NCBI GenBank assembly: GCA_013001055.1
Contig: JABDNH010000007.1
Coordinates: 175,422 to 239,421, forward strand
Direction of reading: 5' to 3'
Length of the DNA stretch: 64,000 bases
Source: Sphingomonas sp.
GTDB taxonomy: Bacteria > Pseudomonadota > Alphaproteobacteria > Sphingomonadales > Sphingomonadaceae
Shown piece by piece: positions 1-64,000 of this stretch. Position 1 is the first letter of the stretch. Each line of letters starts with the position of its first letter. Made by a program: the position numbers and the translations under genes. The notes below the pieces were generated by a model. That model searched no databases. It worked only from the letters and a program-made list of their open reading frames with translations, and was not told the DNA's origin.

Positions 1-903
1 GGCCCTTGTGCTCATCGCCGGAATGCAGGCCGCGATCGCCTGCATTTCGTCAAGCTTGCCCGAACAATGCAGCGCCACGTCGTTTCCGGCTTTCACGGTC
101 CTGACCGCGCGTTCTGCGGCATCGCCGTCGAGCGCTTCCATATTGATATCATCGCTCATCAGGAAACCATCGAAGCCGATCCGTTCGCGGATGATATCCC
201 CGATCACGGTAGGTGACTGGCTGGCTACGTTATCGGGGTCCCAGGCGGTGTAGATGACGTGGGCGACCATCCCCATCGGCGCATCGTTGAGCTGCTCGAA
301 CGGGAAAAGGTCGTCGTCGAGTTCGGGGCCGGTTGCCGTGACGGTCGGCGTTTCCTTGTGGCTGTCCACGAGCGCGCGACCATGGCCCGGCATATGTTTG
401 ACAACGCTGACTACGCCTGTCGAATGAAGCCCGCGCATTACCGCGCGACCGAGGCTGGCCACCCACAGCGGATTGCCCGCGAGACTACGGTCGCCGACGA
501 TCTGGTCGGCACCCTGCTGGCGCACATCGAGCACGGGGAGGCAATCCACGTTGATGCCGACATCGGCGAGCATCAGGCCGAGCGCGCGGGCATTGACCCG
601 CGCTGCTTCCAGCGCCGATGACGGTGCCTTGTCGTAAAGCGCTTCGAACACGCCCATCGGCGGAAAGTCCATCCACTCGGGCGCACGCATCCGCGCCACG
701 CGCCCGCCCTCCTGGTCGATCAGGATGGGGACGTCATTACGTCCCGATATGTCCCGCAAGTCATCCGTAAGCGATTTTAATTGCTCACGATTTTCGATAT
801 TGCGAGCGAACAGGATATACCCGCACGCATTGGCGTCCTTGAAGAATGCACGTTCATCGTCACTAAGCGCCGGGCCTTCCAGCCCGTAAATACAGGCCTG
901 CAT
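1..903 (-). CDS. nagZ: beta-N-acetylhexosaminidase NagZ (GH3), 3' end truncated by window edge
   Basis: Minus-strand translation from ATG at 903: [36 protein letters not shown]..., with ILIDQEGGRVARM and VVKHMPGHGRALVDSH GH3 motifs; runs off the window. Not in ORF track because it is open at the edge. Confidence 0.9.
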   Translation of the reverse strand, partial: MQACIYGLEGPALSDDERAFFKDANACGYILFARNIENREQLKSLTDDLRDISGRNDVPILIDQEGGRVARMRAPEWMDFPPMGVFEALYDKAPSSALEAARVNARALGLMLADVGINVDCLPVLDVRQQGADQIVGDRSLAGNPLWVASLGRAVMRGLHSTGVVSVVKHMPGHGRALVDSHKETPTVTATGPELDDDLFPFEQLNDAPMGMVAHVIYTAWDPDNVASQSPTVIGDIIRERIGFDGFLMSDDINMEALDGDAAERAVRTVKAGNDVALHCSGKLDEMQAIAACIPAMSTRA

Positions 904-1571
904 CAGTTGACCAAGACGCAGCTTTCGCCGCCGGCTTTCACGGCATCGCAGGCCGCTATAGCAGTTGCGCGGTCGGGCGCCGCTGCACGTAGGCGATGAT
1001 ACAGCCGACCATTGACACGCGCCGTCGGCACATATTTGTCGAGCGCGGCAACTTCGGGGAAGCGCGACGAGAGCAGCACCCACGCCGCCTCTGCCTGACG
1101 CGCCGAGGTATAGGCCCCCAGCTGGACCAGGACGCCGGCGGGCGCCGCAGTCTCGGCCGGGGTTTCGGCAGGCTGCGTCGCTACCGGTGGTGGAGGTGCA
1201 GGTGTCGGCTCGACCGCGATGACCGGCGTTTCCTCGACCGCCGCAGTATCGATTTCCGAGTAGGTCTCCTCTCCTGCCGAGGTTGCATAGGCGGTCTCGC
1301 TGTCGCCGGCGACATCGAGGCCGCCAGGATCGTCCGGCTGCACCTTGTAGGGGCCCTCGGGCGCGGCGATCAGCTCGGGTTCCCCACCGATCGGCCCGGC
1401 GTCGCGGCCGACGAAAAACATCGTGCCCGCTACCGCCGCCAGCGCGATCAGCACGACCGCGATAAAGGCGATCATCTTGCGCGCGGAGACGGCCGGCGGC
1501 GCGTCCTCGTCATCGACTGCTTCCAGCCAGGGCAGGTCTTCGTCGTAACCGGCGCGGGTTTCCGCCATCAA
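903..1571 (-). CDS. SPOR domain-containing protein (one TM, periplasmic SPOR)
   Basis: ORF with TM segment [23 protein letters not shown], Pro/Glu-rich linker and C-terminal [22 protein letters not shown] repeat; ATGA overlap with nagZ. Confidence 0.8.
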
Positions 1572-3307
1572 CGCATCTCCTCGGCGGCCTCCACCCCCAT
1601 GATGGCAAGGCCGTTTTTCAGAACCTGCCCTATCGCGCGCGCCAAATAAAGCCGTGCCGCGCTGAGCTCGGGCTGCTGTTCCAATAGAAAACGCTTGGAG
1701 GGATCGTCATTGCCGCGATTCCACGCCGCGTGGAACGCTGCCGCAAGATCGTAGAGATAGAAGGCGATGCGGTGTGGTTCATGTGCCGCTGCCGCCTGTT
1801 CGACGACCCGCGGAAATTGCGCGGCGAATTTAACGACGCCCAGTTCCTCATCGTCAAGAAGCGCCGGATCGGCACCGTCGGCGCTGATGCCCGCTTCCTT
1901 TGCCTTGCGCTCGAGGCTGCAAATCCGCGCATGCGCATATTGCACGTAAAAAACGGGGTTGTCCTTCGAGGCTTCCACCACCTTGGCGAAATCGAACTCG
2001 AGCGGCGCGTCGGCCTTGCGGGTAAGCATCATGAAACGCACCACGTCCTTGCCGACTTCCTCGACAACGTCCGCAAGGGTGACGAAATTGCCCGCGCGCT
2101 TCGACATTTTGATTGGCTCGCCCGCGCGCAGCAGCTTGACCATCTGCACGATCTTCACGTCGAGATCGACGCGGCCATCGGTCAGTGCGGTGACTGCCGA
2201 CTGGATGCGCTTGACCGTCCCGGCATGGTCGGCGCCCCATATATTGACGAGATGGTCCGCCTTCTGCGCCTTTTGCAGGTGATAAGCGCTGTCGGCCCCG
2301 AAATAGGTCCAGCTGCCATCCGACTTGCGCATCGGACGATCCTGGTCGTCGCCAAATTGGGTCGACTTGAACAATGTCAATTCAACGGGCTCCCAATCGT
2401 CGGGCGTCTCTCCCTTGGGCGCTTCGAGCATGCCGGTGTAGATCAGCCCCTTGGCCTTGAGCGTCTCGAGTGCTTCATCGACCTTGCCCGACGCCTGCAA
2501 TTCGGCCTCGGAGGCGAACAGGTCATGATGGATATCAAGCGTCGCCAGGTCGGCGCGAATGCGATCCATCATCAACGCCACTACCCGCGGCTTGAATAGC
2601 GGCAACCACTCACTCTCCGGCGCTGCCTGATAGGTGTCGCCAAATTCATCGACGAGCGCTGCGCCCACGGGTTTCAAGTAATCGCCCGGGTAGAACCCCT
2701 CGGGAATGTCGCCAATATCCTCGCCCAGCGCCTCGCGGTAGCGCAGGTGCGCCGATCGGGCGAGCGTATCGACCTGACTGCCCGCATCGTTGACATAATA
2801 TTCGCGCGTGACCGCATAGCCCGCTGCTTCAAGCAGCGCGGCGAGCGCATCGCCCACGACCGCGCCGCGGCAATGTCCCATATGCATCGGGCCGGTCGGA
2901 TTGGCGCTGACATATTCGACGTTGACGCGCTGCCCGTCACCCATCGCGCTCTTGCCGAAATCGTCGCCGGCGGCATGGATCGTCTTGAGTTCGTCCTGCC
3001 ACACCCCGCAATCGAGCCGGATATTGATAAAACCCGGACCGGCGATATCGACGGTGGTCACGCCGTCCACCGCTTCCAGCTTGGGCGCGATCTTCTCGGC
3101 CAGCGCACGCGGATTGGACTTGGCGTGCTTTGCCAGCACCATCGCGGCATTGGTTGCTAGGTCGCCATGCGCAGGATCGCGCGGTGGCTCGACCGCGATA
3201 TTCTTGCGATCGAGGTCATCCGGCAGGTCGCCGGCCGCGGTCAGTTCATCGAGGATGGTACCAATCGCGGCACCGAAACGAGCATAAAGGGACACGATAT
3301 TTTCCAT
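1568..3307 (-). CDS. argS: arginyl-tRNA synthetase
   Basis: [27 protein letters not shown] (HIGH-type motif), [12 protein letters not shown]; full length 579 aa. Confidence 0.97.
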
Positions 3308-3391
3308 TGAATCTGGTGTTGGCTCGGCCTCTAGCGAATGGCGCCGCCCATCGCAATTGAACCATTTGGCCAGATTGGCCCACTATAGGGC

Positions 3392-3940
3392 ATGAAAAAA
3401 GGGGCAAACCGCGACAAGACACAGGCGCTGACCGCCTACCTGGTGGTCGCGGCGCGCGATGGGAATCGCGGCGCGCTCGGTGACCTGGTGCGTCTCTGGC
3501 ACCCGCGTTTCATCGCCCATGGCTGGCGGTTGACCGGGCGCCGCGAGGCTGCCGAGGATGCGGTGCAATCGGCGTGGCGCGATATCGTGCGCGGCATTGC
3601 AAAGTTGCGCGATGAAAGCGCTTTTGCCCCCTGGGCGTACCGAATCGTGACACGCGCCGCCAAGCGCCAGGCCGGACGCGAGTTGCCGGCCGCCTCCCCC
3701 GATACCGAGATCGAGGACGATCGCGATGGACCGGAGGAGGCCAGTCGACACGCCGAATTGCGCTGCGCCATCCGCGCGCTTCCCGCCGGCCAGCGCGCCG
3801 CCATCGCGCTGCACTATTTCGAGGGCCTGACCGTGGCCGAGACCGCAGTCGCCCTCTCGATTCCCGCAGGAACTGCCAAGACCCGACTCATGCATGCGCG
3901 CGCCAAGTTGCGTGCTTTTTACGAAGGAGACGAGAAATGA
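3392..3940 (+). CDS. ECF-type RNA polymerase sigma factor
   Basis: Sigma-70 region 2 (AAEDAVQSAWRDIVRGIAKLRDESAFAPWAYRIVTRAAKR) and region 4 (LPAGQRAAIALHYFEGLTVAETAVALSIPAGTAKTRLMHARAKLR). Confidence 0.9.
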   Translation: MKKGANRDKTQALTAYLVVAARDGNRGALGDLVRLWHPRFIAHGWRLTGRREAAEDAVQSAWRDIVRGIAKLRDESAFAPWAYRIVTRAAKRQAGRELPAASPDTEIEDDRDGPEEASRHAELRCAIRALPAGQRAAIALHYFEGLTVAETAVALSIPAGTAKTRLMHARAKLRAFYEGDEK

Positions 3941-4305
3941 GCGATATCGACAAGCTGATCGATGACGCGCTCGATGCCGAAGAGCGCGACCTGATGCACC
4001 GTATCGGCGATGAACCTGACTATTTCACCCAAGTCTTCGGTATCTTCCGCGGGAAGACCGGATGGGCATCGGTTGTGCTGGTCGTTGTCCAGCTGCTGAT
4101 GTTCATCGCCGGGGTGTGGATGGCGCTGCGTTTCTTCGACGCCACGAGCCCGCTCGAAGCGCTGCGATGGGGGCTGCCGGCAGCGACGCTAATCCTCATG
4201 GCGCTGATCGTGAAGATGGCCTTCTGGCCACAAATCCACATCCAGCGCCTGTCACAGGAGCTCAAACGGGTCGAACTTCAGCTTGTGCGCTTGCGGAAAG
4301 ACTAG
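3937..4305 (+). CDS. DUF6768-like two-TM membrane protein, translationally coupled to the ECF sigma factor
   Basis: ATGA overlap with sigma gene; soluble N-terminus and two TM helices (WASVVLVVVQLLMFIAGVWMALRFF, LRWGLPAATLILMALIVKMAFW). Confidence 0.65.
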   Translation: MSDIDKLIDDALDAEERDLMHRIGDEPDYFTQVFGIFRGKTGWASVVLVVVQLLMFIAGVWMALRFFDATSPLEALRWGLPAATLILMALIVKMAFWPQIHIQRLSQELKRVELQLVRLRKD

Positions 4306-4838
4306 TTCGAGGCGCCGACTGTGACGATACGAAAATCGGTCGGGCGCGGGCCTGTCGTCACCATCTGGACGGCGGGTCGCGTCTCGGTCGGGTCCGGATC
4401 GATGGCAAAGCCATTGCCGAACGCGAAATGGCTGTGATCGCCTTCGTTGAGGCTTTCGACCAACCGGAAGCCGGCGGCGCGGAAGGCGCGGTCGACCTGG
4501 CGATGTGACACGCCGGGGCGCAAAACGACATCGATCGCGCGGTTGCGCAGGTGGTAGCTGTTGCGCGCGCCGCCGACGCGTCGATTATGCGCAGGGCTAC
4601 GGAAAGTCGACGTCACCCGCCCATACTGGCGCGCGATCGAAACGGCGCCATCGATCTCGAATGCGGCGTCGCGCATCGGTGTCACGATCTTGAGATTGCT
4701 GTCGGTCATGCGCCCGCCATCGACGGTCCGGATGCCGAAATCTGTCGACCGCTGCGTCGGCGCTTCCTGCGCCACTGCCGAACCGGCAACGCCAACAGTC
4801 GCTATGATCGCGAGAATCGCGCGCATATTCCCCTCCAC
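4302..4838 (-). CDS. secreted peptidase M15-like (D-Ala-D-Ala carboxypeptidase fold) protein
   Basis: Signal peptide MRAILAIIATVGVAGSAVAQ; SFRSPAHNRRVGGARNSYHLRNRAIDVVL and EGDHSHFAF motifs typical of peptidase_M15_3. Confidence 0.7.
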   Translation of the reverse strand: MEGNMRAILAIIATVGVAGSAVAQEAPTQRSTDFGIRTVDGGRMTDSNLKIVTPMRDAAFEIDGAVSIARQYGRVTSTFRSPAHNRRVGGARNSYHLRNRAIDVVLRPGVSHRQVDRAFRAAGFRLVESLNEGDHSHFAFGNGFAIDPDPTETRPAVQMVTTGPRPTDFRIVTVGASN

Positions 4839-4885
4839 TGTGTGGAGCTCTGTATAATATAAGTTAACCGATTCGGGAAACCCCG

Positions 4886-6022
4886 TCAGCCCACCAGTGT
4901 CCCGTTAAGGGCCAAGGGAGCCGTTTCGGGGAAGAGAATGCTTCCCACCCGCCGCGGATCGAGATCGAAATGCTGGCCAATTGCAGTCGTGGCCAACGCG
5001 TCGAATCCGGTCGTCGGCAGCACGTCGCGATCCTGGTAAAGCCGCGACAGGCCGGGCCAGTTGCCGCCCACGCGGCCACCCCTAACGCCGCCGCCCAGCA
5101 GCATCGCGAGCGCGCCGGTACCATGATCAGTCCCATTGGTACCGTTCAAGGCGGCTGTCCGCCCGAATTCGGTGGCGACCATCACCAGCGTGTCGGTCCA
5201 CTCCGCGCCAAGGCCAGCCTGCAGCGCGCCGATCAGCGAATCGATCTGACCCAACTGGCCATTGAGACGACCAGGCTGCGCGAAATGCGTGTCCCAGCCA
5301 TCGCTTTCGATCATCAGCACCTTCGCGCCATCCGGGCCTGCCAGCATGCGCGCCGCCAGTTCGCCCAGCGCAGCGCCATTGCGCGCTGCAGAGGCATCCC
5401 CCGCCATTTCGCGCGCCATCTGCGCCTCAGCCCAAAGCGGCCCCAGCTGTGCGTCTTCGGCATAAAGGCTGCCGATCCGGCTCATCAGGTCGTAGCTGGC
5501 ATCAGGCAGGCGTGAGGGTGCATAGCTTGCTACCGGCACGTCGCCGCGCAGTGCCAGCGGCACGGTGGGCGCCAACGCAAGCCCGCGTCCGCCCAGCAGG
5601 CCCACGGTTCGGTTCAGCCAGCCATCCTTCAATTGGTAGGCCTTGGCACCGCCCGTCTCGATGACGTTCTGGGCATCGAAGTGCGACCGGTCGCGATACG
5701 GCGTGGCCACTGCCGGTATGAACAGCGCTTGTCCGGCATCGCTGAGCGCGGCGACATTCGTCATCGCTTCATGGAGCCGGAAGTTGCCATCGACCTTGTG
5801 ACCCGCCATCGCGGCTTCGCCTTGCTCTCGTCGCAAGGCCGTCCAGCGCGGATCGGTCACCGGTGCCAGCGTGGCAAGGCCGTCGGCGGCACCGCGTTGC
5901 AGGATGAAGACAAATCGCTTGTGGGTGTCGGCGTTGGCGCTGCCGGCTACGGCGAGGCCCGGCACAGCAAATGCTCCAAGCCCGACAGCCCCGCTCTTGA
6001 GTATCGTTCTACGATTAAACAT
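4886..6022 (-). CDS. DUF1501 domain-containing protein (Tat-like signal)
   Basis: MFNRRTILKSGAVGLGAFAVPGLAVAG leader; FVFILQRGAADGL, DGWDTHFAQ, VMVATEFGRTAALNGTNGTDHGTGALAMLLGGGVRGGRVGG are DUF1501 hallmarks; start moved to 6022. Confidence 0.85.
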   Translation of the reverse strand: MFNRRTILKSGAVGLGAFAVPGLAVAGSANADTHKRFVFILQRGAADGLATLAPVTDPRWTALRREQGEAAMAGHKVDGNFRLHEAMTNVAALSDAGQALFIPAVATPYRDRSHFDAQNVIETGGAKAYQLKDGWLNRTVGLLGGRGLALAPTVPLALRGDVPVASYAPSRLPDASYDLMSRIGSLYAEDAQLGPLWAEAQMAREMAGDASAARNGAALGELAARMLAGPDGAKVLMIESDGWDTHFAQPGRLNGQLGQIDSLIGALQAGLGAEWTDTLVMVATEFGRTAALNGTNGTDHGTGALAMLLGGGVRGGRVGGNWPGLSRLYQDRDVLPTTGFDALATTAIGQHFDLDPRRVGSILFPETAPLALNGTLVG

Positions 6023-6023
6023 T

Positions 6024-7424
6024 TTATCTCCGCAACATTTCCGGGCTTGCAAGAAAGAGGGCCAGACCGGTAGCCGGGCTCTCGGCGCGACGGATGGCTT
6101 GGGCGCTATTTTCGCTCAGCCTTTCGCCCAGGATGGCAGGCGCGAGCTGACGTGCATCGACCCCTCTCGCGGCCAGATCGGCCACCCGCTGTGCGACTTC
6201 CACGCGGCGCACCAATGCATCGGGTGCTGCCCACGCCGCCGCCTTGTCGTCCCAACCGGCCGGGCTGGGCGGTTGCCAGACAGGCTGGGCGAGTTCGTTC
6301 AGCGCGCCGAACATCACCCGCCCTTCGATCTCGCGTGCGCCCACCGCGCGCAGCGACGCAATCGTCCAGTCCCACGGATCGCGAAATTTTGGCGTTTCGG
6401 TATTCCAGGCTTCAGGGCTGTCGATGATCGCCCGATAAACGGTCGGCAGGTGCCCGTTGCTGTCGAGAAAAGCGCGCTCCAATCGCGCCACCATGCTTGC
6501 CGGCGGGTCATCGGCAGCAAAGTGCCGCGCCAGCTTGGTCGCGATATGCCGAGCCGTCGCAGGATGACGCGCCAGCATTTTCAGCATTGCCTCGCCTTGT
6601 TCACGCCCGTCACTTGCGTAGCCATTACCAAGCAGCGTGCGCGTGCCGGGCTCGTGCATGCCGGCAATGAAGGTGAAGTCGCCGGGTTCGTCTTGGGAGA
6701 AGCGCTGCAACGGCCCGCGCAGCAGTCCTGCCACCGTCCATCCGGTGAGCGCCCGCGCAAGCTCGGTTACATCATCCTGGCTGTATCCCGACCGCACACC
6801 CAGCGTGTGCAACTCTAGGATTTCGCGCGCCAGGTTTTCGTTCAGCCCGCGTTCCTGCCCGCGCCGCCGCGCAAAGCGTGCAAAACGGCTATTGGGGCCG
6901 AGCGAGAATGACTGGTCGAGATAAATCAGCATCGCCGGATGCTGTTCGGCCGCCAATAACAAGTCCTCGAAGCGCCCTAGGACATTGGGGCGGATGGCAT
7001 CGAACTCCATCACCCCCGCCATACCGAAGACCCCGACCTTACGGGCCGAGGTAGCGAAATGGTTCGACCAGAAATGTACCATCCGTTCGATAAAGGGGGT
7101 CTGGGTCGTTAGCGCCGAAGCGGTGCGGCTCTCGATCAGCGCCATGCCGTCGGTCAACATGTTTTGCCGTGCTTGCCGCCGCACTACCTGTTCGGGATCG
7201 TCCATCCCGGTCCCGCTTTCGCGCTCGCGGCGCAGCCTTTCCAGCGTGGCGTAAAAGCTCGCGATCTTGTCCGCGACCTGCCGCCGCGTCGGCGGAGTTC
7301 CGGGCACGGTGGGCTCGAACCAGTCGAGCTGCGCCGCGAGCCATTCGCGCGCATCGCCGTTGGCCTCTTCATCGCCGCGGGGGCCGAGCCCAAAGCGGCC
7401 CATTGCATGTAGCAACTCGGACAT
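6024..7424 (-). CDS. DUF1800 domain-containing protein
   Basis: MVHFWSNHFATSARK, NENLAREILELHTLGVRSGYSQDDVTELARALTGWTV; directly upstream of DUF1501 gene. Confidence 0.87.
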   Translation of the reverse strand: MSELLHAMGRFGLGPRGDEEANGDAREWLAAQLDWFEPTVPGTPPTRRQVADKIASFYATLERLRRERESGTGMDDPEQVVRRQARQNMLTDGMALIESRTASALTTQTPFIERMVHFWSNHFATSARKVGVFGMAGVMEFDAIRPNVLGRFEDLLLAAEQHPAMLIYLDQSFSLGPNSRFARFARRRGQERGLNENLAREILELHTLGVRSGYSQDDVTELARALTGWTVAGLLRGPLQRFSQDEPGDFTFIAGMHEPGTRTLLGNGYASDGREQGEAMLKMLARHPATARHIATKLARHFAADDPPASMVARLERAFLDSNGHLPTVYRAIIDSPEAWNTETPKFRDPWDWTIASLRAVGAREIEGRVMFGALNELAQPVWQPPSPAGWDDKAAAWAAPDALVRRVEVAQRVADLAARGVDARQLAPAILGERLSENSAQAIRRAESPATGLALFLASPEMLRR

Positions 7425-7485
7425 TATCGTCTCCTGTTGCTGCCCTTATGACTGGAAATGGCGGATTTACGCCAGTTTCAAGCTG

Positions 7486-7983
7486 TCACAAAATGTCGCC
7501 GTCGGGGCCGGTGCGCTCGTCCCATTCACCCTCGGCTGCGCGACGCGCGCCATCGACGATGCGCCACTGCCGTTCGAACCACCAGAAAGCGAGGCCTACG
7601 GAGGCGCCGATGATCACCCCGGGGTCCGCCCAAACGAACCCGCCTGGCGGCATCAACCGCTGCCACAACAGGAATAGCAGCATCGAATAGAGGAGGCGTC
7701 CGGCGATCGCCCCCATGATAACCGCGGCAATCGGCACCCACCAGGCGCGCCAGCTGTCCCCGACCGCTTCGGCTGCGGGCAGGCCGAACAGGACGATCCC
7801 AATCGCCGCGATGGGTGTGATGAAAGCAGCGGCCACCAAGTAACCGAGCGCAATCCCCGCCGGGCCACCGAAAAAGAACGTGCCGCCCAGCATGGCCATG
7901 CCAAGCCAGATCGCGGATCCCAGAAAACTTCCGGCCATCGCGGCCATGATGATGGGGCGCTTGGCGGAAAAGGGTCGGGTCAT
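7486..7983 (-). CDS. hypothetical multi-pass membrane protein
   Basis: ATGA overlap with upstream gene; several hydrophobic helices; no family recognised. Confidence 0.6.
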   Translation of the reverse strand: MTRPFSAKRPIIMAAMAGSFLGSAIWLGMAMLGGTFFFGGPAGIALGYLVAAAFITPIAAIGIVLFGLPAAEAVGDSWRAWWVPIAAVIMGAIAGRLLYSMLLFLLWQRLMPPGGFVWADPGVIIGASVGLAFWWFERQWRIVDGARRAAEGEWDERTGPDGDIL

Positions 7984-8648
7984 ACCCCGTTGACCCTCGC
8001 CGGCTTGGCAGCGCGGGCGCGAAGGTCGCGGTTATGATGCACGCGCGTTCCCGGCTTGCTCCAACTCAACATCTTGGCCATCGCCTCGGCAACGACCGAG
8101 GCATCGATCGCCTGAAATTTCTCGAGCGGCCCGCGCAGCAACAGGTTTGTCACCGGCGAGATTAAAATCCCCAACCTCTCCTTGAACCGCCGCTCGGGCC
8201 CACGATCTCCGCGCAGCAGGCCCGGCCGAACGATATCAAGCCGCTGGAACCCGAGCGCCTTCAAATCCTCTTCCATCAGCCCCTTTATCTTGAGGTAGCG
8301 GTTGGAAGAGCCGGCGTTTGCCATACTGGAGGAGACGACGATCAGGTGCCGCGCTCCCGCGGCCTTGGCCGCGCGCGCAAAATTCACCACCGCGTGACGA
8401 TCGATCGCTTCATAGGCCTCCCAGTCGGGTGTCTTGGCCCTGGTTGTTCCGATGGTAGCAATCGCGACATCAATGCGCTCGCCTGCAAGCATCGCCGGCC
8501 ACTCTTCCATGCTACCCAACTTCTCGCGCCAACCGTCGCGCTCGGGCAGCGTTGCGCGACGCGACAGGCTCAGCAGCTCGTGCTTGCCAAGATGGCCCAG
8601 CAAGTGCGAACCGATCAGACCCGAAGAACCAATGAGCGCGATGCGCAT
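7980..8648 (-). CDS. NAD(P)H-binding atypical SDR / NAD-dependent epimerase-like protein
   Basis: MRIALIGSSGLIGSHLLGHL Rossmann motif; VDVAIATIGTTRAKT, LDIVRPGLLRGDR. Confidence 0.75.
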   Translation of the reverse strand: MRIALIGSSGLIGSHLLGHLGKHELLSLSRRATLPERDGWREKLGSMEEWPAMLAGERIDVAIATIGTTRAKTPDWEAYEAIDRHAVVNFARAAKAAGARHLIVVSSSMANAGSSNRYLKIKGLMEEDLKALGFQRLDIVRPGLLRGDRGPERRFKERLGILISPVTNLLLRGPLEKFQAIDASVVAEAMAKMLSWSKPGTRVHHNRDLRARAAKPARVNGV

Positions 8649-8649
8649 G

Positions 8650-9807
8650 CTAGAACCGGTCCTCCAGATCGGTCTTGCCGATCCATTCTTCGTGGCGGGC
8701 GATGGCGAAGGGATCCGTCATGCCGGCAATATAGTCGATGATCCCGCGAAGACGAGCCTCCTCGCCTTCCCCGCGCTGCCAGCCATCGGGAAGTTCGCCA
8801 GGGTTCTCGATAAGATAGTCGGCGAGGTTGGCGATGATGCGATGCGCCTCCACGCGCACCGGCTTGAGCGGCGGGCTGTCGTACAGATTGTCGTAGAGAT
8901 GGCGCTTCAACGCACGTTCCTCGTCGCGCATCCGGTCCGAAAAACCGACAAGCTGGCGGCCCGCTTCGCGCACGTCCGCTGCGGTTTCCACTCCTGCATA
9001 CGTCACGCGCCGCCGCGTTTCGGCGAGCACGTCACCGACCATCGTACCGATCATGTCGCGCACGAGCGCCGCGCGTTTGCGATCGATGTCCAGCCCCGGA
9101 TGACGCGCTTCGATGGCGTCCCAGTGGCGTCTTGGCAATGGCAGTTCGAGCAGAGCATCAAGATCGAGGATCCCGGCGCGCAGACCATCGTCGATGTCAT
9201 GATTGTCGTAGGCAATATCGTCAGCGATCGCCGCCAATTGTGCTTCCAGGCCTGGCCACTTCTGGAGATCGAGCGGATACGCCGCATCGGCCTCGGCGAG
9301 CGCCCAGTGCGGGATGATGACCGGCCCGTTATGCTTGGCGAGACCCTCCAGCATCTCCCATGACAGGTTCAGCCCATCGAAGCCGGGATACGGGCATTCG
9401 AGCAAGCTCAGCAGCCGGATCGAATGCGCATTATGGTCGAACCCGCCAACCGCGACGAGCTTTTCCTCAAGCGCGTCTTCGCCGGCATGACCGAAGGGCG
9501 GATGGCCGAGGTCATGGGCGAGGCACAGCGCTTCGGTCAGGTCCTCGTTCAGCTCCAGCGCGCGGGCCATGGCGCGGCCGATCTGCGCAACTTCCAGGCT
9601 GTGGGTGAGGCGGACCCGGTAGTGATCGCCATCGGGCGCGATGAATACCTGCGTCTTATGGCGCAGGCGGCGAAAGCTGGCCGAATGAATGATGCGATCA
9701 CGATCGCGCTGGAAAGCGTCGCGCGGCCCACGCGGGCCCCGGTCATCTTCGCAATAAAGGCGCCCGCGCGATGCCGCGGGATCAGACGCCAGCCCCCCAA
9801 GCGCCAC
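8650..9807 (-). CDS. dgt: deoxyguanosinetriphosphate triphosphohydrolase-like HD protein
   Basis: RDAFQRDRDRIIHSASFRRLRHKTQVF, TEALCLAHDLGHPPFGHAGEDALEE. GTG start at 9807 proposed (just after the upstream stop); ORF-track ATG at 9852 would overlap the upstream gene by 43 bp. Confidence 0.88.
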   Translation of the reverse strand: MALGGLASDPAASRGRLYCEDDRGPRGPRDAFQRDRDRIIHSASFRRLRHKTQVFIAPDGDHYRVRLTHSLEVAQIGRAMARALELNEDLTEALCLAHDLGHPPFGHAGEDALEEKLVAVGGFDHNAHSIRLLSLLECPYPGFDGLNLSWEMLEGLAKHNGPVIIPHWALAEADAAYPLDLQKWPGLEAQLAAIADDIAYDNHDIDDGLRAGILDLDALLELPLPRRHWDAIEARHPGLDIDRKRAALVRDMIGTMVGDVLAETRRRVTYAGVETAADVREAGRQLVGFSDRMRDEERALKRHLYDNLYDSPPLKPVRVEAHRIIANLADYLIENPGELPDGWQRGEGEEARLRGIIDYIAGMTDPFAIARHEEWIGKTDLEDRF

Positions 9808-9809
9808 GT

Positions 9810-11438
9810 TTACAGTTCTTCGATCTTCAATCGCGCCGGGTTTCGCTGCCATGCAAAACTGTCGACGCCCTGCGCTTTGAGCTTGTTGACCATCTCCTGC
9901 GCCTGCGCGCGGTTATCGAACGGACCAACCAGCAGCCGGAAGAATTCGACGCCTTGCGTCACGTGCCCCTTTTGCCCGTCGAGCGCGCCATTGGCAGCGC
10001 GGCGGAGGCGACGCCATTCATAGGACATTGCATCCTGACGGCCACCCGCAAGCTGCACCCAATGCGTGCCCGTGACGCCGATGTCAGGCGCGGCGGCACG
10101 CTGCGGCGGCGCGGTCTCGACCTTGGGCTGGGGCGCTGGCGGCGCCTCGTACTTTGGTCGCGGCGCCGGCGGCGGCAGGTTCGATAGCGTTTCGTCGATG
10201 CTGGCCAGACGCGTCTGCTCGGTCCGCGCGTCGGTTTCCAATTCGGGCGGCGTTGCAGGTGGCAGGTCGACCCTGTCGACGCGGCTTTCGCGCGCCGTTT
10301 CGCCCGAAGGCAGGCTGAAGCCGGGCGCTTGGGCCGGTCGTTGAGTCTCATCGCGTTCGCCGAGCGACGGGCGCGGCGCGAGCGCATCGCGCGCGTCGCC
10401 GGGCGCTTCGGGTTTACCCGCATCGGTGATTTCCACCAGCTCGTAACGGCGATCGACCCCGTGCGGCGTCGGGCGTTCGATCGTGATCTCCTTGAAGACA
10501 CGGCGAGGACGCGTCGACGACGATTGCGCAGGTGGATCGCTGCGTTCGGCGGTACGCTCGGGCGCACGCTGCGCACGCGTGGGCGAACTGCGGCGCGGCG
10601 CGGGCGGCGGGGTCGGTGTCGCCTCTGCGACGCGTGTTTGCGTCCGCGGCGGCGTCGGCGGTGTCGTGTTGCCTTGGTCGGCGCTGCGGTCGGCGGTGGT
10701 CGGGAAACGACCCAAATGCACGGCCGCGGCCTTTTGGGCGCTGCCAAGCGAAGGGAGCATGCGCAAGAACGGGTCGATCTGGTCGCCCGTGCCGGGCATG
10801 GCATAGTCGATCGCCCGACGCGCGCCGTCGAGATCGCCGGTCAGTGCGAGCACAAAGGCGCGGCTACGCTGCGCGCCGCTATCACCCTTGTTCAGCAAGG
10901 GTTGGAGAAAGGCGATCGCGGCGGTGCGTTCGCCTTGCATGGCAAGGTTCAGCGCCAAGCGACGCCGCGCGTCAGCATCGCGTTCGCGGCCAAGGCCCGC
11001 GCGATACTCCGCTTCGGCGGCTTTCAGATTGCCCCGAAGGTCGTAGGCTAACCCGCGATCGACGCCGAATTGCGACGGTGTGCCACCTCGTTCTTCAGCA
11101 GCAGCAAAATAGGCCAGCGCGCGTTCGGCTTCACCAGCCTGCGCCATAGCGGCGCCCATGCCGGCCTGGGGCCTTGGATCATCGGGCCTGAGATCAGCAG
11201 CGCGGCCGAAAAAGCCGCCCGCAGCCTGTAGGTCGCCCAGCGTCACCGACGCCTGACCAGCCTTCATCAACGCATCGAAATCGCGCGGATTGGATGCAAG
11301 CACCTGCAGCGCTTCCTTCAGCGCATCAGGCGCAGTCTGCTGTGCGAGGGTTGCAGCTGCGGGGACAGAAAAAGTCGTGGCCGGAAGAAGCGCGGCCAGC
11401 GCGGCTCCGGCAAGGGATGGGAAGATTAATCTATGCAT
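9810..11438 (-). CDS. TPR and SPOR domain-containing secreted protein
   Basis: Signal peptide MHRLIFPSLAGAALAALLPATTFSVPAAA; TPR-like N-terminal half; C-terminal THWVQLAGGRQDAMSYEWRRL...LLVGPFDNRAQAQEMVNKLKAQGVDSF SPOR domain. Confidence 0.78.
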   Translation of the reverse strand: MHRLIFPSLAGAALAALLPATTFSVPAAATLAQQTAPDALKEALQVLASNPRDFDALMKAGQASVTLGDLQAAGGFFGRAADLRPDDPRPQAGMGAAMAQAGEAERALAYFAAAEERGGTPSQFGVDRGLAYDLRGNLKAAEAEYRAGLGRERDADARRRLALNLAMQGERTAAIAFLQPLLNKGDSGAQRSRAFVLALTGDLDGARRAIDYAMPGTGDQIDPFLRMLPSLGSAQKAAAVHLGRFPTTADRSADQGNTTPPTPPRTQTRVAEATPTPPPAPRRSSPTRAQRAPERTAERSDPPAQSSSTRPRRVFKEITIERPTPHGVDRRYELVEITDAGKPEAPGDARDALAPRPSLGERDETQRPAQAPGFSLPSGETARESRVDRVDLPPATPPELETDARTEQTRLASIDETLSNLPPPAPRPKYEAPPAPQPKVETAPPQRAAAPDIGVTGTHWVQLAGGRQDAMSYEWRRLRRAANGALDGQKGHVTQGVEFFRLLVGPFDNRAQAQEMVNKLKAQGVDSFAWQRNPARLKIEEL

Positions 11439-11543
11439 CGCGTGCTCATGCCAGATGCTTGCTGTCGATGGGATGACCAATTGCCCGGTAACGCCAACCC
11501 GTGTGACGAAAGGGACGAGCCGAGGCCCGTCCCTATCATGGTT

Positions 11544-12977
11544 CTACTGGTTATTCTGTCGATTAAGAAAGCTTGGAATATCAATTGGTTCGCGGCGGAA
11601 ACCAGGCCCATCGGTGGCACCCGATTCGGTTTCGTCCGCGCCCTTGGCGATATTGCTCATCCGCTCGAACAAAGTGCCACCTGAGGCGGCGCCAGCGGCG
11701 GGCTCTTCAGCCGTAACTCCACCCTCGGCGTCGTCTTCGTCCGGCAGGTCGTCGGCTTCCGGTGCAATGAAGGGCGGCTTGCTGACCGGCGGGGTCAGCA
11801 CGTCCTCATTGTCGAGCACCAGTTCATCAGCTTCGTCTTCAGCCGTCAGGTCGAGAATTTCCTCTTCCTCATTGGCCGTTTCGGGGACGCTGACCTGTGT
11901 CGGCGTGTCGTCGATTCCGGCGGGCGCCGTCTTGGGCGTCGGGAAGGTAAAGACCTTGCCCGGCTGCGATGCTGCAGTGGTCGTTGCCGCGGGCTTGTGC
12001 ATGGCCGCCTCTTCGCCATCTATACCCGTCGCCACCACGCTGACGCGGATCTGGCCTTCCATGTCCTGGTTGAACGCGCTGCCCCAGATGATGTTGGCGT
12101 CGTCGTCGACCAATTCCTTGATGTGGCTGGCGGCCTCGTCGACCTCCATCAGCTTCATGTCTTCGCCGCCAACGATCGAGATGATGACGCCCTTCGCGCC
12201 CTTCATGCTGACGCCGTCGAGCAGCGGGTTCGAGATGGCCTTTTCGGCGGCTTCGATGGCGCGATTGTCGCCCGAGGCCTCGCCCGTGCCCATCATTGCC
12301 TTGCCCATTTCGCCCATGACCGAACGAACATCGGCAAAGTCGAGGTTGATGAGACCCGGCATGACCATGAGATCGGTGATCCCGCGGACGCCCTGCTTCA
12401 GCACCTCGTCCGCCATTTCGAACGCTTCCTTGAACGTCGTGTCGGCATTGGCGAGACGGAACAGATTCTGGTTCGGAATGACGATCAGCGTGTCGACATG
12501 CTGCTGCAATTCCTCGATGCCCGCGTCAGCCGACCGCATGCGGCGCGATCCTTCGAAGGCAAACGGCTTGGTTACCACGCCGACGGTCAGGATACCCTTG
12601 CCGCGGGCCTGCTTGGCGATGACTGGCGCGGCACCAGTGCCGGTGCCGCCGCCCATGCCGGCCGCGATGAAGCACATGTGCGCGCCTTCGAGCAGCTTGT
12701 CGATTTCCTCGAGCGATTCTTCGGCCGCAGCGCGGCCAATCTCCGGACGCGACCCCGCGCCAAGACCTTGGGTGATCTTGAGACCGAGTTGGACACGGGT
12801 GTCGGCTTCGCTGGCATTGAGCGCCTGCGCGTCGGTATTGGCGACGAGGAATTCGACGCCCTGGACGTCCGCCTGCATCATGTTCGCCACCGCGTTGCCA
12901 CCGGCGCCCCCAACGCCGATCACGCTGATCCTGGGACGAAGCTCGTCCACTTCGGGTCGCATCAGGTCAAAGCTCAT
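11544..12977 (-). CDS. ftsZ: cell division protein FtsZ
   Basis: [36 protein letters not shown] tubulin signature, C-terminal peptide [12 protein letters not shown]. Start set to ATG 12977 with GAGGGG ribosome-binding site upstream. Confidence 0.97.
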
Positions 12978-13006
12978 TGGCAGCCCCTCTTTCATTGCAA
13001 GCGTCT

Positions 13007-13113
13007 GACTCTCTTGGATGAATCTTTGCACAGCACAGACTCTGGCCCAAGGAAAAAATAGTCTGCGCGGGAAAAAAGTGAAGATTTGATTCATATTGGG
13101 ACTCACGTGAGTC
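13007..13113. promoter_or_regulatory. GANTC (CcrM-type methylation site) cluster in ftsA-ftsZ intergenic region
   Basis: Six GANTC sites: 13007 GACTC, 13020 GAATC, 13038 GACTC, 13088 GATTC, 13100 GACTC, 13109 GAGTC; last two form the palindrome GGACTCACGTGAGTCC (13099-13114). Confidence 0.7.
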
Positions 13114-13137
13114 CAATGAGCAACAATTTAACACGGG

Positions 13138-14376
13138 TTAGTAGCCCTCGCGCAACGCCGACACGAGCCGTGACAGCAGTCCGCTACGCGATTTGCGCCG
13201 CGTGATCTCGCCCAGCGCGAGGTCGCCGTCATGCCCGGTGCCGCGCCCGGCGAGCTGCGCCAGCCCCACGAGCGTCGCCGACGCCGGCCCCGCCAACGCG
13301 TCGGGCAGCCCCGCCATCGACTTGGGCTTGCCGAGCCGCACGCTCCGTCCAAGCACGCCTTGCATATAATCGTCGAGATTCTTGAGCTCCGCCCCACCGC
13401 CCGTGATGACGACCTGCCCGCCGACGGGGCCGGAAAAACCGAGCGCCTTCAGAGCCGTATCGACTTCCGTGGCGATTTCCTCGATCCGGCCGCGAATGAC
13501 GGTGACCAACTGCGCGCGGCTGATCTTCTGCGATCCCGCACCGCGTTCCGCGTCGATCATTTCATGATTGTCGCGCGGGCTTTGCATTGCCGACCCGTAG
13601 AAGCACTTCATACGCTCGGCATCGCGGCGCGGCACGCCGAAAGCCATCGCGATGTCCTCGGTAATGTCGCGCGCGCCAAGCGGAATCGACCGCAGGCCCA
13701 CCAGCATCCCGCCAAGGTGTAGAGAGACATTGGTAACGTCCGCGCCCAGTTCGACCAGCGCAACACCCAGATCTTGTTCGTCATCGGTCAACACCGCCGC
13801 GGCCGCCGCCACCGGCGCCGCTACGATCGCACCCACGCCAAGATGCGCTGAACGGATTACGGTATCGAGATTGCGCAGCGGGGCTTCGTCGGCGGCGATC
13901 ACATGGATATCGACCCCCAGCCTGCTGGCATGCAGTCCGCGCGGATTCTTCACGCCCTGCACACCGTCGATCGTGTAAAGTGCGGGATGCGCGTGGAGCA
14001 CGACCTGCCCCTCGCGATCGATCGCGCCGCGCCCGGCATCGAGCAGCTGGCCGATGTCGCTATTCTCGACCGGATGGCCGCCAAGTTCGACTTCGACCGT
14101 GGCAACATCGCTGACCAGTCCGCCCGCGGCAAAGCTCGCCCAGACTTCCTCGACATTGACGCCGCTCATGCGCTCGGCAAGGTCGACGGCTTCGCGCACC
14201 GCCGTTTCGCTCAAATCCATGTCGGTGATATAGCCGCGCTTGACCCCGCGGCCTTCGCGCTGGCCCGAGCCGAGCACTTCGAGGCGGCCGTCATCATGGC
14301 ACCGCACGACCAGCGCGGAGACTTTCGACGACCCGATATCGAGCGCGGCGAAGAGCTGCGCGTCACTGACTGCCAT
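13138..14376 (-). CDS. ftsA: cell division protein FtsA
   Basis: LFAALDIGSSKVSALVVRC, GVKRGYITDMDLSETAVREAV, VVITGGGAELKNLDDYMQGVLGRSVRLGKP. Confidence 0.96.
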   Translation of the reverse strand: MAVSDAQLFAALDIGSSKVSALVVRCHDDGRLEVLGSGQREGRGVKRGYITDMDLSETAVREAVDLAERMSGVNVEEVWASFAAGGLVSDVATVEVELGGHPVENSDIGQLLDAGRGAIDREGQVVLHAHPALYTIDGVQGVKNPRGLHASRLGVDIHVIAADEAPLRNLDTVIRSAHLGVGAIVAAPVAAAAAVLTDDEQDLGVALVELGADVTNVSLHLGGMLVGLRSIPLGARDITEDIAMAFGVPRRDAERMKCFYGSAMQSPRDNHEMIDAERGAGSQKISRAQLVTVIRGRIEEIATEVDTALKALGFSGPVGGQVVITGGGAELKNLDDYMQGVLGRSVRLGKPKSMAGLPDALAGPASATLVGLAQLAGRGTGHDGDLALGEITRRKSRSGLLSRLVSALREGY

Positions 14377-15205
14377 CGGCGCCTTCCAGGTAAGTATCGA
14401 CAGGTTCGGGCATGCGCGCGATGGCCTGCCCTTCGATCCGCAGGTCGTAGCGCTTCACCCCAATCCCGAGAAGCGGATTGGCGCGGTCGTTTCGCATGAA
14501 GGCGGCCAGCGCATCGGAGGCGGCCTTTTCGCCTTCGGGCAATGCGAGGATTTCGCCGGTGGCGACATTGAGGTCCCAGCGCCGTCCACCGACCCAGCGG
14601 GCCGAAGCAAGCTGGCTCGCAAGCGCAGGCTCGCGTTCCAGGATGCGCTGCAATTCGGGATAGTTCCGATTGGCACCCGGGCCCAGCAGCAGCGGCAGGT
14701 CGGGCATTTGCGCAACCGGCACCCGACCCAGCACCACGCCTTCCTCGTCGACCAGCATCAACCGCTCGTCATCCTGCCACAAGGCCCTGGGCGTGCGCTC
14801 GACGATGTCGATCACCAGCGTATCGGGATAGCGGCGCGAAACGCGCGCGTCGCGCACATAGCCAAAGTCCATTAGCTGGTCGCGCACGCCCTCGACATCG
14901 ACCAAAGGTAGCGCGGTTTCGCGCTCCTCGAGCGCGATGCGATAGACCGGATCGGGGTCCATCGCATCGATGCCGACCACATCGACATTGTTCACCCGAA
15001 AGCCGAGCCCACCGAGCGCCGAGCCCACACCCCGCGCCGCGCTTTGCGGCACGCCAAGCACGAACAGGATCGCCACGCCGAAAATCACGAAGAAAGCGAC
15101 GATCGAGCCGCGCAGCAGCTTGTCTGCAGGTCCTTTCGGCTGGACCGTCTTCTTGCGCGCGGGCTTGCGCCCCTTGGCACCGCGTTTGACCGTCCTGGCG
15201 CTCAC
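14363..15205 (-). CDS. ftsQ: cell division protein FtsQ
   Basis: One TM, POTRA-like VNNVDVVGIDAMDPDPVYRIAL, VRDARVSRRYPDTLVIDIVERTPRALWQ; dcw position. Confidence 0.92.
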   Translation of the reverse strand: MSARTVKRGAKGRKPARKKTVQPKGPADKLLRGSIVAFFVIFGVAILFVLGVPQSAARGVGSALGGLGFRVNNVDVVGIDAMDPDPVYRIALEERETALPLVDVEGVRDQLMDFGYVRDARVSRRYPDTLVIDIVERTPRALWQDDERLMLVDEEGVVLGRVPVAQMPDLPLLLGPGANRNYPELQRILEREPALASQLASARWVGGRRWDLNVATGEILALPEGEKAASDALAAFMRNDRANPLLGIGVKRYDLRIEGQAIARMPEPVDTYLEGADGSQ

Positions 15206-16128
15206 CCCAGTGCCTCGTCGATCAAGCGTTCAACCAGCTCGCCATAGCTGATGCCCCTGGCCGCGGCCTGCTCTGGGACAAGACTCAGCGGCGTCATTCC
15301 CGGCTGCGTGTTGGTTTCGAGCAGGAACAGGCCATGCATGCCGCGTTTTTCGTCCCACCGGAAATCGGAGCGCGAACAGCCTTTGCAGCCGAGCACGCGA
15401 TGCGCTTCACGCGCCAGATCCATCATCCGCTGGGCGATATCCTCTGGCACATCGGCAGGGCAGATATGCTTGGTCTGGCCGTCGGTATATTTGTGGTCAT
15501 AGTCGTACCAGCCATTATCGATGACCAGTTCGGTCACGCACAGCGCTTCATCGCCCAGTACCGCGACCGTCAATTCGCGACCGGCGATGAATTCTTCCGC
15601 CATCAGCTGCTCGAAGTCTTGCCACGGCCCTTTAGCCTTGGCCGAGATTGGCTGGCCATAATTGCTGTCGTCGGTGACGATCGCGACCCCGACCGAGCTG
15701 CCTTCATTTGCGGGCTTGAGCACATAAGGCCGCGCCAAGGGGTCGCCTTCGTAAAGACTTTCACTCGTTACCAGCTTTCCCGGCGGCATCGGGATGCCAT
15801 GCGGTTCGAGCACCGCCTTGGTCAGCTGCTTGTCGATTGCAACCGCGGAGGTCGTGCACCCCGAATGCGTGTACGCAATCCCCATCAAGTCGAGCATTCC
15901 CTGCACGCTACCATCTTCGCCCGGCGTCCCGTGCAGCGCATTGAACACGACATCGGGTCGGAGTTCGGCAAGCCGCGCCGCAACATCCCGATCCATGTCG
16001 AGCCCGGAAACATTGGACCAGCCGCGTTCCTCGAGCGCCTTAACCACGCCCTTCCCGCTCGACAGCGAAACTTCGCGCTCGGCAGACCAGCCGCCCATGA
16101 GGACGACGACATGAATGTCCTTGTTCAC
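15202..16128 (-). CDS. ddl: D-alanine--D-alanine ligase
   Basis: VVLMGGWSAEREVSLSSGKGV, VFNALHGTPGEDGSVQGMLDLMGIAYTHSG, ETNTQPGMTPLSLVPEQA. Confidence 0.97.
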   Translation of the reverse strand: MNKDIHVVVLMGGWSAEREVSLSSGKGVVKALEERGWSNVSGLDMDRDVAARLAELRPDVVFNALHGTPGEDGSVQGMLDLMGIAYTHSGCTTSAVAIDKQLTKAVLEPHGIPMPPGKLVTSESLYEGDPLARPYVLKPANEGSSVGVAIVTDDSNYGQPISAKAKGPWQDFEQLMAEEFIAGRELTVAVLGDEALCVTELVIDNGWYDYDHKYTDGQTKHICPADVPEDIAQRMMDLAREAHRVLGCKGCSRSDFRWDEKRGMHGLFLLETNTQPGMTPLSLVPEQAAARGISYGELVERLIDEALG

Positions 16129-17009
16129 TTACGCCCCACCCTCTGGATTTCCCATTCGAGATCGACGCCTGAATGCTTCTTCACCCTTGTCCGCACTTCC
16201 TCGCCGAGGCCTTCGATGTCGGCACTCGTCGCATCGCCCGTGTTGATGAGGAAGTTGCAGTGCTTCTCGCTCACTTGAGCGGCCCCCCTCATCAGCCCGC
16301 GGCAGCCCGCCGCATCGACCTGCTCCCAAGCCTTGCCCTCGGGCGGGTTCTTGAAGGTCGAGCCCCCGGTCTTGGTACGCACCGGCTGCGAATTCTCGCG
16401 GGCTTCCTGGATGCGATCCATCTCGGCCTGGATGGCCTCGGGGTCGCCCGGTTCGCCGCGAAACACCGCGCTCACCACGATCGCGCCTTCGGGCAGCGCA
16501 CTGTGTCGATAGGAATAATCGAATTGTCCGTTGTCCCAGGTCGACAGTTCGCCGCCCCGCGTGATGATGTCCGCCTCGACCAGTATCTCGCAAGTTTCGC
16601 GCCCGTAAGCACCGCCATTCATGCGCACGAATCCGCCGACCGTGCCGGGAATCGAGCGCAGGAATTCAAGCCCGGCGATCCCTGCATCCCGTGCGCGTGA
16701 CGACACCAGCACGCCATGCGCCCCGGCACCGCAACGCAGCGTGACGTCGTCGATCTGCTCCACCGCGGCAAAGGCCTTGCCCAGCTTGACCACCACGCCA
16801 GGCACGCCGCCGTCACGGATGATCATGTTGGATCCCAGCCCAAGCCCCATGACCGGCATCTCGGGATCGAGCTCCCGCAGGAAATGGCGCAGGTCGTCGA
16901 GGTCTTCGGGTTCGAACAGCCAGTCGGCAGCGCCGCCCGACTTGAACCAGACCAGTTTCTTGAGCGGCGCATCTTGCGTCAGCTTGCCGCGGACCGGGGG
17001 CATACTCAT
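16125..17009 (-). CDS. murB: UDP-N-acetylenolpyruvoylglucosamine reductase
   Basis: [49 protein letters not shown] start at 17009. Confidence 0.96.
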
Positions 17010-18430
17010 TTGGACGCGCGTGCCTCCTTGATCCCGTCTGCAAGGTTTGCCGCCCAGCGCGTGATATCGCCCGCGCCCATGCACAGGACGATATCGCCCT
17101 TCGCAGCAATATCGCGCAGCGCCTTGGCCAGGTCGGCTTCGTCTTCCACCGTGCGCACCATGCGGTGCCCGCGCGCCTTGACCCCATCGGCAAGCGCCGC
17201 GGCGTCGACGCCTTCGATGGGTTCCTCGCCAGCCTCGTAGACCGGCGTCACCATCACGATATCGGCCTCGTTGAAGGCGTTCTGGAAATCGTCCATCAGA
17301 TCATGCAGGCGCGTGTAGCGGTGCGGTTGCATGACCGCGATCACGCGGCCCTCATCCTGACCCGATACGGCCTCGCGCGCGGCCTTGAGCACCGCGGTGA
17401 TTTCCACCGGATGATGCGCATAATCGTCGATGATGATCGCGCCATCGACCTCGCCGACCTTCGTGAAGCGGCGTTTGACGCCATCGAATGTCTCGAAGCC
17501 CGATGCGACCGCGGCATCGCTCATGCCCAGTTCCATGCCAACCGCGATTGCCGCAAGCGCGTTCTGCACATTATGCTTGCCCGGCATCGGCAGTTCGACG
17601 TCCGAAATCGTGCGCGAATTACCGTCGCGGTCGGTCACTACGACGTCGAACGTAGAGTTGCCGCCGGACGTTCGCACATTTTCGGCGCGCACATCGGCCT
17701 GCGCGGAAAAGCCATAGGTCTGGATCCGGCGATCCTTGATCCGGCTGATCACGTTCTGGACTTCGGGATGATCGATGCACATCACCGCCAGTCCATAGAA
17801 GGGCACATTTTCGATAAACTGCGCGAAGGCATCCTTGACCGCATCGAAGCTGCCATAATGTTCCAGATGTTCGGGATCGATATTGGTTACCACCGCCACG
17901 GTGCCGTCGAGCCGCAGGAAGCTTCCGTCGCTCTCGTCAGCCTCGACCACCATCCAGTCCGATTTGCCTAGCCGCGCGTTCGAGCCATAGCGATTGATAA
18001 TCCCGCCGTTGATGACGGTGGGTTCGATGCCGCCATGATCGAGCATTGCCGCGATCATCGATGTCGTCGTCGTCTTGCCGTGCGTGCCCGCGACCGCGAC
18101 GGTCGCCTGCATCCGCATCAGCTCGGCCAGCATTTCGGAGCGTTTGACCAGAGGCAATCGCCGTTCGATCGCGGCCTCGACCTCCGGGTTGCCGCGCGAG
18201 ATCGCGGTCGAGCAGACCACTACAGCAGCATCGCCGAGATTTTCAGGCTTCTGCCCGATCGCCACCGCGATGCCCCTGGAACGAAGCTTCTCGATCACCG
18301 GGCTTTCCTTGATGTCGCTGCCCTGCACCGAATAGCCGAGCTGGTGCATGACCTCGGCGATGCCCGACATGCCGATACCGCCAATGCCGACAAAGTGGAT
18401 CGTCCCGATTTCGCGTCCGAGCGCCTTCAT
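17006..18430 (-). CDS. murC: UDP-N-acetylmuramate--L-alanine ligase
   Basis: [60 protein letters not shown]. Confidence 0.97.
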
Positions 18431-19572
18431 GCAGGCACTCCGCGCGACGGCACGGGGCGCTGCGGCGACACGACGGGGTCGGTCGGCAGCGGATTATCGC
18501 CGGCCCCGACGCGCTCGACGAGATCGGCCAAATCCCTGGTCGCATGCGGCCGCCCCACCGACAGGGAACGCCCCGCGGCGGTAGACAGCGTATCGGGGTC
18601 GGTGACCACTTCCGCGATCTGGCGCGCCAACACGCCAGGCGTAAGATCGGCCTGCCTGATCATGCGCGCGCCGCCCGCCTTGGCCATCTCCATCGCGTTC
18701 GCGGTCTGATGGTCGTCCGCTGCGGTCGGCAGCGGAATGAGAATTGCAGGACGCCCTGCCACCGCCAACTCGGCGATGGTCGATGCTCCTGCGCGCGCGA
18801 TGATAAGGTGCGCATCGCCAATACGCTTGGGCATGTCCTCGATGTAGGTCATCACCTCGGCGGGGATGTCGAGATCGACATAGGCCTGGCGCACGGCTTC
18901 GAGGTCTTCGGGACGGCATTGGTGCACCACGTTCAGGCGATGGCGCAAAGCCTCGTCCATTTCGCCGAGCGCGCGCGGAATGAACTCGCCAAGGATGGAC
19001 GCGCCCTGGCTACCGCCGGTGATCAGCAGGTGAAGCGGGCCGTCCTCTTCGACCGTGGGATACGCGATCTCACCTAGCCGCTGCACTTCGACGCGCACCG
19101 GATTGCCAACCAGCACCGCCTTTTTCGGGTCGAGCCGCTGCACATTCTTGTATGCCGTCGCGACCGCCTTGGCCTTGCGGGCGAGCGCACGATTGACGCG
19201 GCCGAGCACCGCATTCTGTTCATGCAGCAAGGTCGGCACGCCGATGCGGTTGGCGGCAAGACAACCCGGCATCGCCGGATAACCACCAAAACCTACGACG
19301 ACGTCGGGCGGAAATTCCTCGTACAGTGCCTTGGCCGCCTTGGTGCCATTATAAACGCCCCACAACGTCTTGATCGGTCCCAGCAGTCCGCCCTGCAAGC
19401 GCCCGGCGGGCAGCACGCGCACTTCGACATCGTCGAAAATGCCGGGGATTTGCGCGCCGCGCTTGTCGGTGACCAGCATGACGCCGTGGCCGCGCCGCTT
19501 CAGCTCCTCGGCGAGCGCGTGCGCCGGGACCATGTGCCCGCCCGTTCCGCCGGCGGCGAGGGTGACATTCAT
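18427..19572 (-). CDS. murG: UDP-GlcNAc--MurNAc-pentapeptide GlcNAc transferase
   Basis: [59 protein letters not shown]. Confidence 0.97.
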
Positions 19573-20735
19573 GTGGCGCTCCATTTCACGACATAGGGAC
19601 TGCGGTTGAGATAGGGATTGGCGCGCGTGAAGGCGAGCAGTAGCCCCATCATGATCGACAGCGCGATCATGGACGAACCGCCATAGGAAATGAAGGGCAG
19701 CGTCATGCCTTTCGACGGTGCGATCTGCACATTGACCGCCATGTTGATGAAGGCCTGCAGCCCGAACATGATGACGAGGCCCGATGCAGCGAGAATGGTA
19801 AAACGGTCGTCCTCATCGAGCAGCTTGATCAGCACCCGCGCAACGATGGCGAGATATAGCACGGCGATGATCAGGCAGGCGATCAGCCCGAATTCTTCGC
19901 CAATCACGCTGAAAATATAATCGGTCTGCGGTTCGGGCAGCGTAAACTTGCGCGTACCCGCCCCCGGCCCAAGCCCGAACAGTCCGCCCGCGGTAAGCGT
20001 CGCCATCGCGTTGCGCGTCTGGAAATCGTCACCCTCGCCGAACAAGAAAGCATCGATGCGCGCCGTGGCGACATCGTAGAAAAAATAGGCCGCGATGATG
20101 CCCACCACGCCGAGCACCGCCAGCCCGCCAAGGACGCGCACATTGGCACCCGACAGCGCGAACAGCGCGACCCAGACAGCAGCGAATAACACGGTCGTCC
20201 CGAAATCCGGCTGCATCATCAAAAGCACGCAAATCATCAACAGCCATGCCCCGGTGATGAGCGCGCCGGGGACCTTCTTCAGGCTGAAGATCCAGGCGAT
20301 TGCGACAATATAGAAGGCCTTGAGGAATTCCGACGGCTGGAAGCGCGATATGCCAAGGTCGAGCCAGCGCTGCGCGCCGTTGGTCTCCGACCCGATGAAC
20401 GGCACCAGCGCCAACGCGACGAACAGGATGCCCGCTCCGATCAGACTCCAGCGTTTGGCCTTTTCGCGGCTCATCATCGACACGATCAGCATGATCGGGA
20501 TGCTCACCGCCAGCCACATCAGCTGGCGCGTGAAAAAGTAGAGTTCGGGAATGCGCACATCGCCGCCCGAATAGCGCTCCGCCGCCGCCGGTGACGCCGC
20601 TGCCACCGCGATCAGCCCGATGCCGATCAACGCCGCCAGCATCAGCAGGAGGACCTTGTCCACCTCCCAGAACCAGCGCCCCAGCTCGGAGCGATCGGCG
20701 CGGCCATAGCGCGTCTTGGGCGGTGCGAATTTCAT
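19569..20735 (-). CDS. ftsW: peptidoglycan glycosyltransferase FtsW (SEDS)
   Basis: Multi-TM SEDS protein; QPDFGTTVLFAAVW, PEPQTDYIFSVIGEEFGLIACL, LPFISYGGSSMIALSIMMGLLLAF. Confidence 0.96.
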   Translation of the reverse strand: MKFAPPKTRYGRADRSELGRWFWEVDKVLLLMLAALIGIGLIAVAAASPAAAERYSGGDVRIPELYFFTRQLMWLAVSIPIMLIVSMMSREKAKRWSLIGAGILFVALALVPFIGSETNGAQRWLDLGISRFQPSEFLKAFYIVAIAWIFSLKKVPGALITGAWLLMICVLLMMQPDFGTTVLFAAVWVALFALSGANVRVLGGLAVLGVVGIIAAYFFYDVATARIDAFLFGEGDDFQTRNAMATLTAGGLFGLGPGAGTRKFTLPEPQTDYIFSVIGEEFGLIACLIIAVLYLAIVARVLIKLLDEDDRFTILAASGLVIMFGLQAFINMAVNVQIAPSKGMTLPFISYGGSSMIALSIMMGLLLAFTRANPYLNRSPYVVKWSAT

Positions 20736-21949
20736 AACGCCCCCACCGCCGCGCGGAATGCGTCGCCGCGCGCTTCGAAGTCCGAAAACTGGTCGAAACT
20801 GGCGCACGCGGGCGAGAGGAGTACGATGTCCCCTGCCTGCGCTTCGGCTGCTGCTTGTGTGACGGCCCGTTCCACGGTTTCGCAGTGTAGAGTCTCGACC
20901 TTGCCGGACAAGAGTCTTTCAAACAATTCAGCACTTTCGCCGATCAGATAAGCCTTGGTGACATGGCCCAGCTGCGCCTCCAGCTCATCAAGGCTCTCGG
21001 TCTTCGCCTGCCCGCCCACGATCCAGCGGATATTTTCATATGCCGCCAGCGCCGGTGCGGATGCGGCGGGGTTGGTGCCCTTGCTGTCATTAACGAACAG
21101 CACGCCGTCCTTTTCCGCTACCCGCTCCATGCGGTGCGGCAGGCCGGGATAGCTGGCGAGACCGGCTTCGATTTCGCTTCGCTCAAGCCCCAGCGCCGCG
21201 CATGCCATAACCGCCGCCGCGGCATTTTGCGCGTTGTGCGGTCCTTGGAGGCCGGGCCATTTCGACGCATCGAGCGCGCTGCCATCGGGTTCGATGACGG
21301 CGACATTGTCTTCGCTCTGCATGGCGAAAAGCCGCTCCTTGGAGGCGCGATACTTTGCAAAACTCCCATCGTAGCGATCAAGATGATCGGGGGTCACGTT
21401 CAGCAGCACGGCAACCTCGCAATCGAGACTTTGCGTGATGTCGATCTGGTAGCTCGACAGTTCGAGCACATAGACGCCGCCGCGCTGCAGCGGATCCTGC
21501 TGGAGGATCGGGATGCCGATGTTGCCGCCCATGGAGGCCGGTACGCCGGCTTGCTTCAGGATATGGTGGATCAGCGCCGTGGTCGTCGACTTGCCGTTGG
21601 TACCGGTAATGCCCACCACGGCATGATCGGGCAGTTCGGGGCGCGCCTGCGCGAACAGTTCGACGTCACCGATTATTGCGCATCCTGCATGCCGGGCCGT
21701 CTCGGCGATCGGATGTGTGTTGAGCGGCACGCCCGGCGACACGACCAGCGCGTCGAACCCGTTTAGCCCTGCTTCCAGAAAATCCACACGCTCTGCAAAG
21801 GGATTGGCTTTTGCCCGCGCCGCTTCCTTGTCGTCCCAGCAGGCAACCTCGCAGCCCGACTTTACCAGCGCATCCACGCTCGCCAACCCCGACCGCGCGA
21901 GGCCATAAACGGCGTAGCGTTTCCCTTGCCAGGCGCGCGCCAGGATCAC
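20732..21949 (-). CDS. murD: UDP-N-acetylmuramoylalanine--D-glutamate ligase
   Basis: [62 protein letters not shown]. Confidence 0.97.
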
Positions 21950-23016
21950 CGTAGCTTGAGCGTGCTGAGACCCGCCAGCGCCAGCACGAAGCTGATGATC
22001 CAGAAGCGGATGACGACGGTCGGTTCGGACCAGCCCATCTGTTCGAAATGGTGATGGATCGGCGCCATCTTGAAAATGCGCCGCCCGGTCCGCTTGTAGA
22101 AAAAGACCTGGAGGATCACGCTGACCGCTTCGAGCACGAACAGGCCGCCAATGATGGCGAGCACGAATTCGTGATGCGTCGCCACCGCGACCGCGCCGAT
22201 CGCACCGCCCAGGGCAAGGCTACCCGTATCGCCCATGAAGACCGCCGCCGGCGGCGCGTTGAACCACAGGAAGGCAAGCCCCGCACCGACGATTGCTAGC
22301 AGGAGCACGGTAAGGTCACCTACGCCCAGCACATTGGGAATGCCGAGATATTCGGCGAAAATCGCATTGCCCACCAGGTAGGCGATCAGCGAGAACGCCA
22401 CGCAGGCGATGATGACCGGCATCGTCGCCAGCCCGTCGAGCCCGTCGGTCAGGTTCACTGCATTGCCGAACGCCACGATCACGAAGGCGCCGAACGCGAT
22501 ATAACCCCAGCCAAGATCGATCACTGGCCCCTGCACGAAGGGCAGATACAGCTCCGTTCCGCTGATGCGCGTCATCGCCCAGGTGGCGAAACCGGCAATG
22601 GCGAATTCCAGCAGCAGCCGCATCTTTGCCGAAACGCCCGTGTGGCTGGCCTTCTTGAGCTTGTCATAGTCGTCCATGAACCCGATCGCGGCAAACCCCA
22701 GCATCACCAGCAGGCAGGCCCACACATAAGGGTTGGACAAATCCATCCACAGCAGCACCGATACGGTGACGCTGATGAGGATCAGCAAGCCGCCCATCGT
22801 CGGCGTTCCACGCTTGGCAAGGTGCGACTGCGGCCCGTCGGCCCGGATCGGCTGGCCCTTGCCCTGCTTCTTGCGCAGCCAGTTGATAAAACGCGGACCA
22901 AGCAGCAGCCCGATCAGCAACGCCGTCCCCGTCGCCGCACCGGCGCGAAAGGTGATGTAGCGGATAAGGTTGAGCGGGCCGACGAAGTCCAGCCATTCGG
23001 CAAGTATGTAGAGCAT
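21946..23016 (-). CDS. mraY: phospho-N-acetylmuramoyl-pentapeptide-transferase
   Basis: [74 protein letters not shown]. Confidence 0.98.
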
Positions 23017-24389
23017 TATGCAGCGCCCCCTGCCAGCTTATCGACCAGTTTGCCAAGCCCCATCGAATTGGAAGCCTTGACGAGTATCGCATCGCCAGGG
23101 CGGATTACCGTTGCCGTTAACGCGATGGCGGCGTCGGCGTCGTCGACATGATGAACACGAATTTGGTCATCAAGTGCAGCGAAAAGCGGTGCCATCTCCG
23201 CACCGACGAGGATCGCTTCTTCCACGCCTGCCGCCATTACATATGGCGCAAGCTCGGCATGCAGCCGCGCGCTCTCCGTCCCCAGTTCCTTCATCGTGCC
23301 GAGAATCGCGACCTTGCGGCCTTGTTCGCCGGCGAGGGCCTTGAGCGTCGCCGCCATGCTGGCCGAATTGGCGTTATAGCTTTCATCAATGAGCAGTGCC
23401 TCGCCGCCGCCAACCTTTATTACGTGCCGCGCGCCGCGACCTTTCAGACCGCCAAGCTCCGCCAGCGCAAGTCCCGCCACCGCGACATCGCCGCCCGCCG
23501 CCTCGACGGCCGCAAGAACGGCAAGCGAGTTGGTCACCCAATGATCGCCGGGCTGGCGCATCGTGTAGGTCAGTCTGCCGCCGCGCAGCCGCGCGGTGAT
23601 CAACGTGCCCCCACCGCTGGCCGGCGCCTGGTTGAGCGGCGCGACATCGGCCTCGCCGGATCCGAAGGTCATGATCGTGCGGGCATGGCGCTTGGCCTTC
23701 TTTACCAGCTGGTCGCAATACTGCGTGTCTTCGGGAATGATGGCGACGCCGTCACCCACGAGACCCTCGAAGATTTCCGCCTTGGCGTCGACAATCGCCT
23801 TCATCGAACCCAGGTTCTCGATATGCGCTGGCGCAATCGCGGTGATGAGCGCAATGTGCGGACGGGCCAGCCGCGTCAGCGCTGCAATCTCGCCCGAATG
23901 GTTCATACCCATTTCGAACACGGCATACTTCACATCGCGCGGGCACCGCACGAGGCTGAGCGGTACGCCCGTATGGTTGTTATAGCTCTTGACCGAGCGA
24001 TGCGCCTTGCCGCGGCTGCTCCGGTCAAGCGCGGCGTAGAGCGCTTCCTTGGTCGATGTCTTGCCGACCGACCCGGTCACGCCAATCACCACCGCATCTT
24101 CGGCAAGCCGCCCGCGCGCTGCGCTGGCGAGCGCATCGAGCGCTGTCGTGACATCGTCAACCAGCACGTGGGGCCCGTCGATACTCCGCGACACCAACGC
24201 CCCATGCGCGCCCTTCTCGAAAGCGCCTGCCACGAAATCGTGCCCGTCATGCGCGGTGCCCGGCATGGCGATGAACAGGTCGCCCGGCTCGACTTCGCGG
24301 CTGTCGAAGGTCGCGCCATCGACCACGAAGTCGCCGTTGGCGGTACCGCCCGTCGCTTCGGCAATTTCGGCGGAGGTCCATAGCGTCAC
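23016..24389 (-). CDS. murF: UDP-N-acetylmuramoyl-tripeptide--D-alanyl-D-alanine ligase
   Basis: [74 protein letters not shown]. Confidence 0.96.
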
Positions 24390-25801
24390 GCCGCTTCCTC
24401 CCGCGCCACTTCGACATCGTCGAAGGGCAGCGTGCGATCGCCGATGATCTGGCCCTGCTCGTGCCCTTTGCCCGCCAGCAGCACGATGTCGCCCGCGCGC
24501 GCTTCGTGGATGGCCGCGGCGATCGCTTCGCGGCGTCCCCCGATTTCGGTGGCATCGGGCGCCCCCTGCATGACCTGCGCCCGGATCGTCGCGGGATCTT
24601 CGCCGCGCGGATTGTCGTCGGTGACGATCACCAGGTCGGAGCCTTCGGCGGCCACTTCACCCATCGGCGCGCGCTTGCCGATATCGCGGTCGCCGCCCGC
24701 GCCAAACACGGTGATGAGCCGTCCTTCGACGTGAGGGCGCAGCGCCGCGATCGCGGCCTCGAGCGCATCGGGCGTGTGGGCGTAATCGACATAGACGGGC
24801 GCACCCTTGCGCGTGATCACGGCGCGCTCGAGACGGCCGCGCACCGGCGACACGCGCCCCATCGCCGAGAAGATCTTGTCCCAGCTGCCACCGGCCGCCA
24901 GCGCGATCCCCGCGGCAACCATGACATTGTTGGCCTGGTAGGCGCCAATCAGCGGCAGTTTGAGCAAATGCTGGATGCCATCATGCGTGATACTCAACGC
25001 CTGTCCCAGCGGCGTCGAACGCCGCTCGCCGAGCCGGATGGTGTCGCCGCGCTCACCGACGGTGAACAACTTGAGCCCGCGTTGCTTGGCGCGGGCAATG
25101 ACTGCATCGGATTTGGGATCATCGGTCCACACGACGGCCGAGCCATCTACGTTCACGACCTCATCGAACAGCCGCATCTTGGCCGCGAAATATTGCTCCA
25201 TCGTCTCGTGATAATCGAGATGGTCGCGGCTGAAATTGGTGAAGGCCGCGATCTTCACGCCGACGCCTTCGGCGCGGTACTGGTCGAGCCCGTGCGAGGA
25301 CGCTTCGTAGGCGAGGTGCGAAATGCCCATGCGTTTGAGGCCCGCGACATTATTGAGGAAAGTGACGATGTCGGGCGTCGTCAGCCCGGTCTTTACCTGG
25401 TCTTCGCCCGTCGTCACGCCGAGCGTTCCGATCGAAGCGGAGCGATACCCGCACATACGCCAGATCTGGCGACTCATTTCCACCGTCGACGTCTTGCCGT
25501 TGGTCCCCGTTACCGCAGCGACCACTTCGGGGTAGGGCGCATAATATTGCGCCGCCAGCTCGGCGAACGTCTTGCGCACATTGTCGCTCTCGATGCGGAA
25601 GGCCTTGCCCGTCGGCACATGCTTTCGCGTCACCACGGCGACCGCACCGCGCTTGACCGCTTCTTCGATAAAGTCTTCGCCGTTGAACTTGGCGCCGCGG
25701 AACGCGCCAAAGATATTGCCTTCGGTCACCTTGCGATGATCGATGGCAAAGCCGGTTACCGTTACGTCGCTCCCTCGCCGGACGAGGTCGTGCAGTTTCA
25801 A
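24386..25801 (-). CDS. murE: UDP-N-acetylmuramoyl-L-alanyl-D-glutamate--2,6-diaminopimelate ligase; TTG start
   Basis: VAAVTGTNGKTSTVEMSRQIW, TNFSRDHLDYHETMEQYFAAKMRLF, VTDDNPRGEDPATI. Start TTG at 25801 (GAGGAGTAACAATTTGAAACTGCAC), 4 bp after the ftsI stop. Confidence 0.95.
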   Translation of the reverse strand: MKLHDLVRRGSDVTVTGFAIDHRKVTEGNIFGAFRGAKFNGEDFIEEAVKRGAVAVVTRKHVPTGKAFRIESDNVRKTFAELAAQYYAPYPEVVAAVTGTNGKTSTVEMSRQIWRMCGYRSASIGTLGVTTGEDQVKTGLTTPDIVTFLNNVAGLKRMGISHLAYEASSHGLDQYRAEGVGVKIAAFTNFSRDHLDYHETMEQYFAAKMRLFDEVVNVDGSAVVWTDDPKSDAVIARAKQRGLKLFTVGERGDTIRLGERRSTPLGQALSITHDGIQHLLKLPLIGAYQANNVMVAAGIALAAGGSWDKIFSAMGRVSPVRGRLERAVITRKGAPVYVDYAHTPDALEAAIAALRPHVEGRLITVFGAGGDRDIGKRAPMGEVAAEGSDLVIVTDDNPRGEDPATIRAQVMQGAPDATEIGGRREAIAAAIHEARAGDIVLLAGKGHEQGQIIGDRTLPFDDVEVAREEAA

Positions 25802-25805
25802 ATTG

Positions 25806-27509
25806 TTACTCCTCGGAAAAGAGGAAAGGCAGAACGCTGTCGAGATCGGGTTCACGGTCCTCGTCGGGCCGCACCCCGAGCATCGGTGCAATGCGGCTGA
25901 TCGTACCGCTCACCACGGGGGCGACGTTCCAACCAGCCGTACGGAAACCGAACGTTTCCTTGGTGCCTTTGGGTTCATCGAGCATCACGACGATCACATA
26001 GCGCGGTTCGTCCATCGGGAAAACGCCCGCGAAGGTGGTGATGACGGTCGTCTTGGAATATCTTCCGTTGATGAGCTTTTCCGCCGAACCGGTCTTGCCC
26101 CCGACGCGGTAACCGGGCGCATCGGCCTTGCGGCCCGTGCCTTCGGTCACGACCATGCGCAGAAGCGCGCGCATCTTGTAGCTGGTGTCCTCGCTGAAGA
26201 CGCGTGTACCTTGTGCAACCGGATGCTGCGGGCCGACTTTCAAAATCGTCGGCTGGCGATGGATGCCCCCATTGAGCAAGGCCGCATAGCCCGCCGCCAG
26301 GTGCATTGGCGTCACCGCGATCGAGTGACCAAAGCCGACTGTCGCGGTGTCCATCTCGGTCCAATTCTTGGGGTAGAGCGTGCGTCCCTGTTCGGGCAGT
26401 TCATGGCCGAGCCGATCGAGAAAACCCATTTTGTCGAGGAAGGCGCGTTGCCGCTCGGCACCCAGCTGCATCGCGATTTGCGCGGTGCCGACGTTGGAGC
26501 TTTCCTGCATGATCTCCGCGACCGAACAGGCCCGTCCGAAGGGGTGCGTGTCGCCGATCGAGCGATTGCCGACCTGCAGCTTTTCGGGGCACGGATACAT
26601 CTGCCCGAAGCCCTTCACGACACCTGCATCCATCGCCATCGCGACGGTGAAGGGCTTGAAGGTCGACCCGAGTTCGTAGACGCCAAGGCTGGCACGGTTG
26701 AAGCGCGCATCCTGACTGCCCTCGCCGGCGACATTGGGATTGAGCTGCGGCAGCGAGGTCAGCGCGAGGACTTCGCCCGAATGGATATCCATGATCACGC
26801 CGGCGGCGCCGATTGCCGAATATTTCTCCATCGCGCCGGCCAGTTCGGCTTTGAGCGCCTGCTGGATCCGGCTCGAGATGGACAGCTCCAGGGGCGCGCC
26901 GCGTGTCTTGGCGTCGACCAGGTAATCATCGAAGGCACGCTCGGCTCCAGCTACACCGTTGCCGTCGACATCGGTATAGCCGATCACATGCGCGGCGAGC
27001 GCCGTCTGCGGATAGAGGCGATCGGGTTCGCGGGTCAGTTGGACGCCGGGCTCGCCCAGCGCGTTGACTGCTTCGACGATACCGGGGCTCGCGCGGCGGC
27101 GAAGATAGACGAACTTCTTGTCGCCCGTGAGCATCTCGTAATAATCCGCCTCGTCGCGTTCGGGCATGAGGCGCGCCAGATCGCGAGCGAGGTCGAGTTT
27201 ATTGCCGATCACGCGCGGTGGCTGGATGGCGATGGTCCACGCATCGATGGTACGCGCCAGCGTCTCGCCGTCGCGGTCGACGATATCGCCGCGCGCCGGG
27301 ATGAAGGCCTGCGGTCCGCCGGCGCCATTGGCACCATCATCGAAGACCGCCAGCCAGCCGATGCGCAGCACGATGGCGGCGATACAGGCGGCGAACAGGA
27401 TCAGTCCGATCATCAACCGCTGGTGCAACACGGCCAGCACCCGCCGCTTCTGCCCGACTAGCTGCAGTCTTTCGGGGCTCGCGACAAGGGCGGGCATCGG
27501 CGCGTTCAT
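25806..27509 (-). CDS. ftsI: division-specific penicillin-binding protein FtsI (PBP3)
   Basis: GSTFKPFTVAMAMD (SxxK), QESSNVGTAQIAMQ (SxN), VGGKTGSAEKLINGRY (KTGS); dcw position. Confidence 0.96.
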   Translation of the reverse strand: MNAPMPALVASPERLQLVGQKRRVLAVLHQRLMIGLILFAACIAAIVLRIGWLAVFDDGANGAGGPQAFIPARGDIVDRDGETLARTIDAWTIAIQPPRVIGNKLDLARDLARLMPERDEADYYEMLTGDKKFVYLRRRASPGIVEAVNALGEPGVQLTREPDRLYPQTALAAHVIGYTDVDGNGVAGAERAFDDYLVDAKTRGAPLELSISSRIQQALKAELAGAMEKYSAIGAAGVIMDIHSGEVLALTSLPQLNPNVAGEGSQDARFNRASLGVYELGSTFKPFTVAMAMDAGVVKGFGQMYPCPEKLQVGNRSIGDTHPFGRACSVAEIMQESSNVGTAQIAMQLGAERQRAFLDKMGFLDRLGHELPEQGRTLYPKNWTEMDTATVGFGHSIAVTPMHLAAGYAALLNGGIHRQPTILKVGPQHPVAQGTRVFSEDTSYKMRALLRMVVTEGTGRKADAPGYRVGGKTGSAEKLINGRYSKTTVITTFAGVFPMDEPRYVIVVMLDEPKGTKETFGFRTAGWNVAPVVSGTISRIAPMLGVRPDEDREPDLDSVLPFLFSEE

Positions 27510-28045
27510 GGCTGCGTCGGGTCTTCCCCATGCGTGATGAAGTCAAAGCCATCGTCGACCTTGCTGGTCGGCAAAGGCGCCAGCGGATCGACATGTTCGG
27601 CCACTCTCGAAGGCTTGGCCGGTCGCGGCGGCAACTCGCTGTCGTCGAGCGATGCTTGCACGACCATGTCCTCGATACCGCGGTCATTGGCGGCGTCGGC
27701 GCGTGGCTTGGGCGCCGATGCAAGAATGACCGGCGCATCAGGCGAGATATTCGTGCGCGGCTTGATCAACGTGGCGAGCTGGAAACTGCCGTCGAGAAAC
27801 TGGTCGGCTTCGGGTGCTGCCAGCTGAAGAAAGCCGGCATTCCACTTTTCCAGCTGCGACAGGCGGCCGCGTGTGCCGATTTCGGTCTCAAGCTCGCGAA
27901 TATCGCGCGTGACCATCGCGATGTCTCGCTCGATCCGCTCGAGTTCGGCGCGTTCAGACGCAACCTGCAGCGAAACGAGGTAGCAGGACAGCGCCGCGCC
28001 GAGCACACCGCCCGTCCACAGGATGGGACCGAAGCCGCGCATCAT
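27506..28045 (-). CDS. ftsL: FtsL-like single-TM coiled-coil protein with long C-terminal tail
   Basis: TM LWTGGVLGAALSCYLVSLQVASER, coiled coil ELERIERDIAMVTRDIRELETEIGTRGRLSQLEKWN; located between rsmH and ftsI. Confidence 0.8.
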   Translation of the reverse strand: MMRGFGPILWTGGVLGAALSCYLVSLQVASERAELERIERDIAMVTRDIRELETEIGTRGRLSQLEKWNAGFLQLAAPEADQFLDGSFQLATLIKPRTNISPDAPVILASAPKPRADAANDRGIEDMVVQASLDDSELPPRPAKPSRVAEHVDPLAPLPTSKVDDGFDFITHGEDPTQP

Positions 28046-28977
28046 GCAGCCTCCTTCTGGTCCCACGCGGGCGCCTCGGTGCGGACTGCCGAACGCAGTC
28101 GCGCCGATCGCGCGCGTGGGTTACGGGCCAGCTCGTCTTCGTCGGGCGAGACGGGCTTGGCAACTTGTTCGAAACTGGGCGTGGGCCCAGGGGTCGCGGC
28201 GGGACGATGCCGCGACCCCCGGGGCAGGTTCCCGCTGCGGGCTTGCAGGAACCGCTTTACAATTCGGTCTTCGAGCGAATGGAAGGTCACGACCGCCAGC
28301 CGGCCACCGGGTTTCAAGATGCGTTCGGCCGCGCGCAGCCCAGCCTCGAGCTCGTCGAGCTCGGCATTCAAATGGATACGGATGGCCTGAAAGGTGCGGG
28401 TCGCCGGGTCGGTCTTCATGCCGGGATGATGACCCAGCGCCTTGCGAACAACGTCGGCAAGCTCGCTGGTGCGCGTCAGCGGGCGGGCGCGCACGATCGC
28501 ACCAGCAACGCGGCGCGCACGCGGCTCTTCGCCATAGGTCTTGATGACACGGGCAATCTCGGCCTCGTCGGCCTGGTTGAGAAAGTCTGCAGCGGTTTCG
28601 CCGGCCTGGCTCATGCGCATGTCGAGCGGTCCGTCTTCGCGGAAAGAAAAGCCGCGATCGGCTTCGTCGATCTGCATCGAAGACACCCCGATATCGAGCA
28701 CCACGCCGTCGACCTTGTCGTCGACCGCCTCGTCCATGCGCGAAAATTCGATCTGGATGAGATCGAGTTGGTCACTGGGGACGCGCGACCGGCCTGCTTC
28801 GATCGCTGCAGGGTCGCGATCCAAGCCAATCACGCGTCCCGCCCCCGCTCCGAGGAGCTCCTTGGTGTAACCGCCGGCGCCAAAGGTGGCGTCGACGATT
28901 ACAGCGTCTTCGATAGGGGAGAGCGCCCGGACCACCGGGTCGAGAAGCACAGGGATATGTGGTGGCCGGACGCTCAT
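28042..28977 (-). CDS. rsmH: 16S rRNA (cytosine1402-N4)-methyltransferase
   Basis: HIPVLLDPVVRALSPIEDAVIVDATFGAGGYTKELL, DGVVLDIGVSSMQIDEADRGFSF, TFQAIRIHLNAELDELEAGL, VVTFHSLEDRIVKRF. Confidence 0.97.
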   Translation of the reverse strand: MSVRPPHIPVLLDPVVRALSPIEDAVIVDATFGAGGYTKELLGAGAGRVIGLDRDPAAIEAGRSRVPSDQLDLIQIEFSRMDEAVDDKVDGVVLDIGVSSMQIDEADRGFSFREDGPLDMRMSQAGETAADFLNQADEAEIARVIKTYGEEPRARRVAGAIVRARPLTRTSELADVVRKALGHHPGMKTDPATRTFQAIRIHLNAELDELEAGLRAAERILKPGGRLAVVTFHSLEDRIVKRFLQARSGNLPRGSRHRPAATPGPTPSFEQVAKPVSPDEDELARNPRARSARLRSAVRTEAPAWDQKEAA

Positions 28978-29459
28978 TCGGTAATCCCCCGTTCGCTCAT
29001 GCGGAAACGGGCGATGTCCTTCATATCCTCGGGGATGCGTTCGTCCTCGAGGAAAAGGGTGGGATTCCAGATCAGGAAAGTTTCGCCGGTGCCGACGAAA
29101 AGCGCGAGATCCTCGATCTTGCCTTTCATCTTCATCATCGGCGGAATCACGATGCGACCCGACTTGTCGTAGGACACGTCTTCGCTCGCGCCAAAAGCCA
29201 TCATGTTGGCCATCGCAGCGTCGAGGTCGGAGCCGATCGCGGTTTCGGTTTTCTCGGCGCGGCGTTCTATCTTGGCATGCTTGGTGGCCGCGTGGCCGGG
29301 ATCGTAAGCTTCAAGGCAGGGCAGCAAAGCGTGCTTGGCAAGAACGATCGCGCGGGCATCGCCGCGGCGTTCAACCACACTGCGCAGGAAGGCCGGCAGT
29401 GAGACGCGCCCCTTGGCGTCTACTGCGTTAAGCGCACTTCCCTGAAACAGATGGTCCAC
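28974..29459 (-). CDS. mraZ: transcriptional regulator / division protein MraZ; GTG start
   Basis: FQGSALNAVDAKGRVSLPAFLR...LLPCLEAYD; ...YDKSGRIVIPPMM. GTG at 29459 preceded by GGGGAGA. Confidence 0.9.
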   Translation of the reverse strand: MDHLFQGSALNAVDAKGRVSLPAFLRSVVERRGDARAIVLAKHALLPCLEAYDPGHAATKHAKIERRAEKTETAIGSDLDAAMANMMAFGASEDVSYDKSGRIVIPPMMKMKGKIEDLALFVGTGETFLIWNPTLFLEDERIPEDMKDIARFRMSERGITE

Positions 29460-29600
29460 TTGCTCTCCCCGCTTCGGGCGCAAGGCACAGCTTCCCTGTC
29501 TTCGGATGAGCGGCATCGCCGCCCGAACCGAACCCATTCATCGAGAAACGGATTGCCCCGCGCTTCCAACGAAATGTGAGTAACCTACGTCAGCGCGGAT

Positions 29601-29640
29601 TTCAATGCCATTTCATGCCATTTTATGGGTTTCTGTGACT
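29601..29640 (-). promoter_or_regulatory. candidate MraZ box: 10-bp-period array (minus strand AGTCAcagaa ACCCAtaaaa TGGCAtgaaa TGGCAttgaa)
   Basis: Plus strand reads TTCAATGCCA TTTCATGCCA TTTTATGGGT TTCTGTGACT: four in-register decamers about 140 bp upstream of mraZ. Resembles TGGGN-N5 MraZ operators. Confidence 0.55.
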
Positions 29641-29712
29641 CTTGGCGGTTTTCTGCGCCTTTTGGAGGGTGCAAAATGGGGCTAGCCTGCCGCATCAAGC
29701 AGTTGAAAACCC

Positions 29713-29721
29713 TGTGGATAA
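29713..29721 (-). promoter_or_regulatory. perfect-consensus DnaA box TTATCCACA upstream of mraZ
   Basis: Plus strand TGTGGATAA at 29713-29721; minus strand context CAGAGTTATCCACAGGGTTTTCAAC. Confidence 0.5.
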
Positions 29722-29759
29722 CTCTGTTGGAAAGAAAATTCGCCGCGACTCGGCGCAAC

Positions 29760-30479
29760 TCAGTCCTGCAGCCGTGCGAGCTGCGCCATCAGAAAGGGAA
29801 GATTGCCGTCGGTCGGGCCATCGAGCCCGCCTTCACCGGTCATGATGAAATCCGCATCGGCAATGATCAGCGCCTTGCCCTTGCCGACCGTGCACACCGC
29901 TACGAGGCCCTCGCTCTCGGTGCGGCAAGCTTCCTTGGTCGCAACGAGGTGCCCGCGCGCGCCAACCAGCACTGCACTGTCGTCATTCCCCATTAGCTCG
30001 GGCCCGCTGACCTGCGGACCTTCAAGTGCAACACCCCAATGACCAAGCAGCCCGGTATCCGGAAACGCGAACAGCGGACGTCGCCGGTCGCCGAGCGGTA
30101 GCGAGGACTCCCACAAAAGACGCGGATCGGCGAGCAGCAGGACACGCCCCCCTGCCCGCACCCAGGCGTCCAGCTCGACCAGCCCATCGGCCGTTTGCGC
30201 CGGTGCATGCGCCATCAGCAGGAGGTCCGTCCCCTCAAGGCTCGCAGCATCTGCCGCTGCGATCAGGTGCACGGCGTATTGCGCCTCGAGTGCGTCGAGC
30301 ACTGGGGAACCGCTCGACTCGAGCGAAAACCCATCTTCGGGAAACGCCAGCGGAAGGCTGGTCAGCAACGCCAGCGCGGGCGCTTCGACCTGAGCGTTGG
30401 ACGCTACCGGCTGCGTGTCTTCGGGCGGCGTCGCCTCGCATCCGGCGAGGGCCAGCAACAAGGCGGCAACCACCCTCAC
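29760..30479 (-). CDS. putative lipoprotein, GldG/DUF4350-like auxiliary protein
   Basis: Lipobox-like LLLALAGC; LLLMAHAPAQTADGLVELDAWVRAGGRVLLLADP resembles the GldG-type GATase-like fold. Confidence 0.5.
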   Translation of the reverse strand: MRVVAALLLALAGCEATPPEDTQPVASNAQVEAPALALLTSLPLAFPEDGFSLESSGSPVLDALEAQYAVHLIAAADAASLEGTDLLLMAHAPAQTADGLVELDAWVRAGGRVLLLADPRLLWESSLPLGDRRRPLFAFPDTGLLGHWGVALEGPQVSGPELMGNDDSAVLVGARGHLVATKEACRTESEGLVAVCTVGKGKALIIADADFIMTGEGGLDGPTDGNLPFLMAQLARLQD

Positions 30480-30820
30480 TCTTCGACTATACCTCCGCGC
30501 GCGCCGCCTTCTGCAAGGTCATCGCGCAGCGCGTCGGTAAGCGCACCATCCTTCTCGTCGACGGCCTTGTCGGGCTCGGTCGGTGCGGGGGCCTGTCGCG
30601 GCGCGGCGCCGATTTCCTCCAGCGGATCGGCGGGCGGCGCCGCGTCATCGGCCAACTTCTCTTCGACCGGATCGGCAGCCTCTCGCCCCTGCTCGGTCAT
30701 CGCCGTGCCAAGGATCACCAACAGGAAGACGAAGGCCAGCCCGGTGATCCCGATGCGGATGCGCTGATTTCTCTCCTGGCTAGCGGTCATGACAGTTTCT
30801 TCTGCTTCACGGCGAGACAT
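30476..30820 (-). CDS. hypothetical single-TM protein
   Basis: TM IRIGITGLAFVFLLVILGTAM and acidic/Pro-rich tail; ATGA overlap with downstream gene. Confidence 0.5.
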   Translation of the reverse strand: MSRREAEETVMTASQERNQRIRIGITGLAFVFLLVILGTAMTEQGREAADPVEEKLADDAAPPADPLEEIGAAPRQAPAPTEPDKAVDEKDGALTDALRDDLAEGGARGGIVEE

Positions 30821-30845
30821 CCACCGATATTAGGCTTGATTTTCA

Positions 30846-31244
30846 ATGCTGCAATCGCGAAAAGCCGCCCCCATGAAGAAGCAGCTCCTTATCGCCCTGG
30901 TCGCGGCCCCCATGATCGCCGCCTGCCAGCAGTCCGAACCCGAGGTCGTCGAGCAGTACGATCCGATGGAAGAAGAACTCGCCAACGCAGCGCCCGTTGA
31001 CATCAACATGGTGCCCATGGCTGTCGGCTCCGACGATTACCGCTGTAAGGGTAGCAACCTGCTTCTGCGCGTCGATTTCATCCGCACCGGCGACCAGATG
31101 ACCGCGCGTGTAACGCCCGCCGGCGGCGACGGCGCGACGCTTACCGAGACCTCGCCCGGCGTCTACACTTCTGAAGGTAACACGCTCAACGGTACCCCTC
31201 AGAGCGACACGGTCACTTTCAATGGGGCTTCGTGCACGCGATAA
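30846..31244 (+). CDS. hypothetical lipoprotein
   Basis: MKKQLLIALVAAPMIAACQQ lipobox; followed by intrinsic terminator. Confidence 0.65.
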   Translation: MLQSRKAAPMKKQLLIALVAAPMIAACQQSEPEVVEQYDPMEEELANAAPVDINMVPMAVGSDDYRCKGSNLLLRVDFIRTGDQMTARVTPAGGDGATLTETSPGVYTSEGNTLNGTPQSDTVTFNGASCTR

Positions 31245-31270
31245 GTCGCGACCGAAGGCAAAAATCCAGA

Positions 31271-31300
31271 CCCCCGGCCGCAACGCCGGGGGTTTTTTTA
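31271..31300 (+). terminator. Rho-independent terminator
   Basis: CCCCCGGC-cgcaac-GCCGGGGG followed by TTTTTTTA. Confidence 0.9.
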
Positions 31301-31327
31301 TGGCCCCACCCGGACTAGACGCATCGC

Positions 31328-33532
<2,205 letters not shown>

Positions 33533-33537
33533 GCGCG

Positions 33538-34116
33538 CTAGGGCTTCCGCCAGTACGCCGCACCCAGCACGATCACCCACAATAGCTGCACCCCGTAGGC
33601 GACCAGCGCACCGTGCAGATTCATGGCCAGATGGTTCGACGCCAGCAGCAACGCCGGCAGTAGCCCCGCGACCATCCCCGCACCTGCGACCAGCTTGCAC
33701 CCGTCTTGCCAAAGACCGATCGACCATAAGGCATATCCAATGCCAATGCCGATCACTCCCAGCTCCGCCAGGCTCTGATTTATCCGCCAGATTAGGTCGA
33801 AAATGTCTTGGCCGATCTCGCCCTCGCCATAGGCGCGCATAGACGGAAAGACGAACCCGTTGAGAACACCGGCCATCACTGTCGCGGCAATTCCCGCTGC
33901 ATAGAATGTGGCGGCCTGCAAGCTACGCAGCCCCTTCGCGCCCAGCAACCCGATCAAGGCCGCCGCCTGCACAAGCAGCACGATCAAGATCGCTCCATGC
34001 ATCCCGCTTATGAGTATCGCGCTATCATCGCCTCGCGGGTGCTGGCTCATCAGCGCGATACCCAGCACGCCGGTTGCGACCAGAAGACCGGCCGCCATTT
34101 TCTTCTCACTTGCCAT
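33538..34116 (-). CDS. hypothetical multi-pass membrane protein
   Basis: Six or so hydrophobic segments from MASEKKMAAGLLVATGVLGIALM; upstream part of ORF not hydrophobic or conserved-looking. Confidence 0.55.
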   Translation of the reverse strand: MASEKKMAAGLLVATGVLGIALMSQHPRGDDSAILISGMHGAILIVLLVQAAALIGLLGAKGLRSLQAATFYAAGIAATVMAGVLNGFVFPSMRAYGEGEIGQDIFDLIWRINQSLAELGVIGIGIGYALWSIGLWQDGCKLVAGAGMVAGLLPALLLASNHLAMNLHGALVAYGVQLLWVIVLGAAYWRKP

Positions 34117-34300
34117 CGTCGTCGTCTCCCCACATCCTTGCGCGTCAATTAAGCCAGCGCGGCAGGGCCCAGGCAATGAACAATGACGCGCAACATTCGG
34201 GTGATCGCGCGCCAACGCTACGCAACGCCAGAGCAACTCGCGGAGCGCATGACGCTATCCCACGATGCACTGCTTGCCTTGCCCGAATGACCGATCTACT

Positions 34301-34320
34301 TGCAAATCATTCGCATTAGC
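34301..34320 (+). promoter_or_regulatory. candidate Fur-type iron box upstream of bfd
   Basis: TGCAAAT-C-ATTCGCA imperfect 7-1-7 inverted repeat within TGCAAATCATTCGCATTAGC, 15 bp before bfd ATG. Confidence 0.6.
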
Positions 34321-34334
34321 GTACATTCGGTCGC

Positions 34335-34529
34335 ATGATCATCTGCAGCTGCAATGTGATTCGAGAGCATGACATTCGTGCCGCGGCCCGGCGTGGCTGC
34401 CGCGATGCCAACGCCGCTTATGCCTCGATGGGCTGCAACTTCGATTGCGCCAGCTGCGAAGACCTTGCCGAATTTCTGGTCGAGGATGAGCGCGAAAACA
34501 TGATCACCGTGGACAAGAGCGCCGCCTGA
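34335..34529 (+). CDS. bfd: bacterioferritin-associated ferredoxin (BFD-like [2Fe-2S])
   Basis: MIICSCNVIREHDIRAAARRGC...GCNFDCASCEDLAEFLVED with CxC...CxxC cluster ligands. Confidence 0.88.
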   Translation: MIICSCNVIREHDIRAAARRGCRDANAAYASMGCNFDCASCEDLAEFLVEDERENMITVDKSAA

Positions 34530-34542
34530 ATTTTCGCGCGAC

Positions 34543-34562
34543 TGCTAATCACTCGCATTCGC
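34543..34562 (+). promoter_or_regulatory. second candidate Fur-type iron box upstream of bfr
   Basis: TGCTAATCACTCGCATTCGC: 17/20 identical to the bfd-upstream box. Confidence 0.55.
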
Positions 34563-34653
34563 ACAGAATTCCCACTTTTCCGCCATTTTTTCGTTGTAAG
34601 TCTCGCTTAATAGGCGTAGGAGCTTGCGCAAGGATGCCACGAAGGAATTTGCG

Positions 34654-35139
34654 ATGAAGGGTGACGCGAAAGTCATCGAACTGCTCAACGAAACGCTCAA
34701 GAACGAGCTGACCGCGGTCAATCAGTATTGGCTGCATTACCGCCTGCTCGACGATTGGGGCCTCACCCGCCTCGCCGATCATGAAAAGCATGAATCGATC
34801 GAGGAAATGAAGCACGCGGACGAGCTGGCCGAGCGCATCCTGATGCTCGACGGCATGCCCAACTTCCAGAAATTGGGCCAGCTGCGCATCGGCGAGAATG
34901 TCGAGGAAATCCTGAAGGCCGATCTCGCGGTCGAACTGGAGGCGGTCGAGCAATTAAAGCGCGCCATCGCGCATTGCGAGGAAGTGCAGGACTATGTCAG
35001 CCGCCAGCTCTTCACCTCGATCCTCGACGCCGAGGAAGAGCATATCGATTATATCGAAACACAGTTCGACATGATCGCCGCGATGGGCCTGCAGAATTAC
35101 TGCCAGCTCCAGTCCAAACCGGCGGACGAGGGCGCTTAG
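34654..35139 (+). CDS. bfr: bacterioferritin
   Basis: MKGDAKVIELLNETLKNELTAVNQYWLHYRLLDDWGLTRLADHEKHESIEEMKHADELAERILMLDGMPN; start at 34654 with GAAGGA ribosome-binding site. Confidence 0.96.
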   Translation: MKGDAKVIELLNETLKNELTAVNQYWLHYRLLDDWGLTRLADHEKHESIEEMKHADELAERILMLDGMPNFQKLGQLRIGENVEEILKADLAVELEAVEQLKRAIAHCEEVQDYVSRQLFTSILDAEEEHIDYIETQFDMIAAMGLQNYCQLQSKPADEGA

Positions 35140-35192
35140 CGTTTTTCGTTTGGGGGTTGTAACCTGAAGGCGCTTCGCGCGAATACATCCGC

Positions 35193-35867
35193 ATGCAGAA
35201 CGTCCCTTCGGTCCCCTATACGGACCTGCCCGAACTTACTGATGAAGAGCGCATTGCCGCCGCGGCGCGGTTCTACGACGAAATCAGGGATCGCCGCTCG
35301 TGCCGGATGTTCACCGACGCGCCCGTACCGCGCGAGGTAATCGAACATGCGATCCGCGCGGCCGGCAGCGCACCCAACGGCGCCAACCACCAGCCGTGGC
35401 ATTTCGCCGTCATCGAAAGCGCCGACATCAAGGCAAAGGTCCGCGCCGCCGCCGAGGAGGAGGAGCGCAAATTCTACGAAGGCAAGGCGGGCGACGACTG
35501 GCTCGATGCGCTGGCCCCGATCGGCACCGATGCCGACAAGGACTTCCTCACCGTCGCCCCCTACCTCATCGTCGTCTTCGGCCAGCGTAAGGGCGGCATC
35601 GAACCGGGGGACGTGAAGCAGAACTATTACGTGATCGAGAGCGTGGGGCTCGCCTGCGGCCTCCTGCTCACCGCGCTCCACAAGGCCGGGCTCGCCACGC
35701 TGACCCATACCCCATCGCCAATGGGCTTCCTTCGCGAAATTTGCGGCCGTCCCGCGCATGAAAAGCCGGTAATGATCATCGTTGCCGGCCTGCCCGCCAA
35801 GGACGCGGCCGTCCCCGTGCACGCCACGAAAAAAAAGCCGCTCGACCAGATCACCAGCTGGCTCTAG
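35193..35867 (+). CDS. nitroreductase family protein
   Basis: FYDEIRDRRSCRMFTDAPVPREVIEHAIRAAGSAPNGANHQPWHFAVI. Confidence 0.88.
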   Translation: MQNVPSVPYTDLPELTDEERIAAAARFYDEIRDRRSCRMFTDAPVPREVIEHAIRAAGSAPNGANHQPWHFAVIESADIKAKVRAAAEEEERKFYEGKAGDDWLDALAPIGTDADKDFLTVAPYLIVVFGQRKGGIEPGDVKQNYYVIESVGLACGLLLTALHKAGLATLTHTPSPMGFLREICGRPAHEKPVMIIVAGLPAKDAAVPVHATKKKPLDQITSWL

Positions 35868-35947
35868 CCGCCGCCCGTCGAAAAAATCGCCGTTGCGCGT
35901 CCACCGCGCTATAGTCCCGCCCGGGAAACATTGTGGGGGGACTTGTC

Positions 35948-37204
35948 ATGGCGACGACCATGCGTGCGCGTATCCAGACCTTGGACATCATCCGCGGCGT
36001 CGCCGTCATGGGCATCCTGGCCCTCAACATTTATGCCTTCGCGGGGCCGGGCGGCATGTATTTCAATCCAACGGCCTATGGCGGAGACACCGGGCTCGAT
36101 TGGCTCACCTGGGCCTTCAATTTCGTCTTCATGGAATCAAAGTTTCGTAGCCTGTTTTCAATCATGTTCGGTGCATCCACTCTGCTGGTCATCGAGCGCG
36201 CCACCGCGAAGAATAACAGCCCGGCGCTGCGCCATTACGCGCGAATGTTCTGGCTGCTCGCATTCGGCCTCCTCCACTTCTGGTTCATCTGGTGGGGCGA
36301 CATTCTCGCGCTCTACGCCCTCATCGGCCTTCTCGTCTTCTTCTTCCGCAACCGCTCGGTAAAATGGCTACGCAACTGGGCGATAATTTTCCTCACGATC
36401 GGCTTCCTGTTTGCCGCTTCCCAGAACTTCGTCTTCTCGATGGCAGGCAATCCCGACCTCCCGGAAGAGCAGCGCGCCGAGATGATGAAAGCAGTCGAGC
36501 AGAACGAAGGCTATTTCGGCGGCCAGACCGAGGCATCACGGGAAAAGATTCAGGAACATCTGCAGATGTTTCGCGGCCCCTACGGCCCAATCATGGAACA
36601 GCGATTTGTCGATTGGCGATTCAAGCCGTTCCAGAATGCCATATTCCTTGGCCCTGAAACCTTGGGCCTTTTTCTGATCGGCATGGCACTGTTCAAGTCT
36701 GGCTTCCTCACCGGCGAATGGCGCCGCGAACGCTATCGCAAATGGGCCATTACCTGCTTTGCCATCGCAATCCCGGCCAACCTTGGCTTGCTGTGGTACC
36801 AGGTTGCATCAGGATATTCCACGCAAGCAGTTTTCAACGCCACCATTGTCCTGTCTGCGCCATTCGACATACTCATGGCGATTGGCTGGGCGGCGCTGAT
36901 CACCATGCTGGTCATGCATGCGCTCGAGACGCCCTTTTCGCAGCGGCTCGCGGCCACCGGGCGAATGGCCTTCACCAACTACCTGATGACATCGGTCGTC
37001 ATGACGACGATCTTCTACGGATACGGGCTTGGGCTGTACGGCGAATTCGGGCGCGCCGCGCTCTATCTCTTCGTGTTTGGCATGTGGGCTTTGATGCTAC
37101 TCTGGTCGAAGCCCTGGCTCGATCGCTTCCACTACGGCCCGCTCGAATGGATCTGGCGTTCGCTGTCGCGCTTCAGCCCCCAGCCGATGGTGAAGAAGGA
37201 TTAG
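35948..37204 (+). CDS. DUF418 domain-containing membrane protein
   Basis: RIQTLDIIRGVAVMGILALNI; multi-TM; C-terminal LAATGRMAFTNYLMTSVVMTTIFYGYGLGLYG typical of DUF418. Confidence 0.85.
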   Translation: MATTMRARIQTLDIIRGVAVMGILALNIYAFAGPGGMYFNPTAYGGDTGLDWLTWAFNFVFMESKFRSLFSIMFGASTLLVIERATAKNNSPALRHYARMFWLLAFGLLHFWFIWWGDILALYALIGLLVFFFRNRSVKWLRNWAIIFLTIGFLFAASQNFVFSMAGNPDLPEEQRAEMMKAVEQNEGYFGGQTEASREKIQEHLQMFRGPYGPIMEQRFVDWRFKPFQNAIFLGPETLGLFLIGMALFKSGFLTGEWRRERYRKWAITCFAIAIPANLGLLWYQVASGYSTQAVFNATIVLSAPFDILMAIGWAALITMLVMHALETPFSQRLAATGRMAFTNYLMTSVVMTTIFYGYGLGLYGEFGRAALYLFVFGMWALMLLWSKPWLDRFHYGPLEWIWRSLSRFSPQPMVKKD

Positions 37205-37914
37205 GAGCCGCCAAAATATTCATCAAACGCTAGGTCACGCGGCACGATCTCTATCGTATATCCGGTGGCGGAATAATCCGTGTAGGGTCGCCCCTCTTCG
37301 TCGAAATATTGTTCGAATAGCTGCTCTTCGTCGTTTTGAAACGAGAGACAGTAAACCTCATCGCGAAACTTGGTTCCAAAATTCGCTGCCCACATCACAA
37401 GGAATGTCAACTCGTCCGACCATTCCGATTTGGGCGACGTACTCAGAACTTCGCCACCAGCATCGCTCCAGCATGTCTGTTGGCCGACTTTTTCAGCATT
37501 TCCCCAGCTATGCATGAAGACACCTTCGCCAACTCTGTAGAATTGATGCTGGTTCGGTCTCTTTGAAGTTGTGGGGGCTTGATATGTATACCGATAGTCG
37601 AAGCGATCTGCCTCCGGAACGGTCGCGTCGAAAATCTGGAGCCCCCTGCCCCCCTGTCGCCAATTTCCTTTGGCATGCGAATTCAAGTCCGCTCCGGCCG
37701 CCGAAAAGGCATTTTCAACAGATATTCCGCTGCTTTTCCAATCGGACTGGATAGGTCCGGTTGCCATTGCCTCTGCATCAATTCGGTCCACGGTCTGCCG
37801 ATAACCCGGCTTTGCAGAGAATATGGCCTCAAGATATTCTTCGTGGTCAAGCGGCTCGGCCTCGGACTGGGGAGTCGCAAACGCCAATGCCATTATATTT
37901 GCCAGCATGTTCAT
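37201..37914 (-). CDS. hypothetical secreted protein, AT-richer than neighbours
   Basis: N-terminal signal-like MNMLANIMALAFATPQSEA; no family recognised; 4-bp stop overlap with the convergent gene. Confidence 0.55.
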   Translation of the reverse strand: MNMLANIMALAFATPQSEAEPLDHEEYLEAIFSAKPGYRQTVDRIDAEAMATGPIQSDWKSSGISVENAFSAAGADLNSHAKGNWRQGGRGLQIFDATVPEADRFDYRYTYQAPTTSKRPNQHQFYRVGEGVFMHSWGNAEKVGQQTCWSDAGGEVLSTSPKSEWSDELTFLVMWAANFGTKFRDEVYCLSFQNDEEQLFEQYFDEEGRPYTDYSATGYTIEIVPRDLAFDEYFGGS

Positions 37915-37953
37915 GGCACCTGCCTCGCGCTGCCATCGATGGAGGCAAGTGGC

Positions 37954-38382
37954 TTAGTAGCCAGCGCGCCCGAAGCCGCCCTGCGCGGCGTTATCGCCGG
38001 CAGGCTTTCGTTTCATCAGCGGGCTTAGCTCTTCATCGAACGCTTCTATGGTGCTGGCCCAAAGTTCGCGCAGCTTGACCACGTCGGGGATGAGATTGTC
38101 GGGGAATTCCCCGATCTCGATGCAGCGGCGCGCCGCCATTTCGATTTCTTCGGCACAATCGGCAAGCATTTCCGCCCCGAACTGGCGCGATTCGCCCTTG
38201 AGCGTATGCGCGGGGATCACCAAAGCCGCGGTATCCTGCGTGCGCATGGCCTGCTCGATTTGCTCGATACTCTTGGCGCCATCTTCGCGAAAATAGCCCA
38301 GAATCTTGAGAAAACCTTCGCCCAGTTCTGCGCGCGCTTCTTCAAAATAGCGCCAATCGACGACGTTCGTTGCCTGGTTCAT
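37954..38382 (-). CDS. Hpt (histidine phosphotransfer) domain protein
   Basis: VIPAHTLKGESRQFGAEMLADCAEEIEMAAR matches the Hpt HxLKGxSxxxGA motif; start set at 38382. Confidence 0.78.
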   Translation of the reverse strand: MNQATNVVDWRYFEEARAELGEGFLKILGYFREDGAKSIEQIEQAMRTQDTAALVIPAHTLKGESRQFGAEMLADCAEEIEMAARRCIEIGEFPDNLIPDVVKLRELWASTIEAFDEELSPLMKRKPAGDNAAQGGFGRAGY

Positions 38383-38482
38383 CAACCTCTCCGACAGTCG
38401 CGCGTGCACGCTCGCGACGGTTCCACACAGCTCAATCACTAATGCGAGATGGTAAAATTTGGGTTGATGAACCCGCCGCGGG

Positions 38483-39823
38483 TCAGCGTTTGGCGTAAGG
38501 GTTTTTGGGGCTGCGCAAGTTGATGCGCACCGGCACCGGCCCGAGCCCGAGATCGCGCCGCATCGCATTGACCAGATAGCGGTGATAGCTGGCCGGTAGC
38601 GTATCCACGCGCGTCCCGAAAATCACGAAGGTCGGCGGCCGCGTGGTTACCTGCGTGATGTAGCGCAGCTTCACGCGCTTGCCCTTGGGCGCGGGCGGGG
38701 GATGCTGGTCGATGGCATGATCGAACCAGCGGTTGAGTTCGCCGGTCGGTACGCGGATCGACCACTGGTCGCGCAGCTTCAGCGCGGCATCGAGGATCGT
38801 ATCGATTCCCTTGCCCGTCTTGGCTGAAACCGTCAGCACCGGCACACCGGCAACCTGGCTGAGTCCATCGGCAAGCGCAGCCTTGATCCCGTTGAACAGG
38901 CTCGACGCATGCTCCGCCACGTCCCACTTGTTGATGACGATCATCAGCGCGCGGCCTTCTTCGAGCACCTGGTCGGCGATACGAAGATCCTGCGCCTCCA
39001 GCCCCCGCGTCGCATCGAGCAGCAGCACGACGACCTCGGCAAAGTCGATCGAGCGTTTCGTGTCTGCTGCCGACAGCTTCTCCAGCTTGTCATCCACCTT
39101 GGCACGCTTGCGCAGGCCCGCCGTGTCGATGAGCCGAACCTTCTGGCCGTTATAATTCCAGTCGATGCTGATGCTATCACGGGTAATGCCCGCTTCCGGA
39201 CCCGTAATCAGCCGTTCTTCATCGAGGATCTTGTTGATCAGCGTCGATTTGCCCGCGTTGGGGCGCCCGACGATGGCCAGCTTGAGCGGCCCGCCTTCGG
39301 GGTCGATCTCTTCCTCTTCGGCCTCGCGCTCCAGGAACGGGCGCAACGCATCGAACAGGTCGACAATGCCCTCGCCATGTTCCGCCGACAGCGCGAAAGG
39401 TTCACCAAGCCCTAGCCCGTAGGCTTCCAGCCGCCCAGCCTCGCCTGCATTGCCTTCCGCCTTGTTGGCAGCAACGATGATCGGCGTGCTGCTCGAGCGC
39501 AGCCAGCCGGCGATTTCCTCGTCGAGCGGTGTCAGCCCGGCGCGCCCGTCGATCAGGAACAGCGCCACATCGGCCTCGCGCACCGCTGCTTCGGTTTGCG
39601 CACGCATCCGGCCCGGCAACGATTCGGGGTCTTCTGTCTCGAAGCCCGCCGTATCGATGACCTTGAATCCCATGCCGAGCAGGAGGCCGTCGCCCTCGCG
39701 GCGGTCGCGCGTCACCCCCGGACGGTCGTCGACCAGCGCGACACGCTTGCCCACCAGCCGGTTGAACAGCGTGGATTTGCCGACATTGGGACGGCCAACA
39801 ATGGCAACAGTAGGACGTGTCAT
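38483..39823 (-). CDS. der: ribosome biogenesis GTPase Der
   Basis: Two GTPase domains: AIVGRPNVGKSTLFNRL and AIVGRPNAGKSTLINKI; KH domain RVKLRYITQVTTRPPTFVIFGT. Confidence 0.97.
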   Translation of the reverse strand: MTRPTVAIVGRPNVGKSTLFNRLVGKRVALVDDRPGVTRDRREGDGLLLGMGFKVIDTAGFETEDPESLPGRMRAQTEAAVREADVALFLIDGRAGLTPLDEEIAGWLRSSSTPIIVAANKAEGNAGEAGRLEAYGLGLGEPFALSAEHGEGIVDLFDALRPFLEREAEEEEIDPEGGPLKLAIVGRPNAGKSTLINKILDEERLITGPEAGITRDSISIDWNYNGQKVRLIDTAGLRKRAKVDDKLEKLSAADTKRSIDFAEVVVLLLDATRGLEAQDLRIADQVLEEGRALMIVINKWDVAEHASSLFNGIKAALADGLSQVAGVPVLTVSAKTGKGIDTILDAALKLRDQWSIRVPTGELNRWFDHAIDQHPPPAPKGKRVKLRYITQVTTRPPTFVIFGTRVDTLPASYHRYLVNAMRRDLGLGPVPVRINLRSPKNPYAKR

Positions 39824-39864
39824 GACGCGCCGCCCCTGCCCGTAAGCAGGGCGGCGGTCAAGGA

Positions 39865-41184
39865 TTAGCGGAAAGCGTGAAGCCGGCCGCGACCATCGAG
39901 GATCAGCAACGTGTTGTTCGCCACCACCGGCGACAGGCCGGTGCCATGCCCCATATCCTGCTGCGTCACGATCGACCCGTCGACCGGATTGAGCGAATAG
40001 AGCATCCCGTTAAATCCGGCCACGATCAGGCGATCGCCCGCCAGTACGGGGCCGGTATAGCGGATCCTGCCTTTGCGGTTCTTGGGGCTGCGATATTCGG
40101 GCAATTCGGCTAACCATTTGACGCGGCCGGTGTCCCGCTTGACGGCGATTACCTTCGCATCGTCGGTCAGTACGAAAACCCAGTCGCCCGCAACCCACGG
40201 CGTATTGGCACCGGCAATGTTAAGCTCCCACTGGCGCTGACCGGTAAGCAGGTCGAGGCTGACCATGCGGCCGCCATTGCCAATGGCAAAAACCTGCGCG
40301 CCGTCGATCACCGGTTCGGCATCGATATCGCTGATCGAGCTGACCGAGCGACTGATCGAGGTGCGCGACAACGTGTCCGACCACACGACGCGGCCATTTT
40401 CATAGCGATAGGCATTGAGTTCGCCCGAACTGAAGCCCGCGACCACCGTGCCGCGCGCTATCGCCGGCGCGGAAGACCCGAACACGCCTGCAATTTCCAG
40501 CGTCGCGTTCTGGTTCCAGCGCCGCTCGCCCGTTGCCTTGTCGAGCGCGAAAATCTGGTTGTCCTGCGTGATCACGTAGATTGTGTCGCCCTGCACCGAA
40601 GGCGAACCGCGTAGCGGGCCTGCGGGCTTCATGGTCCAGACAATGGCGCCCGTCGCCGCGTCGATCGCCGCGACCTGGCCAAGTCCGTTGGTCGCGTAGA
40701 TGCGTCCCGCGTCGTAAGCGACACCGCCGCCAAACAGCGAGGAGCGATCACCGCGATCGTCGCTGACCCTGGCCGACCATATGGTCGCGCCGCTGTTGAG
40801 ATCGAAAGCGCGCACGGTTGACTGCGTATCAATCGTATATACGCGTCCTTCTGCGACTACCGGCGCGCTGATGAGGCGCGCCGCGCGGCTGTTGCCTTCC
40901 CCAATCGATGCGGTCCAGGCGGGGTTCAGTCCGTCGGCAGCGTTGAACGCGAGGTGACCCATCGACTTCGAGGCATTGCCGCCCGGCTGCGACCATTCGC
41001 TATTTACCTGCGCCGCTGGCAGCGTCAGCGGGATCGCCGCAGTCGCCGGATCGACGCTGATTTCAAGCTCGGTCCCCAGCACCGACTGGCGTTCGCCCAG
41101 CACCGGCGTGGAATCCGTTCCGCCGCCAAACAGGCTGCACCCGGCCAGCGCGAACGCGGCCGTTAGGATCGCAACATTCTTCAT
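39865..41184 (-). CDS. bamB: outer membrane assembly lipoprotein BamB (PQQ-like beta-propeller)
   Basis: Lipobox ALAGCSLFGG; WxxxLxxxxxxxP PQQ-like repeats; adjacent to der and TPR gene as in other proteobacteria. Confidence 0.85.
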   Translation of the reverse strand: MKNVAILTAAFALAGCSLFGGGTDSTPVLGERQSVLGTELEISVDPATAAIPLTLPAAQVNSEWSQPGGNASKSMGHLAFNAADGLNPAWTASIGEGNSRAARLISAPVVAEGRVYTIDTQSTVRAFDLNSGATIWSARVSDDRGDRSSLFGGGVAYDAGRIYATNGLGQVAAIDAATGAIVWTMKPAGPLRGSPSVQGDTIYVITQDNQIFALDKATGERRWNQNATLEIAGVFGSSAPAIARGTVVAGFSSGELNAYRYENGRVVWSDTLSRTSISRSVSSISDIDAEPVIDGAQVFAIGNGGRMVSLDLLTGQRQWELNIAGANTPWVAGDWVFVLTDDAKVIAVKRDTGRVKWLAELPEYRSPKNRKGRIRYTGPVLAGDRLIVAGFNGMLYSLNPVDGSIVTQQDMGHGTGLSPVVANNTLLILDGRGRLHAFR

Positions 41185-41909
41185 TCTTCGTCTTCCTCGG
41201 GGATAAGCGCATCGCTGGCGTCGACGCCAAGCGAGCCGGCGACCTGGCCGGCACGATTGCGCAAAGTTTCGGGCACGGTGTCGTCTGCCGCAATGGCGGC
41301 AAACAATCGTCCGGCTTCATCGTTTCGGTCCGCACGTATCATCGCGATCGCGGTCAGTTCTGCGGCAGTACCGTAAAAGGCATGGCCCGGCTGCGCCATC
41401 GGCTGGAGCCGCGCGATAATGGCATCGGGCTCCATGCGGTCATATTCGAGCATCGTCTGGCGGATGAGCGCGATATCGCGGTAGGCCTCGGGGAGGCTGT
41501 CGTCGGCCACCAGCGCGGCATAGGTCTCGATCGCCTTGGCGCGGTCCCCCTGCTGAAGCGCGACGGCCGCGCGGGTCAGCAATGCGCTCGCCCTTGTCGC
41601 TTCAGTCGACTCCGCTGCGACCGTATCCAGCCGCTCGGGCACGCCTTCCAGATCGCCATTCCCGACATCGCGGATCGCCAGCGCAAGTTGCTCGCTCGCT
41701 TCACCGGCCTTGGCTTCCTTGTCGTTCTGCCAGAACAGGTATCCAGCGATCGCGGCAAGAAACGCAATGACCCCCAGCGTGATCCAGGTGCCATACTTCT
41801 TCATGAAGTCGGCCATCTGGTCTTCGCGCATTTTCTCGTCGACTTCGCGCTGGAATGTCTCGTTGATATTGTCGTCAGGGCCGAGCGCCACGGTCACCTC
41901 ATTCTTCAA
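41181..41909 (-). CDS. TPR membrane protein (YfgM-like)
   Basis: FMKKYGTWITLGVIAFLAAIAGYLFW TM followed by TPR helices; yfgM-bamB-der synteny. Confidence 0.75.
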   Translation of the reverse strand: MKNEVTVALGPDDNINETFQREVDEKMREDQMADFMKKYGTWITLGVIAFLAAIAGYLFWQNDKEAKAGEASEQLALAIRDVGNGDLEGVPERLDTVAAESTEATRASALLTRAAVALQQGDRAKAIETYAALVADDSLPEAYRDIALIRQTMLEYDRMEPDAIIARLQPMAQPGHAFYGTAAELTAIAMIRADRNDEAGRLFAAIAADDTVPETLRNRAGQVAGSLGVDASDALIPEEDEE

Positions 41910-41996
41910 AAAGGGGGTGGAAAAATCCCTTCCCCACCCCGCATGAACATTAGCTGGCTAGCCTCTAGCCGACGCGAAATGCAAAGGCAAAGGGAG

Positions 41997-42869
41997 TCAG
42001 GCTTTGGGCCGATAGGTTTGTTCGTCTGTCGGGAAGCAATTTGAGCGAACCTCGTTGGCATATTCCTCAACTGCCTTGCTGATCTGGTCTGCAAGGTCGT
42101 GATAGACCTTCACGAAGCGCGGCGTGCGCTCGAACAGGCCGAGCATGTCTTCGGTCACCAGCACCTGCCCGTCGCAATCTTTCGACGCGCCAATCCCGAT
42201 GGTGGGCGCCGACACGGTCTTCGTGATCTCGCTGGCGATTTCTTCCATCACGCCTTCCAATACGATGGCAAAGGCGCCTGCCTCGTCCACCGCCTTGGCG
42301 TCGCGCATGATCTTGTCGGCCTCGGCATCGTCGCGCCCACGCGCGCGGTAGCCGCCAAGCACGTTGATCGCCTGCGGGGTCAGCCCGACATGGCCGATTA
42401 CCGGAATCCCGCGCTGCGAAAGGAAGTGGATGGTCTCGGCCATCGCTTCCCCGCCTTCGAGCTTGACCGCCGAGGCGCCCGTTTCCTTCAATATCCGCGC
42501 CGCCGAGCGATAGGCTTGCTGCGGGCTCTCTTCATACGAACCAAACGGCATATCGACCGTCACCTGCGCATGCCAGCTTCCGCGCACCACCGCTGCGCCA
42601 TGCGCGATCATCATGTCGAGCGTCACCGGCACCGTGCTGTCGAGACCGTAAATCACGTTGCCGAGGCTATCGCCCACCAGCAACATGTCGCAATGCGGAT
42701 CGAGCAGCTGCGCGGTGCGCATGGTGTAGGCCGTCAGCATCACCAGCGGCTCCTGCGCGATCCCCGGCCCGCGCTTCATCGAGCGGATCTTGGGAACGGT
42801 CATGCGCTTGCCCGGCTTGGGATTGGGCGTGGCGCGGCTCGTATCGGTATCGATCGTGATCTTGGACAT
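41997..42869 (-). CDS. panB: 3-methyl-2-oxobutanoate hydroxymethyltransferase
   Basis: [71 protein letters not shown]. Confidence 0.96.
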
Positions 42870-42966
42870 GGCAAAAGCTTCTAGCGAGGCCACTGACAAA
42901 GCGCCATGGGGCGCTCGTCGAAAGCCACTGGCGACAAAGGCGTCTTAGTCCGATAGAACAGCGGCA

Positions 42967-43461
42967 ATGACAGACGAGCCGACTACCTCCAAGGACATTC
43001 CCCACGTCCTTGCCCCGCCGCCGCTGATTTTCGGCATGCCGCTGGTCGCTGGGCTGGTGTTCCATGAAAGTTTCCACGCCTTCGATATCCCGCAACATAT
43101 GCTGTCGTGGCCGGTGCGTGCGTTTGGCGGCGCAGCCTTTGTCGTGCTGGGCGCCATCTTCATCGTGCTTGCGCTATTGAAGTTTCGCAGGGCCGAGACG
43201 CCGCCAGAGCCGTGGGAAGAAACGACAGCGCTCGTCACCGGCGGCATCTACCGCGTCACCCGCAACCCGATGTATCTTGGCATGGCGCTGATCTTCCTAG
43301 GCATCGCGGTGATCGCGGGCTGTCTTTTCATGCTGGCGCTGCTCGTTCCCACGCTGTTCGTGATCGACCGCTATGTGATCGCGCGCGAAGAAGCCTATCT
43401 CACACGCAAGTTCGGCGACCCCTACCGCGCGCTCCTCGCCTCCAGCCGCCGCTGGATTTGA
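42967..43461 (+). CDS. isoprenylcysteine carboxylmethyltransferase / phospholipid methyltransferase family protein
   Basis: GIYRVTRNPMYLGMALIFLGIAVIAG; REEAYLTRKFGDPYRALLASSRRWI. Confidence 0.85.
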   Translation: MTDEPTTSKDIPHVLAPPPLIFGMPLVAGLVFHESFHAFDIPQHMLSWPVRAFGGAAFVVLGAIFIVLALLKFRRAETPPEPWEETTALVTGGIYRVTRNPMYLGMALIFLGIAVIAGCLFMLALLVPTLFVIDRYVIAREEAYLTRKFGDPYRALLASSRRWI

Positions 43462-43502
43462 CATATGTTATTCATGCTAACGTCAGATTGGCATGTTAAG
43501 CC

Positions 43503-43772
43503 ATGCGCCATCGAGAGGGGAATTCGGTGCGCAAGGTCCTGATCATTCTTTCCGTTAGCGGGCTCATGTCCGCCCCCGCCATGGCGGATGGCAAAGAAAA
43601 GTCCACCCAGAGCAAGGCCGAACGCGAAGCTGCAGAAGAGCGCGAACAGGCACGCAAGTGCAAGCTCAAGCGCGAATCCGACAAGGCTAAATGCAGGCCA
43701 AACGTGCCTATACGCGGCGAAACGCCCTCGGCCGGCCCGATCGACCGCGCTTATAACGCGCCCTTCTTCTAG
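43503..43772 (+). CDS. hypothetical small secreted charged protein
   Basis: Signal-like VRKVLIILSVSGLMSAPAMA then Lys/Glu-rich segment. Confidence 0.45.
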   Translation: MRHREGNSVRKVLIILSVSGLMSAPAMADGKEKSTQSKAEREAAEEREQARKCKLKRESDKAKCRPNVPIRGETPSAGPIDRAYNAPFF

Positions 43773-44050
43773 CCGACTTCGACGCCCTTCCAGAAGGCGA
43801 TGTGACCCTTGATCTCAGCGGCTGCCGGCTTGGGGTCTTCATAGCTCCACGCTGCGTCGGCATTGGTATTTTTGCCGGCCTTTACCGAGAAATAAGTCGC
43901 TTCGCCCTTCCACGGGCAATGCGTCTGCGTGTCGGACGGCACCAGCCGGTCCATTTTCACGTCCTCGCGGGGGAAATAATGATTGTCCTCGACGACGACC
44001 GTATCGTCGCTCTCGGCGATCGTCTCGCCATTCCACGTTGCCTTGACCAT
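43769..44050 (-). CDS. DUF427 domain-containing protein
   Basis: VKATWNGETIAESDDTVVVEDNHYFPREDV...TQTHCPWKGEATYFSV...AWSYEDPKPAA. Confidence 0.88.
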   Translation of the reverse strand: MVKATWNGETIAESDDTVVVEDNHYFPREDVKMDRLVPSDTQTHCPWKGEATYFSVKAGKNTNADAAWSYEDPKPAAAEIKGHIAFWKGVEVG

Positions 44051-44100
44051 TTGCAAACTCCTTTCAGCCTGAACGGCGAAAGGAGGCCAAGCGTTCCCGC

Positions 44101-44454
44101 CTACAGGCCCAGCAAGGTCTCGTAGGCCGTGCTGTCGTAACCGATGATGACTTCACCATCGATGTCGACGATCGGCCGTTTGATCATCGAGGGATGCGCG
44201 ACCATCAGCATGATCGCCTTGTCGCCGTCGATATCCTCTTTCAGTACGTCGGGCAGCTGGCGGAATGTGGTGCCGCGCTTGTTGAGGATAGGCTCCCACC
44301 CCTTTTCAAGCACCCACAGCTCGAGCATTTCCTTGTCGATCCCCGACTTCTTGTAGTCGTGGAACGAATAGACGATGCCGCGCTTCTCGAACCACTGACG
44401 CGTCTTCTTGACGGTGTCGCAGTTGGGAATGCCGTAAAGGGTGATGACTGCCAT
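44101..44454 (-). CDS. ArsC/Spx-family (YffB-like) reductase
   Basis: MAVITLYGIPNCDTVKKTRQWFEKRGIVYSFHDYKKSGID; MVAHPSMIKRPIV. Confidence 0.85.
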   Translation of the reverse strand: MAVITLYGIPNCDTVKKTRQWFEKRGIVYSFHDYKKSGIDKEMLELWVLEKGWEPILNKRGTTFRQLPDVLKEDIDGDKAIMLMVAHPSMIKRPIVDIDGEVIIGYDSTAYETLLGL

Positions 44455-44495
44455 GCGCGGCATCTAGCTGGGCCGCGCCGTGTCTTCAATAGCTG

Positions 44496-45860
44496 TTAAT
44501 CGCGTCGCGGCCCGGCCGAACGCCAGAATACCCACCATAGCGACACCGCAGCCACCAGTCCGCCAACGAGATTTGCCGCCAGCTCCGCGATGTAGACCCC
44601 TTCGGCGCCCTGTTCGGCGCGTAGCAGCAGGCCCACCGGGATCATGATGGCGAGTACCCTGAAAAGCGATTGGCCGAGCGCAGTGCCGGCGCGGTCGACG
44701 GCGTTGAGCGCGCCGTTGGCCATGATCAGGAGTCCGAAGCCGGCATAGCCCCATGCGGAAATTGCCAGGTAGCGCGCGATCTCGGCGCGCACCGTCGCGT
44801 CCTCGCTGAACAGCGCTGCCAGCGGTTCGCGGGTGAGCACCAGGACCGCTCCGATCGCGAGACCGTAGCCGATGCAGAACAGCCCTGCGTATCTGAGCGC
44901 ATTGCGCACTCGGTCATGCGCCCCCGCCCCGAAATTCTGCCCCACGATGGGCCCGATCGAGGCCGACAGACCAAGCAGGGGGACGACCGCAAAAGCTTGC
45001 AGGCGTCCGCCGGCACCAAAGCCCGCCACCGCGTCCTGCCCCGTCATCGCCAGCAGGCCCGTCAGCACCGAAAGGCCGATCGGATTGATGGCGTTGGAAA
45101 ATGCCGCCGGCCCTGCGACCCGCCCGATCGCGCGCGATGCGCTAGGCCAGTTGCATTGCGGCAAGGCTCTGATGTCGAGCTTCAACTGGCTGCTTTGCAG
45201 GAAGAAGAATCCCATCGCGAGCGCCAGCGTCCAGCCGCCGATGGTGGCATAGGCGGCGCCGGCCATGCCGAACCCTTCGATACCGAACGCCCCCGTGATC
45301 AGAATCGGATCGAGGATCCAGTTGGCAATTGCCATGGCGATCAGCACCGAAGAACTTCGCTTCGCCAGCCCCTGTCCGCGCAGGCAGCCGTTGATGCCCA
45401 TCCCGACCAGCAGCAGCGGAAAGCAAAGTGCGAACGGCGCCATATAGTCGTCGATCAGCGGTAGCAGTGTGTCGCTTGCCCCCATCAAGCGGAATAATGG
45501 TCCCCGCAGCGTGAACAGCATCGCGCCGATCGCAATGCCGAAGATGGTTGCAAGCACGATCCCGACATTGGCCCGCCGCCGCGCATCGTGAGGATCGCCT
45601 TCGCCCAGCGCGCGGCTCGTTACCGAACTGATGCCGGCGATGACCCCCACGCCGAGCGACGACAAGGCCACGGTGATCGGGAAGATGAAGCTAATCGCCG
45701 CAAGCGCATCCGCGCCCAGCTGGCCGACGAAATAGGCATCGATGATGCCAATACTCATCAGCGCTGCCCCTCCGATCATCATGGGCAGCGTTTGCGTAAC
45801 CAGGTGGCCCCGAATGGAGCCCTGCGTCAATTTGGCTTTGTGGGAGGGAGACGAGGCCAT
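44496..45860 (-). CDS. MATE family efflux transporter
   Basis: Twelve-TM protein; TLPMMIGGAALMSIGIIDAYFVGQLGADALAAISFIFPI; internal repeat typical of MATE. Confidence 0.9.
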   Translation of the reverse strand: MASSPSHKAKLTQGSIRGHLVTQTLPMMIGGAALMSIGIIDAYFVGQLGADALAAISFIFPITVALSSLGVGVIAGISSVTSRALGEGDPHDARRRANVGIVLATIFGIAIGAMLFTLRGPLFRLMGASDTLLPLIDDYMAPFALCFPLLLVGMGINGCLRGQGLAKRSSSVLIAMAIANWILDPILITGAFGIEGFGMAGAAYATIGGWTLALAMGFFFLQSSQLKLDIRALPQCNWPSASRAIGRVAGPAAFSNAINPIGLSVLTGLLAMTGQDAVAGFGAGGRLQAFAVVPLLGLSASIGPIVGQNFGAGAHDRVRNALRYAGLFCIGYGLAIGAVLVLTREPLAALFSEDATVRAEIARYLAISAWGYAGFGLLIMANGALNAVDRAGTALGQSLFRVLAIMIPVGLLLRAEQGAEGVYIAELAANLVGGLVAAVSLWWVFWRSAGPRRD

Positions 45861-45947
45861 GTGAGGGCCAAGCGTTAGGCGCGCGGCCTCGTCCCGGCAA
45901 GCGGCAAGGCCGGCAAGCACGCGGCCAGGGCGAGGCCCGGCGGCGTG

Positions 45948-46406
45948 TCAGCCATCGCACCGTGTAGGCAGATTGAAATGGTGGGCGATTTCCTCGCTCG
46001 TCGCCAGCTTGCGGTAGAGTGACAAAGGTGCCGCGTCGTCAGGCTCGGCTTCGATGATCGCAAGTCGCGCACCCGCCGCACCGGCGAGCTTGCACGCCTC
46101 TTCCAGAATTGCGGTCCCCACGCCCTGCCGTTGGCGATCGCTGGCGACGGCGAGATCGTAGACAAACAGCTCGCTGACCGGCGCTTCCATCTTGGGCAGC
46201 ATATAGGCTGTCAGTCCTCCAATGACCCGATCTGCCTCCTCGGCGGTCAATACCCAGATATTGGGGTCATTCAGCCGCACAGCGAGTGCGGACCTGTCAA
46301 GCCAGCGACCGACATATTCGTCGGGCATCTCGAACACCTCGGCAAACAATGCGTTGAGCTCCTCCATCGCCGCCGCATCGTCCTTGCCGAGACGTCTAAT
46401 CTTCAT
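45948..46406 (-). CDS. GNAT acetyltransferase resembling AAC(3)-I aminoglycoside acetyltransferases
   Basis: VIGGLTAYMLPKMEAPVSELFVYDLAVASDRQRQGVGTAILEEACKLA...IIEAEPDDAAPLSLYRKL.TSEEIAHHFNL parallels AAC(3)-I. Confidence 0.7.
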   Translation of the reverse strand: MKIRRLGKDDAAAMEELNALFAEVFEMPDEYVGRWLDRSALAVRLNDPNIWVLTAEEADRVIGGLTAYMLPKMEAPVSELFVYDLAVASDRQRQGVGTAILEEACKLAGAAGARLAIIEAEPDDAAPLSLYRKLATSEEIAHHFNLPTRCDG

Positions 46407-47577
46407 AGACGATACGGACCTTTTCCGCCGCGGCGACCGCAAGTTGCCGGGCCCGGCGAATGCCGCCCTGGCTGACCCGCGCAAGCGCCACGCCCATCCG
46501 GCGGTTCGGCCGTGTCACCGGCTTGCCGAAGATACGCACATCGACATGCGCGCTATCGGGTTGTTCGAGCGCTTCCGCCAGTCCTTCGAAGGCGAAGTCT
46601 TCGGCATCGCGATCGGCCAGGATCACCGCGCTCGCGCTCGTCCCGTTGGCCTCGACCAGCGACACCGGCAGTCCGAGAATGGCGCGCGCATGCAGATCGA
46701 ACTGGCTCAGTTCCTGGCTGACCAGCGTCACCATTCCGGTATCGTGCGGCCGCGGGCTGAGTTCGGAAAAGATCACGTCGCCGCCGCGCACGAAGAATTC
46801 GACCCCAAAGACTCCATGACCGCCCAGCGCCTTCACGATCTTTCGGGCCGTCTGTTCCATCTTGGTTAGCGCCGCGACCGAAACATCCGCCGGCTGCCAG
46901 CTTTCGCGGTAATCCCCGTTTTCCTGCCGATGTCCGATAGGCGGGCAAAAGGTGACGCCGTCCTTGTGCGACACCGTAAGCAGCGTGATTTCATAGTCGA
47001 AGTGGATAAAGCCTTCGACGATCACACGGGCCCGGTCGCCGCGCATCCCGCTCGTGGCGTACGCCCATGCGCCTTCGAGCTCGGTCTCGTTCTGCGCGAT
47101 CGACTGGCCCTTACCCGATGACGACATGACCGGCTTTACCACCACCGGAAAGCCAATCTCTCCAGCGCCCTCGCGCAGTTCTTCCAAGCTCTCAGCGTAA
47201 CGATAAGGCGAGGTGTCAATTCCCAGGTCCTCGCTCGCAAGATCGCGAATCGCATCGCGGTTCATCGTCATCTGCGCGGCCTTAGCCGTGGGGACCACCA
47301 CGACATCGAGCTGCTCTTCCAACTCGACCAGCGTCTGGGTGCGGATTGCCTCGATTTCGGGCACGATATAATCGGGCCGGTGCTTCTGCACCGCCTTCTG
47401 CAAGGCCTCGCCGTCGAGCATCGAGAACACCTCTCGATCATCCGCGACCTGCATGGCGGGCGCGCCGTCATAGCTGTCGCAGGCAACCACGTGGCAGCCG
47501 AGCCGCTGGCAGCTGATGACGAATTCCTTGCCGAGCTCACCGGAGCCGAGCAGCAGGATCTTGGCGGTAGGGGTCAT
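46396..47577 (-). CDS. purT: formate-dependent phosphoribosylglycinamide formyltransferase
   Basis: KILLLGSGELGKEFVISCQRLGCHVVACDSYDGAPAMQVADDREVFSMLDG; VKPVMSSSGKGQS; SPRPHDTGMVTL. Confidence 0.96.
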   Translation of the reverse strand: MTPTAKILLLGSGELGKEFVISCQRLGCHVVACDSYDGAPAMQVADDREVFSMLDGEALQKAVQKHRPDYIVPEIEAIRTQTLVELEEQLDVVVVPTAKAAQMTMNRDAIRDLASEDLGIDTSPYRYAESLEELREGAGEIGFPVVVKPVMSSSGKGQSIAQNETELEGAWAYATSGMRGDRARVIVEGFIHFDYEITLLTVSHKDGVTFCPPIGHRQENGDYRESWQPADVSVAALTKMEQTARKIVKALGGHGVFGVEFFVRGGDVIFSELSPRPHDTGMVTLVSQELSQFDLHARAILGLPVSLVEANGTSASAVILADRDAEDFAFEGLAEALEQPDSAHVDVRIFGKPVTRPNRRMGVALARVSQGGIRRARQLAVAAAEKVRIVYED

Positions 47578-47661
47578 GCAAAATATCTTTCTGTTCTTAG
47601 GCGGCTTGCCATTGCCAGCACTTCAAGCCACCAATGCGGCACCAACTCTGGGGGGGACAAG

Positions 47662-48723
47662 ATGGACGACAGCCGAGACCTTGGACACCTGGCAAGACGC
47701 ACCTTGGTCGTGTTGCTCCTTGTCGGGCTTGGGCTCTTGCTGGTCCCGCTAGCTTCAACATTGCTCCTCATCTTCGGTGCCGTCCTCATTGCAGTCCTAA
47801 TCCGCGCCGCGGGCACTCCGTTCCGCATGATCGGGTTGTCCGACGGATTTTCCGTGCTCCTCGGCCTGTTGGCGATCTTCTTCATCGTCGGATTGGCGGG
47901 CTGGCTTTTCGGCGCCCAGTTGTCCGGCCAGTTCGCAGCACTGCAAGCGCAGTTGACCGAAGCCTTCCCAGTGGTGCGCGACCGGCTTTCCGAGCTTCCC
48001 CTGTTCGGCCAACTTGCATCTTCCACGCCTGATTTTCAGGGGCTCGCCGGGCAAGCATTAGGCTTTGCCTTCGGTTTCCTCGGCCTCATCACCAACCTGG
48101 TGCTGGTGATTGTCGGCGCGGTCTATTTCGCGCTGGAGCCGCGCGTGTATGCGCATGGCACGGCCAAGCTTTTCCCAAAGGACCGGTCGGGCAAGGTCAT
48201 CGAAGCGATGGATGCCTCGGGCGTTGCCCTAAAGCGCTACCTGGTCGGCCAGCTCGCTACGATGACTCTCGTCGGGCTGATGGTCGGCATCGGCCTTTCG
48301 ATCGTCGGTGTGCCGTCTGCCGCGGCGCTCGGCATCATGGTTGCGCTGGCGAATTTCATACCGCTGATCGGACCCTTCATCGGCGCCATTCCCGGGCTGA
48401 TTATCGCCTTCAGCGCGACGCCTGAGCTGTTCTGGTATGCGGTCGCGGTCTATCTCGTCGCCCAGCAGATCGAAGGCAACGTGCTGACCCCGCTGGTGCA
48501 GCAGCGCGCCGTGTCGATCCCGCCGGCATTGCTGATCTTTGCGCTGGCTGCATTGGGCGCCCTGTTCGGCCTGATCGGCGTCGTCTTGGCCGCGCCGCTC
48601 ACCGTCGTGCTCTACACGCTGGTCAGCATGCTCTGGAGCCGCGATGCCCTGGGCCACGACGTTCAGGTGCCGGGCTGCCCGCCCAAGGACACGCCAAAAG
48701 AGGAAGAGCCTGTTTCGGCATAG
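47662..48723 (+). CDS. AI-2E family transporter
   Basis: Multi-TM; GVPSAAALGIMVALANFIPLIGPFIGAIPGLIIAF; VYLVAQQIEGNVLTPLVQQRAVSIPPALLIFALAALGALFGLIGVVLAAPLTVVLYTLV. Confidence 0.92.
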   Translation: MDDSRDLGHLARRTLVVLLLVGLGLLLVPLASTLLLIFGAVLIAVLIRAAGTPFRMIGLSDGFSVLLGLLAIFFIVGLAGWLFGAQLSGQFAALQAQLTEAFPVVRDRLSELPLFGQLASSTPDFQGLAGQALGFAFGFLGLITNLVLVIVGAVYFALEPRVYAHGTAKLFPKDRSGKVIEAMDASGVALKRYLVGQLATMTLVGLMVGIGLSIVGVPSAAALGIMVALANFIPLIGPFIGAIPGLIIAFSATPELFWYAVAVYLVAQQIEGNVLTPLVQQRAVSIPPALLIFALAALGALFGLIGVVLAAPLTVVLYTLVSMLWSRDALGHDVQVPGCPPKDTPKEEEPVSA

Positions 48724-48759
48724 AAAAAGGGCCGACGCTGGACGCCGGCCCCTTTTTGC
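48724..48759. terminator. bidirectional intrinsic terminator between AI-2E transporter and CHRD gene
   Basis: AAAAAGGGCCGACG-ctgga-CGCCGGCCCCTTTTT. Confidence 0.85.
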
Positions 48760-48774
48760 GTTGTCGGGCTTCGA

Positions 48775-49224
48775 TCAGTCGCGATCGTATAGCTGGCCAC
48801 GAATGGCGCCGTTCGGATATTCAGCGGTGTGGATCTGCACGTAGAACATCGACGGGTTGCCTTCGATCCGGTTCTCGCGCCATTCGCCGCCATCACGGCA
48901 TGCGGACCAGCTGCCGTCTTCACCTTCGAGCGCCATCACGACGGGCCCATTGGTGCCGCGGACACCCATGTGAATATGAGCGCTGGTCGGGACGACGCCG
49001 CGTACCTCGTCGATTTCCCAGCATATGCGATCGAAATTGTCGGAAATGGTAACTTCGGCGCGGGCATAGCCGTCGGGATCGCCGCCGCCAGGCACTTCCG
49101 CGCCGACCAGATAGGCGGTGTAAGTCTCGGCAAGCTGTTCGGTGACCGTTTCCTCGATAGTCGCACAGCCAGCCAGCAAGGCGCTACTTGCCGCAATCGG
49201 CGCTAAAAGTTTCATTGCACGCAT
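48775..49224 (-). CDS. CHRD domain-containing lipoprotein
   Basis: LLAGCATIEE lipobox; LVGAEVPGGGDPDGYARAEVTI...RGVVPTSAHIHMGVRGTNGPVVM...YVQIHTAEYPNGAIRGQL. Confidence 0.85.
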   Translation of the reverse strand: MRAMKLLAPIAASSALLAGCATIEETVTEQLAETYTAYLVGAEVPGGGDPDGYARAEVTISDNFDRICWEIDEVRGVVPTSAHIHMGVRGTNGPVVMALEGEDGSWSACRDGGEWRENRIEGNPSMFYVQIHTAEYPNGAIRGQLYDRD

Positions 49225-49322
49225 AACATTTCTCCCTCTCGACCCGGATTTTTGCGGGTCGGAGAGAATAATGCATACGCGGGGTCGCTCGTTCCGGAGC
49301 CGACGCTGCGAACGGAGGTGCG

Positions 49323-50900
49323 CTACTCCCACTCGATCGTGCCCGGCGGCTTCGACGTATAGTCGTACACCACCCGGTTGATGCCCTTCACTTCGTTGAT
49401 GATCCGCGTTGCGACACCTTGCAGGAAAGCGCTTTCGAACGGGAAGACATCCGCCGTCATCCCGTCGACGCTGGTCACGGCACGCAGCCCGCAGACGCTG
49501 TCATAGGTCCGCGCATCGCCCATCACGCCAACCGTGCGCACCGGCAACAACACAGCAAAAGCCTGCCAGATGGCATCGTACAGCCCTGCATTGCGAATCT
49601 CTTCGAGGAAGATTGCGTCGGCCTTGCGCAAGATATCGCACTTTTCCTTGGTGACTTCGCCGGGGATGCGGATCGCAAGACCGGGTCCCGGGAATGGGTG
49701 GCGGCCGACGAAGGCCTCGGGCAGGCCGAGTTCCCGTCCCAGCTCGCGTACTTCGTCTTTGAAGAGCTCGCGCAGCGGCTCGACCAGCTGCATGTTCATG
49801 CGCTCGGGCAGGCCGCCGACATTATGGTGCGATTTGATCGTGACCGACGGCCCGCCGGTGAAGCTGACGCTTTCGATTACATCGGGATAGAGCGTCCCCT
49901 GCGCCAAAAAGTCCGCGCCGCCGATATTGCTGGCTTCCTCTTCGAACACCTCGATGAAGGTCTTGCCAATGAACTTGCGCTTCTTTTCGGGATCGTCGAG
50001 CCCGGCCAGCCCCGACAGGAACAGGTCTTCGGCGTCCACATGGACGAGCGGAATGTTGTAGTGACCGCGAAACAGGCCGACGACCTGTTCGGCCTCGGCC
50101 ATGCGCATCAGCCCGTGATCGACAAACACGCACGTCAATTGGTCGCCGATCGCCTCATGGATCAGCACCGCCGCGACCGCCGAATCGACGCCGCCCGAAA
50201 GGCCGCAGATGACCTTGCCGTCGCCCACCTGTTCGCGGATCGCCTTGATCTGCGCATCGCGGTACGCGCCCATCGTCCACTCGCCCGAACAGCCGCAAAT
50301 GTGACGCACGAAGTTGCTGATCAGCCGCGCCCCGTCGGGCGTATGCACGACCTCGGGGTGGAACTGCGTCCCGTAATAAGCGCGCTTCTCGTCGGCGATC
50401 ACGGCAAAGGGCGCCCCGTCGGACGTCGCGACGATATCGAACCCGTCGGCGAACTTGGTCACCTTGTCGCCATGGCTCATCCAAACCTGGTGGCGCTCGC
50501 CTACTTCCCACATCCCGTCGAACAAGGCGCAGGGCTTGGTCACGGTCAGGAACGCGCGGCCGAATTCGCCGCCTTCGGCGGTGCCGTGGCCGGTTTCGAC
50601 GGTGCCGCCAAGCTGGTGGGTCATAACCTGCTGGCCGTAGCAGATGCCAAGGATGGGCAATCCACTTTCGAACACGATGTCGGGAGCGCGCGGGCTATCG
50701 GGTTCGGGCACGCCGCGCGGGCTGCCCGACAGGATGATGCCCTTGGGCTGCAGCCGTTCGAACGCGGCCTCGGCCATCGTGAACGGCGCGATTTCGCAAT
50801 AGACCCCCGCCTCGCGCACGCGCCGCGCGATGAGCTGCGTCACTTGGCTGCCGAAATCCACGATGAGGATGGTTTCGTCGTGGGCCAATTCGGTCATCAT
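49323..50900 (-). CDS. guaA: GMP synthase (glutamine-hydrolysing)
   Basis: [53 protein letters not shown]-terminal [13 protein letters not shown]. Confidence 0.98.
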
Positions 50901-51042
50901 GGGTCTTTCTGCACGCTTAGGTTGTCGGAGCGATAGGAGGGCACCGCTTGCATGTCCACAGGCAGCGCCGTGGTGCGACGATATCACCACAACGGACCTT
51001 CTTGCAGGCCCGTATTTACTATGATGCCGCTAGCATTGCGCC

Positions 51043-51429
51043 ATGGCCCATATCATTCTTGCCGAAGACGATGAAGTCAGCGCATACTTGGCACGCGCCG
51101 CGTTGGAAGACCTCGGCCACATCGTCGGTATCCTGCCCGACGGCAGCCGCGTTCTCGAAGTCGCTACGACAAAACAGCCCGATCTGCTGATCCTCGACGC
51201 CTCGATGCCCAACAAGAGCGGGCTCGGAGCCCTGCGCGAAGTGCGCGCGACCCTGGGTTGGTCGCTTCCGGTGCTGATGCTGACGGGCCGGACGAGCCGC
51301 GATGACGAAGCGCTCGCCTACAAGGCCGGTGCCGACGATTATCTGCGCAAACCGTTCGATCCGGATGAGCTTGCGATCCGCGTTGAATCGTTGCTCAGCC
51401 AGCACGCGCTACGCATGCGCGCCTCATAA
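51043..51429 (+). CDS. single-domain CheY-like response regulator
   Basis: HIILAEDDEVSAYLARAALEDLGH; LLILDASMPNKSGLGALREVR; VLMLTGRT; AGADDYLRKPFDPDEL. Confidence 0.92.
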   Translation: MAHIILAEDDEVSAYLARAALEDLGHIVGILPDGSRVLEVATTKQPDLLILDASMPNKSGLGALREVRATLGWSLPVLMLTGRTSRDDEALAYKAGADDYLRKPFDPDELAIRVESLLSQHALRMRAS

Positions 51430-51432
51430 GAA

Positions 51433-51471
51433 GAAGGGCGCGGGAACTGCACTGCAGCGCCCACGCCCTTC
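51433..51471. terminator. stem-loop between convergent genes, possible terminator
   Basis: GAAGGGCGCGGG...CCCACGCCCTTC inverted repeat; lacks a clear T tract. Confidence 0.5.
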
Positions 51472-51495
51472 CTCGATCACCGCAAAGAGTGCTGA

Positions 51496-52104
51496 TCAGC
51501 GGCGATCGATATCGAGATCGCGGATCCGGCCGTTGCGTTCGATATCGCAGTCGAACCTGATGTCCGGACGCTGCGAATAGCCGTAGCCGTTGCGATTGTA
51601 GCGGTTGTACTGGGTCGCAGAGCGGCCCGACATGGCCACCCCGTCAACGCTCAGGCCGTAACGCGTGCGCTTGACTTCGGTAATCCCGGCGACGCGGGCC
51701 TGGTTCTGGTAACGGTTGTAGCGATTGTCGTAGCGACGATCGTAACGGTCGCGGCGGTCATAGCGATCGTTGCGGTTATACCGGTCATATCGATCGTTAT
51801 AGGCATAGCGGTTGAGCCTCTGCTCGACGGCCGCGGCGCAACGATCGACCAGCTGGTTGTTGCTCAGTCCGTAGCGGCCGCCATAGCGGTCATTCCGGTC
51901 GTAGCCGCGGTCATAGCCGTTGTTGCCGTACGGATACTGACCATAATTGCCGGCACCCAGGACACCCCTGATGATGGTGCCGATGACGACTTCCTCGACG
52001 CTCGGCCCGTTGCGGTACTGCGCCTGCGCGGGCGTCGCGGCAAATCCTGCCGCTGCCATGGTCGCGGCACCTATCGCGGCCAGCTTGATCTTCGTGTTTG
52101 CCAT
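51496..52104 (-). CDS. secreted Tyr/Arg/Asn/Asp-rich repeat protein
   Basis: Signal peptide MANTKIKLAAIGAATMAAAGFAATPAQA; (YDRYNRN)n-like stretch. Confidence 0.65.
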   Translation of the reverse strand: MANTKIKLAAIGAATMAAAGFAATPAQAQYRNGPSVEEVVIGTIIRGVLGAGNYGQYPYGNNGYDRGYDRNDRYGGRYGLSNNQLVDRCAAAVEQRLNRYAYNDRYDRYNRNDRYDRRDRYDRRYDNRYNRYQNQARVAGITEVKRTRYGLSVDGVAMSGRSATQYNRYNRNGYGYSQRPDIRFDCDIERNGRIRDLDIDRR

Positions 52105-52241
52105 GTTGCTTCTCCTTGTGCGTGACGCCCGGGGAATCCGGAAAAAACCTCGTTTTCCGCCAGTGTTGAGGCTGTTCTACCAAATGGCGACTGAGGTCAT
52201 GCTGAACGCTTGGGTTGGGAAATGTTCAGGATTGCACGCAC

Positions 52242-52277
52242 AAAAAAAGCGCCGGCGCCACCGCGCCGACGCTTTTT
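52242..52277. terminator. bidirectional intrinsic terminator
   Basis: AAAAAGCGCCGGCGC-cacc-GCGCCGACGCTTTTT. Confidence 0.85.
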
Positions 52278-52293
52278 CGCAAGGACAGTAGGT

Positions 52294-54537
52294 CTATTCC
52301 CCTTGCGGGGTTTCCAACCCGGTGAAATGCGCCAGGAATGCCGCAACATCGGCGGCCTCTTCGATGATCTTGTCGGTCGGCTTGCCGGAGCCATGACCCG
52401 CGCGCGTTTCGATACGGATCAGCAGCGGCTCGTCCTCCGGCCCCGCCTTTTCCTGCAGCATCGCGACATATTTGAAGCTGTGCCCCGGTACGACGCGGTC
52501 ATCGGTGTCGGCGGTCGTCACCAGCACCGCCGGATAATCGATCTGTGACTTCACATTGTGGTAAGGCGAGAAGGTCAGGTTATATTTGAAATCCCGTTCT
52601 TTCGCCGGATAATTATAGTCATCGACCCAGTAGCGCCCCGCGGTGAATTGGTCGAAGCGCACCATGTCCATCACGCCGACCGCCGCATGGCCCGCATCGA
52701 AAAGATCGGGACGCTGGTTGACCGAAGCGCCGACCAACAAGCCGCCATTGGAGCGCCCTTCGATTGCCAGCCCGTCGGGCGTCGTCACGCCATTTGCCTT
52801 GAGCCATTCGCCCGCCGCCGCGAAATCGTCGAACACGTTCTGCTTGTTGAAGCGCCGCCCGCCATCGTGCCACGCCTTGCCATACTCGCCGCCGCCGCGA
52901 ATGTTTGCCACGGCATAGGCACCGCCTGCATCCATCCACGCGATCCGCGTCGGGGAAAAGCCCGGCCGCACCGAGATATTGAAGCCGCCATAGCCATAGA
53001 GCAACGTCGGCGCCGGCCCCGTCACGTCGGCCCGTTTCGTGATGAACATCGGAATGCGCGTGCCATCCTTGCTCGTATAGAAAACTTGCTCGGTCGTATA
53101 ATCGTCTGGATCAAAAGCGACGTCAGGGGCCGCCCAGACTTCGCTGGTTCCTCTGTCGATGTCGTAGCGATAGATCGTCGATGGCCGTCCAAAGCTCGAG
53201 AAGCTGTAGAACGTCTCTGAATTGTCAGGCGATCCGCCGAAGCCGCCAGCGCTCCCGATGCCCGGCAGGTCCACCGTGCGTACCATAGTGCCGTCCATGC
53301 CGAAGATACGCGCTTCCGATTTCACGTCGACCAGATATTCGGCGACCAGATTGCCGCCGACATGGTCGGCATCGATCAGCACCGCTTCCTCTTCGGGGAT
53401 TACCCACGTGCGGGTCAGATCGGGATCGTCGATATCGACCTTGAAGACACCGCCACGCTGCGCATCGCGATTGGTCTGGAAAAAGAAGGTGGTGTCGTCA
53501 TTGCCGACATAGCTTGTTTCGTAATCCACTCCGGGTTCGATCACGACGGTCTTCATCATGTTGGTATCGAGATCGATAATCGCCGTCTCCCAGCCATCGG
53601 TACCGGTCGATGACGACGTAATCAGGTAACGCCCGTCATCCGAGACGGTCGCGGTATTGTTGAGCTCCGGATTGTCGGAACGCGAAAAAACAAGCTGGTC
53701 ATCGTCCTGGCTCGTCCCGAGGCGGTGGAAATAGACCGCCTGATTGGTGTTGAGGCCGATGAACTTGCCGCCCTCCTCGCTCGCCGGGAAACGGCTGTAG
53801 TAAAAGCCCGAGCCATCCTTGGCCCAATCAAGGCTGGAAAACTTCACCCACTCGATCGTGTCGTCCAGGACGTCGCCCGTCGCGACATCGAGAACCTTGA
53901 GCGTGCGCCAGTCGGATCCGCCATCCTGGATCGCGTAAAGAAGCTTGGTACCATCCTCGTTCGGCACATATTCCGCCAGCGCGGTCGCACCATCATCGCT
54001 CCACGTGTTGGGATCGATCAGCACGCGCTCGTCACCATCGAGCCCGCGGCGCACATACAGCACCGATTGCGGCTGCAGCCCGTCATTCTTGGAATAGAAA
54101 TAGGTGCCTTCGCGGCTGGTCGGCACGCCGATGCGCTCATAATCGTAAAGCGCGGTCATGCGCTCCTTGAACCACTGCGTCCCCGGCAGCGCGTCGAGGA
54201 ACGCACCCGATACGTCGTTCTGCGCTTCGACCCACTGGGCGACCTCGGGATCTTCGCGCACATCATTCTCGAGCCAGCGATAGGGATCGGCGATGGTCAC
54301 GCCGTGGATCGTCTCGACCACATCGCCCTTGCGGGTCTTGGGATAGACGATGCCGACCATGTCGCCGTCATCCTGCACCAGGTCGGCCGCGGGTTCGGCA
54401 TCGGGCGCCTGCGCGGTGGTCTTGGCATTCGCCAAGGGATCGCCTTCCGGCAGTTGTGTTCCATTGCCGACGCGGTGCTCGACGCAGGCCGCGGTGCTCA
54501 AGAGGGAAATGGCGAGGGCAAACCGGACACTACGCAT
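52294..54537 (-). CDS. S9A prolyl oligopeptidase family serine peptidase (lipoprotein/secreted)
   Basis: DPYRWLENDVREDPEVAQWVEAQND; GLAIEGRSNGGLLVGASVNQRPDLF (GxSxGG); start MRSVRFALAISLLSTAACVEH. Confidence 0.93.
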   Translation of the reverse strand: MRSVRFALAISLLSTAACVEHRVGNGTQLPEGDPLANAKTTAQAPDAEPAADLVQDDGDMVGIVYPKTRKGDVVETIHGVTIADPYRWLENDVREDPEVAQWVEAQNDVSGAFLDALPGTQWFKERMTALYDYERIGVPTSREGTYFYSKNDGLQPQSVLYVRRGLDGDERVLIDPNTWSDDGATALAEYVPNEDGTKLLYAIQDGGSDWRTLKVLDVATGDVLDDTIEWVKFSSLDWAKDGSGFYYSRFPASEEGGKFIGLNTNQAVYFHRLGTSQDDDQLVFSRSDNPELNNTATVSDDGRYLITSSSTGTDGWETAIIDLDTNMMKTVVIEPGVDYETSYVGNDDTTFFFQTNRDAQRGGVFKVDIDDPDLTRTWVIPEEEAVLIDADHVGGNLVAEYLVDVKSEARIFGMDGTMVRTVDLPGIGSAGGFGGSPDNSETFYSFSSFGRPSTIYRYDIDRGTSEVWAAPDVAFDPDDYTTEQVFYTSKDGTRIPMFITKRADVTGPAPTLLYGYGGFNISVRPGFSPTRIAWMDAGGAYAVANIRGGGEYGKAWHDGGRRFNKQNVFDDFAAAGEWLKANGVTTPDGLAIEGRSNGGLLVGASVNQRPDLFDAGHAAVGVMDMVRFDQFTAGRYWVDDYNYPAKERDFKYNLTFSPYHNVKSQIDYPAVLVTTADTDDRVVPGHSFKYVAMLQEKAGPEDEPLLIRIETRAGHGSGKPTDKIIEEAADVAAFLAHFTGLETPQGE

Positions 54538-54803
54538 GAAAGTCACTCCAATCTTTGGCAAATCGGAGACGATGTGGCGCAGGTAAGGGCCCCTTGTCCA
54601 GCCAGGGCGCGACATGGTGGACATACCTCCCGCACGCATGTGGTGCTCATGCAACAAGCAGAACTTTAATCTCTAAGATTGATCCATGCCGCCTTGTGCC
54701 TGGTGGGGGACTGCGCAAGGCTTCATGCAACGGGCGGGGGGTTGTGCCGTCTCCTCGCACCTTGCATAGGCGGATGGCCCGACCGCCGGGTCAGGAGTAT
54801 CTC

Positions 54804-57446
54804 ATGCGCAACATATTTTTTTCGAGCGCCGCGATTGGCGCGATCGCCCTTTCGACTGCCCTTGCCACGCCTGCGGCGGCCGAAGACTGCATTCTCGATA
54901 CCATTGGTGATGGCTTGCTAGATGGCACCGGTGGTGCAGTGAGCCTGGGTGACGATACCGCGCTTGCCTGCAGCACCGATGCGAAGGCCGAAGACAATCA
55001 CACCGTCGCGATCGGTTATCAGGCGCAGGCCGGTGACGGTACCGACGCCGACCGCACGGGCCAGATCGGCGCAAGCGCCATCGGCAGCCTCGCCCAGGCC
55101 ACCCACGCCGGCACCACTGCGCTCGGCTACCAGGCCGGCGCCACCGCAACGAGCGCGACTTCGATCGGCGCCTTCAGCGATGCCACCGCGCTTTTCGCCG
55201 TCGCAATGGGTTATTCGGCGCAGGCCGCCGGCGATTATGCGGTCGTGGTCGGCGGTTCGGCGACGGCCAGCGGATCCGGCAGCGTCGCCATCGGCGGCGA
55301 TGGTGTGGATGGCGACAATCTTGGCGCGCAGGCAACCGCCGATTTCGCTGTGGCGCTAGGCCCGGATGCACTGGCTAGCGCGACGAATTCGATTGCGATC
55401 GGCGCTGCAGCAGCCGAATCTGCGAACGCCGTTGCGATGGGTTTTGACGCCTTTGCCGGCGCCATCAACGCCACCGCGGTCGGCCCCGATGCCTCGGCGG
55501 AAGGCGAAGCGTCGACGGCACTAGGCGCCGGCGCCAAGAGCTTCGGCATCGGCTCGGTATCGCTCGGCCAGAGCGCCTTCGCTGGAAGTGACGCTTCAAT
55601 CGCTATCGGCCAGAATGCCAGCGCCGCCGGATTGGACGGCCCCGGGCCGACCACCGCCATTGCCATCGGCATGAACGCTTCTGCCGGCGATGCGGGCCTT
55701 GCCGTCGGTGAAAGCGCTAGCGCTACCATGGATGGTGTCGCGCTGGGCCGGAACAGTTCGGCAGGTATCGGCAGCCTGGCTGTCGGCAACGGCGCCACCA
55801 CCGACATTGCTGTTCTGGGTGCCACCGCCATCGGCCCGAATGCGCAGGCCAATGCGGATAATTCAGTGGCGCTCGGCGCGGGCTCGATAGCGACGGAAGC
55901 CAACACGGTATCGGTCGGGAGCGTCGGCAGCGAACGCCGCATCGTCAACGTCGGTACGGCGATCAATGGCACGGACGCTGCCAACAAGGCTTATGTCGAC
56001 GGTCAAATCACTGCCGTCAGTAGCAATGTGGCCACGATTGAAGCGACGCTAGAATATTTTGACGTCAACTCGTCGATGGGCCCAGCCACCGCCAATGGCG
56101 CTGAATCGATTGCGATCGGTCCTGAGGCGAATGCTTTGGGATCACGCTCTGTCGCAATGGGCGCTGACGGCAATAATAATGGCGGAACCGAGGGCGCCGA
56201 GGCGTTTGGCGACGATAGTATCGCGCTAGGTACGGACACACGGGCAAACGACGCATTCGGTATTGCCCTGGGTGCTTACAGCCAATCGAGCGGATCTGCC
56301 GCCATTGCCGTCGGTGCGCTTTCCGAGGCAACGGCCGCATCTGCGACCGCGATCGGGCTCGAAGCGCAGGCGGACGGGGTCACGTCCAATGCCATCGGCT
56401 ATCGCGCCATCGCCACCGGCAAGGGCGCCATCGCATTCGGCGGCGACAGCGATCCTGCCGATGCGTTCGCTGACAGCAATGCGATCGGGTCGCAAGCAAG
56501 TGGCGAATATGCTCTTGCACTCGGCGTCGACACCAATGCCAGCGGCACGCGTTCGACAGCGCTCGCCATCGGTGCATCGGCATCGGGCATCGAATCGACC
56601 GTCATCGGCTTCCTCGCCTCGGCGACCGGCACGGAAGGGCTCGCGCTCGGGCGCCGCACCGAAGCAACGGTGTTCCGCTCCACCGCCATCGGCTCTTCCG
56701 CCAAGGCTACAGGCGTGAATTCGATGTCGATCGGCCGCGGTTCGATCGCCAGCGCCACCAATGCCACCGCCATCGGCGAAGTCGCACAGGCGACCAATAT
56801 CGCGGCGGTGGCCGTGGGCTCAAACGCTCAATCGGGCGGCGAAGGCTCGACCGCGGTCGGCCGCAGTGCAGTGGTAACACGCAGCCAAAGTACGGCGGTT
56901 GGCTTCCAAGCCAACGTCACGCACGCGGTGTCGACCGCGATCGGCGCCAACGCGACGACGACCCGCGATGAGCAGGTCATGATTGGCGGCGCGGGCAGCT
57001 CGGTGGCAATCGGCGATATCGATGCCTCCACCGCCGCGCAGGTCGGCCCTGTCGATGTCGTGACCGTCGATGCCAAGGGCACGTTGGGCCGCGGCGCGGC
57101 AGCATCGGCGGCGTCGGTCGACCGTATGAGCCTCGCGTTCCAGGGCACCATGCTCGCGCACGAAGCCGATCTCGCCGCGCTCGATCAGCGTGTCGCCTTC
57201 CTCGAAGGCGAACTTGACGGCATCGACGGCGGCATCGCTGCCGCAGCCGCGCTCGCTCCGATCGTTGCGCTGCCTGACCAGCCGCTGGTGCTCAACATCG
57301 GCGCGGCATCGCACGGCGGGCAGCAGGGCGTCGCCGGCACCATCGGCGGGCGCCTGTCCAATCGTATCGGGCTGGGCGCCGGGGTTGCCGCCAATACCGG
57401 CGACGGCAAGGTCACCGCGAAGGTGGGTGTGTCGATCGGTCTTTGA
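54804..57446 (+). CDS. YadA-like trimeric autotransporter adhesin with two head regions
   Basis: Signal peptide MRNIFFSSAAIGAIALSTALATPAAA; many YadA-head repeats (xAxAxGxxAxA); neck NTVSVGSVGSERRIVNVGTAINGTDAANKAYVDGQI; C-terminal four-strand anchor-like LNIGAASHGGQQGVAGTIGGRLSNRIGLGAGVAANTGDGKVTAKVGVSIGL. Confidence 0.87.
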   Translation: MRNIFFSSAAIGAIALSTALATPAAAEDCILDTIGDGLLDGTGGAVSLGDDTALACSTDAKAEDNHTVAIGYQAQAGDGTDADRTGQIGASAIGSLAQATHAGTTALGYQAGATATSATSIGAFSDATALFAVAMGYSAQAAGDYAVVVGGSATASGSGSVAIGGDGVDGDNLGAQATADFAVALGPDALASATNSIAIGAAAAESANAVAMGFDAFAGAINATAVGPDASAEGEASTALGAGAKSFGIGSVSLGQSAFAGSDASIAIGQNASAAGLDGPGPTTAIAIGMNASAGDAGLAVGESASATMDGVALGRNSSAGIGSLAVGNGATTDIAVLGATAIGPNAQANADNSVALGAGSIATEANTVSVGSVGSERRIVNVGTAINGTDAANKAYVDGQITAVSSNVATIEATLEYFDVNSSMGPATANGAESIAIGPEANALGSRSVAMGADGNNNGGTEGAEAFGDDSIALGTDTRANDAFGIALGAYSQSSGSAAIAVGALSEATAASATAIGLEAQADGVTSNAIGYRAIATGKGAIAFGGDSDPADAFADSNAIGSQASGEYALALGVDTNASGTRSTALAIGASASGIESTVIGFLASATGTEGLALGRRTEATVFRSTAIGSSAKATGVNSMSIGRGSIASATNATAIGEVAQATNIAAVAVGSNAQSGGEGSTAVGRSAVVTRSQSTAVGFQANVTHAVSTAIGANATTTRDEQVMIGGAGSSVAIGDIDASTAAQVGPVDVVTVDAKGTLGRGAAASAASVDRMSLAFQGTMLAHEADLAALDQRVAFLEGELDGIDGGIAAAAALAPIVALPDQPLVLNIGAASHGGQQGVAGTIGGRLSNRIGLGAGVAANTGDGKVTAKVGVSIGL

Positions 57447-57455
57447 GCCACAGGA

Positions 57456-57494
57456 AAAAGGGCGCCGCAGGTTATCCCTGCGGCGCCCTTTTTT
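57456..57494. terminator. strong bidirectional intrinsic terminator
   Basis: Perfect 17-bp stem AAAAAGGGCGCCGCAGG / CCTGCGGCGCCCTTTTT with 5-nt loop. Confidence 0.95.
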
Positions 57495-57512
57495 CTTTCG
57501 AAGACGCGAGCC

Positions 57513-57929
57513 TTAGGCGTCCGCTTCTTCGTCCATTTCCACCGGACCAGAGTCCTGGCCCTTGGCGTCGACGTCGCGATCGACGAATTCGATGATCGCC
57601 ATCTGCGCCGCGTCCGACTTGCGGATGCCCGCCTTGATCACGCGGCAATAACCGCCGTCACGGTCCTTGTAGCGATCCGCCAGAACCTCGAAGAGCTTCT
57701 TTTCCTGCGCTTCGTCCATGATCTTGCCATGCGCGAGGCGACGGTTGGAAAGCCCGCCCTTCTTGGCGAGGGTCACCAGCTTTTCGGTGTAGGGACGCAG
57801 TTCCTTCGCCTTGGCGAGCGTGGTCTTGATCTGCTCATGCTTGATCAAGGCCGCGCTCATGTTGCGCAAAAGCGCCGCACGATGGGTCGAAGTCCGCTGC
57901 AATTTACGATGGCCAACACGATGGCGCAT
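57513..57929 (-). CDS. rplQ: 50S ribosomal protein L17
   Basis: [56 protein letters not shown]. Confidence 0.98.
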
Positions 57930-58019
57930 AATCTTTTCCTTCAGTTCGTGGCGAGGCCGTGTGAGGTACCCCGTCCCAGGCGGCGAAAAAGGGGCGCCGC
58001 CTATACCCCGTCAGACGTG

Positions 58020-59072
58020 CTAACCGAGCAGTTCCTGCTCAAGTTTCTTCGCCATTTCTTCAATGTTCTCCGGCGGCCAGCCCGGGATTTCCATGCCGAG
58101 GCGCAGGCCCATCGAGGCAAGGACTTCCTTGATCTCGTTGAGGCTCTTGCGGCCGAAGTTCGGCGTGCGGAGCATCTCAGCTTCGGTCTTCTGCACCAGG
58201 TCGCCAATATAGATGATATTGTCGTTCTTGAGGCAGTTGGCGCTGCGGACCGACAGTTCCAGCTCGTCCACCTTCTTCAAGAGATAACGGTTGAGCTGGT
58301 TGGTGTCCTGACCACCTTCGCCTGCACCCTGCTGCGGCGCGGGCGCCGGCGCGATCGCGCTGTCGTCGAAGTGGACGAACAGCTGGAGCTGGTCCTGGAG
58401 GATGCGCGCGGCGTAGGCGGCGGCGTCTTCCGGGGTCACCGTGCCATCGGTTTCGATGGTGAGCGAAAGCTTGTCGTAATCGAGCTCCTGCCCGACGCGG
58501 GTGTTTTCCACCTTGTAGGCGACCTGCTTGATCGGCGAGAACAGGCTATCGACGGGGATGAGGCCGATCGGCGCGTCGGCCGGACGGTTCATCGCTGCCG
58601 GGACATAGCCCGAGCCGACGTCAGCAGTCAGTTCCATGTTGAGCGTCGCGCCCTCGTCGAGATGGCAGATGACGAGATCGGGGTTGGTGACTTCGATGTC
58701 GCCGGTGACCGCGATCTGGCCCGCGGTGACTTCACCCGGACCCGTCGCCGAAAGCTGCAGCCGCTTGGGACCTTCGCCTTCCATCTTCAGCGCGATCTGC
58801 TTCACGTTGATGACGATATCGGTCACGTCCTCGCGCACCCCAGCGAGCGAGGAGAATTCATGCAACACGCCTTCGATCTTGATCGAGGTGACGGCGGCTC
58901 CCTGCAGGCTGGACAGCAGCACGCGGCGCAGCGAGTTGCCCAGCGTCATGCCGAAGCCGCGCTCGAGCGGTTCGGCGACGAAGGTGGCTTTACGCTTTGC
59001 GTCGGTCCCGGGCTTGCGCTCCAGACCATTGGGCTTCTTGAGTTCCTGCCAGTTTTTCGCGTTGATCGACAT
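58020..59072 (-). CDS. rpoA: DNA-directed RNA polymerase subunit alpha
   Basis: [72 protein letters not shown]-type C-terminal domain. Confidence 0.98.
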
Positions 59073-59172
59073 AGGTTTCCTTACCTTGGTGGCGGGGCGT
59101 CCCCCGCCGTGATGTCTCTAACTTTTTAGACCAACAAGGCCGACGTTTGGCCCTGCTGGCGGTTATCAGCGC

Positions 59173-59562
59173 TTAGACGCGGCGACGCTTGGACGGACGA
59201 ACACCGTTATGCGGGATCGGCGTCACGTCGCGGATCGAGGTGATGGTGAAACCCACCGCCTGCAGCGCGCGCAACGCGCTTTCGCGACCCGAGCCCGGAC
59301 CCTTGACTTCGACTTCCAGCGTGCGAACACCATGTTCCTGCGCCTTCTTGCCGGCATCTTCGGCGGCAACCTGCGCGGCATAAGGGGTCGACTTGCGCGA
59401 GCCCTTGAAGCCCATCATGCCGGCGCTCGACCAGCTGATCGCATTGCCCTGCGCATCGGTGATGGTGATCATGGTGTTATTGAACGAGGCGTTCACATGC
59501 GCGACGCCCGCCGTAATGTTTTTACGTTCCCGGCGACGAACGCGTTGCGGTTCACGTGCCAT
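59173..59562 (-). CDS. rpsK: 30S ribosomal protein S11
   Basis: [44 protein letters not shown]-terminal [13 protein letters not shown]. Confidence 0.98.
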
Positions 59563-59609
59563 AATAAAGAAATCCTTCTAAAAAAGCTGAAGCGGCAGCC
59601 CGAGGGCGC

Positions 59610-59978
59610 TTACTTCTTTTTACCGGCGATCGGCTTGGCCTTGCCCTTGCGGGTGCGCGCATTGGTATGCGTGCGCTGGCCACGAACCGGCAGGCCCTTG
59701 CGATGGCGCAGGCCGCGGTAGCAGGCGAGATCCATCAGGCGCTTGATGTTCATCGCGTGTTCGCGACGAAGATCGCCCTCGACGGTGTGATCCGCGTCGA
59801 TCGTCTCACGGATGTGCAGGATTTCCTGGTCCGTCAGGTCGGAAACGCGGGTCTCCGGCTTGATCTTCAGCTTCTTGATGATTTCCTTGGCGGTGGTGTG
59901 ACCGATGCCATGGATATATGTCAGCGCGATTTCTACGCGCTTGTTGGTCGGGATATTGACCCCGGCGATACGTGCCAT
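59610..59978 (-). CDS. rpsM: 30S ribosomal protein S13
   Basis: [57 protein letters not shown]. Confidence 0.98.
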
Positions 59979-60187
59979 AAAACAAAGTCTCCTCAGCTCC
60001 ACGGGGCGTCCGGCACAAAGTGGCAGCCCCATCTCAAAGCGTTGCCCCGTCTCAAACGCAAAAAGGCGGACGCAAAGCTGCGCCGCCGGTTCCACGTCCG
60101 TCGGGATGCGGGCTATCTAGGTTTGCCCTCTTGAAGAGTCAACACCTCGACGGGTGCAATTCGCTCAGAAATTGCTAGTGCAGGCGG

Positions 60188-61219
60188 ATGAGCCGTTCAC
60201 CTTTTACCTTACTCGATACCGCGGTGGCACCGGGCAAGCAGGCCCACATCGAAATCCCCGTGGCACGCAGTGTTTCGGGACAGATGCAAATGCTGCCTGT
60301 CCACGTCTTCCATGGCAAGACAGATGGCCCCGTGCTGGCGATCAGCGCCGCCATCCATGGCGACGAAATCAGCGGCGTTGAGATTGCGCGCCGCCTGATC
60401 CGCAAGATCAAGCCTGCCAAGCTGCGTGGTACTTTGCTCGTCGTGCCGATCGTCAACCTGTTCGGATTCGTCGCTGGCAGCCGCTACCTGCCTGATCGCC
60501 GCGACCTCAACCGCAGCTTTCCGGGACGCGAATCAGGATCGTTGGCAAGCAGATTGGCCTGGATTTTCCGCACCGAGGTGCTCGAACGCGCCGACTTCGC
60601 GATCGACCTGCATTCGGCCGCGATCCACCGCTACAACCTGCCGCAGATCCGTGTCAGCCCGAGCGCCAAACGCGCCGTCGAGCTGGCCCATGCGTTCAGC
60701 CCGCCGATTATCATCAAAAGCGCGCTGCGTGAGAATTCGCTGCGTGCGCTGGCGATGGCCGAAGGTATCGAGATGCTGCTTTACGAGGCCGGCGAAGCGC
60801 TTCGCCTTGACCGTGCATCGACCCGCATCGGCCTCAACGGCATCTTAAGGGTCATGGAGAAGATGGAGATGATCTCGCTGGCACCCGAGAAAAGGCAGCG
60901 CCCCGTCCCGTTCGAAGCTACGCGCTCGATCTGGGTCCGCGCACCACGCGCCGGGATGGTCAATTTGCGTAAAGCCTCGGGCGCAATCGTCGAACGCGAC
61001 CAGGTGGTCGGCCATATCGCCGATCCTATCAAGCCGGAACAAGAAGAAGTGCGCGCGCCCGTGTCGGGCCTGATCATCGGCGATGCACGTCACGGCTTTT
61101 TGAACCGCGGCGATGCGCTGCTGCATATCGCGCAGCTCGGCGACGAGGAGGGTGATCTTGATCCTGACATCGAAGCGCGTCTCAGCCATGTCATGCTCGA
61201 CGAGCATGAGATTGTTTAG
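60188..61219 (+). CDS. succinylglutamate desuccinylase/aspartoacylase family protein
   Basis: GPVLAISAAIHGDEISGVEIARRLI; NLFGFVAGSRYLPDRRDLNRSFPG; FAIDLHSAA zinc-site motifs. Confidence 0.9.
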   Translation: MSRSPFTLLDTAVAPGKQAHIEIPVARSVSGQMQMLPVHVFHGKTDGPVLAISAAIHGDEISGVEIARRLIRKIKPAKLRGTLLVVPIVNLFGFVAGSRYLPDRRDLNRSFPGRESGSLASRLAWIFRTEVLERADFAIDLHSAAIHRYNLPQIRVSPSAKRAVELAHAFSPPIIIKSALRENSLRALAMAEGIEMLLYEAGEALRLDRASTRIGLNGILRVMEKMEMISLAPEKRQRPVPFEATRSIWVRAPRAGMVNLRKASGAIVERDQVVGHIADPIKPEQEEVRAPVSGLIIGDARHGFLNRGDALLHIAQLGDEEGDLDPDIEARLSHVMLDEHEIV

Positions 61220-61242
61220 AAGTTTATATAGCCGCTGGGGCT

Positions 61243-61695
61243 CTATTTGACTCGCTTACGAAACCACTTCCCGGACGCAATCAGTATGAGGATGATGGCA
61301 CTTAGCGACCAACACATGAACAGATATGCTGCCACAGTCCAAAGAGTGTGCGAGTAACAACCAGAGCCATTGTCGGGTCTGAAGAACTGAAACATTTCAC
61401 TACAATTTACGAAGCTAGACCGCTCGCCTGTCTGCCACGCGATTGCACTCACGAAGACCACAAGCCCGGTTAGAGCAAATCGCCTCTTCGGTAATACATC
61501 GCTCGTCAAGATCGTGGCGAAGGCCACGATAGCCATGACTAGGATATCGCCTAGCAGGACATTATAAAAAGTGGCGGTTGAGCCATAACTCAGTGCGAAG
61601 GTTATCAAATCGAATTGATGGCTCAAAAACGACCCGAGTAACAAAGCTCCAGCACCGAAACACACGATACGGACGAATTTAAGATATACGTTCAT
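61243..61695 (-). CDS. hypothetical four-TM membrane protein, AT-richer
   Basis: Four hydrophobic segments; base composition visibly AT-richer than flanks; no family recognised. Confidence 0.55.
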   Translation of the reverse strand: MNVYLKFVRIVCFGAGALLLGSFLSHQFDLITFALSYGSTATFYNVLLGDILVMAIVAFATILTSDVLPKRRFALTGLVVFVSAIAWQTGERSSFVNCSEMFQFFRPDNGSGCYSHTLWTVAAYLFMCWSLSAIILILIASGKWFRKRVK

Positions 61696-61772
61696 CGAAG
61701 CCAGCTAAGCCTATTGGTCTAACGTCATCAAGGCATCTGGCCCTGCGGCAGTTCCCTCGCTAAGCAACCCCC

Positions 61773-62714
61773 ATGCAGCGGCTCACCCTCGACCAGCCTT
61801 TACCGGAAGACCTGCGCGGCGCGGTTATTGCGCTGGGCAATTTCGATGGGTTTCATTTCGGGCACCAGGCGGTGGTGGGACGCGCCATTGCGCGCGCGGC
61901 GCACGAGCGGCGGCCTTGTATTGTCGCGACGTTCGATCCGCATCCGGTACGCCATTTCCGTCCCGACGCCCCGCCCTTTCGGCTGACGAGCCTCGACCAG
62001 CGTCAGGAGCTGTTTGGGCATGCAGGCGCCGATGCGATGTTCGTGTTTCGCTTTGATGATGCGCTCGCCTCGATGAGCGCCGAGAATTTCATCAAGGAGA
62101 TGCTGGCCGAGCGGCTGGGCGCGGCGGCGGTCGTTACCGGCGAAGATTTTACCTTTGGCAAGGGACGCGGCGGCAATGCCGAGGTGCTCCGCGAGGTTGG
62201 CGCCACGCACGGCATTGAGGCCGAAGCCGTCAGCGAAGTCGCATTGGAAGATGCCACCGTTTCCTCCAGCCGCATCCGGGAGGCGCTCCAATCGGGCGAT
62301 CCGCACACGGCAACGCGCCTTCTCACCCGCCCCTTCGCGGTGCGCGGTCCCGTCATCCATGGCGACAAGCGCGGGCGCGAGCTGGGCTGGCCCACCGCCA
62401 ATATGGACTTGGGACATTATGTGCGCCCCGCTTACGGCATCTACGCGGTGCGCGTGACGTTGCCCGATGGCAACGAACATGACGGCGTCGCCAACCTTGG
62501 CGTCAGGCCCATGTTCGATCCGCCCAAGGAGCTGCTCGAAACCTATATTTTCGACTGGGAAGGCGACCTGTACGATCAGCAAGTCGAAGTCGCGCTGATC
62601 CACTATCTGCGCCCCGAAGCGGCCTTCCACGATCTCGACGCGCTGAAGCGCCAGATCGCCGAAGATGAAGCCGAAGCGCGACGATTGCTTGCAGCAGGGG
62701 CCACCACCCCTTAA
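61773..62714 (+). CDS. ribF: bifunctional riboflavin kinase/FAD synthetase
   Basis: ALGNFDGFHFGHQAVVGRA; VTGEDFTFGKGRGGN; GRELGWPTANMDL. Confidence 0.96.
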   Translation: MQRLTLDQPLPEDLRGAVIALGNFDGFHFGHQAVVGRAIARAAHERRPCIVATFDPHPVRHFRPDAPPFRLTSLDQRQELFGHAGADAMFVFRFDDALASMSAENFIKEMLAERLGAAAVVTGEDFTFGKGRGGNAEVLREVGATHGIEAEAVSEVALEDATVSSSRIREALQSGDPHTATRLLTRPFAVRGPVIHGDKRGRELGWPTANMDLGHYVRPAYGIYAVRVTLPDGNEHDGVANLGVRPMFDPPKELLETYIFDWEGDLYDQQVEVALIHYLRPEAAFHDLDALKRQIAEDEAEARRLLAAGATTP

Positions 62715-62724
62715 GGCCGCCCGA

Positions 62725-64000
62725 ATGTCCGACAAGCCGAACTATAAAGACACGGTCTTCCTGCCCAAGACCGATTTTCCCATGAAGGCCGGTCTCCCGC
62801 AGAAGGAGCCCAAGATCCTCGAGCAGTGGGAAAAGGACGATATTTATGGCCAGCTGCGCGCTGCACGCGAAGGCCGCGAGAAATTCATCCTTCATGATGG
62901 CCCGCCTTATGCCAATGGCGACATCCATATCGGCCATGCGCTCAACAAGACGTTGAAAGACATGGTGGTGCGTTCGCAGTCGCTGCTCGGCAAGGATGTG
63001 CCCTACGTGCCCGGCTGGGACTGCCACGGCTTGCCAATCGAGTGGAAGATCGAAGAGCTCTACCGCAAGAAAAAGCGCGACAAGAATGCGGTGCCCGCGA
63101 AGGAATTCCGCGCCGAGTGCCGCGCTTATGCGCAAAAATGGGTCGACGTGCAGACGGGCCAGTTCCGACGCCTCGGCAATATCGGCGACTATGATCGCCC
63201 GTATTTGACGATGCGCCCGGAGGCCGAAGCCCAGATCGTCGCCGAGCTGTTCAAGTTCGCCGAAACGGGCCAGCTCTATCGCGGCGCGCGCCCGGTGATG
63301 TGGAGCCCGGTCGAGGAAACCGCGCTCGCCGAGGCCGAGGTCGAATATGAGGATTTGACCGACAGCCCGCAGATCGATGTGGCGTTCGAGATTGTCGAGA
63401 GCCCGATCGAGGAATTGGTGGGCGCGCATGCGGTGGTGTGGACGACCACGCCGTGGACGATCCCGGTGAACCAAGCTTTGGCGTATGGGCCAAAGGTAGA
63501 GTACGCGCACTTTAGCCTTGTAGTTGGTGTGGCTGGCGTCCCCGAAGGCACCTCCGGTTCCGGTATTGCTGGGTTAGTAAACCAAGCTGCCGAGCGTTTA
63601 AAAGACGCCGGGCTCGATTTTGACTGCAAGCGCATTATTGTCGCTAAAGAACTTGTCGACGCTTTCATTGCTCGGTTGAATGTCTTGGCGGCAAGAGTTG
63701 ATGTGTCTGACCTCGGTATCGAGAAAGCTGTTTTCCAGATCACTGGTGAGCAAATAGGTGAAGGGCGATCCGCTCCGTTTAACCGGTTTGTCCATAGCGT
63801 CAAAGGCGCCGACCTAGCCGGCACCGTCGCCCGCCACCCGATGCATCATCTCGGCGGCTTCTATGCCCGCCCCCGCCCCTTCCTTGCGGGCGACTTCGTC
63901 ACCACCGACAGCGGCACCGGGCTCGTCCATATGGCGCCCGATCATGGCGAGGACGATTTCGACCTGTGCAAGGCGCACGGCATCAATCCTGAATTCGCGG
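62725..64000 (+). CDS. ileS: isoleucyl-tRNA synthetase, 3' end truncated by window edge
   Basis: From ATG 62725: MSDKPNYKDTVFLPKTDFPMKAGLPQKEPKILEQWEKDDIY...FILHDGPPYANGDIHIGHALNKTLKD...VPGWDCHGLPIEWKIE...VWTTTPWTIPVNQAL. Open at window edge, hence absent from ORF track. Confidence 0.96.
   Translation, partial: MSDKPNYKDTVFLPKTDFPMKAGLPQKEPKILEQWEKDDIYGQLRAAREGREKFILHDGPPYANGDIHIGHALNKTLKDMVVRSQSLLGKDVPYVPGWDCHGLPIEWKIEELYRKKKRDKNAVPAKEFRAECRAYAQKWVDVQTGQFRRLGNIGDYDRPYLTMRPEAEAQIVAELFKFAETGQLYRGARPVMWSPVEETALAEAEVEYEDLTDSPQIDVAFEIVESPIEELVGAHAVVWTTTPWTIPVNQALAYGPKVEYAHFSLVVGVAGVPEGTSGSGIAGLVNQAAERLKDAGLDFDCKRIIVAKELVDAFIARLNVLAARVDVSDLGIEKAVFQITGEQIGEGRSAPFNRFVHSVKGADLAGTVARHPMHHLGGFYARPRPFLAGDFVTTDSGTGLVHMAPDHGEDDFDLCKAHGINPEFA

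Follow-up and report, generated by a model that had tools for sequence, protein, structure and literature searches.

An array of GANTC sites upstream of ftsZ in Sphingomonas suggests multi-site CcrM/GcrA control of a division gene

The locus considered here raises the question of why six GANTC sites should be crowded into the short gap between ftsA and ftsZ in a sphingomonad genome, and whether they place transcription of ftsZ under the control of CcrM methylation. The gap lies within a window of 64,000 bp, the whole stretch of DNA that was analysed. The preliminary description had reported six GANTC sites within 107 bp of a 160-bp gap, and both the site positions and the gene boundaries were confirmed. 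The sites lie between −136 and −34 relative to the ftsZ ATG, and each starts at the first coordinate of its line below. Alignment columns and congener counts refer to an alignment of the 200 bp upstream of ftsZ from 50 genomes of the same genus, the source genome included.

11544..12977, minus strand: ftsZ coding sequence, 477 amino acids, ATG at 12977 (TIGR00065, 417.7 bits against a cut-off of 295.2)
12978..13137, minus strand: ftsA-ftsZ spacer, 160 bp, the putative ftsZ promoter region
13138..14376, minus strand: ftsA coding sequence (TIGR01174, above cut-off), the same-strand upstream neighbour of ftsZ
13109..13113, no strand assigned: distal GANTC site 1, GACTC on the ftsZ strand, −136 from the ATG; alignment column 28, 20/50 congeners
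13100..13104, no strand assigned: distal GANTC site 2, GAGTC on the ftsZ strand, −127; alignment column 38, 32/50 congeners
13088..13092, no strand assigned: distal GANTC site 3, GAATC on the ftsZ strand, −115; alignment column 50, 17/50 congeners
13038..13042, no strand assigned: proximal GANTC site 4, GAGTC on the ftsZ strand, −65; alignment column 104 or 105, 38/50 congeners
13020..13024, no strand assigned: proximal GANTC site 5, GATTC on the ftsZ strand, −47; the most conserved site, 48/50 congeners
13007..13011, no strand assigned: proximal GANTC site 6, GAGTC on the ftsZ strand, −34; alignment column 137, 7/50 congeners in scattered lineages
13099..13114, no strand assigned: 16-bp perfect palindrome GGACTCACGTGAGTCC, containing distal sites 1 and 2, which are 9 bp apart

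The exact 16-bp palindrome is not retained in the relatives of the 50-congener alignment. The ftsZ start itself (ATGAGC) is kept in the aligned relatives. An in-frame GTG at 13106, from which FtsZ would be extended through the GANTC cluster, was considered as an alternative start and rejected, since relatives keep the ATG at 12977 together with GANTC-bearing DNA upstream of it.

The simplest explanation would be that the cluster is a product of chance or of composition in an AT-rich gap, the G+C content of the spacer being ∼47% as against 63% for the whole window. GANTC is under-represented overall and enriched intergenically throughout the class, with an over-representation of ∼1.5-fold in alphaproteobacterial intergenic DNA (PMC3973325). 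However, dinucleotide shuffles of the spacer contained a mean of 0.8 GANTC and none of 20,000 reached six, so the cluster is not explained by local AT-richness. The motif is also scarce in this genome: the window contains 75 sites, compared with 305 ± 17 in dinucleotide shuffles, and a rate of 1.11 per kb was obtained from a 204-kb sample comprising ∼10% of the genome, the background being drawn from these stretches and from genome-wide pattern searches of the 2.08-Mb assembly. The background of one GANTC per 256 bp assumed in the preliminary description is therefore wrong here, although the error was a conservative one; given the scarcity of the motif, the cluster is more exceptional than had been claimed, and at the measured frequency six sites are far from unremarkable. 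Under uniform placement of the 75 window sites, six would fall within 107 bp with P ∼1e-5. For the genome as a whole, a Poisson calculation predicts 3e-4 clusters of this kind, a figure that rises to 0.07 when the local rate is tripled. No other 160-bp interval in the 204-kb sample contains more than three GANTC, and five other N-centred palindromes reach a maximum of four per 160 bp in the same sample. Across the whole genome, triples of GANTC with gaps of ≤30 bp number 20, versus one for a reversed control pattern, and two separate triples occur at only two places, namely in the ftsZ spacer and upstream of ccrM.

Other local concentrations of the motif were observed. Nine GANTC lie within ∼1.9 kb at window positions 3309-5242, with the next at 10343, which is a looser enrichment against the rate of ∼1.1 per kb. 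Tight clusters of four GANTC at L096:2040-2088 (C21) and L094:2063-2083 (C20) are located at the 3′ end of glpK and within a gene resembling that for the transhydrogenase alpha subunit, and are apparently unrelated to promoters.

The occurrence of the array in relatives was then considered. Between three and six GANTC are present upstream of ftsZ in all 50 congeneric genomes (mean 4.36), amounting to 218 sites compared with 47.6 ± 6.7 in dinucleotide shuffles (n=50), although the genomes are related and the counts hence not independent observations. The control motif CTNAG occurs at 0.22 per sequence in the same 50 regions. An excess that is common to 50 of 50 congeners refutes the explanation by chance or composition, which is scarcely credible. 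Conversely, the array is absent from most of the class: a sample of 40 genomes, 38 of them from other families, contained 32 GANTC against 30.2 expected, i.e. no excess, and in a set of 80 named relatives the mean count declines as FtsZ becomes less identical, from 3.95 to 2.18, 1.12 and 1.00. The flat class sample, set beside the congener excess, indicates that the excess is a property of the clade and not of all Alphaproteobacteria. Within 1.47 Mb of DNA from the ftsZ regions of relatives, all 15 clusters of at least four GANTC per 160 bp are at the ftsZ promoter, with 14 lying wholly upstream of ftsZ and one reaching 50 bp into the gene. Individual site positions move between lineages in the 50-congener alignment while the count stays at three to six. 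Moreover, conservation within the column-104 site is lowest at the central base (identity 0.40, as against 0.64-0.84 for G, A, T and C), as would be expected if the capacity to be methylated were under selection. The behaviour of the N position and the shifting of sites between lineages together argue for continuing selection, more than mere inheritance, as the force that keeps the sites. One record in the comparison, RPSH01000012.1, is titled Bacillus sp. 2B10 but carries the FtsZ locus of a sphingomonad, with 61% identity to the query, and is probably mislabelled or contaminated.

Profile searches revealed homologues of both proteins that a methylation-controlled promoter of the Caulobacter type would require. 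The CcrM homologue has N6_N4_Mtase and RAMA domains and CcrM as its best NCBIfam match, at 624 bits versus an equivalog cut-off of 830; its gene adjoins rnhB, no restriction gene is present among the neighbouring ORFs, and the product is predicted to be a solitary CcrM. The GcrA homologue contains two PF07750 stretches above cut-off (profile positions 1-101 and 90-152), and its best NCBIfam match is GcrA, yet below the equivalog cut-off; it is predicted to have both DNA-binding and sigma-interacting parts. GcrA is known as a sigma70 cofactor that prefers methylated sites and activates methylated promoters (PMC3667746, PMC7403470). The reading to which a probability of about two in three is assigned is that ftsZ has a promoter of its own in the spacer, with an activity governed by several GANTC sites that are methylated by CcrM and read by GcrA.

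The alignment suggests how such a promoter might be laid out. The order in congeners is a distal group of GANTC (−140 to −115), a T tract, CTTG, one or two GANTC, a GATTC found in 48 of the 50, a TTCAACGCGTTG-like element and the start codon. The TTCAACGCGTTG-like element, situated between the start codon and the GATTC that is conserved best, is kept in most congeners but has diverged in this species. Two putative core elements may be placed on the present sequence as follows.

13046..13051, minus strand: −35-like CTTGGG, proposed from the alignment; CTTG is nearly invariant in the genus
13021-13026, minus strand: −10-like AAGATT, proposed; overlapped by GANTC site 5

CTTGGG could serve as the −35 element and AAGATT as the −10 element, with 18 bp separating them when counted from TTGGGC, in which case site 4 lies between them, site 5 over the −10 and site 6 downstream of the promoter. 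Scans of the spacer with an E. coli consensus promoter and for E. coli-type terminators gave no match. At the −10-like GATTC the central base is fixed as T (96% of congeners), and the most conserved site may for this reason persist partly as a −10 element. This, together with the conserved TTCAACGCGTTG element that adjoins it, would fit an alternative in which GANTC is merely a component of the core promoter or of an unrelated regulator's sites and methylation is incidental. However, site positions shift under a stable count and the central base varies at the other sites, the same enrichment is seen at ccrM class-wide, and the spacer contains no match to a full CtrA site, a DnaA box or a LexA site, only TTAA half-sites being found; an incidental role is accordingly judged very unlikely. 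The motif YGAKTCK, preferred by GcrA in Caulobacterales (PMC7987155), has no match in this spacer, and occurs within the last 85 bp before ftsZ in 15 of the 50 congeners.

The ccrM promoter is the only array in this genome that is comparable to that of ftsZ, with seven GANTC in ∼140 bp upstream of the gene. All 27 sphingomonads analysed have between three and 11 GANTC upstream of ccrM (182 versus 39.6 expected), with CTTGAC-N2-5-GANTC in 21 of the 27 and a second GANTC in 19. Adjacent sites there cluster at spacings of 9-11, 18-21 and 28-31 bp, i.e. with peaks near multiples of 10 bp. Across the class, ccrM has a mean of 3.4 GANTC per 300 bp versus 0.63 for the control (27 genomes). As multiple sites at ccrM are class-wide while the ftsZ excess is confined to the clade, multiplicity looks to be old at ccrM and new at ftsZ. 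In relatives the two promoters have a layout in common, in which a −35-like CTTG precedes GANTC sites spaced by roughly one turn of the helix, and CTTG-N3-7-GANTC is found in 34 of the 50 ftsZ promoters, compared with 0.45 expected from shuffles. The composite CTTG-N3-7-GANTC-N4-7-GANTC has only one to six matches per genome (∼40 in 12 relatives), among which ccrM and ftsZ recur; the ftsZ promoter of the present genome misses the composite owing to loss of the middle site. Spacings of 8-10 bp dominate at ftsZ but those of 13-23 bp are also present, and strict helical phasing is not claimed. A conserved distal element was also observed upstream of ccrM (L095:1939-2080; L104-L129), GAGTC-N4-(GAGTC)-ACACCAC...TTGAGTC...GACTCAACAT, which on the opposite strand reads as a CTTG-GANTC-GANTC module.

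The likeness to ccrM bears also on the possibility that the GANTC sites are protected from methylation. MucR can shield GANTC from CcrM (PMC5172544), and MucR, or another AT-preferring regulator, could bind the spacer and maintain a hypomethylated switch that represses ftsZ. A MucR homologue is encoded (PF05443, 177.9 bits), the AT-rich spacer includes a T tract that is conserved, and MucR-shielded promoters in Caulobacter can have several GANTC, as with the four at P169 (PMC5172544). Shielding alone, however, selects no multiplicity of sites, the similarity to the ccrM promoter suggests sites that are methylated instead of shielded, and the proximal sites fall inside the putative core promoter, a position tied to S-phase activation (PMC4287350). 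Repression of this type is considered unlikely.

A further array was observed away from ftsZ, with six GANTC in ∼200 bp between a maf-like gene and hemE (L089:1853-2153, contig C12) and a DnaA-box-like TGTGGATAA. This region is taken here to be a candidate replication origin, by analogy with Caulobacter. In E. coli, dense GATC sites work together with SeqA, and the presence of GANTC arrays at both the candidate origin and ftsZ might point to a similar sequestration or delay device, in which the promoter would be on or off only when newly replicated, timing ftsZ expression to a period after passage of the fork, as at ctrA P1. We know of no SeqA-like reader of hemimethylated GANTC in this group. 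Caulobacter ctrA P1 is active when hemimethylated (reviewed in PMC8116508), but ftsZ in that organism is most active when fully methylated (PMC3708114), and control through the hemimethylated state is an outside possibility, on a par with shielding by MucR.

Methylation read by GcrA is, then, the likeliest basis of the array: a CcrM-methylated promoter activated by GcrA and sigma70 as in Caulobacter, but with multiple sites and grouped with ccrM as opposed to mipZ. Passage of the replication fork through ftsZ would leave the GANTC sites hemimethylated, and late in the cycle CcrM would restore full methylation. GcrA, located on methylated sites around a weak putative core promoter (CTTGGG, 18 bp, AAGATT), would then aid opening by RNA polymerase, and the presence of multiple sites could render its recruitment stronger or more graded than with the single Caulobacter site. 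The array probably represents an amplification of the established bacterial methylation system by which gene expression is tied to DNA replication.

The partners of ftsZ in such a system appear to differ from those in Caulobacter. The genome (2.1 Mb) encodes two strong MipZ/ParA-type proteins, at L290 (C19, a 2833-bp contig) and L291 (C21). The 300 bp upstream of both best MipZ-like genes contain no GANTC, and therefore the Caulobacter pairing of ftsZ with mipZ is not repeated; the gcrA region has one GANTC. The proposal in the preliminary description that ftsZ expression would be timed to the cell cycle by methylation, and so uncoupled from the remaining dcw genes, is partly supported: ccrM and gcrA homologues are present, the GANTC frequency renders the cluster exceptional and close relatives retain it (50/50), the contrary finding on any of these three points having been named beforehand as grounds for abandoning the proposal, but the ftsZ/mipZ pairing expected from Caulobacter is missing. 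A more speculative extension, held to be doubtful, is that ftsZ joined the multi-site methylation module of ccrM in this clade, with FtsZ and CcrM being made together according to how many sites are methylated at their respective promoters. If so, the arrangement would constitute a counting, or ultrasensitive, epigenetic switch linking completion of replication to division, and one rebuilt with new partners, ftsZ and ccrM, compared with ftsZ and mipZ in Caulobacter.

What is known of methylation control at ftsZ comes mainly from Caulobacter, where a single site is involved. A clade with three to six apparently selected sites at ftsZ, in a ccrM-like layout and unlike neighbouring families, offers a natural experiment on what multiplicity confers, be it a threshold, a graded dose or timing. 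The question is directly testable, since several named congeners are cultured, e.g. Sphingomonas sediminicola and Sphingomicrobium lutaoense. GcrA regulons are rewired between clades, in a comparison that included a member of the Sphingomonadales, with ctrA as a predicted target (PMC7987155); the present data would extend the idea of rewiring from Caulobacterales to sphingomonads, with the division genes under GcrA/CcrM control differing between clades. A literature search, thin on subscription papers, found no report of a GANTC cluster at sphingomonad ftsZ.

With respect to known systems, the closest parallel is ftsZ of Caulobacter crescentus, where ftsZ and mipZ are activated when CcrM methylates a single conserved CGACTC motif, full methylation being the most active state (Gonzalez & Collier 2013, PMC3708114). 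That study predicts the link between ftsZ and CcrM for Caulobacterales and Rhodobacterales, and the string 'Sphingomon' is absent from its main text. The present locus resembles the Caulobacter one in having GANTC in the ftsZ promoter region of a genome that encodes ccrM, and 17 of the 50 congeners have a CGACTC within the final 85 bp. It differs in having six sites in two groups, none of which is CGACTC in this species, and in that the MipZ-like genes lack GANTC. Six sites as against one fit the 'much denser version' of the Caulobacter arrangement envisaged at the outset. GcrA-sigma70 promoters such as ctrA P1, mipZ and podJ (PMC3667746, PMC4287350, PMC7403470) have GANTC that falls between the −35 and −10 elements of a weak promoter or overlaps them, as is proposed here in a genome that encodes gcrA, and in Caulobacter GANTC between these elements marks promoters that fire in S phase (PMC4287350). 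However, among 96 Caulobacter cell-cycle start sites with GANTC, a second copy or more in the 50 bp upstream is seen at only 11 (PMC4287350), and the YGAKTCK preference of GcrA in Caulobacterales is not reflected in this spacer. Within the Sphingomonadales, ctrA promoters contain up to five GANTC within 300 bp (PMC8116508), and thus multiple sites at another essential cell-cycle gene in the same order, although that work concerns ctrA and a larger counted region and contains no analysis of ftsZ. The ccrM promoters of Alphaproteobacteria are similar in their multiple GANTC and in the −35-like CTTG followed by sites ∼10-11 bp apart, but their multiplicity is class-wide and, in the ccrM array, the spacing is ∼10-bp periodic, whereas at ftsZ multiplicity is confined to this clade and the spacing is less periodic. 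On this comparison, the best-supported reading is that the sphingomonad ftsZ array represents a new, multi-site variant of the known control of ftsZ by CcrM and GcrA.
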